Assembly: GCA_013823855.1 (NCBI GenBank) | Contig: PNMW01000035.1 | Location: 62,001 to 126,000 of the forward strand | DNA length: 64,000 nt | Origin: Lysobacteraceae bacterium | Lineage (GTDB): Bacteria; Pseudomonadota; Gammaproteobacteria; Nevskiales; Nevskiaceae | Direction: 5' to 3' | Part shown: positions 1-64,000 of the stretch, piece after piece | How the letters are laid out: every line of letters begins with the position of its first letter | How positions within the stretch are numbered: position 1 is the stretch's first letter | Position numbers and translations under genes: made by a program | Notes under the pieces: model-generated | The model's input: only the letters and a program-made list of their open reading frames with translations | The model's database searches: none | What the model was told of the DNA's origin: nothing

Positions 1-1836
<1,836 letters not shown>

Positions 1837-1840
<4 letters not shown>

Positions 1841-2622
1841 TTTCTGGTGCCTCCGTTCGCTATGAGGGTGTATTCCACGGCTTCACGCAGCTGCCGGTAA
1901 CCCTCGACCACGCGCGGTCCCGGCCGGCCAAGAAATTCCTCGCTGATCGCGACGATGCGGCCATCGCGCACGGCCGGCACCTGTTCCCAGCCCGGCCGGC
2001 GGCTGACCACCTCCGGGCGGTAGTTCGCGACCTTGACGCCGCACCAGCTCATCGCGATCACCTCCGGCGGGCTGGCCATGATCTGCGCGTCGGTCAGCGG
2101 CGCGCTCTTGGCGTCGATGTCGCCCCAGGGATTGCAGCCGCCGGCCAGTTCGATCAGATCGGTCGCCCAGGCCTGGCGGGTCGGCGCGATCACCGGCTTC
2201 GGCCACCACTCGATCAGCACCTTGGGCCGCGTCGCGCGCTCGACACGCGGCATCGCCGCCTGCATCTCGGCGACCAGGGCAGCGCCCCGTTCGGCGATGC
2301 CGAGTGCGGCGGCGATGCGGCGGATGTCGTCGTAGATGTCGGCCAGGCTCAGCGGATCGCAGACCAGCGTCGCGATGCCGGCTGCACGGATCGCGTCGAC
2401 GATCCGCTCGTGGCCCGGCACGGTCAGCGAGGTCAGCACCAGGTCCGGCTTCATCGCGATGACCTCATCCACTCTCAGGTCGAGATCGCGGCCGAGCTTG
2501 GCAAGGCGGCTGACCACGTCGACCGGAAAATCGGAATCGTCGTCGCAGCCGATCAGGCAGTCGGCAGCGCCCAGCGCGGCGACGATCTCGGTGTTCGAGC
2601 AGGTGTGCGAGAAGACCCGCAT
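1837..2622 (-). CDS. BtuF-like cobalamin/metal-chelate binding protein
   Basis: A 261-residue protein of the helical-backbone metal receptor family (BtuF/FepB-like substrate-binding proteins). Visible signatures are the N-terminal SNTEIVAALGAADCLIG segment, DLVLTSLTVPG, the interdomain helix and the C-terminal lobe beginning PKVLIEWWPKPVIAP. Such proteins bind cobalamin or chelates for an ABC importer. This one begins MRVFSHTCSNTEI with no signal peptide, as in a known subclass annotated as cobalamin-binding protein, so a periplasmic location is not supported. No BtuC or BtuD gene is nearby. The start overlaps the stop of the upstream lactonase-like gene (TGATG), and the stop overlaps the next start (ATGA). 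The ligand is an inference. Confidence 0.8.
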
Positions 2623-3557
2623 CAGCGCGCCACCGCGCCGACGAACTGCGGGAAGTAGCCGAGCGGGTCGTGCACGCTGCTGTCGTGGGCCGGAACGATC
2701 TGTAGGCCCGGATTGGCGTCGCGCAGGCCGCGCAGCTGGAGCACCGCCTGCCAGGTCGCGTCGCGGTCGGCATCGACGATCAGGCTCGACACGCTGAACT
2801 TCGGCGCCGGCCGGTCGATGCCGCGATGGTTCCAGACGGTGTCGCCGACGAAAAAGAAGCGGCGGCCGTCGGCCAGGCTCAGCAGCAGGCCGGTCGAGCC
2901 GGCCGTGTGACCGGGCAGCGGCAGCAGCACGACGCTGCCGTCGCCGAACAGGTCGAGGCTCGCGGGATAGCCGGCGTAGGCCGGGCCGTCGAAGCTGAAC
3001 GGATGCCAGCGCAGTGTCGGGCTGCCGAACTGCGACGGCAGGAAAGCCGGTGGCTGGCCATGCAGGGCCGTTTCGCGCTCCGCGGCAGGGACCCAGATCT
3101 CGGCCTGCGGGAAGTCGGTCAGCGCGCTGGCGTGGTCCCAGTGCGCGTGCGACAGGAAGATGCGCGGCGGCGCGGCGACGCCGGCATCACGCAACTGTTG
3201 CACCGCCGGCTGGCCCTGCTGGTAGGCAAAGATCGGCTTCGCCCAGATCGGCATGCCGCTGTCGAATTGCGCGTCGACCCCGGTGCCGAGGCCGCTGTCG
3301 AACAGGAAGCGGCCGGCCGGATGTTCGACCAGCACCGCGACATGACCGACGGCGGCTGGCCGGAACAGGCTGCCACCGGCGACCACCATCGCTTCGAGCG
3401 TGGTCGCCGAGCCGGTCTTCAGCAGCGCGAAGCGCAGGCCGTCCGGAGCCTGTGCCGCCGGCAGCGGCTCGCCTTGCGGAATCACGGCGTCCGGCAGTGG
3501 CCAGAAGCGCCAGACGCCGAGTGCGGCGACGACAGACAGCAGGGTCAGTTTGCGCAT
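2622..3557 (-). CDS. Metallo-beta-lactamase fold hydrolase, AHL-lactonase-like
   Basis: A 311-residue metallo-hydrolase. An N-terminal hydrophobic segment (about residues 3-20) may be a signal anchor. The zinc motif HAHWDH is at residues 137-142, followed by GHTAGST, GDTVWN and a late PAHD, which together give the usual dinuclear metal site. The arrangement VLVEHPAGRFLFDSGLG before the metal motif matches the N-acyl-homoserine-lactonase branch, so lactone hydrolysis (quorum quenching or general lactonase) is the best guess. I chose the ATG at 3557. The frame continues upstream, but that would run into rnpB. It is the first gene of a three-gene overlapping operon and diverges from rnpB. Confidence 0.8.
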   Translation of the reverse strand: MRKLTLLSVVAALGVWRFWPLPDAVIPQGEPLPAAQAPDGLRFALLKTGSATTLEAMVVAGGSLFRPAAVGHVAVLVEHPAGRFLFDSGLGTGVDAQFDSGMPIWAKPIFAYQQGQPAVQQLRDAGVAAPPRIFLSHAHWDHASALTDFPQAEIWVPAAERETALHGQPPAFLPSQFGSPTLRWHPFSFDGPAYAGYPASLDLFGDGSVVLLPLPGHTAGSTGLLLSLADGRRFFFVGDTVWNHRGIDRPAPKFSVSSLIVDADRDATWQAVLQLRGLRDANPGLQIVPAHDSSVHDPLGYFPQFVGAVAR

Positions 3558-3617
3558 GGAAGCGGCGTGTCCGAGACGGTGCCGGAATGATAGCGGCGGT
3601 GGCGTCGAGCGAAGGCG

Positions 3618-3623
3618 TACAAT
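3618..3623 (+). promoter_or_regulatory. rnpB promoter -10 element
   Basis: TACAAT lies 7 bp before the predicted 5' end of RNase P RNA at 3631, the spacing expected of a sigma-70 -10 box. No convincing -35 hexamer is visible 16-18 bp upstream. Confidence 0.65.
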
Positions 3624-3630
3624 CCTCGCC

Positions 3631-4076
3631 GGGAGTCGGCCAGACAACCGCTGCTGCCGCACCCGGGTTCCCATCGAGCTTGCTCGATGGGCGGGTAGGC
3701 AGGGGAGGAAAGTCCGGGCTCCGCAGGACGATGTGCCAGCTAACGGCTGGGCGGCGCAAGCCGACGGAAAGTGCAACAGAAAGATACCGCCGATGGGTGT
3801 CCGCTTGCGGGCATCACAGGCAAGGGTGAAATGGTGCGGCAAGAGCGCACCGCGAGTTCAGCAATGAACCGGCACGGCAAACCCCACATGGAGCAAGGCC
3901 AAATAGGGAGGGACGCGGCAGCCGCAAGGCCGTCGCAACACGTGGTCCGCGTGCTCTCCGGGTAGGCTGCTGAAGACGGCGAGCGATCGTCGTCGTAGAG
4001 GAATGGTTGTCTCGGCGTCACGTCGCGCAAGCGGGGTGGCGGTAGACAGAACCCGGCTTATCGGCCGGCTCCCGCT
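3631..4076 (+). ncRNA. rnpB: RNase P RNA (M1 RNA), bacterial type A
   Basis: Catalytic RNA that trims 5' leaders from pre-tRNAs. The conserved cores are present: GAGGAAAGTCCGGGCTCC near the 5' end (P4 5' strand region), the GTGCAACAGA segment, GGTGCGGYAAGAGCGCACCG, GGCACGGCAAACYCCACAYGG, AGCAAGGCCAAATAGGG, and AGACAGAACCCGGCTTAT near the 3' end. P1 forms between 3631-3641 (GGGAGTCGGCC) and 4063-4073 (GGCCGGCTCCC) with one G-U pair, which fixes the boundaries to within a few bases. Length is about 446 nt. Placement just upstream of mraZ is common in gammaproteobacteria. The 3' boundary may be a few bases longer. Confidence 0.97.
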
Positions 4077-4454
4077 TATTCCTTAGGTCTTGAACGCCGG
4101 CCCGGCCCGACCTCGTCGGGTCGGGTGCCTGCGGCGGAACCGGGTGTCGGGGAAATTCCCCACCGCTTCCCCGAAGGCCTGCAATCGCGATCCGGTTATC
4201 GATTCGGCCACGAAACAGTGAGACGGGATGCAGCCCCTGAATTCCAGGCCGGCGTTCGTCCGAGACGGCGCTCGCGGCCGGATCAATAACACTTGTCTAC
4301 CGATTATCTGCCCGGCAGCGCCGGTCAGCGCCGACCGGATGTTGCACTGCACTTTAGGTAGTTCACCTAAATGCTTGTTTTTGATGAGTTAGATCGAATC
4401 TCCGAGATTTCGCCTAAGCCTTTGTCGCGACAGGCTTTTTGGCCCTGATCGTGC
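4077..4454. other. rnpB-mraZ intergenic region with one hairpin
   Basis: About 380 bp with no credible gene. At 4106-4125 there is a 7-bp perfect stem (CCCGACC / GGTCGGG, 6-nt loop) soon after rnpB that could help end its transcription, but no T-run follows. The small minus-strand reading frame in this stretch (4083-4352) has arginine-rich out-of-frame composition and no ribosome site, and I do not accept it as a gene. The DNA from about 4340 becomes A/T-richer towards the mraZ promoter. Confidence 0.5.
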
Positions 4455-4483
4455 TTGCGGGGTGGTGGAACGTGGCATATAGT
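4455..4483 (+). promoter_or_regulatory. Promoter of the dcw cluster (Pmra-like)
   Basis: TTGCGG at 4455-4460 and TATAGT at 4478-4483 are separated by exactly 17 bp, a good sigma-70 arrangement with a start expected near 4490. This would drive mraZ and much of the division cluster, matching the strong mra promoter known in other gammaproteobacteria. Confidence 0.7.
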
Positions 4484-4511
4484 GGGTTGAGTGGGGGGAA
4501 AGTGGCTGTAC
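4482..4511 (+). promoter_or_regulatory. Likely MraZ operator, three 10-bp direct repeats
   Basis: GTGGGTTGAG, TGGGGGGAAA and GTGGCTGTAC follow one another with 10-bp period immediately at the transcription start. MraZ is known to bind TGGGN direct repeats with a 10-bp period upstream of its own gene and repress the dcw operon. The match is degenerate (TGGGT, GGGGG, TGGCT), so autoregulation is inferred from position and period. Confidence 0.55.
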
Positions 4512-4547
4512 TTGTCTCCTCCGTACGCCATTGTGGGGCTCGATGCC

Positions 4548-4979
4548 ATGTTTGCTGGTTCCAACCGACTGACGATTGACGACAAGGGCCGCCTCGCGGT
4601 CCCGGCGCGTCTTCGTGCCCAGTTGGGGGATGAGTACGGCAAGCAGCTCACCGTGACGCTCGGTCCGGAGTGCGTGGAGGTCTATCCGGCACCGGTGTTC
4701 CGCAAGATGGCCGAGCAGATCCCGAAGATCGCCGACCGCGCCAAGCGCATGCTGGTCCAGCGCCTGTTCCTCGGCAACGCCGTGGAATCTGAAATCGACG
4801 GCCAGGGCCGCATCGTGGTGCCGACCCTGCTGCGCGACATGAAGGCGCTCGGCACCGATGTCGTGCTGGTCGGCGCCTACGACCACTTCGAGCTGTGGTC
4901 CTACGCCCAATGGCAGGCGAACAACACCGAAGGCCAGCAGAACTACGCCGACGCCTTCGCGGCGCTGGCCGTGTCATGA
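4548..4979 (+). CDS. mraZ: Transcriptional regulator MraZ
   Basis: DNA-binding autorepressor at the head of the division/cell-wall cluster. The 143-residue product has two SpoVT/AbrB-like MraZ repeats: MFAGSNRLTIDDKGRLAVPARLR near the N-terminus and EIDGQGRIVVPTLLRD around the middle, each with the conserved D/GxKGR/GQGR-I-xVP turn. The ATG at 4548 is chosen because the protein then begins MFAGSN, aligning with other MraZ N-termini. An in-frame start upstream would add residues unlike the family. Repeats resembling MraZ sites lie just upstream of the start. rsmH follows after 57 bp. Confidence 0.95.
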   Translation: MFAGSNRLTIDDKGRLAVPARLRAQLGDEYGKQLTVTLGPECVEVYPAPVFRKMAEQIPKIADRAKRMLVQRLFLGNAVESEIDGQGRIVVPTLLRDMKALGTDVVLVGAYDHFELWSYAQWQANNTEGQQNYADAFAALAVS

Positions 4980-5036
4980 GGCCTCCCCGTGCCGCACGCC
5001 GCCGCAAGCCCAAGCCCGAACGAGGGCGCTGACCGG

Positions 5037-5960
5037 ATGTTTTCCCATCGGCCAGTTCTGCTCGACGAAGCCCTGGCCGGACTCGCTGTCCGCCCGGGAG
5101 GCATCTATGTGGATGGCACCTTCGGTCGCGGCGGTCATTCCGGCGCGATTCTCGAACGGCTCGGCGCCAGCGGCACGCTGCACGCGCTCGACCGCGACCC
5201 CGAAGCCGGCCAGCACGCCTGGAAGACCTTCGCCGGCAAGAGCAACTTCCATTTCCATGCCGCGAACTTCACCGACATGGCCCGCGTCGCGCAGGACACC
5301 GGCATCGCCGGGCGCATCGCCGGGATCCTGCTCGATCTCGGCGTGTCCAGCCCGCAGTTCGACGATGCCGCCCGCGGCTTCAGTTTCCAGAACGACGGCC
5401 CGCTCGACATGCGCATGGACCCGACGTCCGGCGAATCGGCGGCCGACTGGCTGATGCGCGCCGACGAAGCCGAGATCGCCGACGTGCTCTACACGCTGGG
5501 CGAAGAACGCAACAGCCGCCGGATCGCCAGGAAGATCGTCGAATCGCGGCTGCTGGCGCCGCTGAAGACCACCGCGCAACTGGCCTCGCTGATCGCCAGC
5601 GTGCCGGGGCCGCGCTCGTTCAAGATCCATCCGGCGACCCGCGCCTTCCAGGCGCTGCGCATCCATGTGAACGGCGAGCTGTCGGCGCTGGAAACCGTGC
5701 TGGCGGCGGCGCCGGCGCTGCTGGCGCCGGGCGGCCGGCTGGCGGTGATCAGCTTCCATTCGCTGGAAGATCGCATCGTCAAGCGCTTCATCCGCGATGC
5801 CGAAGGCACCGAACGCGACGTGCTGACCGGCCAGCGCCTGCACAGCAATGGCGCTGCCCAGCTGAAGCGCGTCGAGCGCTGCTTCCCGACTGCCGCCGAA
5901 ACCGATGCCAATCCGCGCGCCCGTTCGGCCGTGCTGCGCGTCGCCGAGCGGATCGCCTGA
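5037..5960 (+). CDS. rsmH: 16S rRNA (cytosine-1402-N4)-methyltransferase
   Basis: SAM-dependent methylation of C1402 in the 16S rRNA decoding centre (formerly MraW). The 307-residue product has the HxPVLLDEA start (SHRPVLLDEAL), the glycine-rich SAM loop VDGTFGRGGHS, LDLGVSSPQFD, FSFQNDGPLDMRMD and the C-terminal ISFHSLEDRIVKRF, all hallmarks of the family. I chose the ATG at 5037, preceded by GAGGG about 9 nt upstream. A GTG at 4989 would add 16 unconserved residues. The stop overlaps the ftsL start (TGATG). Confidence 0.96.
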   Translation: MFSHRPVLLDEALAGLAVRPGGIYVDGTFGRGGHSGAILERLGASGTLHALDRDPEAGQHAWKTFAGKSNFHFHAANFTDMARVAQDTGIAGRIAGILLDLGVSSPQFDDAARGFSFQNDGPLDMRMDPTSGESAADWLMRADEAEIADVLYTLGEERNSRRIARKIVESRLLAPLKTTAQLASLIASVPGPRSFKIHPATRAFQALRIHVNGELSALETVLAAAPALLAPGGRLAVISFHSLEDRIVKRFIRDAEGTERDVLTGQRLHSNGAAQLKRVERCFPTAAETDANPRARSAVLRVAERIA

Positions 5961-6307
5961 TGGCCGCGCGCCCGACCACTTCGCGCCGCGACGGCCGCAG
6001 CGGCGGCGGCCTGCTGCTGCCGATCACGCTGGCGATCTTCGTGGTGATCTCCGCGCTCGCCGTGGTCCAGGTCAAGAACGAACATCGCCGGCTGACCGTC
6101 AAGGCCGAGGCGCTGCGCGTCGACAACGAGCGCCTCGATCTCGAATGGGCGCAGCTGCAGCTCGAGGAAGCGACCCTGGCCCAGGCGGCCAGAGTCGAGC
6201 CGATCGCCCGCGCGCAGTTCGGGCTGGTCGAGCCTTCGGCCTGGCAGACGATCCAGGCGGTACAGGGTGGCGCTGGCGTCCCGCCATCGGCGGAGCCGAC
6301 GCCATGA
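5960..6307 (+). CDS. ftsL: Cell division protein FtsL
   Basis: A 115-residue single-pass inner-membrane divisome protein that pairs with FtsB and FtsQ and activates FtsWI. There is a short basic cytoplasmic tail, a membrane segment at about residues 17-38 (GLLLPITLAIFVVISALAVVQ), then a periplasmic leucine-heptad coiled coil (KAEALRVDNERLDLEWAQLQLEEATLA) and a proline-rich end. Length, position between rsmH and ftsI and overlaps at both ends (TGATG before, ATGA after) settle the call despite the weak sequence conservation of the family. Confidence 0.93.
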   Translation: MAARPTTSRRDGRSGGGLLLPITLAIFVVISALAVVQVKNEHRRLTVKAEALRVDNERLDLEWAQLQLEEATLAQAARVEPIARAQFGLVEPSAWQTIQAVQGGAGVPPSAEPTP

Positions 6308-8130
6308 AGGGCCCGGTCAACGCCGCCCAGCGTTCGCTGCCCGATGCGCCCGAGGCCTGGCGCCGCAAGTTCGCGCTCGGCGTGCTCGGCGCGCTGGCGC
6401 TCGGCACCGTCGGCCGCGCCTTCCAGCTGCAGGTGGTCAGCAATGATCGCTACAGCGCCCGCGGCGACAACCAGTACGTGCGCATGCAGCAGTTGCGCGC
6501 CCACCGCGGCGCGGTGCGCGACCGCAATGGCGAGCCGCTGGCGCTGTCGGCGCCGGTGGTGTCGATCACCGCCGATCCGGACAGGCTGCTGGCGGCCAGC
6601 CAGTACCACGCCGCGCTGGCGGCGCTGCTGCAGCAGACGCCGCGCCAGCTCAGCCGCTATCTCGAAGCGCGCAAGCGTGACTACGACCTGCTGAAGGACG
6701 GCCCGAAGCCGCCGAAGGGGCCGCAGAAGGTGTACCTGAAGCGCTCGATGACACCGGACGAAGGCCAGCGGATCGCCGACCTCAAGGCGCCCGGCGTCGA
6801 GGCCGAGCCGGATTACCGCCGCTTCTATCCGGCCGGCGAAGTCGCCGCGCACGTGGTCGGCTTCCTCGACTTCGAAGGCAATCCGGCGTCCGGCGTCGAG
6901 CGCACCCGCGACGAGCTGCTGGCCGGCACGCCGGGCAAGCGCCGGGTGATCCGCGACAACAAGAAGCGCATCGTCGAGGACCCGACCGAACTGACGCCGG
7001 CCCAGCCGGGTGCCGACGTGCAGGTGACGCTCGACCTGCGCCTGCAGTACCTCGCCTACCGCGAGCTGAAGGCTGCGGTCACCGACAACAAGGCCAAGGG
7101 CGGCCTGATCGTGCTGGCCGATGCCCGCAGCGGCGATATCCTGGCGCTGGCCAGCCAGCCGGGCTTCAACCCGAACCGCTCCGACGTGCGCGATCCCGAA
7201 GCGCTGCGCAACCGCGCCGTCGCGCTGACTTTCGAGCCGGGTTCGACGGTCAAGCCGCTGATGGTCGCCCAGGCGCTGGAGACCGGCGCGATCGGCCCGG
7301 ACTACCACGTCGATACCGGCAACGGTTTCCTGAAGATCAGCAATGTCGCGGTGCGCGATGTCCATGCCGCCGGCGACGTCGATCTGGCAACGCTGCTGGC
7401 CAAGTCGTCGAACGTCGGCGCGGTCTACATCGGCCAGAAGCTCGGCACCGAGCAGCTGTGGTCCGGCTACACCAAGTTCGGCTTCGGCGAGCGCGTCGCC
7501 GCCGGCCTGCCGTTCGAGGAAAAGACCGTGCTGCGCGATTTCCATCGCTGGCGCCCGTCCGACACCGTCACCGCCAGCTACGGCTATTCGTTCACCTCGA
7601 ATGCGCTGCAGCTGGTCCGCGCCTACTGCGCGATCGCCAACGACGGCCTGATGCCGGCGATCAGCATCATCAAGCGCGATCACGAGGAACCGCCGCAGCG
7701 GGTGGTGTCGGCGCGCACCGCGCAGCTGGTGCGGACGATGCTCGAAGGCGTCACCACCAAGGGCGGCACCGGCACCAAGGCCGCGGTGCCGGGCTATCGC
7801 GTCGCCGGCAAGACCGGCACGGTCAAGAAGAATGGCAAGGGCGGCTACATCAAGGGCGCCTATCAGTCGGCGTTCGTCGGCATGCTGCCGGCGCAGAATC
7901 CGAGCCTCGTCGCGCTGGTGATGATCGACGAGCCGGGCAACGGCGACTACTACGGCGGTGCGGTGTCGGCGCCGGTGTTCGGCCGGGTGATGGCCGGCGC
8001 CGCGCGCCTGCTGCAGATCAAGCCGGACGAGCTGTCGCCGCCGTTCGAGGCGCCGCTGCCGCCGGCCGCTCCGGCAGTGCCGATGCAGCAGGTCGACGCC
8101 GGGCCGGCGATCGCGCGGGCGCAGCCATGA
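6304..8130 (+). CDS. ftsI: Septal peptidoglycan transpeptidase FtsI (PBP3)
   Basis: Crosslinks septal peptidoglycan with the glycosyltransferase FtsW. The 608-residue class B PBP has a cytoplasmic basic tail, a membrane anchor at about residues 20-36, a pedestal domain with the RGAVRDRNGEPLALS motif, and a transpeptidase domain with catalytic Ser314 (STVK), SSN at 368-370 and KTG at 503-505. The proline/alanine-rich tail after about residue 580 is non-conserved. The ATG at 6304 overlaps the ftsL stop (ATGA) and gives normal length. The frame is open further upstream, but that would overlap ftsL fully. The stop overlaps murE by 4 bp. Confidence 0.97.
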   Translation: MKGPVNAAQRSLPDAPEAWRRKFALGVLGALALGTVGRAFQLQVVSNDRYSARGDNQYVRMQQLRAHRGAVRDRNGEPLALSAPVVSITADPDRLLAASQYHAALAALLQQTPRQLSRYLEARKRDYDLLKDGPKPPKGPQKVYLKRSMTPDEGQRIADLKAPGVEAEPDYRRFYPAGEVAAHVVGFLDFEGNPASGVERTRDELLAGTPGKRRVIRDNKKRIVEDPTELTPAQPGADVQVTLDLRLQYLAYRELKAAVTDNKAKGGLIVLADARSGDILALASQPGFNPNRSDVRDPEALRNRAVALTFEPGSTVKPLMVAQALETGAIGPDYHVDTGNGFLKISNVAVRDVHAAGDVDLATLLAKSSNVGAVYIGQKLGTEQLWSGYTKFGFGERVAAGLPFEEKTVLRDFHRWRPSDTVTASYGYSFTSNALQLVRAYCAIANDGLMPAISIIKRDHEEPPQRVVSARTAQLVRTMLEGVTTKGGTGTKAAVPGYRVAGKTGTVKKNGKGGYIKGAYQSAFVGMLPAQNPSLVALVMIDEPGNGDYYGGAVSAPVFGRVMAGAARLLQIKPDELSPPFEAPLPPAAPAVPMQQVDAGPAIARAQP

Positions 8131-9635
8131 ACGCCGCCCTCGCCACCCGCAGCCTGAGGAACCTGCTCGACGGCCTGGCCGCCGTCGACACGGCCGCCGA
8201 TGTCGCGGTGACCGGCCTCGCGCTCGACAGCCGCGCGGTCACGCCGGGAGCGCTGTTCCTGGCCGTTCGCGGCCAGTCGGCGCATGGCCTGGTGCATGTC
8301 GACGCGGCGATCGCCCGGGGCGCGGCCGCGGTCGTCTGGGAGCCGGCGGAGGGCGTCGTGGCACCGCAGCTGCCGGTGCCGGCGATCGCGGTCGCCGCGC
8401 TCGGCCGGCGTGCCGGCGAAATCGCCGCGCGCTGGTATCGCCAGCCGTCGGCCGGCCTGTTCACTGTCGGTATCACCGGTACCGACGGCAAGACTTCCAC
8501 CGCGCATCTGGTCGCCCAGGCGCTCGATCGCCTGCACAGCCCCTGCGCCTACTTCGGCACGCTCGGCTACGGCCGGCTCGGCGCGCTGGCCGACGCCTCG
8601 CACACCACGCCGGACCCGCTGCGCCTGCAGGCCTTGCTGGCCGAGGCCCGTGACGCCGGTGCGCAAGCCTGCGCGATGGAGGTGTCGTCGCATGCGCTCG
8701 ATCAGGCGCGGGTCGGTGGCGTGGCCTTCGACGTCGCGGTGCTGACCAATGTCGGCCGCGATCACCTCGACTACCACGGCACCGTCGAGGCTTACGCCGC
8801 GGCTAAGCGCCGCCTGTTCGCGCTGCCTGAGCTTGAGGCCGCGGTGCTCAACCAGGACGACGCGCACGGCCGCCGCTGGGCCGAGGAACTGCTGGCCTCC
8901 GGCCGGACGCCGGTGATCGTCTACGGTCTCGATGGCGCCGCCGCACCGGGTGCCGGCTACGTCATCGGCCGCGACCTCGTCCTGCATGGCGATGGCCTGT
9001 CGATGCGGCTCGACACGTCCTGGGGTACCGCGATGCTGAACAGCCGCTTGCTCGGCCGTTTCAACGCCCACAACCTGCTGGCCGCCGCCGGCGCGCTGCT
9101 GGCCAAGGGCATCGCGCTCGACGAGGTGGTCGCCGCGCTCGCCGAATCGCGCACCGTGCCCGGCCGCATCGAAGCGTTCCGCGCGCCCGGCAGTCCGCTG
9201 GTCGTGGTCGATTACGCGCACACGCCGCAGGCGCTGGCCGCCGTGCTCGGTGCGCTGCGCCCGCACGCGGCGGGCCGGCTGATCAGCGTGTTCGGCTGCG
9301 GCGGCGACCGCGACCACGGCAAGCGGCCGCTGATGGCCGCCGCTGCAGCCGAGCTGGGCGATGTCGCGATCATCACCGACGACAACCCGCGCTCCGAAGC
9401 ACCCGCGGCGATCGCCACCGCGATGCTCGCCGGCATCCCGGCCGGCCGCTCGGCCCGCGTGATCCACGACCGCGCCACCGCGATCGCCACCGCGATCGGC
9501 GCCGCCGCCGCCGATGACCTCGTGCTGATCGCCGGCAAGGGCCACGAGGACTACCAGCTGTACGGCCGCGAACGCCGCCTGTTCTCCGACCGCGCCTATG
9601 TCGCCGACCTGCTCGGCCTGCCGAGGCGCGCATGA
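8127..9635 (+). CDS. murE: UDP-MurNAc-tripeptide ligase (meso-DAP adding)
   Basis: Adds the third stem-peptide residue to UDP-MurNAc-L-Ala-D-Glu in the cytosol. The 502-residue Mur ligase has the ATP loop GITGTDGKTS at residues 115-124 and the substrate-selecting DNPR motif at residues 419-422, diagnostic of meso-diaminopimelate rather than lysine. The late ACGKGHED-type motif appears as GKGHEDYQ. It is preceded by ftsI (ATGA overlap) and followed by murF (ATGA overlap), so translation is coupled along the operon. Confidence 0.97.
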   Translation: MNAALATRSLRNLLDGLAAVDTAADVAVTGLALDSRAVTPGALFLAVRGQSAHGLVHVDAAIARGAAAVVWEPAEGVVAPQLPVPAIAVAALGRRAGEIAARWYRQPSAGLFTVGITGTDGKTSTAHLVAQALDRLHSPCAYFGTLGYGRLGALADASHTTPDPLRLQALLAEARDAGAQACAMEVSSHALDQARVGGVAFDVAVLTNVGRDHLDYHGTVEAYAAAKRRLFALPELEAAVLNQDDAHGRRWAEELLASGRTPVIVYGLDGAAAPGAGYVIGRDLVLHGDGLSMRLDTSWGTAMLNSRLLGRFNAHNLLAAAGALLAKGIALDEVVAALAESRTVPGRIEAFRAPGSPLVVVDYAHTPQALAAVLGALRPHAAGRLISVFGCGGDRDHGKRPLMAAAAAELGDVAIITDDNPRSEAPAAIATAMLAGIPAGRSARVIHDRATAIATAIGAAAADDLVLIAGKGHEDYQLYGRERRLFSDRAYVADLLGLPRRA

Positions 9636-11035
9636 GCACGACCCCGAACCTCTCTTCGCCGGACCCGATGGAAACGCTTTTCGAAGCCGCCGCCCGCCTG
9701 GGCGCCACGCTCTACGGATCCAACGCGACCTTCAACCGCGTGGTCACCGACACCCGCCAGCTGCAGCCGGGCGACCTGTTCGTGGCGCTCAAGGGCGACC
9801 GTTTCGACGGCCACGACTACGTGGCCCGCGCCGCCAGCCTCGGTGCCGTCGGCAGCCTGGTGTCGCGGCGCATCGACGGCGGCGGCGCGCAGATCCTGGT
9901 CGCCGACACGCTCGAGGCGCTGCAGCGCTACGCCCACAGCTGGCGCAACGATTTCGATATCCCGGTGATCGGCATCACCGGCTCCAGCGGCAAGACCACG
10001 ACCAAGCAGATCGTCGCCAGCGTGATGGCCGCGCGCGGTCCGGTGCTGGCCACCGAAGGCAACCTGAACAACCACATCGGTGTGCCGCTGACCCTGCTGA
10101 AGCTGCGCGCCGAGCACGCCACCGCAGTCATCGAGATGGGCGCCAACCACGCCGGCGAGATCGCGCTGCTGGCCAAGCTGGCGCGGCCGCAGATCGGCAT
10201 CGTCACCCAGGCCGGCGATGCTCATCTGGAAGGTTTCGGCTCCCGCGAAGGGGTGGCGCACGCCAAGGGCGAGCTGTTCGCAGCGCTCGGCGCCGACGGC
10301 CTCGCGGTGATCAATGCCGACGACCCCTACGCGCCGCTGTGGAAGCAGCTGGCCGGCCAGGCCGCGATGCTGACGTTCGGCTTCTCCGACGCCGCCGACG
10401 TGCGCGCCGAGGATCTGGTCGGCGTGCCGGAACCGGCACCGGAAGCGACCGCGTTCACGCTGATCACGCCGGCCGGCGGGGCGCGGGTCGAGCTGGGCAT
10501 TCCCGGCGTGCACAACGTGATGAACGCGCTGTCCGCAGTCGCCGCCGGGCTGGCGCTGAACGTGGGAATCGGCCCGATCGCCGACGGCCTGGCGCGGATG
10601 GCGCCGGTCGCCGGGCGCCTGAACTGGAAGACCACGCGCGAAGGCGCGCGGCTGCTCGACGACAGCTACAACGCCAACCCGACGTCGTTGCGCGCCGCGC
10701 TGGCTCTGCTGGCCGGCCTGCCGGGCCAGCGCTGGGTGGTACTCGGCGAGATGCGCGAACTCGGCCCCGATGCCGCGCAGATCCATGACGACGCCGGTCG
10801 CGCCGCGCGCGCGCTCGGCATCGACCGCCTGTACACGCTGGGTGCGATGACCCGCCATGCCGCCGACGGCTTCGGCGCCGATGCCCGCAGCTTCGAGCAG
10901 GTCGACGATCTGGTCGCCGCGCTCCGCGATGACCTCGGCGAAGGCGTGACCGTGCTGGTCAAGGGTTCGCGCGGCGCGCGGATGGAACGGGTGGTCGCCG
11001 GCCTCGTGGGTACGGCAGTCGAGGACGCGCACTGA
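9632..11035 (+). CDS. murF: UDP-MurNAc-pentapeptide synthetase MurF
   Basis: Joins D-Ala-D-Ala to UDP-MurNAc-tripeptide, completing the cytosolic precursor. 467 residues with N-terminal uridine-binding domain ([27 protein letters not shown]), ATP loop [12 protein letters not shown], the carboxylated-lysine region [10 protein letters not shown] and the C-terminal [11 protein letters not shown] and GEMRELG motifs. Length is normal. Overlaps murE by 4 bp and mraY by 1 bp. Confidence 0.97.
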
Positions 11036-12120
11036 TGCTTTACGCCCTCGCCAGTCATCTGCAGCCGTACTACAGCGGCTTCAACCTGTTCGGCTACCTG
11101 ACCTTCCGGGCGATCCTCGGCGTGCTGACCGCGCTGATCTTCTGCTTCGTCGCCGGACCGGGGATCATCCGCCGCCTGCAGATTCTCAAGTTCGGCCAGG
11201 TGATCCGCACCGACGGCCCGCAGTCGCATCTGAAGAAGACCGGCACACCGACGATGGGCGGGGCGATGATCCTCGCCGGCATCGCCATCGCCACCCTGCT
11301 GTGGGCCGATCTGTCGAACCGCTTCGTCTGGTTCGCGTTGATCCCGACGCTGGCCTTCGGCGTCGTCGGCTTCTTCGACGACTACCTGAAGATCACCAGG
11401 AAGAACACCAAGGGTCTGGTCGCCCGCAAGAAGTACTTCTGGCTGTCGCTGGCCGGCTTCGGCACCGCGATCGCCATCTGGTACACCGCCAGGACGCCGA
11501 TCGAGACCAGCCTGATCCTGCCGTTCGTCAAGGACGTGACGATCCCGCTCGGCATCTTCTTCATCCCGTGGACCTATCTGGTCATCGTCGGCTCATCGAA
11601 CGCGGTGAACCTGACCGATGGCCTCGATGGCCTGGCGATCATGCCGACGGTACTGGTCGCCTCCGCGCTCGCGATCTTTGCCTATGCCACCGGCAACGTG
11701 AAGATCGCGAGCTACCTCGGCATTCCGTACATCCAGGGGGTCGGCGAACTGGCGGTGTTCTGCACCGCGATCGCCGGTGCCGGCCTCGGCTTCCTGTGGT
11801 TCAACGCCTATCCGGCGCAGGTGTTCATGGGCGACGTCGGCGCGCTGGCGCTCGGTGCCGCGCTCGGCGTGGTCTCGGTGCTGGTCCGCCAGGAAATCGT
11901 GCTGGCGATCATGGGCGGCGTGTTCGTGGCCGAAACGCTGTCGGTGGCGATCCAGGTCAGCTACTTCAAGTGGTCCGGCGGCAAGCGCATCTTCCGGATG
12001 GCGCCGCTGCATCACCACTACGAGCTGAAGGGCTGGCCGGAGCCGAAGATCATCGTCCGCTTCTGGATCATCACGCTGATTCTCGTGCTGATCGGGCTGT
12101 CGACGCTGAAGGTGCGCTGA
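11035..12120 (+). CDS. mraY: Phospho-MurNAc-pentapeptide translocase MraY
   Basis: Integral inner-membrane enzyme forming lipid I from UDP-MurNAc-pentapeptide and undecaprenyl phosphate. 361 residues and about ten membrane segments. Conserved cytoplasmic loops are [10 protein letters not shown], the aspartate-rich [17 protein letters not shown] and the [11 protein letters not shown] motif near the C-terminus. Length equals that of E. coli MraY (360). The stop is followed by an unusual 154-bp stretch before murD, described separately. Confidence 0.97.
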
Positions 12121-12275
12121 TGACACGGTTCCGCGAAGCGTGGGGTTCATCGCATGCGACGAACGCCGACGGCCATCGGCCGGCGGCTGGGCTGCCGATT
12201 CGGCAGCGGGAATCAGCGCAACGCGTCGACAGCGCGATCCTTGCCGGCTGTTCGACCCGCCAGGAGGCGCGCTGA
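12120..12275 (+). other. Palindrome-bearing spacer with 51-codon coupling frame
   Basis: Between mraY and murD, where neighbouring junctions are simple overlaps, lie 154 extra bases. They form an open frame of 51 codons ([11 protein letters not shown]... TRQEAR). Its ATG overlaps the mraY stop (TGATG at 12118-12122) and its stop overlaps the murD ATG (TGATG at 12273-12277). The nine bases GCGCTGATG occur at both edges (12114-12122 and 12269-12277), as if the junction had been duplicated. Inside are an inverted repeat GCTGCCGA-T-TCGGCAGC at 12191-12207 and CGGCC-ATC-GGCCG at about 12170. CAGGAGG at 12261-12267 is a good ribosome site for murD. The peptide resembles nothing I know, and the frame may serve only to carry ribosomes to murD. 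Confidence 0.5.
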
Positions 12276-13714
12276 TGGCTCGCTACGCCGGTCAGTCCAT
12301 CCTCGTCGTCGGCCTCGGCAAGAGCGGCGCATCGACCGCGCGCTACCTGTCGCGCGAAGGTGCGCGGATGGTGCTGACCGACTCCCGCGCCGCCCCCGGC
12401 GAGCTTGACGCGCTGCGGGCGTTGCCCGGTGTCGAGGCGATCCATGTCGGCGCCTTTGCGGCACCGGCGCCGCTGTCGCAGTTCGCGTTCGCGGTGATCT
12501 CGCCCGGCGTGCCGCTCGATGATCCGTTCATCGTCGGCCTGCGTGCCGCGAAGCTGGAACTGATCGGCGATATCGAACTGTTCGCCCGCGCGGTCGGCGA
12601 CACGCCGGTGATCGGCATCACCGGTTCCAACGGCAAGAGCACGGTCACCGAACTGGTCGGCCTGATGGCCCGCGAAGCCGGCGTGCGCGCCGGGGTCGGC
12701 GGCAATCTCGGCACGCCGGCGCTGGATCTGCTCGACGAAGCCAACCAGCTGTACGTGCTGGAACTGTCGAGCTTCCAGCTGGAAACCACCGAAACCCTGA
12801 AGCTGGTCGCGGCGACGGTGCTGAACATCTCGCCGGACCATCTCGACCGCCACGGCTCGATCGAGCGCTATACCGCTGCCAAGGCGCGGATCTATGCCCA
12901 CGCCCAGACCGCCGTGGTCAACCGCGACGACCGCTCGACGCACACCGGCGCGCACACCGCGCGGCGGGTGGTCAGCTTCGGGCCGGATGCGCCGGCCAAG
13001 GGTCATTACGGGTTGATCGTTGGCGATGGCCTTGAATGGCCATCGTCGACGATCAACGACCGGCCAGGGATGGCCGGTCAGGGGTCAGATGAGGGCGCGC
13101 AGTCGCGCCAGGGACGGCAGGGAACGGCCGATCTTTGGGCGGCGCGCGGCGAGACGCCGCTGTTCCCGATTGCCAGCCTGAAGATCGAAGGCCTGCACAA
13201 CGCCGCCAACGCGCTGGCCGCGTTCGCGCTGGCCGAGGCCGCCGGGCTGAACGAAGCCGGCATGTTCGCAGCACTTTTCAGCTTTCCGGGTCTGGCGCAC
13301 CGCTGCGAATGGGTGGCCGACCTCGATGGCGTGTCGTGGATCAACGATTCCAAGGGCACCAATGTCGGCGCGACCCTGGCCGCGTTGCAGGGCCTGCAGG
13401 GGCCGCTGGTCTGGATCGGCGGCGGCCAGGGCAAGGGCCAGGATTTCTCCGCACTGCGTGCGCCGCTCAAGGACAAGGCACGCATCGCGATCCTGTTCGG
13501 CCAGGACGCCGCAGCGATCGAGCGCGATCTGGCCGGGCAGGTCGCGGTGCAGCGCGTCGACGATCTGGCGGCGGCGGTGCTGGCGGCGCGGGCCGCTGCC
13601 CGGCACGGCGACCGCGTGCTGCTGTCGCCGGCCTGCGCCAGCCTCGACCAGTTCAGGAACTACGAACAGCGCGGCGCGGTGTTCCGCGCCCGCGTGCTGG
13701 AGCTGAAGGCTTGA
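12275..13714 (+). CDS. murD: UDP-MurNAc-L-Ala:D-Glu ligase MurD, with insertion
   Basis: Adds D-glutamate to UDP-MurNAc-L-Ala. Motifs: N-terminal dinucleotide-like VVGLGKSGAS, ATP loop GITGSNGKSTVTEL, ELSSFQLETT, NISPDHLDRHGS, HNAANALAAFALA and LSPACASLDQF. The product is 479 residues against the usual 440-450. The excess is a non-conserved stretch at about residues 247-288 (GDGLEWPSSTIND through AARGETP) between NRDD...SFGPDAP and PIASLKIEG. Its DNA (13012-13109) is three consecutive perfect or near-perfect hairpins, so a palindromic element seems to have inserted in frame into a surface loop of the central domain. All catalytic motifs are intact. CAGGAGG 7 nt upstream supports the start. 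Confidence 0.95.
   Translation: MARYAGQSILVVGLGKSGASTARYLSREGARMVLTDSRAAPGELDALRALPGVEAIHVGAFAAPAPLSQFAFAVISPGVPLDDPFIVGLRAAKLELIGDIELFARAVGDTPVIGITGSNGKSTVTELVGLMAREAGVRAGVGGNLGTPALDLLDEANQLYVLELSSFQLETTETLKLVAATVLNISPDHLDRHGSIERYTAAKARIYAHAQTAVVNRDDRSTHTGAHTARRVVSFGPDAPAKGHYGLIVGDGLEWPSSTINDRPGMAGQGSDEGAQSRQGRQGTADLWAARGETPLFPIASLKIEGLHNAANALAAFALAEAAGLNEAGMFAALFSFPGLAHRCEWVADLDGVSWINDSKGTNVGATLAALQGLQGPLVWIGGGQGKGQDFSALRAPLKDKARIAILFGQDAAAIERDLAGQVAVQRVDDLAAAVLAARAAARHGDRVLLSPACASLDQFRNYEQRGAVFRARVLELKA
13012..13109 (+). repeat. Palindromic insertion inside murD (three hairpins)
   Basis: Three stems follow without gaps or nearly so. At 13012-13057 a stem of up to 20 pairs (two of them G-U in RNA) closes on the loop TTGAAT. 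At 13058-13079 GACCGGCCA pairs with TGGCCGGTC around GGGA. At 13094-13109 GGCGCG pairs with CGCGCC around CAGT. The segment is translated in frame within MurD and corresponds to residues that other MurD proteins lack. Confidence 0.65.
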
Positions 13715-14994
13715 GTGCCCAGGCCAGTCTGCCGTTCGGCCTGTCGCCGGCCCGTTACGGGCTGGATACGGGTTTCTGCCTCGCCGTGGCGATCCTGATC
13801 GCCTGGGGGCTGGTGATGGTCGCCTCGGCCTCGGTCGCGGTGTCCGAACGCATGGCCGGCGCATCGACCCTGTACTACTTCAACCGCCAGCTGATGTTCA
13901 TGGCGATGGGGCTGGGTGCCGCGACCCTGGTGTTCGCGGTGCCGATGAAGTCCTGGGAAAGCACCGGACCGCTGCTGCTGATGCTGGCGCTGGTGCTGCT
14001 GGTGCTGGTGCTGATTCCGGGCGTCGGCGTGATCCGCAACGGCGCGCGGCGCTGGATTCCGATCGGCCCGTTCCTGCTGCAAGTCTCCGAGCCGGCGCGG
14101 CTGGCGGTGATCGTCTATCTGGCCGGTTACATCGTCCGCCGTCAGGTGCCGCTACGGACCACCACCAAGGGCCTGTTCGCGCCGTTCATTCCGCTGGCGA
14201 TCGTCGGCGTGCTGCTGATCGGCGAGCGCGACTTCGGCGCCACCGCGATCCTGATGGGCGTGGCGCTGCTGATGCTGTTCATCGGCGGTGCGCGGCTGCG
14301 CGACATGGCGGTGATCGGCGCATCGGTTGGCGCGGTGCTGGTGCTGCTGGTGGCCATCGCGCCGTACCGGGTCAAGCGGGTGATCGGCTTCCTGAATCCG
14401 GAACTCGATCCGCGTGGCGACAACTTCCAGCTGGTGCAGTCGCTGATCGCGGTGGCCCGCGGCGAATGGAGCGGCGTCGGCTTGGGCAACAGCCTGCAGA
14501 AACTGCTCTACCTGCCGGAAATGCATACCGACTTCATCTTCGCGATCCTCGCCGAGGAGTTCGGCCTGTTCGGCGTGCTGGTGCTGATCGGTCTGTTCGC
14601 GACGGTGGTCTGGCGCGGCTTCGCGATCGGCCGGGTGGCCGAGGCGATGAACTGCCGGTTCAGCGCCTATCTCTGCTACGGCCTGTCCGGCTGGTTCGGC
14701 CTGCAGTCGCTGATCAACATGGCGGTCAACATGGGCGCCTTGCCGACCAAGGGCCTGACCCTGCCGTTCATCAGCTACGGCGGCTCGTCCTTGATCACCG
14801 TCTGCGTGATGGCGGCGCTGATCTTGAGAGTCGACTACGAGAACCGCTACCTGCAGGCTGGCCATCCGGGCATCGGCGGCCGAATCGGCGCGCCCGATGC
14901 ACTGGCCCGTCGCGCTGGCGGCTCGACCGCCAACCGTGCGGATGCCGGCAACAAGCTGTTCACGTTCTTCCGTCGTCGCGGAGGCCGCTCGTGA
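13711..14994 (+). CDS. ftsW: Septal peptidoglycan glycosyltransferase FtsW
   Basis: SEDS-family polymerase that works with FtsI at the septum. 427 residues, about ten membrane segments, with the family signatures GARRWIPIGPFLLQVSEPARLAV, GERDFGATAIL, RGDNFQLVQSLIAVARGEWSGVGLGNS, LPEMHTDFIFA and LPFISYGGSS. The most likely start is TTG at 13711, which overlaps the murD stop as TTGA and mimics the ATGA couplings elsewhere. The first in-frame ATG is over 30 codons later, inside the first membrane segment. The stop overlaps GTG 14991, the first codon of a duplicated murG start. Confidence 0.95.
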   Translation: MSAQASLPFGLSPARYGLDTGFCLAVAILIAWGLVMVASASVAVSERMAGASTLYYFNRQLMFMAMGLGAATLVFAVPMKSWESTGPLLLMLALVLLVLVLIPGVGVIRNGARRWIPIGPFLLQVSEPARLAVIVYLAGYIVRRQVPLRTTTKGLFAPFIPLAIVGVLLIGERDFGATAILMGVALLMLFIGGARLRDMAVIGASVGAVLVLLVAIAPYRVKRVIGFLNPELDPRGDNFQLVQSLIAVARGEWSGVGLGNSLQKLLYLPEMHTDFIFAILAEEFGLFGVLVLIGLFATVVWRGFAIGRVAEAMNCRFSAYLCYGLSGWFGLQSLINMAVNMGALPTKGLTLPFISYGGSSLITVCVMAALILRVDYENRYLQAGHPGIGGRIGAPDALARRAGGSTANRADAGNKLFTFFRRRGGRS

Positions 14995-15116
14995 AGATCA
15001 TGATCGCGGCCGGCGGGTGGAGGACGATCGCTTGCGAGCACGGCTCGCGATCGTCCGGAACGCCGGGCGGCTTGCCGCCTGGCCGGGTGACGCCGGCGCA
15101 CGAGGTCCGGCCATGA
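14991..15116 (+). other. Duplicated murG start, 41-codon coupling frame
   Basis: The first 25 bases of murG after its initial base occur twice, exactly, at 14992-15016 and 15114-15138. The upstream copy begins GTG overlapping the ftsW stop (GTGA), which is what an ancestral murG start would look like. From it runs a 41-codon frame ([12 protein letters not shown]... HEVRP) whose stop overlaps the ATG of the real murG (ATGA at 15113-15116). Between the copies are 97 bases with a strong hairpin at 15022-15056. An insertion with target duplication, or a tandem duplication with added palindrome, would explain it. The peptide itself keeps only the first glycine-rich residues of MurG and is unlikely to be functional. 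Confidence 0.6.
15022..15056 (+). repeat. Palindromic element, ftsW-murG copy
   Basis: GGACGATCGC (15022-15031) pairs perfectly with GCGATCGTCC (15047-15056). Inside, GAGC and GCTC pair around ACG after a TTGC bulge. The core CGCTTGCGAGCACGGCT matches the core of the ftsQ element at 20170-20206 apart from one complementary base pair, one substitution and different outer stems. A second small stem (GGCGG-CTTG-CCGCC) lies at about 15067-15080. Confidence 0.6.
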
Positions 15117-16177
15117 AGATCATGATCGCGGCCGGCGGAACCGGTGGACACGTCTATCCTGCACTTGCCGTCGCCAAGGTACTGATGCGCCGCGGCCACG
15201 ACGTGGTGTGGATGGGCACGCCGGACAGCTTCGAAGCTCGTGTCGTGCCGCCACATGGCATTCCGTTCGAACGGGTGCGGATCTCCGGCGTCCGCGGCAA
15301 GGGCCTGCTGACCCTGCTCAAGGCGCCGCTGCGGGTGCTGAGCGCCGTGCTGGATGCACTCGCCGTGCTGCGCCGCCAGAACCCGGCGCTGGTGCTCGGC
15401 ATGGGTGGCTTCGCGGCCGGTCCGGGCGGACTCGCCGCACGGCTGAGCGGCCGGCCGCTGCTGATCCACGAACAGAACGCCGCTCCCGGCATGACCAACC
15501 GCCTGCTGGCGCGGATCGCCACCCGCGTGCTCGAAGCCTTCCCGGGCACCTTTGCCGGCGCCACGACGGTCGGCAACCCGGTGCGGGCGGGCTTCCTCGA
15601 ACTCGCCGCACCCGCGCAGCGGCTGGCCGCGCATGGTGCGACGCCGCGGGTGCTGGTGCTCGGTGGCAGCCAGGGTGCGCGGGCGCTGAATCAGGTGGTG
15701 CCTGCGGCGCTGGCGTTGATGCCGATCGAGCAACGCCCGCAGGTGCGTCATCAGGCCGGCCGCACGCTCGACGTCGCCCAGGCGGCGTACGCACAGGCTG
15801 GCGCCCAGGCCGAACTGCTGGCCTTCATCGACGACATGCCCGCCGCCTACGACTGGGCCGATCTGGTGGTCTGCCGCTCGGGCGCCTCGACGGTCGCCGA
15901 ACTGGCGGCTGCCGGTTGCGCGGCACTGCTGGTGCCGTTCCCGGCGGCGGTCGACGACCACCAGACCAGGAACGGCGAGTTCCTGGTCAAGGCCGGTGCG
16001 GCGATCCTGATCGCCGAAGCGGAACTGACGCCGCAGCGCCTCGCCGAGGTGCTCGCCGACCTGCTGCCGCGCCGCGCACAGCTGTCGATGATGGCCACCG
16101 CCGCCCGCGCCGCCGCCTGGATCGCGGCCGACGAGCGCATTGCCGATCTGTGCCTCGAAGTGGGGGATGCCCGATGA
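15113..16177 (+). CDS. murG: UDP-GlcNAc:lipid I N-acetylglucosaminyltransferase MurG
   Basis: Peripheral inner-membrane GT28 enzyme making lipid II from lipid I. 354 residues. N-terminal glycine loop [25 protein letters not shown]-type loop as [26 protein letters not shown], second-domain loop [11 protein letters not shown] and donor-binding [15 protein letters not shown], all intact. The ATG at 15113 overlaps the 41-codon upstream frame (ATGA), and an exact copy of the gene's first 25 bases lies 122 bp upstream. The stop overlaps murC (ATGA). Confidence 0.96.
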
Positions 16178-17589
16178 CCACGCTCGGAACCCAGCCGATG
16201 CGGCGCATCCGGCGCATCCACCTGCTCGGCATCGGCGGCTCCGGCATGGCCGGCATCGCCGAGGTGCTGATCAATCTCGGCTATCAGGTGTCCGGTTCGG
16301 ACCTGAAGGAATCGGCGGCGACCCGGCGGCTGATCGCCCTCGGTGCGGTGATCGCCTACGGCCACGATGCGAGCCGCGTCGCCGATGTCGACGTCGTGGT
16401 GATCTCCACCGCGATCAAGGCCGACAACCCGGAGCTGGCGGCGGCGCGCGCGGTGCGGATTCCGGTAGTCCGCCGCGCCGAGATGCTCGCCGAGCTGATG
16501 CGCTTCCGCTACGGCGTTGCCGTCGCCGGCACCCATGGCAAGACCACGACGACCAGTCTGGTCGCCAGCGTGCTCGCCGAAGGCGGCCTCGATCCGACCT
16601 ACGTGATCGGCGGCAAGCTCAAGAGTGCCGGCACCAACGCCAAGCTCGGCAGCGGCACCTATCTGGTCGCCGAAGCCGACGAGAGCGATGCCAGCTTCCT
16701 GCATCTGAACCCGATGATCGCGATCGTCACCAACATCGACGCCGATCATCTGGAAACCTACGGCGGCGACTTCCGCCGCCTGCGCGCGACTTTCATCGAG
16801 TTCCTGCAACGCCTGCCGTTCTACGGGCTGGCGGTGATGTGCGTCGACGATGCCGAAGTGCGCGGCGTGTGCGATGAGATCGGTCGCCCGGTGCTGAGCT
16901 ACGGCATCGACGAAGCAGCCGACCTGCGCGCCACCGACATCCGCTTCGAGGCCAACGGCGCGCACTTCAAGGTGCTGCTCGCCGATGGCACGGTCGAGCC
17001 GATGCACGTCAACCTGCCGGGCCGTCACAACGTGCTGAACGCGCTGGCCGCGATCGCGGTGGCGCGCGAACTCGGCGTGTCGTTCGATGCGATGCGCCGC
17101 GCGCTGTCGGAATTCCAGGGCGTCGGCCGGCGCTGCGAATCACATGGTGACTGGCAGGTCGGTGGCGCCACCGTACGCATCGTCGACGACTACGGCCACC
17201 ACCCGCGCGAGCTGAAGGTGACCTTCGACGCGATCCGCGGCGCCTATCCGGGCCGTCGTCTGGTGGTCGCCTTCCAGCCGCATCGCTACAGCCGTACCCG
17301 CGATCTGTTCGACGACTTCTGCGCGGTGTTGAGTGAAACCGACGCGCTGCTGCTGACCGAGGTCTACGCCGCCGGCGAAGCCGCGCTGCCCGATGCCGAT
17401 GGCCGGGCGCTGGCGCGTGGCATCCGCGCCCGCGGCAAGGTCGAGCCGGTGTTCGTCAAGACCGTCGCCGAAGCGCCGGAGGCGCTGGCGACGATGGTGC
17501 GCGATGGCGATGTGGTGCTGACCGTCGGCGCCGGTGACATCGGCGGACTTGCCGGACTGCTGTCGAGCCAGTGGGAGGCGGCCTCGTGA
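16174..17589 (+). CDS. murC: UDP-MurNAc:L-Ala ligase MurC
   Basis: First Mur ligase, adding L-alanine to UDP-MurNAc. 471 residues: N-terminal [26 protein letters not shown] loop [63 protein letters not shown] and [12 protein letters not shown]. Length is close to the family norm of 460-490. Overlaps murG by 4 bp and abuts murB with an overlapping stop/start (TGATG or GTGA). Confidence 0.97.
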
Positions 17590-18494
17590 TGCGCGAGCCG
17601 AACCCGATCAGCATTCGCGGCGTCGTCCGTACCGGCGAGCCGCTGTCGCGCCATACCAGCTGGCGAGTCGGCGGTCCGGCCGATCGCTACTTCGAGCCGG
17701 CCGATCGCGACGACCTGATCGCCTTCGTCCACCAGTTGCCGGCTGGCGAGCCGGTGCTGTGGCTGGGCCTCGGCTCGAATCTGCTGGTCCGCGACGGTGG
17801 CTTCCGCGGCACGGTGATCGCCCTGCATGGCGCGCTCGATGCGCTGCGCATCGAGGCCGCCGATCGTCTGTATGCCGAGGCCGGCCTGCACTGCGCGCGG
17901 CTGGCCAAGTTCGCCGAGCGCCATCAGCTGGCCGGGCTCGGCTACATGGCCGGCATTCCCGGCACCGTCGGTGGCGCGCTGGCGATGAACGCCGGTGCCT
18001 GGGGCGGCGAGACCTGGCCGACGGTCGCCGAAGTCGAAGTGCTGAGGCGCGACGGATCGACGGCCTGGCTGTCGCCATCCAGGTTCGCGACCGGCTACCG
18101 CAGCGTGGTGCCGCCGGCCGACGTGCTCGGCTATCTGGCGGCGCGCTTCACGGTCCGCGCCGATGCCGATGGCCGCTACGCCGCCGCGACCCGCGATTCG
18201 CTGGCCCAGCGCAAGGCGACCCAGCCGGTCGGCCGCCCAAGCGCCGGCAGCACCTTCCGCAATCCGCCCGGCGATCACGCCGCGCGGCTGATCGAGTCCT
18301 GCGGCCTGAAGAACCACCGCATCGGTGGCGCCCACGTGTCGCGGCAGCACGCCAATTTCATCCTGACCGAGGACGGCGCAACGGCCGCCGACGTCGAAAC
18401 CCTGATCGAGCACATCCGCCACGTCGTGAAGCAGCAGACCGGAGTCGATTTGCATCCTGAAGTGAAGATGGTCGGGGAGAAGGCCGATGCGTAA
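17589..18494 (+). CDS. murB: UDP-N-acetylenolpyruvoylglucosamine reductase MurB
   Basis: FAD/NADPH enzyme reducing the enolpyruvyl ether to UDP-MurNAc. 301 residues of the shorter type II form: HTSWRVGGPADRY (FAD binding), LGLGSNLLVRDGGF, GYMAGIPGTVGGALAMNAGAWGGE, YRSV, and the late AGSTFRNPPGDHAARLIESCGLK containing the catalytic Ser, then SRQHANFI. GGAGG at 17574-17578 precedes both possible starts, GTG 17586 and ATG 17589, and I chose the ATG. The 3' end overlaps ddl by 8 bp. Confidence 0.95.
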   Translation: MREPNPISIRGVVRTGEPLSRHTSWRVGGPADRYFEPADRDDLIAFVHQLPAGEPVLWLGLGSNLLVRDGGFRGTVIALHGALDALRIEAADRLYAEAGLHCARLAKFAERHQLAGLGYMAGIPGTVGGALAMNAGAWGGETWPTVAEVEVLRRDGSTAWLSPSRFATGYRSVVPPADVLGYLAARFTVRADADGRYAAATRDSLAQRKATQPVGRPSAGSTFRNPPGDHAARLIESCGLKNHRIGGAHVSRQHANFILTEDGATAADVETLIEHIRHVVKQQTGVDLHPEVKMVGEKADA

Positions 18495-19443
18495 ACGCAC
18501 CCGCAATCCCAAGGACTTCGGCAAGGTCGGCGTGCTGATGGGCGGCTGGTCCGCTGAGCGCCAGGTGTCGCTGTGGAGCGGCGAGGGCGTGGTCGCGGCA
18601 CTCCAGCGGCTCGGCATCGACGTGGTCGCCATCGACGCCGACCGCGAGGCGATCCTGAACCTGCCGGAACGGGGCCTCGATCGCGTGTTCAGCGTGCTGC
18701 ACGGCACGGGTGGGGAAGACGGCACGGTGCAGGCGATCCTCGACCTGCACGGCATCCCGTATCCCGGCTGCGGCGTGCTGGCTTCGGCACTGGCGATGGA
18801 CAAGCTGCGCACCAAGCGGATCTGGAAAGGCGAGCGCCTGCCGACGCCGGACTGGCGGATTCTCGACAGCGTGGCCGACGCCCACGGCGCCGCCGACCTG
18901 TTCGGCTACCCGTTCATCATCAAGCCGGCGGCCGATGGTTCGAGCGTCGGCGTGTCGAAGGTCAAGCGCCGCGACCAGATCGATGCCGCCTATGCGCTGG
19001 CGCGCGGCGACAGCGGCCGGGTGGTGATGGCGGAAACCTTCGTCGCCGGTGGCGAATACACCTGCGCGATCGTCGACGGCCAGCCGCTGCCGGTGATCCG
19101 CATCGTGCCGGACGGCGAGTTCTACGACTTCCACGCCAAGTACATCTCCAACGACACCCGCTACATCTGCCCGACCGATCTGGTGCCGACGCACGAGCAG
19201 GAATTGCAGGCGATCTGCGTGCGCGCCTTCGACGCCATCGGCGGCCGGGGCTGGGGCCGCGTCGATTTCATGATGGATGCCGAAGGCCGGCCGTGGCTGC
19301 TGGAAGTGAACACCCTGCCGGGCATGACCTCGCACAGCCTGGTGCCGATGGCCGCGCGCGCGGTCGGCATGGATTACGACGCGCTGTGCTGGGCCATTCT
19401 CGAAACCACACTCGAAAACGGGCTGGAGGCGAATCGGACATGA
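18487..19443 (+). CDS. ddlB: D-alanine-D-alanine ligase
   Basis: ATP-grasp enzyme that makes the D-Ala-D-Ala dipeptide used by MurF. 318 residues: VGVLMGGWSAERQVSLWSG, FSVLHGTGGEDGTVQ, MDKLRTK, FIIKPAADGSSVGVSKV, AETFVAGGEYTCAI and the C-terminal LEVNTLPGMTSHSLVPMAA with metal and substrate ligands. Downstream coupling to ftsQ is by ATGA overlap. Confidence 0.96.
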   Translation: MRKRTRNPKDFGKVGVLMGGWSAERQVSLWSGEGVVAALQRLGIDVVAIDADREAILNLPERGLDRVFSVLHGTGGEDGTVQAILDLHGIPYPGCGVLASALAMDKLRTKRIWKGERLPTPDWRILDSVADAHGAADLFGYPFIIKPAADGSSVGVSKVKRRDQIDAAYALARGDSGRVVMAETFVAGGEYTCAIVDGQPLPVIRIVPDGEFYDFHAKYISNDTRYICPTDLVPTHEQELQAICVRAFDAIGGRGWGRVDFMMDAEGRPWLLEVNTLPGMTSHSLVPMAARAVGMDYDALCWAILETTLENGLEANRT

Positions 19444-20318
19444 GCGCCACGATGCTGCGCCGCCACCACGACGACGAGCCGGCGACCTGGCCGCGTTATG
19501 TCCGCCCCGGCCTGCTGGCCGGCGCGGCGCTGGCGCTGGCGATCGTCGCCGTGCAGACGCTCGGCCCGCTGGTCAATCCGCCGGTCGACCGCATTCGCAT
19601 CGATGGCGCGATGACCCGGCTCAAGGCGTCCGACATCGCGCTGGCCGCCGACCTGGAGCCGGATCAGCGCCTGTTCGACACCGATCTGGGCGAGCTGCGG
19701 GCACGCATCGAAGCGCTGCCGTGGGTGGCCCGGGCGCGGGTCAGCCGGATCTGGCCGGACCAGCTGGCCGTCAAGCTCATCGAGCGGGTGCCGTACGCGC
19801 GCTGGGGCGAGTCGCGGGTGATCGATCGCGACAGCCGCGTGTTCACGCCGAACGCCGACGAGATTCCGCAGAATCTGCCGCAGCTGTCGGCGCCGCCGGG
19901 ACACGAGGCCGAGGCGGCCGCGGTCTACGAGGAACTGCGTCTCAGGCTGGCCGACAGCGCCTGGTCGCCGCTGGGTCTGAACCTCGATGCCCGCGGCGAA
20001 TGGCGGATGACCACCCGGCTCGGCACCGAGCTGCGGCTCGGCCAGGGCGATCCGCGCCAGCACCTGCCGCTGATCCTCGGCACCGTCAGCGACTCGCTGA
20101 ACGCGCAGCTGGAGAAGGTCGCCTATGTCGATCTTCGCTATTCGAATGGTTTTTCCGTGGGCTGGGTGAGCGGGCGCGCTTGCGAAGCACTGCTTCGCGC
20201 GCCCGCGAACGCCCGTGAGGCGGAGCCGAGCGGGCCGGGAAGCTGTGCGCCTCCCTCGTTGATTCAACACCGCTCGGCGGACGGCAAGCCGTTGGTCGGC
20301 AAGAGAAATACGCAATGA
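19440..20318 (+). CDS. ftsQ: Cell division protein FtsQ with altered C-terminus
   Basis: Single-pass divisome protein that recruits FtsL/FtsB. 292 residues: cytoplasmic tail, membrane segment at about residues 25-43, a POTRA domain (VDRIRIDGAMTRLKASDI... LPWVARARVSRIWPDQLAVKLIERVPYARW) and the FtsQ/DivIB beta domain ending VAYVDLRYSNGFSVGW. FtsQ proteins normally end soon after this last strand. Here about 50 further residues, rich in Ala, Arg and Ser, follow, and their DNA begins with a strong palindrome (20170-20206). The tail is probably the translation of an inserted element. The stop overlaps ftsA (ATGA). Confidence 0.93.
   Translation: MSATMLRRHHDDEPATWPRYVRPGLLAGAALALAIVAVQTLGPLVNPPVDRIRIDGAMTRLKASDIALAADLEPDQRLFDTDLGELRARIEALPWVARARVSRIWPDQLAVKLIERVPYARWGESRVIDRDSRVFTPNADEIPQNLPQLSAPPGHEAEAAAVYEELRLRLADSAWSPLGLNLDARGEWRMTTRLGTELRLGQGDPRQHLPLILGTVSDSLNAQLEKVAYVDLRYSNGFSVGWVSGRACEALLRAPANAREAEPSGPGSCAPPSLIQHRSADGKPLVGKRNTQ
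20170..20206 (+). repeat. Palindromic element in the ftsQ 3' end
   Basis: GCGGGCGCG (20170-20178) pairs perfectly with CGCGCCCGC (20198-20206). After a CTTG bulge, CGAAGCA pairs with TGCTTCG around one C. The core resembles the ftsW-murG element, with one extra A-T pair in the inner stem and unrelated but self-complementary outer arms. It is translated as part of the FtsQ tail. Confidence 0.6.
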
Positions 20319-21565
20319 GCAAGAACAGGAAGCCCGAGTATCTGGTCAGCCTCGACGTCGGCACGTCGAAGGTGGCCGCGATGATCGGGGAAGTGACGCC
20401 GACCGGCGCCGTGCAGGTGGTCGGCCTCGGCACCGCACCGACGCGAGGCCTGAAGAAAGGTGTCGTCATCAACATCGACAACACCGTCGATTCGATCCGC
20501 CGCGCCGTCGAGGCCGCCGAGCTGATGGCCAACTGCCGGGTCCGCGCCGCACACGTCGGCATCACCGGCACCCATATCCGCAGCCTGAACTCGGTCGGCG
20601 TGGTGCCGATCCGCCACCGCGAGATCACCGCGCGCGACGTCGATGCGGTGATCGAGGCGGCCAGCGCGATGGCGATTCCGGCCGACCAGCAGATCCTGCA
20701 CGTGGTGCCGCAGGAATACGTGGTCGACGGCCAGGAAGGCATCCAGGACCCGATCGGCATGTCCGGCGTGCGCCTCGAAGCCAAGGTCCACATGGTGACC
20801 GGCACGCTGAGTGCCGCACAGAACCTCTACAAGTGCGTGGAGCGCTGCGGGCTGACGGTCGAGCGGCTGGTGTTGCAGCACCTGGCCTCGGCCGACGCCG
20901 TGCTGAGCCCGGACGAACGCGATCTCGGCATCTGCCTGGTCGACATCGGCGGCGGCACCTGCGACATCGCCGTCTACAAGGGCGGCTCGATCCGCCACAC
21001 GGCGGTGATTCCGATCGCCGGCGATCTGGTCACCAGCGACATCGCGGTGGCCTTCCGCACGCCGGCGCAGCATGCCGAGGCGATCAAGATCAAGTACGGC
21101 TGCGCGCTGCCGGAGCTGGTGGCCCACGACGCGCCGTTCGACGTGCCCGGTGTCGGCGAATCGCCGACCCGGCACCTGTCGCGGCAGATGCTGGCCGAGG
21201 TGATGCGGCCGCGCTTCGAGGAACTGTTCCGCTACGTGCGCAAGGAGCTGCATCGCGCCGATCTCTACGAGCTGATCGCCGGCGGCGTGGTGCTCACCGG
21301 GGGGGTGGCGCAGACGCCGGGCGTGCTGGAGTTGGCAGAAGAAGTGCTGGAAGTCGGCGTGCGCCTGGGTCTGCCGCAGGACGTGACCGGCATCGACGAG
21401 GTGTCGCGCTCGCCGGCCTATTCGACCGGCGTCGGCCTGCTGCTGTTCGCGCGCCAGCAGCGGCCGGTCGGCAGCTACGGCGGTGGCGGCATGCGGCGGC
21501 TTGGCAACAGCGACGCCGGCCAGCTGTTCGGCCGGGTCAAGGGCTGGTTCAAGGGAAATCTGTGA
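20315..21565 (+). CDS. ftsA: Cell division protein FtsA
   Basis: Actin-like ATPase that tethers FtsZ to the membrane. 416 residues with phosphate-1 loop SLDVGTSKVAAMIG, the 1C domain (VGITGTHIRSLNSVGVV), phosphate-2 LVDIGGGTCDIAVYKGGS, adenosine motif GGVVLTGGVAQTPGV, and a C-terminal amphipathic membrane-targeting helix (GRVKGWFKGNL). The ATGA overlap with ftsQ is intact despite the ftsQ extension. 96 bp separate it from ftsZ. Confidence 0.97.
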   Translation: MSKNRKPEYLVSLDVGTSKVAAMIGEVTPTGAVQVVGLGTAPTRGLKKGVVINIDNTVDSIRRAVEAAELMANCRVRAAHVGITGTHIRSLNSVGVVPIRHREITARDVDAVIEAASAMAIPADQQILHVVPQEYVVDGQEGIQDPIGMSGVRLEAKVHMVTGTLSAAQNLYKCVERCGLTVERLVLQHLASADAVLSPDERDLGICLVDIGGGTCDIAVYKGGSIRHTAVIPIAGDLVTSDIAVAFRTPAQHAEAIKIKYGCALPELVAHDAPFDVPGVGESPTRHLSRQMLAEVMRPRFEELFRYVRKELHRADLYELIAGGVVLTGGVAQTPGVLELAEEVLEVGVRLGLPQDVTGIDEVSRSPAYSTGVGLLLFARQQRPVGSYGGGGMRRLGNSDAGQLFGRVKGWFKGNL

Positions 21566-21572
21566 TTCAGGA

Positions 21573-21602
21573 CCCCGCCGCGTTCGGGCGAGCGAGGCGG
21601 GG
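21573..21602 (+). repeat. Inverted repeat in the ftsA-ftsZ gap
   Basis: CCCCGCC (21573-21579) pairs with GGCGGGG (21596-21602) across 16 bases. It may be an attenuating or stabilising hairpin ahead of ftsZ. There is no T-run, so it is a poor terminator. Confidence 0.35.
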
Positions 21603-21661
21603 CAGTGCGGTGAGTGGCAACGGGCGCAGTACACGACGACGACGCAACAGGAGACGAGATC

Positions 21662-22933
21662 ATGGGCGGAAGCAGGCATAGCAACGAGATGTACGAATTG
21701 GTCGACGGCGTCACGCCGCGCGCGGTGATCCGCGTCATCGGTGTCGGCGGCGGCGGCTGCAACACGGTCAACCAGATGGCGGCCGCGAACATCGAGGGCG
21801 TCGAGTTCATCGTCGCCAACACCGATCGCGATCACCTGGAAAAGTGCCGTCCGACCCTGCAGCTGCAGATCGGCGCGGAAGTGACGCGCGGTCTCGGTGC
21901 CGGCTCGAACCCGCGCATCGGCCGCGAGGCTGCGGAAGAGGATCGCGACCGCATCCGCGAGATGCTCGAAGGCACCGACCTGCTGTTCATCACCGCCGGC
22001 ATGGGCGGTGGTACCGGCACCGGTGCCGCGCCGGTGATCGCCGAGATCGCCCGCGAACTCGGCATCCTGACAGTGGCGGTGGTTACCAAGCCGTTCCCGC
22101 ACGAGGGCAAGAAGCGCATGGCGATTGCCCAGGAAGGCATTCGCGAGCTGCAGCAGCATGTCGACTCGCTGATCATGATTCCGAACGAGAAACTGCGGCT
22201 GGTGCTCGGCGGCGCGGTCACCCTGCTGTCCGGCTTCAAGGCCGCCAACGACGTGCTGCAGAACGCGGTGCAGGGCATTTCCGACCTGATCACCCGGCCC
22301 GGCATGATGAATGTCGATTTCGCCGACGTGAAGACGGTGATGACCAACCGCGGCATGGCGATGATGGGTCTCGGCGCCGCCTCCGGCGACGACCGCGCCC
22401 GCAAGGCCGTCGAATCGGCGTTGTCCAGCCCGCTGCTCGACGATCTCGAACTGACCGGCGCCCGCGGCATCCTGGTCAACATCACCAGCGACGAATCGCT
22501 GACCCTCGACGAGCTGGAGCTGATCAACGAGCGGATTGGCGAGATCGCCTCGAACGAAGCCGACATCAAGTGCGGCACCTCTTTCGATCCGACCCTGGGC
22601 GGCGAAATCCGCGTCACCGTGGTGGCCACCGGTCTGGAAGGTTCGCGCGCGGCGGCCGCCAAGCCGGCGCCGGCACAGGACGGCTTCAATCCGCGCCTGC
22701 GTGGCGTCGGCGCGCCGCTCGGCAGCGAAGGGCTCGGCGCGCCGCGCGGCGTGGTGACGCCGCTGCGCCAGCAGTCGGAAGTCGGTGGCTGGGCACCGCG
22801 CGTCCACGAGTCGGCGCCGTCGGGCCAGCCGCTGCGCAATGCCCGTCCGGCCGTTGCGCCGGCGTTCGCCGCGCTGGAATACAACGAGGAGATGCTCGAC
22901 ATCCCGGCCTTCCTGCGCGCCCAGGCCGACTGA
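21662..22933 (+). CDS. ftsZ: Cell division GTPase FtsZ
   Basis: Tubulin homologue forming the division ring. 423 residues: IRVIGVGGGGCNTVN, NTDRDHLEKC, the tubulin signature AGMGGGTGTGAAP, NVDFADVKTVM (T7 synergy loop) and a linker leading to the C-terminal peptide EEMLDIPAFLRAQAD that binds FtsA and ZipA. I chose ATG 21662 because AGGAGA at 21649-21654 sits 7 nt before it. ATG 21689 (MYELVDGV) aligns best with other FtsZ N-termini and cannot be excluded. Confidence 0.97.
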   Translation: MGGSRHSNEMYELVDGVTPRAVIRVIGVGGGGCNTVNQMAAANIEGVEFIVANTDRDHLEKCRPTLQLQIGAEVTRGLGAGSNPRIGREAAEEDRDRIREMLEGTDLLFITAGMGGGTGTGAAPVIAEIARELGILTVAVVTKPFPHEGKKRMAIAQEGIRELQQHVDSLIMIPNEKLRLVLGGAVTLLSGFKAANDVLQNAVQGISDLITRPGMMNVDFADVKTVMTNRGMAMMGLGAASGDDRARKAVESALSSPLLDDLELTGARGILVNITSDESLTLDELELINERIGEIASNEADIKCGTSFDPTLGGEIRVTVVATGLEGSRAAAAKPAPAQDGFNPRLRGVGAPLGSEGLGAPRGVVTPLRQQSEVGGWAPRVHESAPSGQPLRNARPAVAPAFAALEYNEEMLDIPAFLRAQAD

Positions 22934-22960
22934 TCGCGGCACTCGTCTCGTCGTGAAGTT

Positions 22961-22988
22961 GGCGCGCGACCTCGCCCAGTCGCGCGCC
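22961..22988 (+). terminator. Hairpin after ftsZ
   Basis: GGCGCGCGAC (22961-22970) pairs perfectly with GTCGCGCGCC (22979-22988) over an 8-nt loop, 27 bp after the ftsZ stop. The following bases are TGCTTGTTCG rather than a clean T-run, so efficient intrinsic termination is uncertain. It could end or stabilise the dcw message. Confidence 0.45.
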
Positions 22989-23005
22989 TGCTTGTTCGTC
23001 TGCAA

Positions 23006-23214
23006 CGAAAGCAGTTCTCACGCGGAGAACGCGGAGCCCGCAGAGAAAAGCCAAGGCGTTTCTCACGATGAACACGAAGGACACCCAGCAAAAGCGCTGT
23101 GCGTCAACCGCTGTGACTTTCTTCGTGGTCTTTGTGCTCTTTAGTGTTCTTTGTGCGAAATGCCGTTCTCGCTTCGGCTTTTCTCGGCGATCTCCGCGTG
23201 AGAATCGCTTTTCG
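23006..23214. repeat. Nested intergenic palindrome R1 (ftsZ-lpxC)
   Basis: In this roughly 400-bp gap the outer arms TTCTCACGCGGAGA (23015-23028) and TCTCCGCGTGAGAA (23191-23204) pair exactly, continued by AGAAAAGCC (23044-23052) with GGCTTTTCT (23176-23184). The left outer arm is built of a 9-nt unit (ACGCGGAGA, ACGCGGAGC, CCGCAGAGA). Nested inside is a second inverted pair of the CACGAAG type (AACACGAAGGACAC... against CTTCGTGGTCTTTGTG... at 23120-23160). No protein gene is credible here. Confidence 0.75.
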
Positions 23215-23262
23215 TGAACGCAACCCTGCTTGCTGCATCGCGGCAAGAGTGCTGGAACCGGA

Positions 23263-23271
23263 TGCTAGAAT
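23263..23271 (+). promoter_or_regulatory. lpxC promoter, extended -10
   Basis: TGCTAGAAT is an extended -10 (TGn plus TAGAAT at 23266-23271), about 70 bp before the lpxC start. A -35 box is not evident, which is tolerated with an extended -10. Confidence 0.55.
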
Positions 23272-23340
23272 CCGGGTCGAAAGGCTCACTCACCTCGTCG
23301 ATCCGCCGTCAGAGCGGGCCGCTTTACCCGGACCTCCCCG

Positions 23341-24258
23341 ATGATCCGCCAAAGAACGCTTCGCGCTGCGGTCCGTGTCAGCGGCATCGGCCTGCACAGC
23401 GGCCAGAAGGTCTACATGAGCCTGCTGCCGGCGCCGGTCGATACCGGCATCCTGTTCCGCCGCGTCGATCTGGATCCGCCGCGCGAGGTCCGCGCCAGCG
23501 CGACGGGCATCGGCGAAACCACGCTGTCGTCGAACCTGATCGAGGACGGCGTCAAGGTTGCCACCGTCGAGCATCTGATGTCCTCGCTGGCCGGCCTCGG
23601 CATCGACAACTGCATCGTCGAACTGTCGGCCGCCGAGATTCCGATCATGGATGGCTCGGCGTCGCCGTTCGTGTTCCTGATCCAGTCGGCCGGCATCCAG
23701 GACCAGGAAGCGCCGAAGCGCTTCATCCGTCTGAAGGCACCGGTGCAGGTGCAGGATGGCGACAAGTGGGCCCGGCTGGAGCCGTACGACGGCTTCCGTC
23801 TGACCTTCAACATCGAATTCGATCACCCGTTGATCAATTCCACGGCGCAGAGCGCGTCGGTGGAATTTTCCACCCAGGCCTATATCCGCGAAGTCAGTCG
23901 CGCCCGCACCTTCGGCTTCATGAAGGAATTCGAGTTCCTGCGCTCGCGTCGTCTGGCGCTCGGAGCCAGCCTCGAAAACGCGGTGGCCGTCGATGAGTTC
24001 CGGGTGCTGAACCACGACGGCCTGCGCTATGACGACGAATTCGTTCGCCACAAGATTCTCGACGCCGTCGGCGATCTCTATCTGCTCGGCCATCCCTTGC
24101 TGGGCGCCTACACGGCGTTCAAGTCCGGGCATGCGCTGAACAACAAGCTGGCACGCGCGCTGCTCGCCAGTCCGTCGGCTTGGGAACACGTCGTTTTCGA
24201 CGACGTTGGCAGCAAGACGCCGACTTTTTACGGCAGTTCGACACCGGTCCCTGCTTGA
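23341..24258 (+). CDS. lpxC: UDP-3-O-acyl-GlcNAc deacetylase LpxC
   Basis: Committed, zinc-dependent step of lipid A synthesis. 305 residues with zinc ligands His78, His237 and Asp241, Glu77 and His264 as acid/base residues, and motifs [32 protein letters not shown] and [19 protein letters not shown]. Length equals that of E. coli LpxC. Proof of an LPS-bearing outer membrane. It follows ftsZ, as in most gammaproteobacteria, but with its own promoter in the repeat-rich gap. Confidence 0.98.
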
Positions 24259-24268
24259 CCGGCGGCTT

Positions 24269-24289
24269 GCGCGGCAGCGGAGGCCGCGC
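24269..24289. terminator. Hairpin between convergent lpxC and DUF721 genes
   Basis: GCGCGGC (24269-24275) pairs with GCCGCGC (24283-24289). It sits 10 bp after lpxC and before the 3' end of the convergent gene, so it may terminate either. The T-rich ATTATTTTT lies about 17 bp further on, too far to be ideal. Confidence 0.4.
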
Positions 24290-24306
24290 TTAGACTCCCC
24301 CGTGCA

Positions 24307-24684
24307 TTATTTTTGTGCGTCCAAGCGAGCGCTGGGTCGCACTTTGATCTCGAGGCGCAGGGACGGATTTTCCAGCTTCTGCTGCAGGAATTGGATCAAT
24401 TCCTGCGTGCGGTAGCGAAGCTGGGTGTGGGCTGCGGCCGAGGCGACATGAATGACGACAATGTCCTCGCGCTCGTTGGCCACGCACAGGGAGCTTGCCA
24501 GCGGTTCATGCGCCCATTCGCGGACCATCTCCTGGATGATCGTGAGACGTCCGGCCTGCCGGAGCAGGCGCTGAACCGGAGAACCAGGTAGTGCAAGGTG
24601 TGCGCCGAGGCGATCGTCGTCCGCGTGCATTGGAAAGTGTCGCCCTGTTGTTCGCGGGCCGTAATCGTGGGTGAAGCGTTGCAT
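24307..24684 (-). CDS. DUF721 / DciA-like protein
   Basis: A 125-residue protein of the DUF721 family, to which DciA, the ancestral loader of the replicative helicase DnaB, belongs. Visible family features are a basic N-terminus, LRQAGRLTIIQEMVREWA and the KH-like stretch IVVIHVASAAAHTQLRYRTQELIQFLQ. The location between lpxC and the M23 peptidase/secA pair is typical for this gene in gammaproteobacteria. I chose ATG 24684 because GAGGA lies 8 nt upstream. A later ATG at 24630 lacks a site. The chosen start codon overlaps the start codon of the divergent peptidase gene. A DnaB-loading role is inferred from the family. Confidence 0.8.
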   Translation of the reverse strand: MQRFTHDYGPRTTGRHFPMHADDDRLGAHLALPGSPVQRLLRQAGRLTIIQEMVREWAHEPLASSLCVANEREDIVVIHVASAAAHTQLRYRTQELIQFLQQKLENPSLRLEIKVRPSARLDAQK

Positions 24685-25612
24685 GGATATTATCCTCGTC
24701 AGCCATAGCCGGGGCCGGACCTGGCGGCTGAGACTCGACCCGAAGCGGGGGCTGACCTGGTTGCCGCTGGCCGCTGGCGCGCTGATCGTGCTGGGCCTGA
24801 GCTTTCTCGCCGGGATGAGCCTGCAGTCGGATCGCGGCCTGCTGCCGAAGCGGGTCATCGGCGCCTGGGGCGAAGCGTTTTCGCAGCAGCGTGAAGAGCT
24901 GGCGCAGGCGCGCGCCAAGGCCGAGGAAGACGCCAGCGCGCTGGCGCGGCGCATCGCCCAGCTTCAGGCGCACGTGATCCGGCTCGACGCCGCCGGCTCG
25001 CGCCTGACCCAGATCGCCAATATCGATCCGGCCGAGTTCAACTTCGAAACGCCGCCGCCGCTGGGTGGCCCGGAGACCGAAGCCTCCGGCGCGCCGGCCG
25101 TGCTCGCCGATGTCATCGGCTCGCTCGACCGTCTGCAGACCCTGCTCGGCGATCGCGAACGGCAGATGCGCGTGCTCGAAGACCTGCTGCTGGCCAGCCG
25201 GCTGCAGCGCGAAGTCAAGCCGAGCGGCTGGCCGGTCGACGCCGGCTACATCACCTCCGGCTATGGCACGCGTACCGATCCGTTCACCGGCCTGCGCACG
25301 ACCCATCCGGGGATCGATTTCGCTGCGGCCGAAGGCACCCCGGTGCTTGCGGTCGCCAGCGGCATCGTCACCGAGTCCAAGGCGGAAAACGGTTACGGCC
25401 AGCTTGTCGAAATCAATCACGGCAACGGCTATCGCACGCGCTACGGTCACAACTCGAAACTGCTGGTGAAGCCGGGTGATCGCGTGCTGAAGGGTCAGCA
25501 GATTGCCCTGATGGGTTCTACCGGTCGCTCGACCGGGCCGCATGTCCATTTCGAGCTGGTACTGAACGGCAGCACCGTCAACCCGACCCAGTACCTCGAC
25601 GCTGCGCACTGA
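24683..25612 (+). CDS. M23 family metallopeptidase (murein hydrolase-like)
   Basis: A 309-residue inner-membrane-anchored peptidase facing the periplasm. Residues 1-20 are basic, a membrane segment spans about 24-45, a coiled coil follows (QQREELAQARAKAEEDASALARRIAQLQAHV), and the C-terminal LytM/M23 domain has HPGIDFAAAEGTP (zinc His and Asp) and GPHVHFELVLNG (HxH). With its zinc ligands complete it could cut peptide crosslinks, or act with a partner. Homologues sit beside secA in related genomes. ATG 24683 gives the usual MDIILVS-type start. A GTG 12 bp upstream is possible. Confidence 0.88.
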   Translation: MDIILVSHSRGRTWRLRLDPKRGLTWLPLAAGALIVLGLSFLAGMSLQSDRGLLPKRVIGAWGEAFSQQREELAQARAKAEEDASALARRIAQLQAHVIRLDAAGSRLTQIANIDPAEFNFETPPPLGGPETEASGAPAVLADVIGSLDRLQTLLGDRERQMRVLEDLLLASRLQREVKPSGWPVDAGYITSGYGTRTDPFTGLRTTHPGIDFAAAEGTPVLAVASGIVTESKAENGYGQLVEINHGNGYRTRYGHNSKLLVKPGDRVLKGQQIALMGSTGRSTGPHVHFELVLNGSTVNPTQYLDAAH

Positions 25613-25667
25613 GTCCAGGCGCAGCACTCGCTATTGAAAGCGAAACAGCCGTGCCAAAGCTCTGAGG

Positions 25668-25673
25668 CATAAT
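25668..25673 (+). promoter_or_regulatory. Possible secA promoter -10
   Basis: CATAAT about 60 bp before secA is the only good -10 match in the 122-bp gap. No -35 hexamer is visible at the right distance. No secM-like frame was found upstream. Confidence 0.3.
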
Positions 25674-25734
25674 CGGCGCCTTTCGTCCGTACCGGGCCCT
25701 TCTCTGCCCGTGCAGCACTCAGACTTCGGAACCC

Positions 25735-28491
25735 ATGTTCAACAACCTTCTGGCGCGCGTCTTCGGCAGCCGCAATCAACGCATCGTCAAGCGCCTCGGC
25801 GCCGTGGTCAGCGTGGTCAACGCGCTGGAGCCGAAGTATCAGGCGATGTCCGACGAGGAACTGGGCCGCCAGACCCTGGTGTTGCGCGAGCGCCTCGCCA
25901 AGGGCGAAAGCCTCGATGACCTGCGCGCCGACGCCTTCGCCGTGGTCCGCGAGGCCGGCAAGCGGGTGATGAACATGCGTCATTTCGACGTGCAGCTGAT
26001 CGGCGGCGCCGCGCTGCACGAAGGCAAGATCGCCGAAATGCGCACCGGCGAAGGCAAGACCCTGGTCGCCACCTTGCCGACCTACCTGAATGCGCTCAGC
26101 GGCAAGGGCGTTCACGTGGTCACCGTCAACGACTACTTGGCGCGCCGCGACGCCGAGTGGATGGGCCGCATCTTCCGCTTTCTCGGCATGAGCGTCGGCG
26201 TGGTGGTGTCCGGGCAGAGCACCGAAGAGAAGCGCGAGGCGTACAAGGCCGACATCACCTACGGCCAGAACAACGAATTCGGCTTCGACTACCTGCGCGA
26301 CAACATGGCCTTCTCGCTCGACGAGAAAGTCCAGCGCGGCCTGAACTACGCGGTGATCGACGAAGTCGACTCGATCCTGATCGACGAAGCCCGCACGCCG
26401 CTGATCATCTCCGGCCCGACCGACGACGACCCGGAGCTGTGGCGCAAGCTCAACGCGCTGATCCCGAAGCTCAAGCGGCAGAAGGACGAGGAAGACCTCG
26501 ACGGCGACTTCCATGTCGAGGAGAAGGGCAAGCAGGTCCACCTGTCCGAAGCCGGCCACGAGCATGTCGAGGACCTGCTGCGCGCCGCCGGCCTGCTCGG
26601 CGAGGACGAAAGCCTTTATGACGCCAGCCGCATCGTGCTGGTCCATCACCTGAATGCGCTGCTGCGCGCTCACCACCTGTATCGCAAGGATGTCGAGTAC
26701 ATCGTCCGCGGCGGCCAGGTGGTGATCATCGATGAATTCACCGGCCGCATGATGTCCGGCCGCCGCTGGTCCGATGGCCTGCATCAGGCCGTCGAAGCCA
26801 AGGAAGGCGTGCAGATCCAGCAGGAGAGCCAGACGCTCGCCTCGATCACCTTCCAGAACTATTTCCGCCTGTACGCGAAGCTGTCCGGCATGACCGGCAC
26901 CGCCGATACCGAAGCCTTCGAGTTCCAGAGCATCTACAACCTGGAAGTCGTGGTCATTCCGACCAACCGGCCGATGATCCGCGACGACCGCGGCGACCTG
27001 ATCTACATCAGCGCCAAGGGCAAGTTCGATGCCGTGATAAAGGACATCGAGGAAGTCCATGCCAAGGGCCAGCCGATCCTGGTCGGCACGGCCAGCATCG
27101 AAACCTCCGAACTGCTGTCCGGCCTGCTGCGCCAGAAGGGCATCGTCCACGAAGTGCTGAACGCCAAGCAGCACGAGCGCGAAGCCGAGATCGTGGCCCA
27201 GGCCGGCCGTGCCGGTGCGGTGACGATCGCCACCAACATGGCCGGCCGTGGTACCGACATCGTGCTCGGCGGCTCGCTGGAAGCCGAGCTGCACGTGATT
27301 CCGGAAGACGACGTCGCCGGCCGCGAAGCCGCGAAGGCGGCATGGAAGCTTCGCCACGACGCCGTGCTGGCGTCCGGCGGTCTCTACGTGATCGGCTCCG
27401 AGCGCCATGAATCGCGGCGCATCGACAACCAGCTTCGCGGCCGCTCCGGCCGTCAGGGCGATCCGGGCGCGACCCGCTTCTACCTGTCGCTCGACGACAC
27501 GCTGATGCGCATCTTCGCGCCGCCGTCGATGCGCGGCCTGCTGCAGCGCCTCGGCATGCAGGAAGGCGAGGCGCTGGAAGCGAAGATGGTGACCCGCTCG
27601 ATCGAGACCGCGCAGCGCAAGGTCGAGGCGCACAACTTCGACATCCGCAAGAACCTGCTCGAATACGACAACGTCGCCAACGACCAGCGCAAGGCGATCT
27701 ACGAGCTCAGAGACGAGCTGATGGGCGCCACCGTGGTGACGCCGATGATCGACGACATCCGCGCTGATGTCGTCGCCGCCGTGGTCGCCGCCCATGTGCC
27801 GCCGCAGAGTCCGGAAGAGCTGTGGACGCTCGATGGTCTCGAGGACGCGCTGCGCAAGGATTTCGCGCTGAGCCTGCCGATTCGCGAGTGGGCCGAGCAG
27901 GACAACCAGCTCGACGACAGGAAGATCGCCGCGCGGATCGTCGAAGCGCTGGCGCTGACCTATGCCGACAAGAAGGCCAAGATCGGCGATCAGGTGCTGG
28001 AATCGTTCGAGCGCGAAACCCTGCTGCGCGTGATCGACACCTACTGGCGCGAGCATCTGGCGGCAATGGACTACCTGAGGCTCGGCATCCACTTGCGCGG
28101 CTACGCGCAGAAGGACCCGAAGCAGGAGTACAAGCGCGAAGCGTTCACGATGTTCAACGACATGCTGGCCCGCTTCAAGCACGAGGTGATCTCGCGCCTG
28201 GCCCGCATCCAGATCCTCACCGAAGCCGAAGTGCAGGCGCTCGAAGAAGCACGCCGCAACGCGGCACGGCCGATGGAATTCCAGCACGCGGACGCCCAGT
28301 CGGCTGTGGCCGAAGTGGTGCCGGAACTGGCTCCGCCGCCCCCTCCGGTGGCGCAGGGCCGGCCGCTGAACGCACCGCCGCCGCGGGCAGATGTCGCGCC
28401 GCGCAGCGATTTCGCCAAGGTCGGTCGCAACGACCCCTGCCCCTGCGGCTCGGGCAAGAAATTCAAGCAGTGCCACGGCGCGCTGGTCTGA
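25735..28491 (+). CDS. secA: Preprotein translocase ATPase SecA
   Basis: Motor of the Sec export pathway at the inner membrane. 918 residues: Walker [10 protein letters not shown], the DEAD-like [60 protein letters not shown], the helical scaffold, a proline-rich linker at about 860-885 and the C-terminal zinc finger [14 protein letters not shown] that binds SecB and phospholipid. argJ follows 16 bp later. Confidence 0.98.
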
Positions 28492-28507
28492 TTCCGAGAG
28501 TTTCCCG

Positions 28508-29728
28508 ATGCCCGTCAATCTCGATGCCCCCGGTCCGCTGGCGCCGGTCGCCGGTGTTCGTCTCGGTTCTGCGGAAGCGGCGATCAAGAAGCCCGGCCGT
28601 CAGGACCTGCTGGTCGTCGAACTCGCCGCCGGCTCCCGCGTCGCCGGCATGTTCACGCAGAACGCGTTCTGTGCCGCCCCGGTGCAGGTCTGCCGCGAAC
28701 GCCTGGCGGCGGCGACGAACATCCGTGCGCTGCTGATCAACGCCGGCAATGCCAATGCGGCAACCGGTGCGCAGGGGCTGGCCAATGCCCGCGAAACCAG
28801 TGCCGCTGTCGCCGCCGCGATCGGCTGCGAGCCGGCGCAGGTGCTGCCGTTCTCGACCGGCGTGATCGGCCAGCAGCTGCCGGTGGCGCGGATGGTCGAG
28901 GCGATTCCGAAGGCCGTCGCCCATCTGCAGGCCGATGCCTGGAACGCGGCGGCCCGCGCGATCATGACCACCGACACGGTGCCGAAGGGCGCCTCGCGCA
29001 CGGTCGCCACCTCGCAAGGGGCGGTCACCGTGACCGGCATCGCCAAGGGCGTCGGCATGATCTATCCGAACATGGCGACCCTGCTCGCCTACATCGGCAC
29101 CGATGCCCGGCTGACGGCCGAGGCCACCGACAGCCTGCTCAAGTCGGCCGTTGCCGCCTCGTTCAACAGCGCTACGGTCGACGGCGATACCTCGACCAAC
29201 GATTCCTGCGTGCTGTTCGCGACCGCCCGGGTCGGCGCGGTCGACGTCGATGCCGCGCACGCCGATTTCCCGCTGATCGCCGAAGCCGTCACCGAGGTCT
29301 GCATCGAACTGGCGCAGGCGATCGTCCGCGATGGCGAGGGTGCGACGCGCTTCATCACGGTGGATGTCGAAACGGCCGGCACGGTCGACGAAGCGCGGCT
29401 GGTGGCGTACTCGATCGCCCACTCGCCGCTGGTCAAGACCGCGATGTTCGCTGGCGACGCCAACTGGGGGCGGCTGGCGATGGCGATCGGCAAGGCCGGC
29501 GTGCCCGGCCTCGACCCGGCGAAGGTCGACCTGTGGCTCGACGACGTGCGCCTGCTCGACGGCGGCGAACCGCATCCCTCGTACCACGAGGATCTCGGCG
29601 CGGCCGTCGTGGCCCGGCCGGAGTTCACGATCCGCGTGGCGCTGGGGCGCGGCGCGGCGAAGACCCGGGTCTGGACCTGCGACTTCAGCTACGACTACGT
29701 GAAGATCAACGCCGAATACCGGACCTGA
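28508..29728 (+). CDS. argJ: Glutamate N-acetyltransferase ArgJ
   Basis: Transfers acetyl from N-acetylornithine to glutamate (recycling arginine synthesis), sometimes also using acetyl-CoA. The 406-residue precursor is expected to cleave itself before the nucleophile Thr191 in GVGMIYPNMATLLAY. Other motifs are INAGNANAATG, MTTDTVPKG, TSTNDSCVLFA and GDANWGRLAMAIGKAG. Presence of ArgJ together with ArgB supports the cyclic pathway. The ATG at 28508 is preceded by GAGAG. The frame extends into secA but a longer start is not credible. Confidence 0.97.
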   Translation: MPVNLDAPGPLAPVAGVRLGSAEAAIKKPGRQDLLVVELAAGSRVAGMFTQNAFCAAPVQVCRERLAAATNIRALLINAGNANAATGAQGLANARETSAAVAAAIGCEPAQVLPFSTGVIGQQLPVARMVEAIPKAVAHLQADAWNAAARAIMTTDTVPKGASRTVATSQGAVTVTGIAKGVGMIYPNMATLLAYIGTDARLTAEATDSLLKSAVAASFNSATVDGDTSTNDSCVLFATARVGAVDVDAAHADFPLIAEAVTEVCIELAQAIVRDGEGATRFITVDVETAGTVDEARLVAYSIAHSPLVKTAMFAGDANWGRLAMAIGKAGVPGLDPAKVDLWLDDVRLLDGGEPHPSYHEDLGAAVVARPEFTIRVALGRGAAKTRVWTCDFSYDYVKINAEYRT

Positions 29729-29740
29729 AGCAGGCGTCCT

Positions 29741-29874
29741 CGCGCCAAGGCGCAAGGTTTCGTTGCGCAGAGGCGCAAAGCTGCTTCACGCAAAGGCGCC
29801 AAGACGCGAAGAAACAACAGTGGGAGAAGCTTTTTGACGGAAAGCTTTTCTCCGCGTCTTTGCGCCGTTGCGTG
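29741..29874. repeat. Intergenic palindrome R2 (argJ / hydrolase)
   Basis: Arms CACGCAAAGGCGCCAAGA onward (29787-29808) and the reverse complement at 29853-29874 match at 20 of 22 positions. The left arm reads as 9-nt units (ACGCAAAGG, CGCCAAGAC, GCGAAGAAA). Within the loop GGAGAAGCTTT and AAAGCTTTTCTCC form an inner hairpin. Further related units lie at 29741-29780. It separates two convergent genes, where it could end transcription from both sides. Confidence 0.7.
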
Positions 29875-29890
29875 CGCGTGCTTGGGAGCG

Positions 29891-30604
<714 letters not shown>

Positions 30605-30750
30605 GCGAGTGTTTCTCCTGAACGGTTGAATCGGGTGATCGATGCGATGAAGCGGAATGCCTGGCGCCTGCGGCGCGGCGAATCATGCCGGTGCGATTGT
30701 GACCGCACTGCGCCCGGCCTTGCGACCGGAATCGACGTGGTGCGCGCCCG

Positions 30751-31692
30751 ATGAGCGCGCTGCCGCTGATCCCGGTCGCCTGCGGGGTGCTGATCGACGG
30801 CGACGGCCGACTGCTGATCGCCCAGCGCCCGGTCGGCAAGATCGCCGCCGGCAAGTGGGAGTTTCCGGGCGGCAAGATCGAAGCCGGTGAAACCACGCTC
30901 GATGCGCTGGGCCGCGAGCTGCACGAGGAACTCGGCATCACCGTGCGCCGGGCGCGGCCGCTGCTGCGCTTCCGGCATGACTACCGCGACCGCCACGTGC
31001 TGCTCGACACCTGGTGCGTCGAGGCCTGGGACGGCGAGCCGGTGTCGCGCGAGCAGCAGGCATTCGCCTGGCGGGAAGCCGATGCGCTGGCCGATCTCGA
31101 CCTGCTGCCGACCGTCGCCCCGATCATCAAGGCGCTGCGGCTGCCGCCGCAGTACGTGTTCACCCGGCCCGATGCGACGCTGTTCGAACTGCTGAGCGGA
31201 CTGACCCGGCTGCCGCGCGGCGCGCTGCTGCGGCTGCGGCTGCCGGGGCTTTCCGAGCGCGACTACGCGGCGCTGGCCACGGCCTTGCTGCCCGCCGCCC
31301 GCGCAGCCGGCCTGAAGCTGGTCCTCGATCGCGATCCGGCGCTGGTCGCTGCACTCGGCGCTGACGGCTGGCACGCCACCGCTGCCGCGCTGAAGCGCTA
31401 CGGCGCCCGGCCGATCGCCGCCGATCGCTGGTTCGGCGCCTCGGTGCACTGCGCCGAGGACCTGCGCGCAGCGCAGATCGTCGACGCCGATTTCGCCGTG
31501 CTCGGCCCGGTGTTCGAGACCGCCACCCATCCCGGCACGCCGGGTATCGGCTGGGACGGCTTCGTGGCGCGGCGCGGCGAAGCGGCGCTGCCGGTCTATG
31601 CGCTCGGCGGGCTCGACCAGGGCGATCTCGCCGCTGCACGGCGCCACGGCGCCCAGGGCATCGCCGCGATCAGCGCCTTCTGGCCGCGCTGA
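30751..31692 (+). CDS. Nudix hydrolase / ThiE-like fusion (MutT type)
   Basis: A 313-residue two-domain protein. Residues 1-130 form a MutT-like Nudix domain with the box GGKIEAGETTLDALGRELHEELGI, expected to sanitise 8-oxo-dGTP. Residues 140-313 form a thiamine-phosphate-synthase-like (ThiE/TenI) barrel with GASVHCAEDLRAAQIVDADFAVLGPVFETATHPGTPGIGW and ALGG. This Nudix-ThiE fusion downstream of secA/argJ is known in many gammaproteobacteria. The barrel's role there is unclear. Its stop lies inside a hairpin shared with the convergent regulator gene. Confidence 0.9.
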   Translation: MSALPLIPVACGVLIDGDGRLLIAQRPVGKIAAGKWEFPGGKIEAGETTLDALGRELHEELGITVRRARPLLRFRHDYRDRHVLLDTWCVEAWDGEPVSREQQAFAWREADALADLDLLPTVAPIIKALRLPPQYVFTRPDATLFELLSGLTRLPRGALLRLRLPGLSERDYAALATALLPAARAAGLKLVLDRDPALVAALGADGWHATAAALKRYGARPIAADRWFGASVHCAEDLRAAQIVDADFAVLGPVFETATHPGTPGIGWDGFVARRGEAALPVYALGGLDQGDLAAARRHGAQGIAAISAFWPR

Positions 31693-31710
31693 GCGCCGCT
31701 CTCAGCGCGG
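31684..31710. terminator. Bidirectional hairpin across two stop codons
   Basis: CCGCGCTGAG (31684-31693) pairs perfectly with CTCAGCGCGG (31701-31710) around 7 nt. Each arm contains the TGA stop of one of the two convergent genes. No T-run on either side, so if it ends transcription it may need help. Confidence 0.5.
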
Positions 31711-32304
31711 TGCCGTGATCAGCCGCGCCGCCATCGCCGCCAGTTCGTCGATCAGCTCCTCGCGTTCGAACATCGCCGGCGACGGCAGGCTCAGGTAGCG
31801 CAGCAGGGTGAACACGATGCTGTTGATCAGGATGAAGGCGCGCGCCGGCGACGGGTCGACCGCGTGCTCGCGGATCTGGGCGAGCGCGTAGGCGCGCAGC
31901 AGGTCGAGCATGCGCTGCTCGAAACGGTGCAGGCCGCGGGCGATGTCGAGCCGGTGCCAGTGGCGCATCAGCTCGCGCGCCAGCCCCTGGCGGGCTTCGA
32001 AGACCTCGAACGCGGCGATCAGCAGCGCCCGCGCGAAGGCCTGCGGATCGGCGCCGACATTGAGCGGCGCGACCCGGTCGACGGCAGCGATCAGATCGCT
32101 GTTGACCCGCTCCATCAGGGCCGCGACCAGGGTGCTCTTGTTGTCGAAGTACTGGTACAGCGAGCCGACGCTGACCCCGGCACGGGCGGCGACCCGCACC
32201 GTGGTCAGGGCTTCCAGCCCGTCGCGGGCCACCACTTCGCCGGCGGCATCGATCAGGCTGTCGACGAGGACGCGGGCACGCTGCTGGATCGGTTTCTTGC
32301 GCAT
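31702..32304 (-). CDS. TetR/AcrR family transcriptional regulator
   Basis: A 200-residue one-component repressor. Helix-turn-helix at about residues 14-58 (RARVLVDSLIDAAGEVVARDG, TTVRVAARAGVSVGSLYQYFDNKSTLVAALM) with the typical GSLYQYF; the C-terminal helical ligand domain is variable. I chose ATG 32304; a TTG 27 bp upstream would add MLRFLLVFP but lacks support. It diverges from the DUF2236 gene, and a palindrome in the shared gap (32344-32361) is the likely operator, so it probably represses both itself and that oxygenase. The ligand is unknown. Confidence 0.9.
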   Translation of the reverse strand: MRKKPIQQRARVLVDSLIDAAGEVVARDGLEALTTVRVAARAGVSVGSLYQYFDNKSTLVAALMERVNSDLIAAVDRVAPLNVGADPQAFARALLIAAFEVFEARQGLARELMRHWHRLDIARGLHRFEQRMLDLLRAYALAQIREHAVDPSPARAFILINSIVFTLLRYLSLPSPAMFEREELIDELAAMAARLITAPR

Positions 32305-32343
32305 GGGAAAGACGAGGAGGAAGCGAAGCAATCGCGAATTGAA

Positions 32344-32361
32344 TGCGAATAAACATTCGCA
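32344..32361. promoter_or_regulatory. Palindromic operator for the TetR regulator
   Basis: TGCGAAT-AAAC-ATTCGCA is a perfect 7-bp inverted repeat, 18 bp in all, centred between the divergent genes 40 bp from each start. A size and position expected of a TetR-dimer site. Confidence 0.6.
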
Positions 32362-32399
32362 ATAGGGTGCGCGTCAAGCCCTCCAGCGAAACCACCGAC

Positions 32400-33632
32400 A
32401 TGACCCAGATTGCGCCCGGCTTCATCCCGACCCGCCATCGCAAGAGCCCTGATTTTCTGAAAATGCTCGGCCTGGTCAGTCGCGTGGCACCGGCGATCCG
32501 CGAGCCGGACCCGGCGCGCTGGACCGACATCGGCGTTGCGCTGATGCAGGGCGATCCGGACATGGATGCGCTGCTGACCGCGATGCAGGCGCATGGCATG
32601 CGCGCGGCGCGGGCGCAGTTCGAGACCGTCCTCAGCCATGGCATCGACGCGGTGCCCGATGCGATTCCGGAACTGCGCGCCTTCTTCGAGCGCTATGCCG
32701 CGATCCCGAAGTGGCTGGATCGCCGACGCATCGAGCGCGGTGCCGAAGTGTTCAGCCGCTGCGGCCGCCATTCGCTGTACGTCGGCCGCGATGTCGCGCT
32801 GCTCGGCGGCTATCAGGCCAGCGCCTTCAATCGCACGCTGATCCTGACCGGCGCGCTGCAGAAAGGCCCGGCGCGACGGCTGGCCGAGACGGTGCAATGG
32901 TCGCTGGACTGCACCGCGCCGGGCGGGCTGGCCGTGTACGGCATCGGCTGGCGCTCGACCCTGATGGTCCGCTTCATCCATGCACTCGTACGCCGTTCGG
33001 TCGCCGCCCGCGACGACTGGCAGATGGCCGACTGGGGCCTGCCGATCAACCAGCCGGACATGGCCGCCACCCTGTACGGTGCGCTGACCGTGCCGGTGCT
33101 CGGCGCGCGGCTGCTCGGCATGCCGCAGACGAGGCGCGAGCGCGACGACGTCGCCCATCTGGTGCGTTACGTCGGCTGGCTGATCGGGGTGGAGGAACGC
33201 TGGCTGGCCGATACCGAAGCGGCGTCGCTGGCGCAGTTGTTCGAGTTCCTGCTGAGCCTGACCAACCCGGACGAGACCAGCCCGCTGATGGCGGTACCGC
33301 TGGCGGACGAGCCGCTGAGCCGGCCGTATCCGAACTTCCGCTGGCTGCGCGGGCGCATCGAGCGTTCGATGCACCTGTCGATCGCCTGGGCGTTCCTCGG
33401 TGGCGACGCGATGCGCAAGCTCGGCTTGCCGAAGCGCGTGCTGCCCTGGTACCCGCTGCTGGCGATCCCGGTGAACCTGGCACGGCACACGGCGGCAGCC
33501 GTCACGCCCGGCGGCCGGGCACGGCTGGCGCGTCGAGGTCGAGCCGCGCAGGAAGCCTACGTGCGCGGCCTGACGCCGCAGCAGCACACGGCGGTGATCG
33601 GCGAATCAGTGGTCGAGCCGAAGCACACGTAG
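32400..33632 (+). CDS. DUF2236 oxygenase-like protein (MpaB/Lcp relative)
   Basis: A 410-residue mostly helical soluble protein of the DUF2236 family, which includes rubber oxygenase Lcp and the MpaB-type oxygenases that bind b-type haem. Family-like stretches are WLDRRRIERGAEVFSRCG, LLGGYQASAFNRTLILTGAL, and RFIHALVRRSVAARDDW followed by WGLPINQPDMAATLYGAL with the conserved His and Asp/Asn. The physiological substrate is unknown. Divergent from, and probably controlled by, the TetR gene. The stop codon TAG is the first bases of a 114-bp repeat element. Confidence 0.8.
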   Translation: MTQIAPGFIPTRHRKSPDFLKMLGLVSRVAPAIREPDPARWTDIGVALMQGDPDMDALLTAMQAHGMRAARAQFETVLSHGIDAVPDAIPELRAFFERYAAIPKWLDRRRIERGAEVFSRCGRHSLYVGRDVALLGGYQASAFNRTLILTGALQKGPARRLAETVQWSLDCTAPGGLAVYGIGWRSTLMVRFIHALVRRSVAARDDWQMADWGLPINQPDMAATLYGALTVPVLGARLLGMPQTRRERDDVAHLVRYVGWLIGVEERWLADTEAASLAQLFEFLLSLTNPDETSPLMAVPLADEPLSRPYPNFRWLRGRIERSMHLSIAWAFLGGDAMRKLGLPKRVLPWYPLLAIPVNLARHTAAAVTPGGRARLARRGRAAQEAYVRGLTPQQHTAVIGESVVEPKHT

Positions 33633-33741
33633 GGCGGGTCAAGACCCGCCGTTTTGGCCTTGGCGCAAATGTGATGGCAGGCTGCGATGCGCTGTTCTGA
33701 CGGTGGCGCGAAGGTCATGGCGGGTCTCGACCCGCCCTACG
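33628..33741. repeat. 114-bp element with 13-bp terminal inverted repeats
   Basis: CGTAGGGCGGGTC at 33628-33640 is exactly repeated in inverse as GACCCGCCCTACG at 33729-33741. Each end is also a hairpin by itself: GGCGGGTC-AA-GACCCGCC (33633-33650, followed by GTTTTGG) and GGCGGGTC-TC-GACCCGCC (33719-33736). The TAG in each end is the stop codon of the adjacent convergent gene (DUF2236 at 33630-33632, yacG at 33737-33739). It resembles the widespread GTAGGGCGGGT-type intergenic repeats. It encodes nothing and may act as a two-way terminator. Confidence 0.75.
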
Positions 33742-33925
33742 CGTCGTCGTAGGCGTCGGGATCCGGCTCGACCGGAATCGCGTGCCGGCCGTCGAGCCAG
33801 GCGCCAAGGTCGAGCAGCTTGCAGCGTTCGCTGCAGAACGGCCGGAACGGATTGCGCTCGTCGAGACGGCTGGACGCGCCGCACTTCGGGCAGCGGGCGA
33901 TGCGGATCGACGGTGTGCTGCTCAT
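33737..33925 (-). CDS. yacG: DNA gyrase inhibitor YacG
   Basis: A 62-residue zinc-finger protein that in E. coli binds GyrB and inhibits gyrase. CPKCG (residues 12-16) and [17 protein letters not shown] (from about residue 31) supply the four zinc cysteines, followed by an acidic tail. Length matches the family (about 65). The start overlaps the zapD stop (ATGA). The stop lies in the terminal inverted repeat of the downstream element. Confidence 0.94.
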
Positions 33926-34719
33926 GCGTGCTCGGCGTGGCTGCCGGCCAGGGTGCAGCACTGCAGGTGGAAGACGATGTCGTCGGCGGTCTGGACGTTG
34001 CGCTGGTTGACATCGCCGAGCCGCATGAAGCGGAAGCTGAAGCGGTGCTTGCCGGCGCTGATCTCGGGATAGACATCGGCATCCGGCGGCACGTGAACGC
34101 GCAGCAGCGGGAACACGCCCTGCGGCACATGCAGGTGCACGCCGCTTTCGGCGACATGCTCGGACGCAGCGGTGGAATCGCGCAGCAGCCGCAGGTACAG
34201 GCCGATGGCTGCCTGATACGGGCGCAGCAGCGAGAACCAGCGCGACAGGTCGCGCTCGGTGTTCGCATACGGCCGCGACAGCCAGCGATGGAAGGCCGGC
34301 AGGTCGAACATGCAGGTGCCGCCGGGCACGCCGCTGCGGTTCAGCACCGAGAACAGGAATTCGTTGTCGCGCAGCACCGTCGACGGATGCGCGCCGGAGG
34401 CGTGCAGGGTGGTCAGTACGCTGGTGATCTCGGCCAGCACCGTATCGAGCTTGGCGCGGTCGCACTCGGGACGGGTGCGCAACCGGTTCAGCAGGCTGCG
34501 CTGTTCGGTCAGGTCGCGGATCAGCTCGGTGCGGAGATCGCTGCGGCCGATCACCGACAGGATGTCGAGCAGGGTCTGCAGGCCGGCGCGGATACCCCAG
34601 GCGGTGGCGTCGGCCGCATGATGGGCGTATTCGGCGAACAGGAATTCGAGGCGCAGCAAGGAGCGCGTCCGCTCGTTGAGCGGCTGCTCGAAGCTGACCC
34701 ATTCGGGGGTACGGTCCAT
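33922..34719 (-). CDS. zapD: Cell division protein ZapD
   Basis: FtsZ-bundling protein of the Z-ring, cytosolic. 265 residues: [19 protein letters not shown], the helical N-terminal half, and a C-terminal beta domain ([45 protein letters not shown] and [12 protein letters not shown]). I chose the ATG that gives [14 protein letters not shown]. An in-frame start 15 codons earlier is less like the family. It forms the common gammaproteobacterial set coaE-zapD-yacG. Confidence 0.93.
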
Positions 34720-34794
34720 CGAAACCTGAATGCCGGCGCCAATCCCGATTGTGACCCGCGTCACGCCGCCGGGGCAAACAATTTGCTTCAGATA

Positions 34795-35400
34795 TCAGGC
34801 GCTTTCCGCACGTCCGAGGTACAGCCGGTGAAGTCGTGCGACCTGCGCTTCAACCGCCGCCGCCTCGTCGCGATTGTCGATCACGTCGTGGGCGGCATTC
34901 AGGCGGTGCTCGCGGCTGGCCTGGGCGGCGATCATCTGCCGGGCCAGCGTTTCGCTGCTGGCATCGCGGGCGGTGAGTCTTCGCAGCTGCACGTCTTCGG
35001 GGGCATCGACCAGCAGCACGCGATCGACCAGCGCGGTCATGCCGGCCTCGATCAGGATCGCCGCCGAGTAGATGCAGTACGGCGCGGACTGGGCGGCGCG
35101 CCAGTCGGCGACCCGCCTGCGGATCGCCGGATGGGTGATCGCTTCGAGCTTCTTCAGCTGCGCCGGATCGCCGAACACCACTTCGCGCAAGCGCCGGCGG
35201 TCCAGGGTGCCGTCGTCGTGGAGCATCGCCGCGCCGAAAGTCTCGGCGATCTCGGCCAAAGCTGGCGACGGTGGCGCCACCACCTCGCGTGCGACATCGT
35301 CGGCTTCCAGCAGCGGCACGCCGAGCGCGATGAAGGCCTTGGCGACATGGCTCTTGCCGCTGGCGATGCCGCCGGTCAGACCGATGGTCAGCACACCCAT
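34795..35400 (-). CDS. coaE: Dephospho-CoA kinase
   Basis: Last step of coenzyme A synthesis: phosphorylates the 3'-hydroxyl of dephospho-CoA. 201 residues with P-loop [11 protein letters not shown], the ADDVAREVV substrate-binding region, THPAIRRRV and the lid RLTARD. The ATG at 35400 follows the pilD stop after one base. A 75-bp gap precedes zapD. Confidence 0.96.
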
Positions 35401-35401
35401 G

Positions 35402-36271
35402 TCAGTGCCCCGTGACGACGCCGGCAAGCCGGTCGCCCCAGATCAGCATCAGCCAGCCGGCGCCGGCCAGGTACGGGCCGAACGGGATCGGCACATTGCG
35501 ATCGTGCTTGCGGAACGCGATCAGGCCCAGGCCGACGACGGCACCGACCGCCGACGACAGCAGCAGCATCAGCGGCAGCGCCGCGACGCCGAACCAGGCG
35601 CCGAGGGCGGCCATCAGCTTGAAATCGCCGTAGCCCATGCCGTGCTTGCCGGTCGCGATCCGGAACAGGTGATAGATCGACCACAGGCTCAGGTACCCGG
35701 CGATCGCGCCCCAGATGCTGGCGCTCATGCCGACGAACACGCCGGCCGTGCTCAAGGCCAGCCCGATCCACATCAGCGGCAAGGTCAGATCGTCCGGCAG
35801 AAGCGTGTCGCGCAGGTCGATCACGGTCAGCGCGATCAACACCCAGCTGAACAGCAGCGCAGCGGCCAGCTGCGCCGACCAGCCGAAGCGCACCACGCAG
35901 ACGGCCGACAGCGCCGCGCTGGCCACTTCGACCAGCGGGTACTGCACCGAGATCGCGGTCTTGCAGCGCGCACAGCGACCGCGCAGCGCCAGCCAGGAGA
36001 TCACCGGAATGTTCTGCCAGGGCCGAATCGCGGCGCCGCAGCTCGGGCAGCAGGACGGCGGCCGGGTCAGCGACAGCTTGTTGCCGGCGGCCTGTACATC
36101 CGGCGGCAGTTCCAGCAGCTCGCGGGCCTCGGCTTTCCATTCCGCTTCGAGCATCCGCGGCAGCCGCAGGATCACCACGTTCAGGAAGCTGCCGACCAGC
36201 AGGCCGAGCAGCGTGGTGGCGATGCCGAGGAACAGCGGCTGGGTGGCGAGCGCGTCGATCAGGGCGGTCAT
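35402..36271 (-). CDS. pilD: Type IV prepilin leader peptidase/methylase
   Basis: Inner-membrane aspartic protease that removes prepilin and pseudopilin leaders and N-methylates the new end. 289 residues, about eight membrane segments, a zinc-binding loop CPSCGAAIRPWQNIPVISWLALRGRCARC, and the two catalytic aspartates in LTVIDLRDTLLPD and GMGYGDFK. I chose ATG 36271 (MTALIDALA). pilB and pilC, the usual upstream partners, are not here. A repeat element and the pirin gene lie upstream instead. Confidence 0.94.
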   Translation of the reverse strand: MTALIDALATQPLFLGIATTLLGLLVGSFLNVVILRLPRMLEAEWKAEARELLELPPDVQAAGNKLSLTRPPSCCPSCGAAIRPWQNIPVISWLALRGRCARCKTAISVQYPLVEVASAALSAVCVVRFGWSAQLAAALLFSWVLIALTVIDLRDTLLPDDLTLPLMWIGLALSTAGVFVGMSASIWGAIAGYLSLWSIYHLFRIATGKHGMGYGDFKLMAALGAWFGVAALPLMLLLSSAVGAVVGLGLIAFRKHDRNVPIPFGPYLAGAGWLMLIWGDRLAGVVTGH

Positions 36272-36381
36272 GCGGCGGGGCGGTGACAAGCGGAAGGTGA
36301 TCGTAACCGCTGGTCACTTTCCAGATGCCACCGCCGTCATCACGCGGGGGCGAGTGGCGGAGGAACGGCTGGGGACACAAT

Positions 36382-36472
36382 ATTTCGCACGAAGAACACA
36401 AAGCTCACGAAGTGAAAAGCGCGGGAGAGTTGATTGCTTTACTTCGTGTTCTTCGTGTACTTCGTGCGAAAT
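36382..36472. repeat. Intergenic palindrome R3 (pirin-pilD)
   Basis: Arms of 37-39 bases, 36382-36420 and 36436-36472, pair with only a few mismatches. They begin and end with ATTTCGCACGAAG and CTTCGTGCGAAAT and consist of 9-nt units (CACGAAGAA, CACAAAGCT, CACGAAGTG). It lies downstream of pirin and upstream of pilD on the same strand and encodes nothing. Confidence 0.78.
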
Positions 36473-36489
36473 GAACCTCCGTCCGGTGC

Positions 36490-37356
36490 TCAGGCCGCCT
36501 TGGCCAGCGTGCCGTCGTTGTAGTCGCGGATCGCCTGCTCGATCTCCTCGCGGGTGTTCATCACGAACGGCCCGTACTGGACCACCGGCTCGCCGGCGAT
36601 CAGCACCGCACGCAGGCCGCTCGGGCCGGCGGTCAGGCTGACCCGCTCGCCCGGTGTCAGCACGCCCGCCGCCTGGGTCGGGATCGCTTTCGCGGCAGCG
36701 CCATCGCCGATGCTCAAGCTGCCTTCATAGGCGTAGACGAAGGCGTTGTGGCTCGCGCCGATCGCCTGCTCGAAGCGGGCGCCAGCCGGCAGCGCGAGGT
36801 CCAGATACAGCGGATCGGTCGACAGCCGGCTGGCCGGCCCGTTGACCGGCCCGCTGACCGTCTGTCCCGCCACCTCCACGGTGCCGGCGATCACCTTGAT
36901 CGTGCCGCCCTCCGGCAGCGCAAGCTCCGGAATCTCGGCCGCCGGGATGTCGCGATAGCCGGCCGGCTTCATCTTTTCGGCCGCCGGCAGGTTGATCCAC
37001 AGCTGGAAGCCGCGCATCCGCCCGCTTTCCTGCAGCGGCATTTCCGAATGGATCACGCCGCGGCCGGCGGTCATCCACTGCACGCCGCCGGGGCCGAGAT
37101 CGCCGACGTTGCCGAGGTGGTCGCGGTGCTGCATCCGGCCATCGAGCATGTAGGTGACGGTTTCGAAGCCGCGGTGCGGATGGGCCGGAAAGCCGGCGAT
37201 GTAGTCGCCCGGATGGTCGGTGCCGAATTCGTCGAGCATCAGGAACGGATCGAGATACAGCCCGCGCTGCGCGCCGATCGAGCGGCGCAGCTTGACGCCG
37301 GCGCCATCGCTGGTCGGCATCGACTGGATCACGTGCTGCAGGCTGCGGGTGGTCAT
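36490..37356 (-). CDS. Pirin family protein (bicupin)
   Basis: A 288-residue bicupin. The N-terminal cupin has the metal ligands in HPHRGFETVTYMLDG and later SEMP, as in iron-binding pirins, several of which are quercetin dioxygenases. The C-terminal cupin is degenerate, ending YGPFVMNTREEIEQAI. It is third in an azoR-doxX-pirin operon, a combination that suggests defence against quinones or electrophiles. Substrate unknown. Confidence 0.9.
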   Translation of the reverse strand: MTTRSLQHVIQSMPTSDGAGVKLRRSIGAQRGLYLDPFLMLDEFGTDHPGDYIAGFPAHPHRGFETVTYMLDGRMQHRDHLGNVGDLGPGGVQWMTAGRGVIHSEMPLQESGRMRGFQLWINLPAAEKMKPAGYRDIPAAEIPELALPEGGTIKVIAGTVEVAGQTVSGPVNGPASRLSTDPLYLDLALPAGARFEQAIGASHNAFVYAYEGSLSIGDGAAAKAIPTQAAGVLTPGERVSLTAGPSGLRAVLIAGEPVVQYGPFVMNTREEIEQAIRDYNDGTLAKAA

Positions 37357-37434
37357 GACGGTTCTCCGTGGAAGGGGGCGGGGACGCTGCGGTGCTGGCG
37401 CCGGTCCGGAACGCCCGGACCGGCGCCGCCGGGT

Positions 37435-37830
37435 TCAGCCTTGACGCCGGGCATCGAGGCTCAGGCTTCCCGCGCCATTGGCGGCGAGCAGCAGGAAGGC
37501 GCCGGCGATCGAGACGTTCTTCAGGAACAGGATCATCTGGACCGGGTCGGCGAAGTTTGCGTGGAACAGCACAGCGGCCGCCAAGGTGAAACCGGCCAGC
37601 GCCAGCGCCACCAGACGGGTCTTGAAGCCGACGATGATGGCGAGCGCGCCGATCACTTCGAGGGCGATCACCGCCGGCAGCAGCGCGCCGGGCACGCCGA
37701 CCGATTCCATGTAGCCGACGGTGCCGGCATAGCCGCTGATCTTGTTGAGGCCCGCCAGCAGGAACATCGCGGCCAGCAACAGGCGGCCGGCGAGTTCGAC
37801 GGCGGGATAGGTCTTGGTGGTGGTGCTCAT
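37435..37830 (-). CDS. DoxX family membrane protein
   Basis: A 131-residue inner-membrane protein with four predicted segments and the family start LAGRLLLAAMFLLAGLNKISGYAGTVGYME. DoxX-type proteins often accompany quinone or thiol redox enzymes but have no single known reaction. It lies between azoR (56 bp) and pirin (78 bp) on the minus strand. Confidence 0.88.
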   Translation of the reverse strand: MSTTTKTYPAVELAGRLLLAAMFLLAGLNKISGYAGTVGYMESVGVPGALLPAVIALEVIGALAIIVGFKTRLVALALAGFTLAAAVLFHANFADPVQMILFLKNVSIAGAFLLLAANGAGSLSLDARRQG

Positions 37831-37886
37831 GTCGGTGCTCCGGGTTCGTGGGCTGGGGTAGTGGTCGGGCGTGGTGCCGTCGGCGT

Positions 37887-38501
37887 TCAGGCGGCAAGAC
37901 GGCTGATCGCGTCACGGGCCTTGGCCAGACCGGCTTCCTTCTGCTCCGGGCCGATCGCCAGGCCTTCGGCGTAGACGAACTCGACATCGTCGAGGCCGAT
38001 GAAGCGCAGGAAGTCGCGAACATAGGTGGTCTGGCTGTCGAGCGCGGTGCCCTGGTACAGGCCGCCGCGGGTGGCGAACACGTAGACCTTCTTGCCGGTG
38101 ACCAGGCCGACCGGGCCGTTGGCGGTGTAGCGGAAGGTTTCACCGGCGCGGGCGATGTGGTCGAAGTAGCTCTTCAGCTGGCTCGGCACGCCGAAGTTGT
38201 ACATCGGCAGGCCGAGCACGACGACGTCGGCGGCCTTCAGTTCGGCGATCAGCGCATCGGAGTGGGCGATCACCGCGTTCTGCGCCGCGTCGCGCGATTC
38301 GGCCGGGGTCACGAACGCCGAGAAGCGGGCGCCGTCGAGATGGGGAATCGGATCGCTGGCGACGTCGCGCAGCACCCGCACCGTGCCCGGATGGGCGACG
38401 AGGAAGTCGGCGACGAAGCGCTCGGCAAGCTGGCTGGACTGGCCGTTGCCGGCGAACAGGCTGGTATTGATCTGCAGCAGGGTCGGGTGCTGGGTGCTCA
38501 T
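37887..38501 (-). CDS. azoR: FMN-dependent NADH-azoreductase / quinone reductase
   Basis: A 204-residue flavodoxin-fold enzyme that reduces azo bonds in vitro and, physiologically, quinones by two-electron transfer. Motifs: QINTSLFAGNGQSSQLAERF (FMN phosphate loop), PMYNFGVPSQLKSYFDHIARAGETFRYT and FATRGGLYQG. It leads the azoR-doxX-pirin operon. A palindromic A/T-rich region about 60 bp upstream is the likely control site. No dedicated regulator gene is adjacent. Confidence 0.93.
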   Translation of the reverse strand: MSTQHPTLLQINTSLFAGNGQSSQLAERFVADFLVAHPGTVRVLRDVASDPIPHLDGARFSAFVTPAESRDAAQNAVIAHSDALIAELKAADVVVLGLPMYNFGVPSQLKSYFDHIARAGETFRYTANGPVGLVTGKKVYVFATRGGLYQGTALDSQTTYVRDFLRFIGLDDVEFVYAEGLAIGPEQKEAGLAKARDAISRLAA

Positions 38502-38558
38502 GGCGCAACTCCTGGGTAGCGGGAAGGTGCGGCTATTTCATGCTTCCTTGATTCGATA

Positions 38559-38584
38559 AAAAAGCAGAAGTTTCTGAGCTTTTT
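38559..38584. promoter_or_regulatory. Palindromic control site upstream of azoR
   Basis: AAAAAGC and GCTTTTT flank CAGAA-GT-TTCTG, giving an almost continuous 26-bp palindrome in an A/T-rich patch that stands out from its GC-rich surroundings. Just beyond, GATCGA is repeated at 38585-38590 and 38594-38599. Taken as an operator rather than a terminator because no gene is transcribed into it. The rest of 38600-38820 shows nothing recognisable. Confidence 0.45.
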
Positions 38585-38820
38585 GATCGAACTGATCGAT
38601 AGAAAATCCTGGCTCGCCGACCTCGACGAGGGCGCGGCGGCGCTGCCGACGCGGCCTTCCGGCGCGCGGCCGGCCCGAGGGCAGCGCCGGTATTCGACCG
38701 TTGATCCAGATGCCGGGCCCGCCTGTCCCTTGTTCATTCGGTGGCCATCTGGCGGACAGGCGGCGACTCCTAAGGTCCGCTCGCCGTCATCACCGATGGT
38801 CCTGTCCCCGGAGCTTGCCG

Positions 38821-41589
38821 ATGTCCCTCGCCTTCCCGTTCCTGCCTGCTCCGCCGCCCGCCCGCGCGCTGGCCTTGGCCCTGATGCTGGCTGCCGCGCT
38901 GGGCGCCGGGCCGGCATCGGCGGCCGACGCGCTGCGCGGCAAGTCGCTGTACCTGAGCACGCCGGGCGGCATCTCCTGCGCCAACTCCAGCTGTCACGGC
39001 ACCAATGTCAGCGCCAACAAGAACAAGGTACTGCGCGGCGCCAACAACCCCACGACGATCCAGAACGCGATCAACCGCGATACCGGCGGCATGGGCATCT
39101 ACCGCAACAACGTGCTGACCGCGACCGACGTCGCCGACATCGCCGCCTACCTCGGCAACCCGAACGTCAGCGCCGGACCGGTGGCGACGGTGACGCCGGC
39201 TTCGCTCGCTTTCGGCACCGTCGCCGTCGGCAGCACCAGCACCGTGCAGACCGTGACCCTGCGCAACAGCGGCACGGCGACGCTGACGGTGGCCACGATC
39301 GCGGTCAGCAACGCCGCCTTCGTGATCGCCGGCGGCGGCAGCTGCGCAGCCGGCGGCAGTGTTGCCGCCGGCGGCAGCTGCACGGTGAACCTGCAGTTCC
39401 GGCCGACTGCCGCCGCTGCCGCCAGCGGCAGCCTGACCATCACCCACAACGCGGCGCCGGCCACCAGCACGGTCAGCCTGAGCGGTACCGGCGGCGGGGT
39501 TGCCGCGGCGGCAGTGACGCCGAGTTCCCTGTCCTTCGGTTCGGTCGCCACCGGCAGCCGGTCCGCGGTGCAGACCGCGACCGTGCAGAACAGCGGCTCG
39601 GCGGCACTGACCTTGTCGACGATCAGCGTCAGTAATACCCAGTTTCGCATCACCGGCGGCAGCTGTGCGGCCGGCGGTACCGTCGCCGCTGGCGGCGGCA
39701 GCTGCACGGTGCTGGTCGATTTCGGTCCGACTGCCACCGGTGCCGCCAGTGCCAACCTGAGCATCGCCCACAACGCCAGCGCCAGTCCGCTGCTGGTCGC
39801 GCTATCCGGCTCCGGCACCGTGCCGGCGGCCCCGGGCGCACAACTGTCGCCGGCCACGCTGACCTGGTCGCAGGTGATCAACACCACGTCGACCGCGCAG
39901 ACCGCGACCCTGTCGAACACCGGCACCGCGCCGCTGGCGATCACCCGCATCGGCCTGAGCGGAGCGGCGTCGGCCGATTACACGATCGCGGCCGGCTCGA
40001 CCTGCGCTGCGGGCGGCAGTATCGCCGCCGGCGCCTCGTGCAGCCTGAACCTGAGTTTCCGGCCCTCGGCGACCGGGACCCGTGCCGCCAGCCTGAGCGT
40101 GGTTCACAACGCCGCCGGCAGCCCGTCGACCCTGAACCTCAGCGGCACCGGCACGGCGCAGGCCAGCGGCCAGATCGCGGTCAATCGCCTGTCGCTGAGC
40201 TATGCCGCGCAGCCGTTCGGCAGCAGCAGCGCGGCGCAGACGGTCACCGTCAGCAACAGCGGCAGCGCCAGCCTGACCATCGCCAGCCTGGCCTTCGCCG
40301 GCAGCCACGCCGGTGACTTCGCGACCACGCCCGGCAGCGATCCCTGCACCAGCGGCCGCAGCCTGGCGGTCGCGGCCAGCTGCACGGTCGACGTGCTGTT
40401 CACGCCGACCGCCAGCAGCGGCACGCGGACCGCGACCCTGGTGGTCAGCGCCGGCAGCGCCGGCTCGGTGTCGGTGGGCCTGAGCGGCATCGCGGCGGCT
40501 GCGGCCGCGCCGATCGTCAGCCTGACGCCGGCCAGCCTGAACTTCGGCTCGGTGGCGATCGGCAGCAGCGCGCCCAGCCAGACCTCGGTGCTCGCCAACG
40601 GCGGCACGGCGTCGCTGTCGATCGCCAGCCTGCGGGCAGCACCGGCGGTCTACAGCCTGAGCCACGACTGCCCGGCGACGCTGGCCGCCGGCAGCCGCTG
40701 CACCTTGACCGTCGGCTTCACGCCGGCCGCCCCCGGTGCCGTGTCCGGCAGCGTCGCCATCGCCAGCAATGCCGCGACCACGCCGGACACGCTGGCGCTG
40801 TCGGGCACCGGGGTCACGCCGGTGCCGGCCGCGCTCGGCTGGGTCGGCGGCTCGACCCTGAGCTTTCCGGATACCGCCAGCGGGGCGCAGTCGGCACCGC
40901 AGGCGCTGCAGCTCGGCAACAGCGGCACCAGCCCGGCGGCGCTCGGGGGGTTCTCGTTCGCCGGCAGCGCGGCGGCCGATTACCTGATCGATCCGTCGAG
41001 CAGCTGCGCCACCGGCGGCAGCCTGGCCGGCGGCGCCCGCTGCACCCTGCAGGTGGTGTTCGCGCCGGCCTCGGTCGGCGCCCGCGACGCCACGCTGTCG
41101 GTGACCAGCAGCAATGCCACGGTGCCGGCACCGGCCAGCCTGAGCGGCAACGGCGTCGCCGGCGGCACGCCGCTGCTGGTGCTGTCGCCGACCGTGATCA
41201 CCCTGACCAGCCTGCCGAACCAGCCGCTGCAGCCGCAGGTGCTGGTGATCGGCAACCAGGGCGCCGGCCCGCTGAACGTCACCGCCGAACAGGCCAGCGA
41301 TGGCCTGGCGCTGCTCGACGCGGCGTCGACCGGCGGCGGCAGCTGCCGGCCGGTGCCGTTCGTGCTGGCGCCCGGCGCCAGCTGCACCCTGGTGATCAAT
41401 CCGCTGGCCGACGTCGTCAACGGCACGGTCAGCGTGTTCAGCGACAGCGCGGCGGCGCCGGCACAGGCGACGGTGACCGGCAGCGCCAGCAAGAACCTTG
41501 GCGCCGCCGGCAGCGCCGGCCCCGGCCTGGTGGCGCTGCTGGCGGCGCTGGCGCTGGTCCGTCGCCGCAAGCCGGCGCCGCGCGGCTGA
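38821..41589 (+). CDS. Secreted haem-motif protein with choice-of-anchor-D repeats
   Basis: A 922-residue exported protein. Residues 1-35 are a Sec signal peptide ending PASAADA. Residues 36-112 look like a small c-type cytochrome: GGISCANSSCHGTN, with an unusual CX4CH spacing instead of CXXCH, and TGGMGIYRNN...ATDVADIAAYLG with a possible axial Met. Then come about seven Ig-like repeats of 105-115 residues of choice-of-anchor-D/ASPM-SPD-2-Hydin type (LTPASLNFGSVAIGSS... LSGTG), most with a paired Cys in GGSC...SCT. The end, GPGLVALLAALALVRRRK, is a hydrophobic segment plus Arg cluster like C-terminal sorting tags. It heads the run of thioredoxin, DUF4266, DUF3570 and ApbE genes. Function unknown. 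Confidence 0.8.
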   Translation: MSLAFPFLPAPPPARALALALMLAAALGAGPASAADALRGKSLYLSTPGGISCANSSCHGTNVSANKNKVLRGANNPTTIQNAINRDTGGMGIYRNNVLTATDVADIAAYLGNPNVSAGPVATVTPASLAFGTVAVGSTSTVQTVTLRNSGTATLTVATIAVSNAAFVIAGGGSCAAGGSVAAGGSCTVNLQFRPTAAAAASGSLTITHNAAPATSTVSLSGTGGGVAAAAVTPSSLSFGSVATGSRSAVQTATVQNSGSAALTLSTISVSNTQFRITGGSCAAGGTVAAGGGSCTVLVDFGPTATGAASANLSIAHNASASPLLVALSGSGTVPAAPGAQLSPATLTWSQVINTTSTAQTATLSNTGTAPLAITRIGLSGAASADYTIAAGSTCAAGGSIAAGASCSLNLSFRPSATGTRAASLSVVHNAAGSPSTLNLSGTGTAQASGQIAVNRLSLSYAAQPFGSSSAAQTVTVSNSGSASLTIASLAFAGSHAGDFATTPGSDPCTSGRSLAVAASCTVDVLFTPTASSGTRTATLVVSAGSAGSVSVGLSGIAAAAAAPIVSLTPASLNFGSVAIGSSAPSQTSVLANGGTASLSIASLRAAPAVYSLSHDCPATLAAGSRCTLTVGFTPAAPGAVSGSVAIASNAATTPDTLALSGTGVTPVPAALGWVGGSTLSFPDTASGAQSAPQALQLGNSGTSPAALGGFSFAGSAAADYLIDPSSSCATGGSLAGGARCTLQVVFAPASVGARDATLSVTSSNATVPAPASLSGNGVAGGTPLLVLSPTVITLTSLPNQPLQPQVLVIGNQGAGPLNVTAEQASDGLALLDAASTGGGSCRPVPFVLAPGASCTLVINPLADVVNGTVSVFSDSAAAPAQATVTGSASKNLGAAGSAGPGLVALLAALALVRRRKPAPRG

Positions 41590-41622
41590 ACCCATCCCAA
41601 CCCCGAATCCAGGAGTCCTTCG

Positions 41623-42147
41623 ATGAACCCTTCATTGCTTCGGCCGAGCCGCCACGCGATCGCTGCCGCGCTGCTCGCCACCGTCGGCCTGCTGCCGGCC
41701 GCGCATGCGCTCGAGGCCGGCCAGCCGGCCCCGGCGTTCATCCTGCCGACCGCCGATGGCAAGACCGTCAGCCTCGCGGCGCTGCGCGGCCACTACGTCT
41801 ATGTCGATTTCTGGGCCTCGTGGTGCGGCCCATGCAAGCAGAGCTTTCCATGGATGAAGGCGCTGCAGGCGAAGCTCGGCGGGCCACACTTCGAAGTGGT
41901 GGCGATCAATGTCGACGAGCAGCAGGCCGATGCCAGGCGCTTCCTCGGCGACGCACCGGCCGGCTTCACCGTGCTGTTCGATGCCAGGGGTGCGACGCCG
42001 GCCGCCTATGGCGTTGAAGGCATGCCGACCTCGTTCCTGGTCGACCCGGACGGCAAGGTCGTGCTCGTGCACCAGAGCTTCAAGGACAGCGAGCGCGACG
42101 CGCTGGCGCAGAAGATCGCCGTGTTGGTCGGCGGGGCGCAGCCATGA
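41623..42147 (+). CDS. TlpA-like periplasmic thioredoxin
   Basis: A 174-residue exported thiol-disulfide oxidoreductase of the TlpA/ResA/AhpC-TSA group. Signal peptide at residues 1-29 (…LLPAAHALEAG), then VYVDFWASWCGPCKQSFPWMKAL with the WCGPC active site, and VEGMPTSFLVDPDGKVV with the cis-proline. It probably reduces or isomerises disulfides of neighbours, such as the cysteine pairs of the upstream repeat protein or the cysteine-rich DUF4266 lipoprotein. The stop overlaps the next start by 4 bp (ATGA). Confidence 0.9.
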   Translation: MNPSLLRPSRHAIAAALLATVGLLPAAHALEAGQPAPAFILPTADGKTVSLAALRGHYVYVDFWASWCGPCKQSFPWMKALQAKLGGPHFEVVAINVDEQQADARRFLGDAPAGFTVLFDARGATPAAYGVEGMPTSFLVDPDGKVVLVHQSFKDSERDALAQKIAVLVGGAQP

Positions 42148-42368
42148 ACCGGCTGGCCGCCGGCCTGATCGCAATCACCGCCTGCGCGGTGAGCAGCGGC
42201 TGCGCGATGCAGGCGCCGAAGCCCTGGCAGAAGGGCGTGCTCGCCAAGCCGGAAATGACCATGGCCGGCGACATGCTGGAACTGAAGTTCAACGACCACA
42301 CCTGGACCAGCAAGGAAGCCAGCTTCGGCGGCTTCGGCGTGGGGGGAGGCGGCTGTGGCTGCAACTGA
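42144..42368 (+). CDS. DUF4266 small lipoprotein
   Basis: A 74-residue lipoprotein. Signal peptide with lipobox VSSGC gives a mature lipidated Cys at about residue 20. The mature part holds the family pattern KPWQKGVLAKPEM and DHTWTSKEASFGGFGVGGGGCGCN, ending in a glycine/cysteine tail that could bind metal or form disulfides. DUF4266 genes are regularly found beside DUF3570 genes. The biochemical role is unknown. Overlaps the thioredoxin gene (4 bp) and the DUF3570 gene (14 bp). Confidence 0.87.
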   Translation: MNRLAAGLIAITACAVSSGCAMQAPKPWQKGVLAKPEMTMAGDMLELKFNDHTWTSKEASFGGFGVGGGGCGCN

Positions 42369-43518
42369 GCGCGATCCCGCCGTTGCGGATGCTGCCCCGG
42401 CCCGCGACTGGTGCGGCAGCGTCGTGCTGGCGGCGCTGTCGCTGCCGGGCGTGCTCGGCGCGCCATTGCCGGCAGCGGCCGACAGCGCCCCCGAGCACGC
42501 GACCCTGCAGTTCAAGACCGAGCATTACCAGGACTCGCAGCCGGGCTTCCAGCGCATTCGTGTCGAGGAACCGGCGATCTACGGGCTGCTGCCGCTCGGC
42601 GAGCATCTGTCGCTGTCCGGCTCGGCGGTCTATGACGTGGTGTCCGGCGCCTCGCCGCGCAGCTATTCGTCGACCTCGAGCGCGTCGCGCGTCCACGAGA
42701 AGCGCTTTTCCGGCGACGCCGAGCTGACCTGGTACGCCGACCGCAGTTCGTACGGCGTTTCGGCGGCACGCTCGCAGGAGCACGACTACATCTCCAACAG
42801 CGTGTCCGGCGACGCGGTGTTCGCGACCGACGACAACAACACGGCGTTCAACATCGGCCTGTCGGCCAGCCGCGACACCATCAACCCGACCAACGACATC
42901 GTCGACGACGAGCACCGCACGACCTACGCCGGCATCGTCGGCGTGACCCGCGCGGTCAGCGTCAATGATCTGGTCCAGATCCAGGCCGGCTACAGCACCA
43001 GCCACGGCTATCTGAGCGATCCGTACAAGCTGTTCGACAACCGGCCGCGCAAGCGCAACAGCGGCACCGGCTCGCTGCGCTGGAATCACCACCTCGGCGA
43101 CTACGGCGCGACCCTGCGCGGCAGCTACCGGGTGTTCCACGACACCTATGGCATCTGGTCGCACACCGCCGAGCTGCAGTGGGTGCAGCCGGTCGGCCTG
43201 CACTGGGTGCTGACGCCAGGGCTGCGCTACTACACGCAGAACGCGGCGCGCTTCTATGTCGATCCGCCGGCCGATGGCGCGCCGTTCCCGCAGCTGCCGG
43301 ACGGTGCCTTCTCCTCGCTCGATCACCGGCTGTCGGCGTTCGGCGCGTTCGCGGTCAGCCAGAAGGTCGAGTGGCACATCAACGCGCACTGGAGCACCGA
43401 CTTCCGCGGCGAGTTCTACCAGGCGCGGTCGAGCTTCCGCTTCGTCGGCCAGGGCTCGCCGGGGCTTGCCACGTTCCAGTACTACCAGCTGCAGTTCGGC
43501 ATCAGCTACCGGTTCTGA
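42355..43518 (+). CDS. DUF3570 outer-membrane beta-barrel, possible flavoprotein
   Basis: A 387-residue predicted outer-membrane barrel. A hydrophobic signal segment lies at about 20-42 (VVLAALSLPGVLGAPLPAAA). The rest alternates amphipathic strands (for example LSLSGSAVYDVVSG, LTWYADRSSYGVSAARS) and ends in aromatic YRF, as barrel proteins do. At residues 94-100 the sequence DVVSGAS fits the D-x-x-[S/T]-G-A-[S/T] motif to which ApbE attaches FMN, with Ser100 as possible acceptor; apbE is the next gene. The start is GTG 42355 behind the strong site GGGGGAGG. Whether this barrel is flavinylated in this organism is inference. Confidence 0.83.
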   Translation: MAATERDPAVADAAPARDWCGSVVLAALSLPGVLGAPLPAAADSAPEHATLQFKTEHYQDSQPGFQRIRVEEPAIYGLLPLGEHLSLSGSAVYDVVSGASPRSYSSTSSASRVHEKRFSGDAELTWYADRSSYGVSAARSQEHDYISNSVSGDAVFATDDNNTAFNIGLSASRDTINPTNDIVDDEHRTTYAGIVGVTRAVSVNDLVQIQAGYSTSHGYLSDPYKLFDNRPRKRNSGTGSLRWNHHLGDYGATLRGSYRVFHDTYGIWSHTAELQWVQPVGLHWVLTPGLRYYTQNAARFYVDPPADGAPFPQLPDGAFSSLDHRLSAFGAFAVSQKVEWHINAHWSTDFRGEFYQARSSFRFVGQGSPGLATFQYYQLQFGISYRF

Positions 43519-43526
43519 ACGAGGCC

Positions 43527-44438
43527 ATGCCGGCAGCGGACGACGACGGCGTCACCACGATGCGCTTCGGGGCGATGGCCTGCGAGGCCGAGCTGACCGT
43601 GGCCGGCCGCGCGCCGGATCGCCGCCTGCTCGACGCCGCGGCGGCCGAGGTGCGGCGCATCGAAGCGGCGTATTCGCGCTATCGCGCCGACAGCGTCGTG
43701 TCGCGGATCAATGCCGCTGCGGGCTCCGGCGAGCCGATCACGGTCGACGAGGAAACGGCGGGCCTGCTCGACTTCGCCGCCCGCCTGCATGCGCAGAGCG
43801 ACGGCCTGTTCGACATCACCAGCGGCATCCTGCGCCGGGCCTGGGATTTCCGCTCCGGGCGCCTGCCGGAGGCCCCGGTGCTGGCCGCGCTGTGCGCGCG
43901 CATCGGCTGGCACAAGGTCGACTGGCAGCCGGCGACGCGGCGGATCGCGCTGACCGAGCCGGGCATGGAGCTGGACTTCGGCGGCTTCGGCAAGGAGTAC
44001 GCCGCCGACCGCGCGGCGGCGGTGCTGCAGGCCGGCGGCATCGCCAGCGGCTACGTCAATCTGGGCGGCGACCTGCGGGTGATCGGCCCGCCTGCCGATG
44101 GCCGTGGCTGGGCGCTCGGCATCCAGCATCCGCGCGATGACCGGCGCACGGTGGCCGGCATCGAACTGAAAGGCGGGGCACTGGCGACCAGCGGCGACTA
44201 CGAGCGCTACCTGGACCTCGACGGCCGCCGCTACTGCCACATCCTCGATCCGCGCAGTGGCTGGCCGGTGCAGCACTGGCAGTCGGTCAGCGTGATCGCG
44301 CCGGTCTGCCTCGCCGCCGGTGCGCTGTCGACCATCGCGATGCTCAAGGGACCGGCCGCGCCGGCGTTCCTCGATGCGCAGAGGGTGCCCTGGCTGGCCG
44401 TCGACACCGCTGGCCTGCCGGTCCGCAACGGCATCTGA
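43527..44438 (+). CDS. apbE: FAD:protein FMN transferase (ApbE)
   Basis: A 303-residue flavin transferase that moves FMN from FAD onto Ser/Thr of target proteins with Mg2+. Motifs: the AAYSRYRADSVVSRINAAAG region, LHAQSDGLFDITSG, LDFGGFGKEYAADRAA, GYVNLGGDLRVIG, ATSGDYERYLD and HILDPRSGWPV. Unlike most ApbE proteins it has no signal peptide or lipobox, and no upstream in-frame extension offers one. That is puzzling if its target is the exported DUF3570 protein encoded 8 bp upstream. Last gene of the envelope redox run. Confidence 0.9.
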   Translation: MPAADDDGVTTMRFGAMACEAELTVAGRAPDRRLLDAAAAEVRRIEAAYSRYRADSVVSRINAAAGSGEPITVDEETAGLLDFAARLHAQSDGLFDITSGILRRAWDFRSGRLPEAPVLAALCARIGWHKVDWQPATRRIALTEPGMELDFGGFGKEYAADRAAAVLQAGGIASGYVNLGGDLRVIGPPADGRGWALGIQHPRDDRRTVAGIELKGGALATSGDYERYLDLDGRRYCHILDPRSGWPVQHWQSVSVIAPVCLAAGALSTIAMLKGPAAPAFLDAQRVPWLAVDTAGLPVRNGI

Positions 44439-44467
44439 AGCTGCGGCAGGCCCGGCGGCGCGGCATC

Positions 44468-45430
44468 ATGCGCGCCATGTCGGCTCCCAAAATCTCGCTG
44501 GAACAATGGCGCGCGCTGCTTGGCGTCGTCGAGGCCGGTGGCTACGCGCAGGCGGCCGAGGCGCTGCACAAGAGCCAGTCGGCGATCAGCTATGCGGTAC
44601 AGCAGATCGAGGCGCGGCTCGGCGTCAAGGCCTTCGAGGTGCAGGGCCGCAAGGCGGTGCTGACGCCGACCGGCCAGCTGCTGGCGCGCCGCGCCAAGGC
44701 GCTGCTCGACGAGGCGGCCGGGCTGGAGCGCGCCGCCGGGCAGCTGTCGGCCGGCTGGGAAGCCGAACTGCGGCTGGCGGTGGAGATCATCTTCCCGAAT
44801 CGCGTGCTGCTGCCGGCACTGGCCGCGTTCGGCGAGGTCAGCCCGCACACCCGCATCGAGCTGATCGAATCGGTGATCGGCGGCACTTCCGAAGCGCTGC
44901 TCAGCGGCCGGGTCGATCTGGCGATCGCGCCGGTCATTCCACAGGGCTTCATCGGCGAGGCGCTGATGAGCCTGCGCTTTCTCGCCGTGGCCCATCCGGC
45001 GCATCCGCTGCACCAGCTGAACCGGCCGCTGACGCCGAACGACCTGCGCAACCACCGGCATCTGGTGGTGCGCGACTCCGGTGCCGCGCGCGATCCGCGC
45101 CAGCAGACGCTCGACGCCAAGCAGCGCTGGGTGGTCAGCCACATGTCGACCTCGATCCAGGCGGTGGCGATGGGCTATGGCTTTTCGTGGTTCCCCGAAG
45201 ACAAGATCGCCGACGAACTGGCGGCCGGCACCGTGAAGCCGCTGCCGCTGCGCGATGGTGCCGAACGCTTCCTGACCCTTTACCTGATCTTCGCCGACCG
45301 CGACTATGCGGGGCCCGGCCTGCTGCGCCTGAGTGACCTCCTGCGCCAGACCGTGGCCGAGAACTGCGCCCGCAAGCAGGCGCAGGCCGATACTTCGAAG
45401 ACAACCAGAACGAGGAGCAAGCGGACATGA
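44468..45430 (+). CDS. LysR family transcriptional regulator
   Basis: A 320-residue regulator with an N-terminal winged helix (LEQWRALLGVVEAGGYAQAAEALHKSQSAISYAVQQIEARLGVKAFEVQGRKAVLTPTG) and a C-terminal periplasmic-binding-like effector domain, ending in a basic tail. Starts at 44468 or 44477 are both possible. It lies 29 bp after apbE on the same strand and is coupled to the GFA gene by ATGA overlap, so it may sit in the apbE message. Its target and inducer are unknown. Confidence 0.9.
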   Translation: MRAMSAPKISLEQWRALLGVVEAGGYAQAAEALHKSQSAISYAVQQIEARLGVKAFEVQGRKAVLTPTGQLLARRAKALLDEAAGLERAAGQLSAGWEAELRLAVEIIFPNRVLLPALAAFGEVSPHTRIELIESVIGGTSEALLSGRVDLAIAPVIPQGFIGEALMSLRFLAVAHPAHPLHQLNRPLTPNDLRNHRHLVVRDSGAARDPRQQTLDAKQRWVVSHMSTSIQAVAMGYGFSWFPEDKIADELAAGTVKPLPLRDGAERFLTLYLIFADRDYAGPGLLRLSDLLRQTVAENCARKQAQADTSKTTRTRSKRT

Positions 45431-45834
45431 AGATCGAAGGCGGGTGCTATTGCGGTGCCGTGCGCTACGAAGCGGATGCCGAACCCCAGCTGCGCGCGCA
45501 GTGCCATTGTCGCGAGTGCCAGTACATCTCCGGCGGCGGCCCGAACCCGGTGGTCGGCCTGCCGGAAGCGGCGTTCCACTACGTCAAGGGCACGCCCAAG
45601 GTGTTTCGCCGCAGCGATCTGCCGACGCCGGTGACCCGCGAATTCTGTGGCGACTGCGGCACGCCGCTGACCAGCCGCGCGCCGGCGATCCCGGGCATGG
45701 TGCTGGTCAAGGCCGGCTCGCTCGACCAGGCCGGCGTGTTCGGCAAGCCCGACTTCGCGGTGTTCACCATCGACCGTCCGAGCTGGCACGGCGTGCTCGA
45801 CGGCGTCCCGGCCTTCGAGCGGATGCCGGGCTGA
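45427..45834 (+). CDS. GFA family protein (CENP-V/GFA fold)
   Basis: A 135-residue zinc protein with the pattern GGCYCGAVRYE, QCHCRECQYISG and EFCGDCGTPL that supplies the zinc-binding cysteines of the GFA fold. The founding member acts on the glutathione-formaldehyde adduct, but most family members have unknown substrates. Coupled to the LysR gene and followed 7 bp later by a VOC gene. Confidence 0.9.
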   Translation: MKIEGGCYCGAVRYEADAEPQLRAQCHCRECQYISGGGPNPVVGLPEAAFHYVKGTPKVFRRSDLPTPVTREFCGDCGTPLTSRAPAIPGMVLVKAGSLDQAGVFGKPDFAVFTIDRPSWHGVLDGVPAFERMPG

Positions 45835-45841
45835 GACGGCG

Positions 45842-46237
45842 ATGTACCTTCCGCCCGGATTCGGCACGGTGACGCCGTACTGCTTCGTCGACGATGCGGA
45901 ACGCTTCATCGCCTTCCTGATCGACGGCCTGGGCGGGACCGAGACCTGCCGCTCGATGCGCCCGGATGGCCGGGTGGCGAACGTGCAGGTCGCGATCGGC
46001 ACCGCGACGGTGATGGTCAGCGAAGCCAGCGCCGCCTATCCGGCGATGCGCGCGGCGTACTACCTGTACGTCGACAGCGCCGACGCGGCGATGGCCCGCG
46101 CGCTGGCGCACGGCGCGACCTTGGAAATGGCGGTGCAGGACATGCCCTACGGCGATCGCCAGGGTGGCGTCCGTGACCGCCACGGCAACCTCTGGTGGCT
46201 GTCCGAGCGCTTGGTCCGCGCGCCGTACTCGCCGTGA
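45842..46237 (+). CDS. VOC family protein (PhnB-like)
   Basis: A 131-residue vicinal-oxygen-chelate fold protein of the PhnB/glyoxalase-like type: [24 protein letters not shown], the second half [20 protein letters not shown] and [17 protein letters not shown], the usual closing motif. Substrate unknown. The stop is overlapped by the GTG of the next gene (GTGA). Confidence 0.88.
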
Positions 46238-46521
46238 CCGGCACCACCACGGCCTGCCGCCCGGGCTGCGGCGCCTGCTGCATCGCGCCGTCGATTTCCT
46301 CGGCGATTCCCGGCATGCCCGACGGCAAGCCGGCCGGTGTGCGTTGCCTGCAGCTGCGCGACGACCACCGCTGCGCGATCTTCGGCGACCCGCGCCGCCC
46401 GGCGGTCTGTGCCGGGCTCAAGCCGGGGCCGGAGATGTGTGGCGACAGCCGCGAGCAGGCGATGCAGCTTCTGGCGCGTCTCGAACGGGCCACCGCACCC
46501 ACCGGCGCAGCCTTCTCTTGA
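46234..46521 (+). CDS. YkgJ-type cysteine cluster protein
   Basis: A 95-residue protein with CRPGCGACC near the N-terminus plus later single cysteines (VRCLQL, HRCAIF, AVCAGL, EMCGDS), the pattern of the UPF0153/YkgJ family thought to bind a metal or iron-sulfur cluster. The likely start is GTG 46234, overlapping the VOC stop. GTG 46195 would add 13 residues. No known reaction. Confidence 0.85.
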
Positions 46522-46537
46522 ACCTGGGCTTGCGCGG

Positions 46538-46624
46538 TTTCGCACGAAGCACACGAAGATCACCAAGGACAAGCAAGGCGCGCGCTCGCTTTTTCTTCGT
46601 GCCCTTTGTGTGCTTTGTGCGAAA
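46538..46624. repeat. Intergenic palindrome R4 (YkgJ / RidA)
   Basis: TTTCGCACGAAGCACACGAA onward (46538-46568) faces CTTCGTGCCCTTTGTGTGC onward (46595-46624); the arms match with few mismatches and share the 9-nt CACGAAG unit with R1 and R3. It lies between two convergent genes. Confidence 0.75.
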
Positions 46625-46674
46625 TGTTGTTGCTGTCCCGGCCGGGGTTCATGGCTGACCTGAAGCAGCCCGCG

Positions 46675-47205
46675 CTACTTCGACTTGTTCTTCAGCGCCG
46701 CCGGACGCTGCACGGCAATCAGGTCGATCTCGACCAGCGCACCCGGCAGCACCAGCGCGGCGACCTGCACCGTCGAACGCGCCGGCTTGTTCGGCTGCGC
46801 GTCCGAGCCGAACACCTTCGAGAACGCCGCGTTCATGCCGGCGAAGTCCATCGCGCCGCCCTTGGCCGGATCGCCGACCAGGAACACCGTGGCCGAAACC
46901 ACGTCGCCGTAGCCCAGACCGAGCTTTTCCAAGGTTGCGCCGAGCTTGGCCAGCACCGATGCGGTCTGTGTCTCGGTATTGCCATAGGCCTCGACCGTGC
47001 CTTTCGGTGCGTCCGGGTTGGCGATGTCGGGCAGGTTGCCGCTCAGGTAGCTGGTCGCGTAGCCGGCCGGCACGGTGACTGCGGCGGCGATCGGGAACTT
47101 CGGATCGCCGAGCGGCAGGCGGCTGACCCCGTCCTGTGCCCGAGCTGCGAAACCGGTGGCCAGCAGGCTGGCCGTGAGCAGGCCGGCGATCGAATGGCGT
47201 GTCAT
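46675..47205 (-). CDS. Exported RidA family protein
   Basis: A 176-residue protein: signal peptide at residues 1-24 (GLLTASLLATGFAARAQ), then a RidA/YjgF domain (TSYLSGNLPDIAN, QTASVLAKLGATLEKLGLGYGDVVSATVFLVGD, ARSTVQVAALVLPGALVEIDLIAVQ). RidA enzymes hydrolyse reactive enamines and imines. The Arg in PARSTVQVA matches the catalytic Arg105 region. GAGGAG lies 6 nt before ATG 47205, so that start is preferred over ATG 47211. It follows the flavin amine oxidase gene by 48 bp on the same strand. Confidence 0.9.
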   Translation of the reverse strand: MTRHSIAGLLTASLLATGFAARAQDGVSRLPLGDPKFPIAAAVTVPAGYATSYLSGNLPDIANPDAPKGTVEAYGNTETQTASVLAKLGATLEKLGLGYGDVVSATVFLVGDPAKGGAMDFAGMNAAFSKVFGSDAQPNKPARSTVQVAALVLPGALVEIDLIAVQRPAALKNKSK

Positions 47206-47253
47206 GAACATCTCCTCGTGCAGTGATTGTGATGTCGTTGTTTTTACTGAGCT

Positions 47254-48807
47254 TCAGGCAGCTACCACACGTTCGGCAATCAGCTTCATCACCCGGTGCA
47301 CCGACTGCGCCGAACCTTCCTGCCAGCCGGTGATGTGGCTCAGGTGCTCGCCGGCCAGATAGACGCGGCCTTCGGCCTGGTCCAGCTGACGGTAGACCGC
47401 GTTGTACGGCGTGTCCCAGCGGGTCCACGGTGCCAGATTCCACGGCACCCGGTTCCAGGCCACGGTGATGCCGTGCACAAGCAGCGATGAACGCCCCGGG
47501 AACAGCGCTTCGATGGCGTCGCGCGACGCACGCAGGCGCGCCGGCAGCGGCTGGTCCATGAAGCGCAGCGCCACGTCGTCGAAGTTGTAGCAGCCGATCA
47601 GCACGCCATCGCGCTGGAAGTAGCCGCCGCTCGGATACCAGATCAGCTGCACGTCGCGATGGATGAAGCTCAGGCCGCCGTAGATCTGCCGATCGGTTTC
47701 CCAGAAGCGCGGCGCCTGCCAGGCGACCTTGTTGGCGCCGCCGGCCGGCACCTGCCGGATCGCCTCCTTGAACGGCGTCGAGAAATTGGCCGGGATGTCC
47801 TGCAACACCTTTGGCGGAATGGTGCAGATGCAGTAGTCGGCGCTGATCGTCTGCACGCGCCCGGAGCGGCGATGGCGGTGGACGATGCTGACTTCACGCT
47901 CGCCGTTGCGGATTTCCAGCACTTCATGGCCGAGCCGCACCACGCCCTTCAGCCGTTCGTGGAAAGCCTTGACGATGCGGTCCATGCCGCCGACCGGCTG
48001 GAACATCGTCGGCTGCATTTCCAGATGATCGTCGAACAGCGGGCCTTCCCAGAACACCGGATCGAGCAGGGTGTTCAGGCCCACCGGCTCGCGCAGCGCG
48101 CCGACTTCCGGGCCGGCGGTCGGCAATCGCTGGTAGCCGGCGCGCGCCGAGCCGGCGTAATGCAGGTTCCTGTCGAGATCGCCGTAGCCGCGCAGGAAGT
48201 CGAGGAAGCGCTCGTGGTCGACGCCGCTCAGCGCCTGATCAAGCGCGTGCTGCTCGGTGCACTTGGCGAGCAGTTCGGAGACCTGGCCGCGCATGTCGTG
48301 CACCGCCTGGCGCATCTCGATCGGCCGGCCGCCGTTGGCCTTGTCCGACTGCAGCAGCGCGCTGCGGCTCATGTTGACCTCGACCTCCAGCGGCACACCG
48401 AATTCGCGGCAGTAACCGAGGATGGTCTGGTGATGGCTCGGCAGCCGCGCCGGGCCGGCATTGAAGTAGTGGCCGGCGTCGAACGCGCAGGTCTGCACGC
48501 TGCCGTCGCTCATCTCGATGCGATCGCCGCGGCGCACCGTCCAGTTGCGGCCGCCGACCCGATCGCGCGCCTCCAGCACCGTGCACTGGTAGCCGGCCTT
48601 GCCGAGTTCCCAGGCCGCGATCAGCCCGGCGATGCCGGCGCCGAGGATCACCACCGATCGGCCGCGACCGCTGCCGTGGCCGAGCTGCGGTGTGGCCGCC
48701 AGTGCCGGGGTGGCGACCAGGCCGAGCGCCCGCAGACCGGTCCATGCCGCTTTCGGGCCGCCGGCCCCGGCGAGGGCGGCGATGAACTGACGGCGGCTGA
48801 TCGACAT
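47254..48807 (-). CDS. Tat-exported flavin amine oxidase
   Basis: A 517-residue FAD enzyme of the monoamine/L-amino-acid oxidase family. The N-terminus MSISRRQFIAALAGAGG is a twin-arginine signal. The FAD-binding motif is VVILGAGIAGLIAAWELGKAGYQCTVLEARDRVGGRNWT, with a C-terminal FAD contact YLAGEHLSHITGWQEGSAQSV. It would oxidise an amine or amino acid in the periplasm, giving an imine and peroxide. The exported RidA encoded next could deaminate the imine. The substrate is not deducible. Confidence 0.9.
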   Translation of the reverse strand: MSISRRQFIAALAGAGGPKAAWTGLRALGLVATPALAATPQLGHGSGRGRSVVILGAGIAGLIAAWELGKAGYQCTVLEARDRVGGRNWTVRRGDRIEMSDGSVQTCAFDAGHYFNAGPARLPSHHQTILGYCREFGVPLEVEVNMSRSALLQSDKANGGRPIEMRQAVHDMRGQVSELLAKCTEQHALDQALSGVDHERFLDFLRGYGDLDRNLHYAGSARAGYQRLPTAGPEVGALREPVGLNTLLDPVFWEGPLFDDHLEMQPTMFQPVGGMDRIVKAFHERLKGVVRLGHEVLEIRNGEREVSIVHRHRRSGRVQTISADYCICTIPPKVLQDIPANFSTPFKEAIRQVPAGGANKVAWQAPRFWETDRQIYGGLSFIHRDVQLIWYPSGGYFQRDGVLIGCYNFDDVALRFMDQPLPARLRASRDAIEALFPGRSSLLVHGITVAWNRVPWNLAPWTRWDTPYNAVYRQLDQAEGRVYLAGEHLSHITGWQEGSAQSVHRVMKLIAERVVAA

Positions 48808-48910
48808 GGCGCGGCGCTCGGGACTCCGGCGTTCCGGAGGGTCGGGCGGTCGCAGCGAAATCCGTGCCGCGCGGAGGCGTTTGCGTGATCTTCATCATCG
48901 GCGCGGCATC

Positions 48911-49717
48911 ATGTCCGCCGGTCATTCGCTGCCTGTCCCGATGCTCACCCTGCACAGCTTCGTCATTTCCCATTTCAGCGAAAAGATCCGCTGGACCCTC
49001 GGCGCCTGCGGCGTGCCGTTCCGCGAGCATGCGCTGACCCCGGGCCTGCACATGACGATGACGCCGTTCATCGGTCGGCGCGGCAGCAGCGTGCCGATCA
49101 TCACCGGCGATGGCCTGCGCGTGCAGGGCAGCGACCGCATCCTCAGGCGCCTGGCCACCCGCGGCCTGATCGACAGCCTGCTGCCGGACGAGGACGAGGC
49201 GCGCGACGAGCTGCTGGTGGCTGCGGCGAGCCACGAAGCGCTGGGGCAGGCGGTGATGCGCGCGGCCTACGCGCCGCTGATCGGCGACCCGGCCACGGTG
49301 CTGCGGCTGTGGACGCTGGCGGCGAATCCCGCGCAGGTGCTGGTGCTGAAGTCGCTGATGCCGCTGCTGCTGCCGATGTTCCGGCAGCGCTTCCGCATCG
49401 ATGCCCGGACCCTGGCCCAGGCGCGGAACGGCATCGAGACGACGCTCGACCGGATCGCCGAGCGGCGCGGCAACCGGGCCTATCTGGGCGCGGCGTTCGG
49501 CATCGAGGATCTGACCGTCTGCGCGCTGCTGGCGCCGCTGGCCGGGCCGGATGCGCATCCGCTGTACGGACACGCCGAATTCCGGGCGGTCGCCGCCGAT
49601 GCCGTTGCGCCGTGGACGCGGCATCCGACCCTGGTCTGGGTGCGCGATGTCTACGCCCGCAAGCGCGGTGCCGAGCCCGCGGATTCGGCGCTGGTGATGG
49701 CGGCAGCGCGGCTGTAG
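48911..49717 (+). CDS. Glutathione S-transferase family protein
   Basis: A 268-residue GST-like protein: thioredoxin-fold N-terminus (MLTLHSFVISHFSEKIRWTLGACGVPF, with a Ser in the catalytic region, and VPIITGDGLRVQGSDRILRRL) and an all-helical C-terminal domain with RAYLGAAFGIEDLTVCALLAPL. The start at 48911 or at 48941 (MLTLHSF, closer to the fold start) is uncertain. Its role is unknown. It diverges from the amine oxidase gene and converges on yheS. Confidence 0.82.
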   Translation: MSAGHSLPVPMLTLHSFVISHFSEKIRWTLGACGVPFREHALTPGLHMTMTPFIGRRGSSVPIITGDGLRVQGSDRILRRLATRGLIDSLLPDEDEARDELLVAAASHEALGQAVMRAAYAPLIGDPATVLRLWTLAANPAQVLVLKSLMPLLLPMFRQRFRIDARTLAQARNGIETTLDRIAERRGNRAYLGAAFGIEDLTVCALLAPLAGPDAHPLYGHAEFRAVAADAVAPWTRHPTLVWVRDVYARKRGAEPADSALVMAAARL

Positions 49718-49728
49718 GCCGCGCCGGC

Positions 49729-51600
<1,872 letters not shown>

Positions 51601-51649
51601 CCGCGTAGTTTACGGGTTGGCGCGATTCTTGGTGCGCTGCAGCAGCGTT

Positions 51650-51761
51650 GCTCACGCTGAGAACGCTGAGACGCAGAGGAAGGCCACATCGAGGAAAACC
51701 CCACCACGAACAGCGTTCCTTTGCCGTGCTTCGCGCCTTTGCGTTCTCTGCGCGAGATCGC
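51650..51761. repeat. Intergenic palindrome R5 (M20 peptidase-yheS)
   Basis: CTCACGCTGAGAACGCTGAG onward (51650-51681) faces CGCGCCTTTGCGTTCTCTGC onward (51732-51761) as an imperfect inverted repeat. The left arm shows 9-nt units (ACGCTGAGA twice, then CGCAGAGGA), the same type as the outer arms of R1. It is non-coding. Confidence 0.68.
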
Positions 51762-51853
51762 CTTTCAGCGGACGCAGGGCGGCCCGCGGCCGCCGGCACT
51801 GTCGATCGACATGGGCGCACGGCGGCCATGGGCCGCTCTGCGATTCGGCAGGC

Positions 51854-53296
51854 TCAGCCCGGCTGCATCGCATACGCCTTGATCACCTCGTGCAGGAAGC
51901 GCCGGCCGTCGAGCAGCGACTGCACGCGGATGCGCTCGTCGAGCCCGTGCGCGTGGCTGCCTTCGGCATCGTGGAACATGCCGGACAGGCCGTAGGTCGG
52001 GATGCCGGCGGCGTTCAGGAAGCGGCCGTCGGTGGCGCCGGTGGTCATCGTCGGCACCAGCGCCGCACCCGGCCAGATGGTCTTGGCGATCTTGCGCACC
52101 GGATCGAGGATCGCCGCGGTCAGCGGCGGCAGCGGCGCGGTCACCGCCGGTTCGCCGACCGTCTGGATCGTCACCCCTTCATCGCCGATCACCTGCACCA
52201 GCGCCGCCTGGACCTCGGTGACCGGCACGCCGGGCAGGATGCGGCAGTTGATGTTGGCGCGGGCACGCTGCGGCAGCGCGTTCTGCGCGTGTCCGGCCTC
52301 GACCCGTGTCGCCACGCAGGTGCTGCGCAGCGCGCTGTTCCAGGCCTTGCTGGCCAGCCACAGGCGTTCGCCGGCCGTCGGGTCCTGGGGATCGGCCAGC
52401 AGGTCCTTGAGCAGGCTCTTCAGCGCCGGATCGTCGGTGTGCTCGACCTTCCATTCGAAGTAGCCGCGGGTCGCCGGAATGAAGGCGACCGGAAAGCGAT
52501 ATGCGCCGATCCGCGTAAGTGCTGCGCTGAGCCGGTAGATGGCGTTGTCCGGCACCGGCTGCGAGCTGTGGCCGCCGCTGTTGGTGATCTCCAGCTGGAA
52601 GTCCTGATAGACCTTCTCGCCGGCCTGGATCTGCAGCACCGCCGGCCGGCCTTCGGCATCGAGTTCCCCACCGGCGCCTTCATTGAGCGCGAAGCTGGCC
52701 TGCAGCGCCTCCGGATGGCTTTTCAGCAGCCAGCGGACGCTGTTGAAACTGTCCGGCGTTTCCTCGCCGCAGGTCAGCGCCAGCTTCAAGGTCCGGCGCG
52801 GCTTGAAGCCGTCCTTCAGGTAGCGGATCAGGCTGTCGGTCAGCACTGCCGCCATCGCCTTGTCGTCGCTGGCGCCACGGGCATAGAAGAAGCCGTTCTC
52901 CTCGACCAGGATGAACGGATCGCGCTGCCAGTCCTCGCGCTTCGCTTCGACGACGTCGATGTGGGCGAGCAGCAGGATCGTCGCCGCCTTCGGATCGCTG
53001 CCGCGCAGGGTCGCGACCAGCGCCGCCTCCTTCGGCCGATCGTCGGGGCCGAGGATCTGGATGTCGGGGGCCGGCAGGCCGGCCGCCTTCAGGCGCGCCG
53101 CCATCCGCTCGGAGGCCAGCGTGCAGCTGCCGGCCGACAGGGTCGTGTTGGTCTCGACCAGCTCCTGGTACAGCGCCCGGAAGGCGGGCTCGGTCTTGTC
53201 GGCAGCGACGGCGCTGCCGGTGGCGGCGATCAGCATCAGCAGGCTGGCGACAAGGGTGGCGCGGCGATGCGAGCCGGGGCGGCGGAGAAAGGGCAT
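51854..53296 (-). CDS. M20 family metallopeptidase, exported
   Basis: A 480-residue zinc peptidase. Signal peptide at about 1-31 (ATLVASLLMLIAATGSAVAA). Metal-site motifs are LLLAHIDVVEA, RGASDDKAMAA, LTCGEETPDSFNS and a late FHDAEGSHAHGLDER. The dimerisation domain begins EITNSGGHSSQPVPDNAIY. It probably cleaves peptides in the periplasm; exact specificity (carboxypeptidase or dipeptidase) is not clear. 78 bp from the subtilase gene on the same strand. Confidence 0.92.
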   Translation of the reverse strand: MPFLRRPGSHRRATLVASLLMLIAATGSAVAADKTEPAFRALYQELVETNTTLSAGSCTLASERMAARLKAAGLPAPDIQILGPDDRPKEAALVATLRGSDPKAATILLLAHIDVVEAKREDWQRDPFILVEENGFFYARGASDDKAMAAVLTDSLIRYLKDGFKPRRTLKLALTCGEETPDSFNSVRWLLKSHPEALQASFALNEGAGGELDAEGRPAVLQIQAGEKVYQDFQLEITNSGGHSSQPVPDNAIYRLSAALTRIGAYRFPVAFIPATRGYFEWKVEHTDDPALKSLLKDLLADPQDPTAGERLWLASKAWNSALRSTCVATRVEAGHAQNALPQRARANINCRILPGVPVTEVQAALVQVIGDEGVTIQTVGEPAVTAPLPPLTAAILDPVRKIAKTIWPGAALVPTMTTGATDGRFLNAAGIPTYGLSGMFHDAEGSHAHGLDERIRVQSLLDGRRFLHEVIKAYAMQPG

Positions 53297-53374
53297 GGCG
53301 GTTCCGGGGGCGGACGGGGACAGCCGCCGGTGTCGCAAGTCCGGTGCCGGGCGGCCTGCCCGCCGCGCGCAGGC

Positions 53375-56300
53375 TCAGTCGTTGTCGATGATCGTCACCG
53401 TGCCGCTGGCGATGGCGCCGAGGCTGCCGGTGATCGGGTTCGACAGCCGCACCAGGATGGTTTCCGCGCCTTCCCGCAGCGTGTCGTTGAGGATCGGGAT
53501 GCGGATGGTCTTCGGCGTGCTGTCGCCGTTCGCCCAGACCAGCGTGCTGCCGATGGCGCCGTAGTCGGAACCGGCCTGCGCCGAGCCGTTGGCCGTGGTG
53601 TAGGCGATCGACACGGCACCGGTCGAGCCGCCGCTGCGGTTGACCAGCACGCTGACCGCGCCGCCGGCCTCGGATACCGAATAGCTCGCCGCGGCCAGCG
53701 ACATCACGCCGGGCAGGCCGTCGTTGTCGGCAATCGACAGGCTCATGGTCCGGGTGGCGCCGAGCGCCGCGCCGCCGGTGGCATTGCTCAGGCTGAGGCT
53801 GATGGTCTCGGCGGCCTCGGCGAGCGCGTCGTCGCTGATCGGGACGCTGAAGGTCTTGCTGGCGCTGTCGCCATCGGCCCAGCTCAGGGTGCCGCTGACT
53901 GCGGTGTAGTCGCTGCCGGCGGTCGCCGTGCCGTTGGCGCTGGTGTAGGCGACGCTGACTGCGCCGATGAAGCTCTGGGTGCGGCGCACGGTGATGGTCG
54001 CGCTGCCGGCGTTCTCGGCAACGCTCTGGCTGCCGGCGCTGAACACCAAGCTGCCGTTGGCCGACGCGGTGTCGTCGTCGGCGATCGACACCACGGCCTG
54101 GGTGGCGCCGCCGAGGCTGGCGCCGGCGGCATTGCCGAGCCGCACCTGGAAGGTTTCGTTGGCGTCGGCCAGGGTGTCGTTGTAGATCGGGATGCGGATG
54201 GTCTTGGTGGCGCTGTCGCCATTGGCCCAGCTCAGGCTGCCGCTGGTGGCGGCGAAATCACTGCCGGCCACGGCGCTGGAATTGAAGGTGGCGAACTGCA
54301 CCGAGGCGGCACCGCTCGAGCCGCCGCTGCGGGCGACGCTCAGGCTCACGCTGCCGCCGGCTTCCGGCACGCTGGCGGTCGCTGCGGTGAACGCCAGCGT
54401 GCCGGGCAGGCCGTCGTTGTCGGCGATCGTCAGGCTCAGCGTCTTCGCGCTGCCGAGCACCGCGCCGCCGCTGACGCCGCTCAGGCTGACGGCGATGGTT
54501 TCGGCGGCCTCGGCGGTCGCGTCGTCGAGGATCGGCACCGTGAAGGTCTTGGTGGCGCTGTCGCCATCGGCCCAGTTCAGCGTGCCGCTGGCGGCGGTGT
54601 AGTCGCTGCCGGCGGTCGCCGTGCCATTGGCGGTGGCATAGCTCACCGACACGGCGCCGAGCGCGCCGAGCGTGCGGCTGACGGTGATCGTCGCGCTGCC
54701 GGCGTTCTCGGCCACGCTCAGGCTGCCGGCAGTGAACTGCAGCGTGCCGTTCGGGCTCGGGCTGTCGTCGTCGCTGATGGTCACCGTGCTGGCGCCGACC
54801 GCGCCGAGGCTGGCGCCGGTGGCGCCACTGAGGCGGATCTGGAAGCTTTCTGCCGCCTCCGCCAGCGTGTCGTTGAGCACCGGCACGCGGATGGTCCTGG
54901 CCGTGCTGTCGCCGTTGGCCCAGCTCAGGCTGCCGCTGGTGGCGGTGAAATCGCTGCCCGAGGTGGCGCTGGAATTGGCGGTGGCATAGCTGACCGTGGC
55001 GGCGCCGTAGCTGCCGCCGGTGCGGGCGACCGACACCGTGACCGCGCCGCCGGCCTCGGCCACCGAGGCGCTGGCGGCGGTGAACGCGACACTGCCCGGC
55101 GCATTGTCGTTGTCGAGGACGTTCAGCACTGCGGTGCGCGTCGTGCCGAGCGTTGCGCCGCCGCCCGGCGCGCTCAGGGTCAGATTGATCGATTCGTTGC
55201 CTTCGGGAGCCGCATCGTCGATCGCGGCCACGGTGAAGGTCTTGGCGGTGGTCTCGCCGTCGGCCCAGCTCAGGCTGCCGCTGCTGGCGCTGTAGTCGCT
55301 GCCGGCCGCAGCGCTGCCGTTCGACGTCGCGTAGTTCACCGAGATCGTCCCGGCGCTGCCGCCGCCGCGCAGCACGCTGATGGTGCCGACGCCGCCGTTC
55401 TCCGGCATCGCGTAAACGCTGGCGCTGAAGCTCAGGCTGCCCGGTCCCGGCGTGATCGCCGCCAGCGCCCGGGTGGCGTCGACCAGCCCGGCGCCGCAGC
55501 CGCTGCAGCTGCCGGGGAATGGCCGGACATTGGCCTTCAGCACTGCCTCGACTTCGGCCGGCGTGATCGTCGGCCGGGCGGCGTAGAGCAGCGCCACCAC
55601 GCCGGCGACATGCGGCGAGGCCATGCTGGTGCCCTGCAGGTAGGCGTAGGAATCGCCGCCCGGCGTGGTCGCGCCGCTGTTGTAGGTCGAGAGTATTCCG
55701 ACCGTGCTGCCGCGGCTCATGTCGCCGCCCGGCGCGGCGACATCCACGCCGGTGCCGTAGTTCGAGTACGGCGCCCGTGAACCGCCATCGCCGATCGAGG
55801 CGACGCTGATCACGCCGTTGCAGCTGGCCGGCGAAAAGCCGGCGGCGTCCATGTTCGAGTTGCCGGCCGCCACCACCACGCTGGCGCCGCGGGCGCGGGC
55901 GCTGTCGATGGCGTTCTGGGTGGTCGGCGAGGCCGAGCACGGATACTGGCCGCCGAGGCTCAGGTTCAGCACCTGCGCCGGCTGCGGATTCGCCGGCACG
56001 CCGCTGACCGTGCCGCCGGCCGCCCAGACGATCGCATCGGCGATGTCCGAGGTGCTGCCGCCACAGCGGCCGAGCACCCGGGCGATCACCAGCCTGGCGC
56101 CATAGGCCACGCCGACCACGCCGACGCCGTTGTTGCCGCGCGCCGCGATGGTCCCGGCGACATGGGTGCCATGCCAGCTCGAGTTGGCGCTGCCGCTGCC
56201 GCCGCACGAGCCGGAGACGCGGAAATCGCCCGGATCGAGGGCATCGGCGTCGCGGCCGTTGCCGTCGTTGGCGCTGGCCGGATCGCTGATGAAGTCGTGT

Positions 56301-56854
56301 TGCGCGACTACCTGTCCGGCCAGATCGGCGTGGGCGCGGTAGCCGGTGTCGATCACCGCGACCGTGACGCCGCTGCCGTCGACGCGATCCCAGGCGGTGT
56401 AGGCGTTGACGCCGGCCAGCCCGTTCGACTGCGCCGGTCCGGCGACGCCCCAGAGGCTCGCCAGCATCGGGTCGTTCGGTGTCAGGTCGGCAAACATCCG
56501 GCGATCCGGCTCGATGTAGGCCACGCCGCTCGGGCGCACCGCGTTCAGGCGTGCGGCGAAGCGTTCCAGCGCGGCGTCATCGAGATCGGCGCCGGCGTCG
56601 ATCAGCGTGGCGCCGGTCGCCAGCTGCCGCAGGTAGCGCAGCGGCCGGCCGGCACGCGCGGCCAGCGCATCGACGCGCGCCTGCACGGCATCGCTCGGGG
56701 CCTGTCCGGCGATCATGGCGTCGCCGGGCAGCGCATCGAACTTGACGATCAGCCGGGCCGGCAGGTTTCCCGGATCGGCTGCCGTCACCGCCATCGACGT
56801 CATCAGGGCCGCAGCACCGGCAACGAGCTTCAACGTGCAGTTCGACAGGCGCAT
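53375..56854 (-). CDS. Secreted subtilisin-like protease with six Calx-beta repeats
   Basis: A 1159-residue S8 serine protease. Signal peptide at 1-25, an inhibitor-like propeptide to about 125 (ARLIVKFDALPGD... VAYIEPDRRM), and a catalytic domain with Asp169 (VAVIDTG), His228 (WHGTHVAG) and Ser410 (GTSMASPHVAG), plus the oxyanion Asn in AAGNSN. From about residue 472, six tandem Calx-beta domains of about 110 residues follow, each starting like GSLSFSA..SVAENAG and closing with a DND motif. The protein ends exactly at the last DND with no sorting tag. Repeat length and near-identity of the domains would promote recombination. It is secreted and probably calcium-binding. Confidence 0.94.
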   Translation of the reverse strand: MRLSNCTLKLVAGAAALMTSMAVTAADPGNLPARLIVKFDALPGDAMIAGQAPSDAVQARVDALAARAGRPLRYLRQLATGATLIDAGADLDDAALERFAARLNAVRPSGVAYIEPDRRMFADLTPNDPMLASLWGVAGPAQSNGLAGVNAYTAWDRVDGSGVTVAVIDTGYRAHADLAGQVVAQHDFISDPASANDGNGRDADALDPGDFRVSGSCGGSGSANSSWHGTHVAGTIAARGNNGVGVVGVAYGARLVIARVLGRCGGSTSDIADAIVWAAGGTVSGVPANPQPAQVLNLSLGGQYPCSASPTTQNAIDSARARGASVVVAAGNSNMDAAGFSPASCNGVISVASIGDGGSRAPYSNYGTGVDVAAPGGDMSRGSTVGILSTYNSGATTPGGDSYAYLQGTSMASPHVAGVVALLYAARPTITPAEVEAVLKANVRPFPGSCSGCGAGLVDATRALAAITPGPGSLSFSASVYAMPENGGVGTISVLRGGGSAGTISVNYATSNGSAAAGSDYSASSGSLSWADGETTAKTFTVAAIDDAAPEGNESINLTLSAPGGGATLGTTRTAVLNVLDNDNAPGSVAFTAASASVAEAGGAVTVSVARTGGSYGAATVSYATANSSATSGSDFTATSGSLSWANGDSTARTIRVPVLNDTLAEAAESFQIRLSGATGASLGAVGASTVTISDDDSPSPNGTLQFTAGSLSVAENAGSATITVSRTLGALGAVSVSYATANGTATAGSDYTAASGTLNWADGDSATKTFTVPILDDATAEAAETIAVSLSGVSGGAVLGSAKTLSLTIADNDGLPGTLAFTAATASVPEAGGSVSLSVARSGGSSGAASVQFATFNSSAVAGSDFAATSGSLSWANGDSATKTIRIPIYNDTLADANETFQVRLGNAAGASLGGATQAVVSIADDDTASANGSLVFSAGSQSVAENAGSATITVRRTQSFIGAVSVAYTSANGTATAGSDYTAVSGTLSWADGDSASKTFSVPISDDALAEAAETISLSLSNATGGAALGATRTMSLSIADNDGLPGVMSLAAASYSVSEAGGAVSVLVNRSGGSTGAVSIAYTTANGSAQAGSDYGAIGSTLVWANGDSTPKTIRIPILNDTLREGAETILVRLSNPITGSLGAIASGTVTIIDND

Positions 56855-57022
56855 GACCGGGTCCGCGATTCAGGGTGTACGACCTGTATCGGCGGCGGCG
56901 GAGTGGTCTGAATGGCCTGTTGCGGAATCTTCAGACCGCCCGAGGCGGTTCGCTGCACCGGCCGTCGCGTAGCGGCAAGCGTGGTGACGCAGAAGCGTCG
57001 CGAAAGCCGGAATCCGTTGGTT

Positions 57023-57922
57023 TCAAGCGGCGTCGCGATGGCGCAAGGCTTCCCGGACCAGCGAGAACGCCGGTGATGGGTGACGGCGGTCCGGGTAGTA
57101 CAGGTGATAGCCCGGGAACGGGGGGCACCAGTCGTCGAGAACCCTGAGCAGCCGGCCTTCCTCGAGGTGCGGCGCGAACTCCGGCTCGGGCAGGAAGGCG
57201 ATGCCCATCCCGTCGAGCGCCGCTGCCACCATGTGCGTTGATGCGTTGACGGTCACCTGCCCTTCGACACGCACCTCGATCTGGCGGCCGTCGCGCTCGA
57301 ACTCCCAGGCATAGAGGCCGCCGCCCGACACTTGCCGCATGTTGATGCAGCGGTGCCGGGTCAGATCGCCCGGATCCATCGGCGGTCGATGCCTCGCGAA
57401 ATACGCCGGCGACGCGGCCGCCGCCATCCGCAGCTTCGGGCCGATCGGCAGGGCGATCATGTCCTTGTGGATCTGCTCGCCCAGGCGTACGCCGGCATCG
57501 AAGCGGTCGGCCACGATGTCGCGCAGGCCGTAGCTCACGTCGAATTCGAGTTTGATGTCGGGGTAGGCGGCGAGCAGCGGCGCCAGCTTCGGCCAGAGCG
57601 TGGTGCGCAGGACATGGTCGGAGCAGGTGATGCGTACCGTGCCGGCCGGCTTGTGACGTGCCGAGGTCAGCGCGTCGAGTTCCATCTCGATGTCCTCGAA
57701 GCGATGGCCGATCGCCTGGACCAGACGCGTGCCGGCCTCCGTCGGCGCGACCCTGCGCGTGGTGCGGGTCAGCAGACGGATTTCGAGACGGGCCTCCAAT
57801 GCACGAATCGTCTGGCTGAGCGCCGACTGGGTCACGCCGAGCACCGCCGCTGCGCGCGTGAAGCTGCCTTCTCGCGCCACGGTCATGAAAGCGAACAGAT
57901 CGTCGAGATTGCGTTTGGCCAT
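57023..57922 (-). CDS. LysR family transcriptional regulator
   Basis: A 299-residue LysR regulator: winged helix (LDDLFAFMTVAREGSFTRAAAVLGVTQSALSQTIRALEARL) and effector domain, intact throughout. It diverges from the deleted MFS and alcohol dehydrogenase genes across an A/T-rich gap with inverted repeats, the usual arrangement for a LysR activator and its target. Since both targets are broken, the regulator may have lost its local purpose. Confidence 0.92.
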   Translation of the reverse strand: MAKRNLDDLFAFMTVAREGSFTRAAAVLGVTQSALSQTIRALEARLEIRLLTRTTRRVAPTEAGTRLVQAIGHRFEDIEMELDALTSARHKPAGTVRITCSDHVLRTTLWPKLAPLLAAYPDIKLEFDVSYGLRDIVADRFDAGVRLGEQIHKDMIALPIGPKLRMAAAASPAYFARHRPPMDPGDLTRHRCINMRQVSGGGLYAWEFERDGRQIEVRVEGQVTVNASTHMVAAALDGMGIAFLPEPEFAPHLEEGRLLRVLDDWCPPFPGYHLYYPDRRHPSPAFSLVREALRHRDAA

Positions 57923-57938
57923 GAGGCGGTCGTTCGGC

Positions 57939-57993
57939 TTTATTGAGTGGATTTTCTAATAGCTTTATTAAGCATCCATTAGCTAGTCAATAA
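57939..57993. promoter_or_regulatory. A/T-rich LysR control region
   Basis: This A/T-rich patch contrasts with its surroundings. It holds the palindrome GCTT-TATT-AAGC (57962-57973) nested between CTAAT (57956-57960) and ATTAG (57978-57982), and an outer TTATTGA / TCAATAA pair. Nested T-N11-A-like symmetry is what LysR proteins bind. Confidence 0.5.
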
Positions 57994-58057
57994 CAAAAGC
58001 GCTTCCGATAATTGCCGCCATGGACAACATCGCGCTGGATATCAAGCGGGTTGCGAC

Positions 58058-58621
58058 ATGAGCGCCGACGTTCTGGTCGCCGACCTCGAAGGGGTGGGTC
58101 GTTCGGCCCGGGGCGGCGTGCTGGCGCTGGGGGCCTTTGCCCTGATCGCGTCCGCGTTCATGCCGGTCAGCCTGTTGCCGCCGATCGCGGCCGATTTGCG
58201 GAGCAGCGAAGGGATGGCCGGCCAGGCCCTCGCCGTCACCGGAGCGTTTGCCCTGATCGCCAGCCTGTGCGTGTCGACGCTCACCCGGCGGCTCGATCGC
58301 AAGCTCCTGCTGCCGGGTCTGACGCTGCTGATGGTGCTGTCCCGAACCATCGTCGCATTGGCGCCGAACGCGGTCGTTTTCATGATCGATCGGGCCCTGA
58401 TCGGAGCGGTGATCAGGCGCGACCTTCACCGGACGCTGCAGATCATGTCGCTGATCGTGGCGGCGCTGGCTGCAGCGCTCGTGCTGTGCCCACGGGTCGG
58501 CGGCGTTCTGTACGACGCCCTCGGTGATCAGGCGACGTTCGCCATCAGCGCGCTGTTGCTGGTCGCAGCCGCTGGCGTCGCCGTTCGCGTGGCCCGATTC
58601 GGATCGCCAGCACCCCCTTGA
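58058..58621 (+). pseudogene. MFS transporter with internal deletion
   Basis: A 187-residue remnant of a major facilitator transporter, normally about 400 residues. The first about 110 residues look like helices 1-4 (LALGAFALIASAFMPVSLLPPIAADL, AVTGAFALIASLCVSTLTRRLDRKLLLPGL, LAPNAVVFMIDRALIGAV). The sequence then jumps in frame to a terminal stretch resembling the last helices (IMSLIVAALAAALVLCPRVGGVLYDALG, FAISALLLVAAAGVAV). The middle, about half the protein, is missing. A six-segment product is unlikely to transport. It diverges from the LysR gene. Confidence 0.75.
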
Positions 58622-58699
58622 AACGCGGGGCCGCCGCATTCGGCCCTCCGTCATCGCCAGCATCCCCTCGCCATCAAGCTCGCATCCAGGAGATTCGCA

Positions 58700-59375
58700 A
58701 TGAAAGGCACCGTACTGCATGGCCCCGGCGACATCCGCTTCGAAGATGTTCCCGATCCGACGATCGAATTGCCCACCGATGTGGTGATCCGCATCGCCGC
58801 CACCTGCGTCTGCGGCTCGGACCTGTGGCCGTACCGGGGGCTCCAGCAGGGCGGTGACCCGCGGCGCATGGGCCACGAGTACTGCGGCTACGTCGAGGAC
58901 GTCGGCAGCGCGGTCACCTCGGTCAAGCGCGGACAGTTCGTGGTCGGCTCGTTCGCGACCTCCGACAACACGTGTCCGACCTGCGGCATCGGCTACCAGT
59001 CATCCTGTCGGCAGCGCGAATTCGTCAGCCAGGCGCAGTCCCCGTATCTGCGGGTGCCGAACGCCGATGGCACCCTGGTGGCCACCCGGGAGCGGCCGGA
59101 TGCGGCGATGATTCCGGGCTTGCTCGCGACTTCTGACGTGTTTGGCACCGGCTGGTATGCCGCCGACGCAGCCCACGTGAAGCCGGGTGTCATCGCCGTG
59201 GTGGTCGGCGATGGCGCGGTGGGCCTGATGGCCGTGCGCTCGGCAAAGCAGATGGGCGCGGAGCGGATCATTGTGATGAGCCGCACTCCGGCCCGGCAGG
59301 CATTTGGACCGGGTCGCCGAGGGCTACAAGGCCATGGACGAACGCCGCGCGATCAAGACCCTGCTGCAACCGTGA
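58700..59375 (+). pseudogene. Zinc alcohol dehydrogenase, internally deleted and frameshifted
   Basis: The first about 197 codons read as a medium-chain dehydrogenase: CVCGSDLWPYRG (catalytic zinc Cys), GHEYCGYVEDVGSAV, the structural-zinc region with CPTCGIGYQSSC, and the nucleotide loop VVVGDGAVGLMAVRSAKQMGAERIIVMSR. At about 59305 the frame changes. In another frame the normal C-terminus continues (LDRVAEGYKAMDERRAIKTLLQP, stop at 59373-59375). About 100 codons between are gone, so a deletion with frameshift has removed the rest of the Rossmann domain. Reading straight on gives an unrelated tail to 59479. Confidence 0.85.
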
Positions 59376-59414
59376 TGTCGGAACGCCAGCGGCTCGACGC
59401 CGGCCGCCGGGTAC

Positions 59415-60617
59415 TTACCAGTACGTTTCGCGATCCGCTGTCGCTGCGATCTTGTGGATCGACAGGTCGGCCCCGTTGAACTCTTCCTCGGTGCTCAATC
59501 GCAGGCCGAGCACGGCTTTCAGGCCGCCGTAGACGAGCAGCCCGCCGCTGAACGCGACAACGATGCCAAGCCCGGTGCCGATGGCTTGCGCTGCGAACGA
59601 CACGCCGCCAAGGCCGCCGAGCGCTGTCGATCCGAAGATGCCGGCGGCCAGTCCGCCCCAGGCGCCGCACAGGCCGTGCAGCGGCCAGACGCCGAGCACG
59701 TCGTCGATCTTCCAGCGGTTCTGGGTCAGGGTGAACAGGTAGACGAACAGGCCGCCGGCGACCGCGCCGGTGACCAGCGCGCCGAGCGGGTGCATGACAT
59801 CGGAACCGGCGCAGATCGCGACCAGGCCGGCCAGCGGGCCGTTATGGACGAAGCCCGGATCGTTGCGGCCGGCGGCCAGCGCCACCAGGGTGCCGCCGAC
59901 CATCGCCATCAGCGAGTTCATCGCCACCAGACCGCTGATCTTGTCCAGTGTCTGCGCGCTCATCACGTTGAAGCCGAACCAGCCGACGATCAGGATCCAG
60001 GCGCCGAGCGCCAGGAACGGGATCGACGACGGCGGGTGCGCCGAGATCTCGCCGGATTTGCCGTAACGGCCGTGGCGGGCACCGAGCATCAGCACCGCAC
60101 CGAGTGCGATCCAGCCACCGACCGCGTGCACGACGACCGAACCGGCGAAGTCATGGAAGTTGGCGCCGAAGGTCGCCAGCAGCCAGTCCTGCAGCCCGAA
60201 CAGGCCGTTCCAGGCGATGCCCTCGAACAGCGGATAGACGAAGGCGACCAGCAGGAAGGTGGCGATCAGCTGCGGGTAGAAGCGCGCCCGCTCGGCGATG
60301 CCGCCGGAGACGATCGCCGGCACCGCAGCCGCGAAGGTCAGCAGGAAGAAGAACTTGGTCAGCTCGTAGCCGTTATGGGTCGCCAGTTCGGTGGCCGGAC
60401 CGAAGAAGCTCTGCCCGTAGGCGAACGCGTAGCCGATGCCGAAATAGGCCAGCGTCGACACCGCGAAGTCGCAGAGGATCTTGACCAGGGCATTGACCTG
60501 GTTCTTGCGCCGCACGGTGCCGAGTTCGAGGAACGCGAAGCCGGCGTGCATCGCCAGGATCATGATCGCGCCCAGCAGAATGAACAGGACGTCTGATGAC
60601 GTCGTGATGTCGTGCAC
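59415..60617 (-). CDS. amt: Ammonium transporter Amt
   Basis: A 400-residue inner-membrane ammonium channel with about eleven helices. The twin pore histidines are His164 (SVVVHAVGG) and His314 (VWPLHGLCGAWG). Other motifs are ELGTVRRKNQVNALVKILCDFAVS, GGIAERARFYP and DFAGSVVVHAVGGWIALGA. The usual glnK partner gene is not adjacent. Its 3' end lies 40 bp from the dehydrogenase pseudogene, with which it converges. Confidence 0.95.
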   Translation of the reverse strand: MHDITTSSDVLFILLGAIMILAMHAGFAFLELGTVRRKNQVNALVKILCDFAVSTLAYFGIGYAFAYGQSFFGPATELATHNGYELTKFFFLLTFAAAVPAIVSGGIAERARFYPQLIATFLLVAFVYPLFEGIAWNGLFGLQDWLLATFGANFHDFAGSVVVHAVGGWIALGAVLMLGARHGRYGKSGEISAHPPSSIPFLALGAWILIVGWFGFNVMSAQTLDKISGLVAMNSLMAMVGGTLVALAAGRNDPGFVHNGPLAGLVAICAGSDVMHPLGALVTGAVAGGLFVYLFTLTQNRWKIDDVLGVWPLHGLCGAWGGLAAGIFGSTALGGLGGVSFAAQAIGTGLGIVVAFSGGLLVYGGLKAVLGLRLSTEEEFNGADLSIHKIAATADRETYW

Positions 60618-60747
60618 TGAAATGGTCTCCCGACGAATCGCTTTTATGGGTACGCGGCGTCAACGTGGTGCGCCGGCGGCGGATTATTGCCGATCTGAGA
60701 CCCGGATCAGGGCGTCATGCACGATTCCGAAGCATTGCCTGGCGCCT

Positions 60748-61428
60748 TCAGCGCAACGGCAGCAGGTCGTACTGCTCGACGGCATCGATGCGGGTGCCAT
60801 TCCAGCAGTAGCGGAAATGCGCGCCCTGGGTCACCGGATGCAGCGCCCGGGGCCGCAGCACGGCGACGCAGGTGCCGTGCTGCGGATCGCGGACGCTGGG
60901 ATAGGCGATGCCCCAGTGCCGCGCCGCCCGCAGCGCGGCGCCGAACGCCTGGCTGGCGTCGTAGCGGTCGGGGTCGAGCAGGTGCGCGGCGTCTTCGGGC
61001 AGCGTTGTCATCGGCTGCGCGAGCGTGGTCACGTAGCTGCGCATCTCGATCCGCTCGGCGGGAATCGCCGCGTCGCGCAGGAAGCGCTCGCGGTGATGGC
61101 GGGTTTCGGCGATCGCGGTATCGCGGTCGCAGGCGGCGTAGTAGACGCCGTAGCGGCCGTCGGTGAAGCGCGACGGCGCCGGATGGCAGAACGCCGCCAT
61201 GATCGGCGTGCAGCCGGGGCCGAACATCGCTTCCTCGCGCGCCACCATCGCGATGCTGCCGAGTTCGTTGCGCAGCCGCGGGTTGGTCAGGCCTTCAAGT
61301 TCGGCGAGCAGTTCGAGTTCGTCGGCATCGCGGGCGGTGTCGAACAGGCTCACCGTCGGGTAGCGGCTCGGCACCAGACGGTGCACCGGGCCGCTGATCG
61401 TCTGCGCCGGTCCGGTCCGCTCAGCCAC
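60748..61428 (-). CDS. RES domain toxin (NAD-degrading type)
   Basis: A 226-residue RES-family protein: HRLVPSRYPT at the start of the fold, then APSRFTDGRYGVYYAACDRDTAIAETRHHRERFL, and a late AYPSVRDPQHGTCVAVLRPRAL with the conserved Ser region. RES toxins of RES-Xre pairs break down NAD+. It starts at GTG 61428, overlapping the antitoxin stop by 8 bp. Paired with the upstream antitoxin gene; activity is inferred from family. Confidence 0.88.
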   Translation of the reverse strand: MAERTGPAQTISGPVHRLVPSRYPTVSLFDTARDADELELLAELEGLTNPRLRNELGSIAMVAREEAMFGPGCTPIMAAFCHPAPSRFTDGRYGVYYAACDRDTAIAETRHHRERFLRDAAIPAERIEMRSYVTTLAQPMTTLPEDAAHLLDPDRYDASQAFGAALRAARHWGIAYPSVRDPQHGTCVAVLRPRALHPVTQGAHFRYCWNGTRIDAVEQYDLLPLR

Positions 61429-61861
61429 GCGCGCCGTCGAGCACGCTGCGCACCACGTAGAGATCGGCCACCTGGCCGCCGAGCAGGCGTTCCAGCGGCG
61501 GCTGGCCGTTGAAGGTCGGGCCGCTGTTGGCATTGCGCAGCCACAGGCGCTGGTTGTCCGGCGTCGGCAGCAGGATCTGCAGCGCCTTGTGGATGCCGAG
61601 CAGGTAGCTGATCCGCTCGACGGTATCGGCCGACAGCGGCAGCAGGCCGGTGTCGTCGGTCTGCTTGCGCCAGCGCTGCAGGCTGCGCGGCACGCTGCCG
61701 AGCAGGCGGGCCAGCTGTTCCTGGGTGATCTGCCAGTGCGCGGCGATGGCCAAGGCTTCACGCAGGCCCAGGGCGTTGCGCCGGGCGAGGCGTTCGGGGT
61801 CTGCAACCTGCGTCTCGGGACGTGGCCAGCGGACGGCGGGTTCTCTGACCTCAAGGACCAT
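61421..61861 (-). CDS. Xre/MbcA/ParS family antitoxin
   Basis: A 146-residue antitoxin of RES-Xre modules: an N-terminal helix-turn-helix (WQITQEQLARLLGSVPRSLQRWRK) and a C-terminal DUF2384-like domain (SYLLGIHKALQILLPTPDNQRLWLRNANSGPTFNGQPPLERLLGGQVADLYVVRSVLDG) that blocks the toxin site. First gene of the pair. It likely binds the direct repeats just upstream and represses its own operon. Confidence 0.9.
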   Translation of the reverse strand: MVLEVREPAVRWPRPETQVADPERLARRNALGLREALAIAAHWQITQEQLARLLGSVPRSLQRWRKQTDDTGLLPLSADTVERISYLLGIHKALQILLPTPDNQRLWLRNANSGPTFNGQPPLERLLGGQVADLYVVRSVLDGARG

Positions 61862-61875
61862 GATGCGGGCTCTCG

Positions 61876-61920
61876 TGGCGACAAATGTCGTTTATTTTGC
61901 AATCGTGCGACAAAAGACGC
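61876..61920 (-). promoter_or_regulatory. Direct repeats upstream of the antitoxin gene
   Basis: GCGACAAATGTCG (61878-61890) and GCGACAAAAGACG (61907-61919) lie 29 bp apart, each preceded by a TCGTG. They fall within 60 bp of the antitoxin start, where autorepression sites of such modules are found. The first copy is itself a partial palindrome (CGACAAATGTCG). Confidence 0.5.
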
Positions 61921-61946
61921 TCATTCGCAAGCGTCTCCGGTCCCGA

Positions 61947-63746
61947 TCAGGCCATCAGCTGCAGGCTCGCCAGCCGGGCGTACAGGCCGCCGTTGGCGAT
62001 CAGTTCGGCCGGCGTGCCGATCTCGACGATCTTGCCTGCGTCCATCACCACGATGCGGTCGGCGCGCTGCACGGTGGCCAGGCGATGGGCAATGACCAGC
62101 GTGGTGCGGCCGACCATCGCCGCTTCCAGCCCGCGCTGGACGTGCTGTTCGCTTTCGGCGTCGAGTGCGCTGGTCGCTTCGTCGAGCAGCAGCAGCGGCG
62201 GGTTCTTGAGAATCGCCCGGGCGATGGCGATGCGCTGGCGCTGGCCACCGGACAGGCGCAGGCCGCGCTCGCCGAGGAAGGTCCGGTAGCCGTCCGGCAG
62301 GCGCTCGATGAACTCGTCGGCGCGCGCCGTGCGGGCGGCGACGCGGACTTCGTCGTCGGTCGCGTCCGGATTGCCGTAGCGGATGTTGGCGCTCGCGTCG
62401 GCCGAGAAGATCACCGCGTCCTGCGGCACGATGCCGATGCGTGCCCGCAGCACCGCCGGATCGAGGTCGCGCAGGTCCACGCCGTTGAACAGGATCGCGC
62501 CGCTGCTGGCGTCGTGGAAGCGCAGCAGCAGCTGGAACAGCGTGGTCTTGCCGGCGCCGGACGGACCGACCACCGCCACGGTCTCGCCTTCGCGGATATC
62601 GAGCGTGATCCGGTCCAGCGCCAGCGTTTCCGGCCGCGACGGATAACGGAAGCTCAACGCGCGGAACTCGACGCGCGCCAGATGCGATGCCGGCAGCGGC
62701 TTCGGCTGCGCCGGCGGCTGGATCGCGCTTTCGGCGTGCAGCAGTTCGACCAGACGCTCGGTCGCACCGGCGGCGCGCATCACGTCGCCCCAGACCTCGG
62801 CGATCACGCCGACGCCACCGGCGGTCAGCACCGCGTAGATCACGAACGAGGCCAGCTGGCCGGCGCTCATCGAGCCGGACACCACCGCGTGGGCGCCGAG
62901 CCAGAGCACGAAGACGATGGCGCCGAACACGCCGCCGATCACCCCGGCGGTCATCATCGCGCGCAGCCGGGTGCGGCGGATCGCCGATGAAAAGCTGGTT
63001 TCGACGGTGCGGTCGTAGCGCGTCGCCTCGGCGCTTTCCCGGGTGAAGGCCTGCACGGTCGGCACCGCGTTGAGGATCTCCCCGGCGATCGCCGAGGTAT
63101 CGGCAATGCGATCCTGGGCGTCGCGCGATACCCGCTTGACCGCGCGTCCGATCGCCACCAGGGGCACCACCACGGCGACCAGCAGCACTGCGGTGATCGC
63201 GAACAGCCGCGGGCTGGTGACGCCGAGCATCACCAGCCCGCCGATGAACTGCAGGAAGCTGCGCAGGCCCATCGATACCGAGGAGCCCACCACGGTCTGC
63301 ACCAGGGTGGTGTCGCCGGTCAGTCGCGACAGCACTTCGCCGGTGCGGGTGGTCTCGAAATAGGCCGGCGCCTGGAACAGCATCCGCCGGTAGACCGCGC
63401 TGCGCAGGTCGGCGGTGACCCGCTCGCCGATCCACGACACGAAGTAGTAGCGGCCGGCGGTCGCCAGCGCCCAGAACAGCGCCAGCGCGCCGAGCGCAAG
63501 GAAATGGCCGTTGATGTCGCCGCTGGTGGCGTTCTTCACGAAGCCCTTGTCGATCAGGTCGCGGAAGGCGATCGGCACCACCAGCATCGCCGCCGAACTG
63601 AATACCAGCATCACCGTGGCGATCGCGATGTAGCCGCGGTACGGCCGCATGAACGGCAGCAGGCCGGCGAGAGCCGACAGCTTGCGCGGAGACTTCGGGC
63701 CAGCGGCGCTGGCGGCGGGGGTGGCGTCGGTGGCCGGGGCGTTCAT
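61947..63746 (-). CDS. ABC exporter, fused permease-ATPase (MsbA-like)
   Basis: A 599-residue half-transporter that works as a dimer. Six membrane helices occupy about residues 35-330 (PYRGYIAIATVMLVFSSAAMLVV onward). The C-terminal ATPase has Walker A GPSGAGKTTLF, Q-loop GIVPQDAVIF, signature LSGGQRQRIAIARAIL and Walker B LLLLDEATSALD. The family exports lipids, lipid A or drugs, and the substrate cannot be fixed. I chose ATG 63746 (MNAPATDATPAA). It lies upstream of the toxin-antitoxin pair on the same strand. Confidence 0.9.
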   Translation of the reverse strand: MNAPATDATPAASAAGPKSPRKLSALAGLLPFMRPYRGYIAIATVMLVFSSAAMLVVPIAFRDLIDKGFVKNATSGDINGHFLALGALALFWALATAGRYYFVSWIGERVTADLRSAVYRRMLFQAPAYFETTRTGEVLSRLTGDTTLVQTVVGSSVSMGLRSFLQFIGGLVMLGVTSPRLFAITAVLLVAVVVPLVAIGRAVKRVSRDAQDRIADTSAIAGEILNAVPTVQAFTRESAEATRYDRTVETSFSSAIRRTRLRAMMTAGVIGGVFGAIVFVLWLGAHAVVSGSMSAGQLASFVIYAVLTAGGVGVIAEVWGDVMRAAGATERLVELLHAESAIQPPAQPKPLPASHLARVEFRALSFRYPSRPETLALDRITLDIREGETVAVVGPSGAGKTTLFQLLLRFHDASSGAILFNGVDLRDLDPAVLRARIGIVPQDAVIFSADASANIRYGNPDATDDEVRVAARTARADEFIERLPDGYRTFLGERGLRLSGGQRQRIAIARAILKNPPLLLLDEATSALDAESEQHVQRGLEAAMVGRTTLVIAHRLATVQRADRIVVMDAGKIVEIGTPAELIANGGLYARLASLQLMA

Positions 63747-63885
63747 GGGCAGGCGGTCTGGGTCAGCAGGCCGGCATTGTACGGACCGGCAACCGCCGCC
63801 TTCGGCAGGCCGCCATGCGCAGGTCACGCGGCGGCCGCGATGCGCTTACGATCCAGCGCCCCGTCGTCGCCGTTCGCCGCCCGCC

Positions 63886-64000
63886 ATGTCCCGATTCCTG
63901 CCCAGCCGCGCCGCCGCCGTGGCGCAACTCGCCGCCTTCCTGCCGAATGCCGGCGCGCACTACGCCAACCAACGCAATGCCGATCTTGGCCCGGCGGCGC
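63886..64000 (+). CDS. Photolyase/cryptochrome-like FAD-binding protein, N-terminal part
   Basis: Only the first 38 codons are inside the window: MSRFLPSRAAAVAQLAAFLPNAGAHYANQRNADLGPAA. The pattern F-x-PSRAAA-x-AQLAAFLP...YA-x-QRN-x-DLGP resembles the start of short FAD-binding deoxyribodipyrimidine photolyase-related proteins. Divergent from the ABC exporter. TACGAT at 63847-63852 could be a -10 box. The assignment rests on a short segment. Confidence 0.5.
   Translation, partial: MSRFLPSRAAAVAQLAAFLPNAGAHYANQRNADLGPAA

Follow-up and report, generated by a model that had tools for sequence, protein, structure and literature searches.

The window, a 64,000-nucleotide stretch of contig PNMW01000035.1 from a Lysobacteraceae bacterium, carries a five-gene block between an azoR-like gene and a lysR gene. 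The last four genes encode a thioredoxin-like protein, a small DUF4266 protein, a DUF3570 barrel and an ApbE. The features, in coordinates of the window, are as follows.

37887..38501, minus strand: azoR-like flavodoxin-fold reductase (Flavodoxin_2, 6.5e-48), left flank of the block and outside the unit
38574..44464, no strand assigned: five-gene block of about 5.9 kb between azoR and lysR, present also in relative G417 and absent in G418
38821..41589, plus strand: cytochrome-c-like/choice-of-anchor D gene, with an ATG start hand-picked inside ORF 38701-41589
41623..42147, plus strand: tlpA, thioredoxin-like (Pfam Redoxin, 1.5e-25; WASWCGPC)
42144..42368, plus strand: DUF4266, small putative lipoprotein (PF14086, 5.6e-18)
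42355..43518, plus strand: DUF3570 outer-membrane beta-barrel, 387 aa including the leader (PF12094, E=3.9e-51; AlphaFold2)
42634..42654, plus strand: intact flavinylation motif DVVSGAS, residues 94-100, FMN predicted on Ser100
42676..42687, plus strand: the family's second flavinylation site, here SSAS (Gly to Ser), SGAS in relative L036
43527..44438, plus strand: apbE without recognisable signal peptide, start MPAADDDGVTTMRFGAMACEAEL (PF02424, 1e-77)
44468..45430, plus strand: LysR regulator (family match; neighbour of azoR in relatives), right flank of the block

On recheck, the coordinates in the initial annotation all held, and so did its description of overlapping or nearly overlapping genes: tlpA and DUF4266 share 4 bp, DUF4266 and DUF3570 share 14 bp, and the ATG of apbE at 43527 lies 8 bp past the DUF3570 stop. 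The DUF3570 start was taken at a GTG and the apbE start at an ATG, both putative. The annotated unit of four genes was right in its members and too short in its extent, the cytochrome-c-like gene being part of the block as well. In the close relative G418 the block is missing and azoR and lysR adjoin. When the locus of this relative (L315) was compared with the window by blastn, homology stopped at 38573 on the left and resumed at 44465 on the right, the two homology ends being separated by 27 bp in L315. In the comparison with locus L320 a weak match extends to 38600, so the left edge of the block is uncertain by about 30 bp. The azoR gene stands beside lysR in 23 of 28 relatives' loci that lack the block. 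A scan of the locus for promoters and terminators found none.

The relatives' loci used below comprise the top 80 of 389 confirmed ones, together with genomes of the phylum (398) and of the order (85), in which DUF3570 is present in 29 and 45, respectively; loci from the phylum and order genomes were fetched for part of the matches. An apbE was called adjacent when it lay on the same strand and started at most 1,500 bases from the end of the barrel gene. Row counts for the termini of ApbE, DUF3570 and DUF4266 include the duplicates L036/L233 and L037/L230 and two pieces of L232.

The tlpA product has a leader by eye and a CGPC motif, and its best matches are Redoxin and AhpC-TSA; it does not match PF13899, the family named in passages of Meheust et al. 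2021 (PMC8238504). The DUF4266 product, described initially as a cysteine-tailed lipoprotein, is a putative one: it has the string SSGC and a Gly-rich tail ending in CGCN. Among its homologue rows, all 170 carry a CxC tail and 162 of 170 carry GCGCN. No DsbD gene was found among the genes scanned beside the operon, and the one DsbD-type gene of this genome lies on a different contig. Among relatives, 36 of the 52 downstream ORFs called were scanned (operon strand only (41)), and in 15 of these 36 DsbD comes next.

As the initial annotation had read it, DVVSGAS occupies residues 94-100 of DUF3570 (codons 42634-42654); the family's published second site, here SSAS, had been missed. This second site is intact (SGAS) in L036, a relative 90% identical to the window protein, and 51 of the 136 that have an adjacent apbE, counting the window protein, likewise show a lone intact first site. 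Because shuffling the barrel sequence 20,000 times yields D-x-x-[ST]-G-A-[ST] in 0.5% and the bare [ST]GA[ST] in 7.7% of cases, a single occurrence of the motif is modest evidence and conservation carries the weight. Across an alignment of 56 sequences including the window protein (A4; its members, like those of the 36-row alignment A8, were hand-picked), D94, S97, G98, A99 and P101 are invariant. This invariant core rules out a chance motif in a porin. Of the DUF3570s with adjacent apbE, 133 of 136 have an intact motif and 3 of 136 an imperfect one, a tally from which three duplicates and five contig-edge rows were removed beforehand and which excludes L056, whose "adjacent" ApbE is a profile artefact (L056 is still among the 140 rows of the leader test described below). 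The suggestion that conservation of the motif might be confined to barrels with a neighbouring apbE does not stand in that form: the motif is present in 21 of 21 P-type DUF3570s that have no apbE next to them, and in the apbE-less "IDV" clade it is kept in 4 of 10, its Gly being lost in 6 of 10. These two groups rule out a motif restricted to barrels beside apbE.

AlphaFold2 predicts the window DUF3570 as a 16-strand outer-membrane barrel (pLDDT 92.7, pTM 0.87) with an even strand number, short periplasmic turns, long outer loops and a C-terminal aromatic residue. Barrel matches to it are present in the PDB; a PDB sequence search with alignment A4 found nothing at E values up to 1. A Chlorobiaceae homologue is also modelled as a barrel (88.2), and the motif ends strand 3 in both models. 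In the predicted window barrel both flavinylation sites border extracellular loop 2, where the model is weakest (mature-chain residues 64-68 below pLDDT 50) and where it matters most. When model and alignment are combined, the extracellular half holds 30 of the 33 invariant positions (25 of 28 with the motif excluded) and 46 of the 64 conserved at the 90% level, and the most conserved strand zone is the lumen-facing extracellular third (0.81). A hydrophobic leader, scored at the threshold used for ApbE, is found in 149 of 175 DUF3570 rows. Cysteine is absent from the mature window barrel.

The window ApbE has no signal peptide or lipobox as judged by hydrophobicity and lipobox pattern. Our leader test, a hydrophobicity count rather than SignalP, scored a 12-residue mean KD of at least 1.8. 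Such a hydrophobic N-terminus was found in 2 of 140 DUF3570-adjacent ApbE rows and in 31 of 42 other ApbEs, a comparison that gave the control ApbEs the longer stretch; when both groups were cut alike, the counts were 1 of 140 and 27 of 42. Lipobox-like strings occur in 8 of 140 and 19 of 42, respectively. The 42 controls were hand-picked from the strongest non-adjacent matches, with the genome's two other ApbEs added. By score, L276 among them belongs to the DUF3570 type, and 11 of the 42, the two from this genome included, also fall below the hydrophobicity threshold. Many DUF3570-adjacent apbE ORFs leave little upstream room for a signal.

The ApbE linked to the barrel is also distinct in type. 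Searching with the window ApbE, phmmer confirmed 94 of the 95 adjacent-ApbE rows covered, and with profile A5 the DUF3570-type ApbEs score at least 325 bits and the other ApbEs listed at most 237 bits. A FastTree phylogeny of 46 adjacent and 42 other ApbEs (every third adjacent ApbE was used and three odd rows were omitted) has 2 label changes against a shuffle mean of 29.7, the grouping not being strictly one clade. This score separation, with the clustering of the DUF3570-associated type in the tree, rules out the other ApbEs as equal partner candidates. A DUF3570-type ApbE is encoded elsewhere in 11 of 11 genomes examined that have a motif-bearing DUF3570 and no adjacent apbE (11 of 12 such phylum and order genomes; G446 was left out), and by score in 0 of 7 genomes with only IDV-clade DUF3570s, which do contain other ApbEs. 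Counting against our best explanation, the IDV-clade barrels of G015 and G427 carry [ST]GAS, yet these genomes have no DUF3570-type ApbE.

Since the DUF3570-adjacent ApbEs lack a hydrophobic N-terminus, flavinylation probably takes place in the cytosol, ahead of export. The initial annotation had asked whether a model would place the site out of reach of ApbE, and the answer is divided: a periplasmic ApbE would be blocked from the folded barrel in the membrane, but the window ApbE has no export signal, which makes modification of the unfolded precursor the likelier route. Flavinylation in the periplasm is the unlikely alternative, in which either the signal-less ApbE would leave the cytosol along a path not yet recognised, or the unfolded barrel would be modified by a different, exported ApbE during its transit of the periplasm. 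It would accord with passages of a review in which characterised ApbEs are mostly exported lipoproteins (PMC12052999) and with the presence of at least one ApbE in 68 of 68 DUF3570-bearing genomes examined, many of which have two to four. Yet the type of ApbE that goes with the motif is the signal-less one, many of its ORFs lacking upstream room, and that type is missing from 7 of 7 IDV-only genomes although other ApbEs are present there. The SecYEG pore is put at about 0.4 nm, with plasticity, in passages of a review (PMC6028853); given this size, we counted the passage of FMN through SecYEG against cytosolic attachment.

The gene that heads the operon encodes a secreted protein with a cytochrome-c-like domain, then choice-of-anchor D repeats and a C-terminal hydrophobic and basic tail. 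Its match to NCBIfam choice_anch_D is strong (E=1.8e-108), and that to Cytochrome_CBB3 (E=1.7e-5, 25.5 bits) lies below the Pfam cut-off of 27. The putative heme motif is CANSSCH (C-x4-C-H) in the window protein and CxxCH in many relatives. A homologue precedes the corresponding genes in 38 of 80 loci (the best 80 of 389 confirmed) and was not found in the other 42 of 80, with less than 3.5 kb of upstream sequence in 16 of 84 rows. It occurs in 8 of 90 rows from more diverse genomes and is thus rare in distant relatives. Missing from so many loci, the gene is a non-core part of the system. In 15 ORFs the cytochrome/choice-of-anchor-D protein and the thioredoxin are fused, Duganella and Janthinobacterium being among the hosts of the fusion. 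The JDVT-CTERM sorting tag found in relatives was undetected in this genome by a search that scored in no control genome. In a sorting-protease scan of ORFs near the relatives' cytochrome genes, MrtJ was absent from the 25 families shown of 91, and ECF sigma factors appeared in 2 of 18; this upstream-family scan took in 26 of 46 called ORFs, operon strand only (32).

We consider it rather probable that the operon encodes a flavin-bearing outer-membrane barrel with a thiol supply line, electrons passing from thiol to flavin to the outside. The envelope redox unit with an ApbE-flavinylated barrel that the initial annotation had proposed gains support from experiments on a Chlorobium homologue (PMC8238504, in the passages available), from the model and from conservation. 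Gene content, motif conservation, the barrel fold and site placement in the model, and the leaderless ApbE were computed directly; we infer covalent FMN on the window DUF3570, the direction of the electrons and their acceptor. The cytosolic, signal-less ApbE would transfer FMN from FAD to Ser100 of the unfolded DUF3570 precursor. Sec would then export the modified chain and BAM would fold the 16-strand barrel, placing FMN at the extracellular mouth with its serine towards the lumen, inside the conserved pocket. Judging by gene linkage in relatives, cytosolic electrons may flow through a DsbD-type protein to TlpA, on to the CGC tail of DUF4266 and from there to FMN, and the Gly-rich arm could let that tail enter the barrel. 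Most speculatively, FMN might pass its electrons to a cell-surface acceptor, perhaps the cytochrome-c-like/choice-of-anchor-D protein that heads the operon. The complete scheme, an outer-membrane flavin conduit with cytosolic attachment by a dedicated signal-less ApbE, carriage by Sec and BAM, and a thiol relay to the surface, here to a surface-sorted cytochrome c, is tentative, and we would not expect all of its parts to hold together.

The same parts could serve a sulfhydryl-oxidase-like unit in which DUF4266 and TlpA thiols would feed FMN and then oxygen, making envelope disulfides in place of respiratory electron export. Oxidases of the Erv2/QSOX type are built from such components, namely thioredoxin, flavin and a mobile CGC tail. 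We give this reading a small chance, since 15 of the 36 relatives scanned have DsbD, which donates reductant, immediately downstream, the cytochrome-c-like gene is linked in this lineage, and the barrel is present in Chlorobiaceae, which are anaerobes. Slimmer still is the prospect of a transport porin whose motif is a structural element of the mouth, flavin being absent or incidental in this species: the IDV clade, with barrel, DUF4266 and thioredoxin, no adjacent apbE and a motif eroded in 6 of 10, points to a flavin-free life of the barrel, and the second site is already lost to SSAS in the window protein, but the first site is intact, apbE is retained alongside and a homologue is flavinylated (passages of PMC8238504).

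The flavinylated DUF3570 and its gene cluster are not a new idea, having been published in 2021 (PMC8238504). In the passages available of that study, the cognate ApbE flavinylates DUF3570 of Chlorobium luteolum, and only mutation of both sites puts an end to the modification; clusters of ApbE, DUF3570, thioredoxin-like and DUF4266 genes are described as "DsbD systems" together with 316 clusters without DsbD, and the function of the system is left uncertain. The window locus resembles these clusters in bringing the same four families together, with [ST]GA[ST] in DUF3570 and a CxC tail in DUF4266. It differs from the DsbD subtype in having no adjacent DsbD, from the two-site arrangement in having one intact [ST]GA[ST] site, and from both in its leading cytochrome-c-like/choice-of-anchor-D gene, unmentioned in those passages. 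Those passages do not state a barrel fold, the sidedness of the site or a lack of signal in ApbE, the word "barrel" occurring 0 times in the main text; the predicted outward-facing site, the seemingly cytosolic ApbE, the linked cytochrome gene and the block boundaries therefore look new relative to them. A 2024 study (PMC11334425) compares, in the part available, AlphaFold settings of ApbE sites in FMN-bind, NqrB/RnfD, DUF2271 and other proteins, and the word DUF3570 is absent from its survey of flavinylated proteins. A literature search combining flavinylation, beta-barrel and outer membrane returned, by title, only works on other subjects. The nearest case of cytosolic attachment is in Klebsiella pneumoniae, where, as told in passages of PMC12052999, a cytosolic ApbE, likewise without signal peptide, acts on fumarate reductase; that substrate is soluble, whereas here it would be an exported outer-membrane barrel.

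The side of the site, the cytosolic-looking ApbE and the lineage-linked cytochrome make the question of function experimentally tractable. If FMN is attached before export, it would be out of the ordinary for an outer-membrane protein to receive its cofactor in the cytosol and for the flavinylated chain to pass through Sec; if the FMN faces out, Gram-negative bacteria would gain a small flavin electron port besides multiheme conduits. In MtrCAB-type porin-cytochrome conduits, electrons cross the outer membrane through a barrel; by analogy, the barrel proposed here would itself bear the flavin, a thiol lipoprotein replacing the multiheme cytochrome. In the sulfhydryl oxidases Erv2p and QSOX, a flexible CGC dithiol and a thioredoxin partner feed a flavin, a likeness of parts, whereas the flavin here would be FMN held covalently on the barrel.

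The tight succession of thioredoxin, DUF4266, DUF3570 barrel and ApbE genes described in the initial annotation agrees with the coordinates and with a clear Pfam match for each gene; neighbors overlap or lie 8 bp apart. The region comprises:

37887-38501, azoreductase-like gene (azoR), left flank of the block
38701-41589, ORF upstream of tlpA, cytochrome-c-like domain (CANSSCH) and choice-of-anchor D repeats
41623-42147, tlpA
42144-42368, DUF4266
42355-43518, DUF3570
43527-44438, apbE
44468-45430, lysR, right flank of the block

The DUF4266 C-terminus is C-x-C in 170/170 rows. DUF3570 carries DVVSGAS at residues 94-100, as had been claimed; D-x-x-[ST]-G-A-[ST] arises by chance in 0.5% of shuffled barrel sequences, and Asp94, Ser97, Gly98, Ala99, and Pro101 are invariant in an alignment of 56 sequences including that of the window. 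A second motif, frequent in the family, lies within the loop after the first; it reads SSAS in the window and SGAS in L036, a 90% identical DUF3570 from a gammaproteobacterial MAG (isolate name LacPavin). After removal of one locus (L056), 136 DUF3570s have an adjacent ApbE: 77 bear both sites, 3 lack both, 51 have the first alone, and 5 the second alone. Elsewhere, an in-frame stop codon splits a homologue of the window DUF3570 (L232, genome G451), another DUF3570 sits inside an open frame that, at 912 codons, is unusually long (L126, G102), and Chlorobiaceae DUF3570 genes are clustered, four in L100 and two in L107.

An apbE lies downstream of 136 of the 167 DUF3570s counted, with the motif intact in 133 of these 136. 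The expectation that the motif is kept only beside apbE failed, as it persists in 21/21 DUF3570s of the same type without an adjacent apbE and, as [ST]GAS, in 4/10 members of the separate IDV clade. A matching ApbE type, judged by score, was encoded elsewhere in all 11 genomes examined that have a motif-bearing, apbE-less DUF3570 (11 of 12 such genomes in the more diverse second set). The IDV clade retains thioredoxin, DUF4266, and barrel with no apbE alongside; the motif glycine is gone in 6/10, and the matching ApbE is absent in 7/7 genomes whose only DUF3570s are of this clade, so the barrel can exist flavin-free. Motif and DUF3570-type ApbE co-occur, with exceptions (genomes G015 and G427 and three barrels without a perfect motif). 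A phmmer search found no apbE in the neighborhood of the motif-bearing DUF3570 of Pseudoduganella namucuonensis (L071); related Duganella loci differ. In several of the genomes with IDV-clade loci (among these loci are L144 in G267 and L141 in G246), another ApbE is encoded about 6-19 kb away. The neighbors of the IDV DUF3570 in G267 include further outer-membrane barrels, together with a protein that has PD40 repeats and a hydrazine-synthase-alpha middle domain.

The window ApbE starts with MPAADDDGVTTMRFGAMACEAEL, and a hydrophobicity count, used rather than a signal-peptide predictor, found no recognizable export signal on it. In 140 rows of DUF3570-adjacent ApbEs, a median of 24 residues of the allowed stretch precedes the conserved core. 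A hydrophobic segment of signal strength occurs in 2/140 adjacent ApbEs versus 31/42 hand-picked others from the same genome set, although the upstream stretch given to the latter was longer; trimming all sequences alike to 45 residues, counted from the first Met, gives 1/140 versus 27/42. Lipobox-like strings occur in 8/140 versus 19/42. Eleven of the 42 controls also fall below the threshold, among them the other two ApbEs of the window's own genome (C31:15413-16243 and C11:68896-69735), neither with a clear signal peptide by this test. At the same threshold, 149/175 DUF3570 barrels have a hydrophobic leader.

A predicted cytosolic ApbE and an exported barrel would be compatible if FMN were added before export; the main rival on assembly is flavinylation in the periplasm. 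The methods of PMC8238504 describe signal-truncated constructs for a DUF2271 pair and, for the DUF3570, speak of "a similar cloning strategy"; the test DUF3570 came from the pellet, under denaturing conditions, and was nonetheless flavinylated, which fits FMN addition before export. One bacterial cytosolic ApbE is recounted in the portion seen of a 2025 review, with a soluble fumarate reductase as substrate (PMC12052999). The weak point of pre-export flavinylation is passage through SecYEG: the sections available of a review give a pore of 0.4 nm, with plasticity, and cite work on preproteins bearing rigid spheres (PMC6028853).

The azoreductase-like and LysR genes are direct neighbors in 23/28 related loci without the operon (30 loci kept out of 58 genomes). 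In the window and in G417, a block (38574-44464) stands between them; G418, whose LysR is 94% identical, has 27 bp at this place. Because the block carries all five genes (cytochrome-like, tlpA, DUF4266, DUF3570, and apbE), it supports their being one unit here. A close barrel homologue (at least 52% identity) occurs in 3/18 genomes of the genus, the window's own included, and gain of the block is likelier than loss, judged from counts. The block interrupts a divergent azoR-lysR pair conserved in relatives, placing lysR directly behind apbE and perhaps altering lysR expression.

A cytochrome/choice-of-anchor D homologue lies upstream of the thioredoxin in 38 of the best 80 of 389 confirmed loci, 36/38 with a C-x2-4-C-H motif. 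In the more diverse set such a gene was found in 8/90 rows, so the cytochrome-like gene belongs to the window's lineage and not to the whole DUF3570 family. The heme-like motif of the window protein (38821-41589) and several relatives is C-x4-C-H; others of this family have C-x2-C-H. Cytochrome, repeats, and thioredoxin share one reading frame in 15 ORFs. Among 26 upstream ORFs scanned, 16 had choice-of-anchor D and 12 JDVT-CTERM. This tag is a relative of MYXO-CTERM, and MYXO-CTERM proteins are delivered to the cell surface (PMC11980579). The upstream protein of the window matched the repeats and gave no JDVT-CTERM match. DsbD is the next gene in 15/36 downstream ORFs scanned; in the window's own genome, a DsbD-type gene is on a separate contig.

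The tools themselves gave the gene content, the fold, the site position in the model, and the lack of a hydrophobic leader on ApbE. The best reading is probably that electrons would pass from thiol to flavin to the outside, the flavin having been installed before export; flavin on the window DUF3570, electron direction, and acceptor are what we infer. On purpose, the main rival is a sulfhydryl oxidase.

Within the literature searched, DUF3570 and DUF4266 appear by name only in Meheust et al. (2021; PMC8238504). In the parts of that paper available, DUF3570 is an ApbE substrate with two conserved [ST]GA[ST] motifs; when co-expressed in E. coli with its own ApbE, the Chlorobium luteolum protein becomes flavinylated, and this is lost only if both serines are replaced. 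Clusters of ApbE, DUF3570, a thioredoxin-like protein, and DUF4266 are likewise described, with 227 DUF3570 clusters adjoining DsbD and 316 clusters that lack it, their function being left uncertain by the authors. Since both flavinylation and cluster are described there, the window operon is a new member of an already published system.
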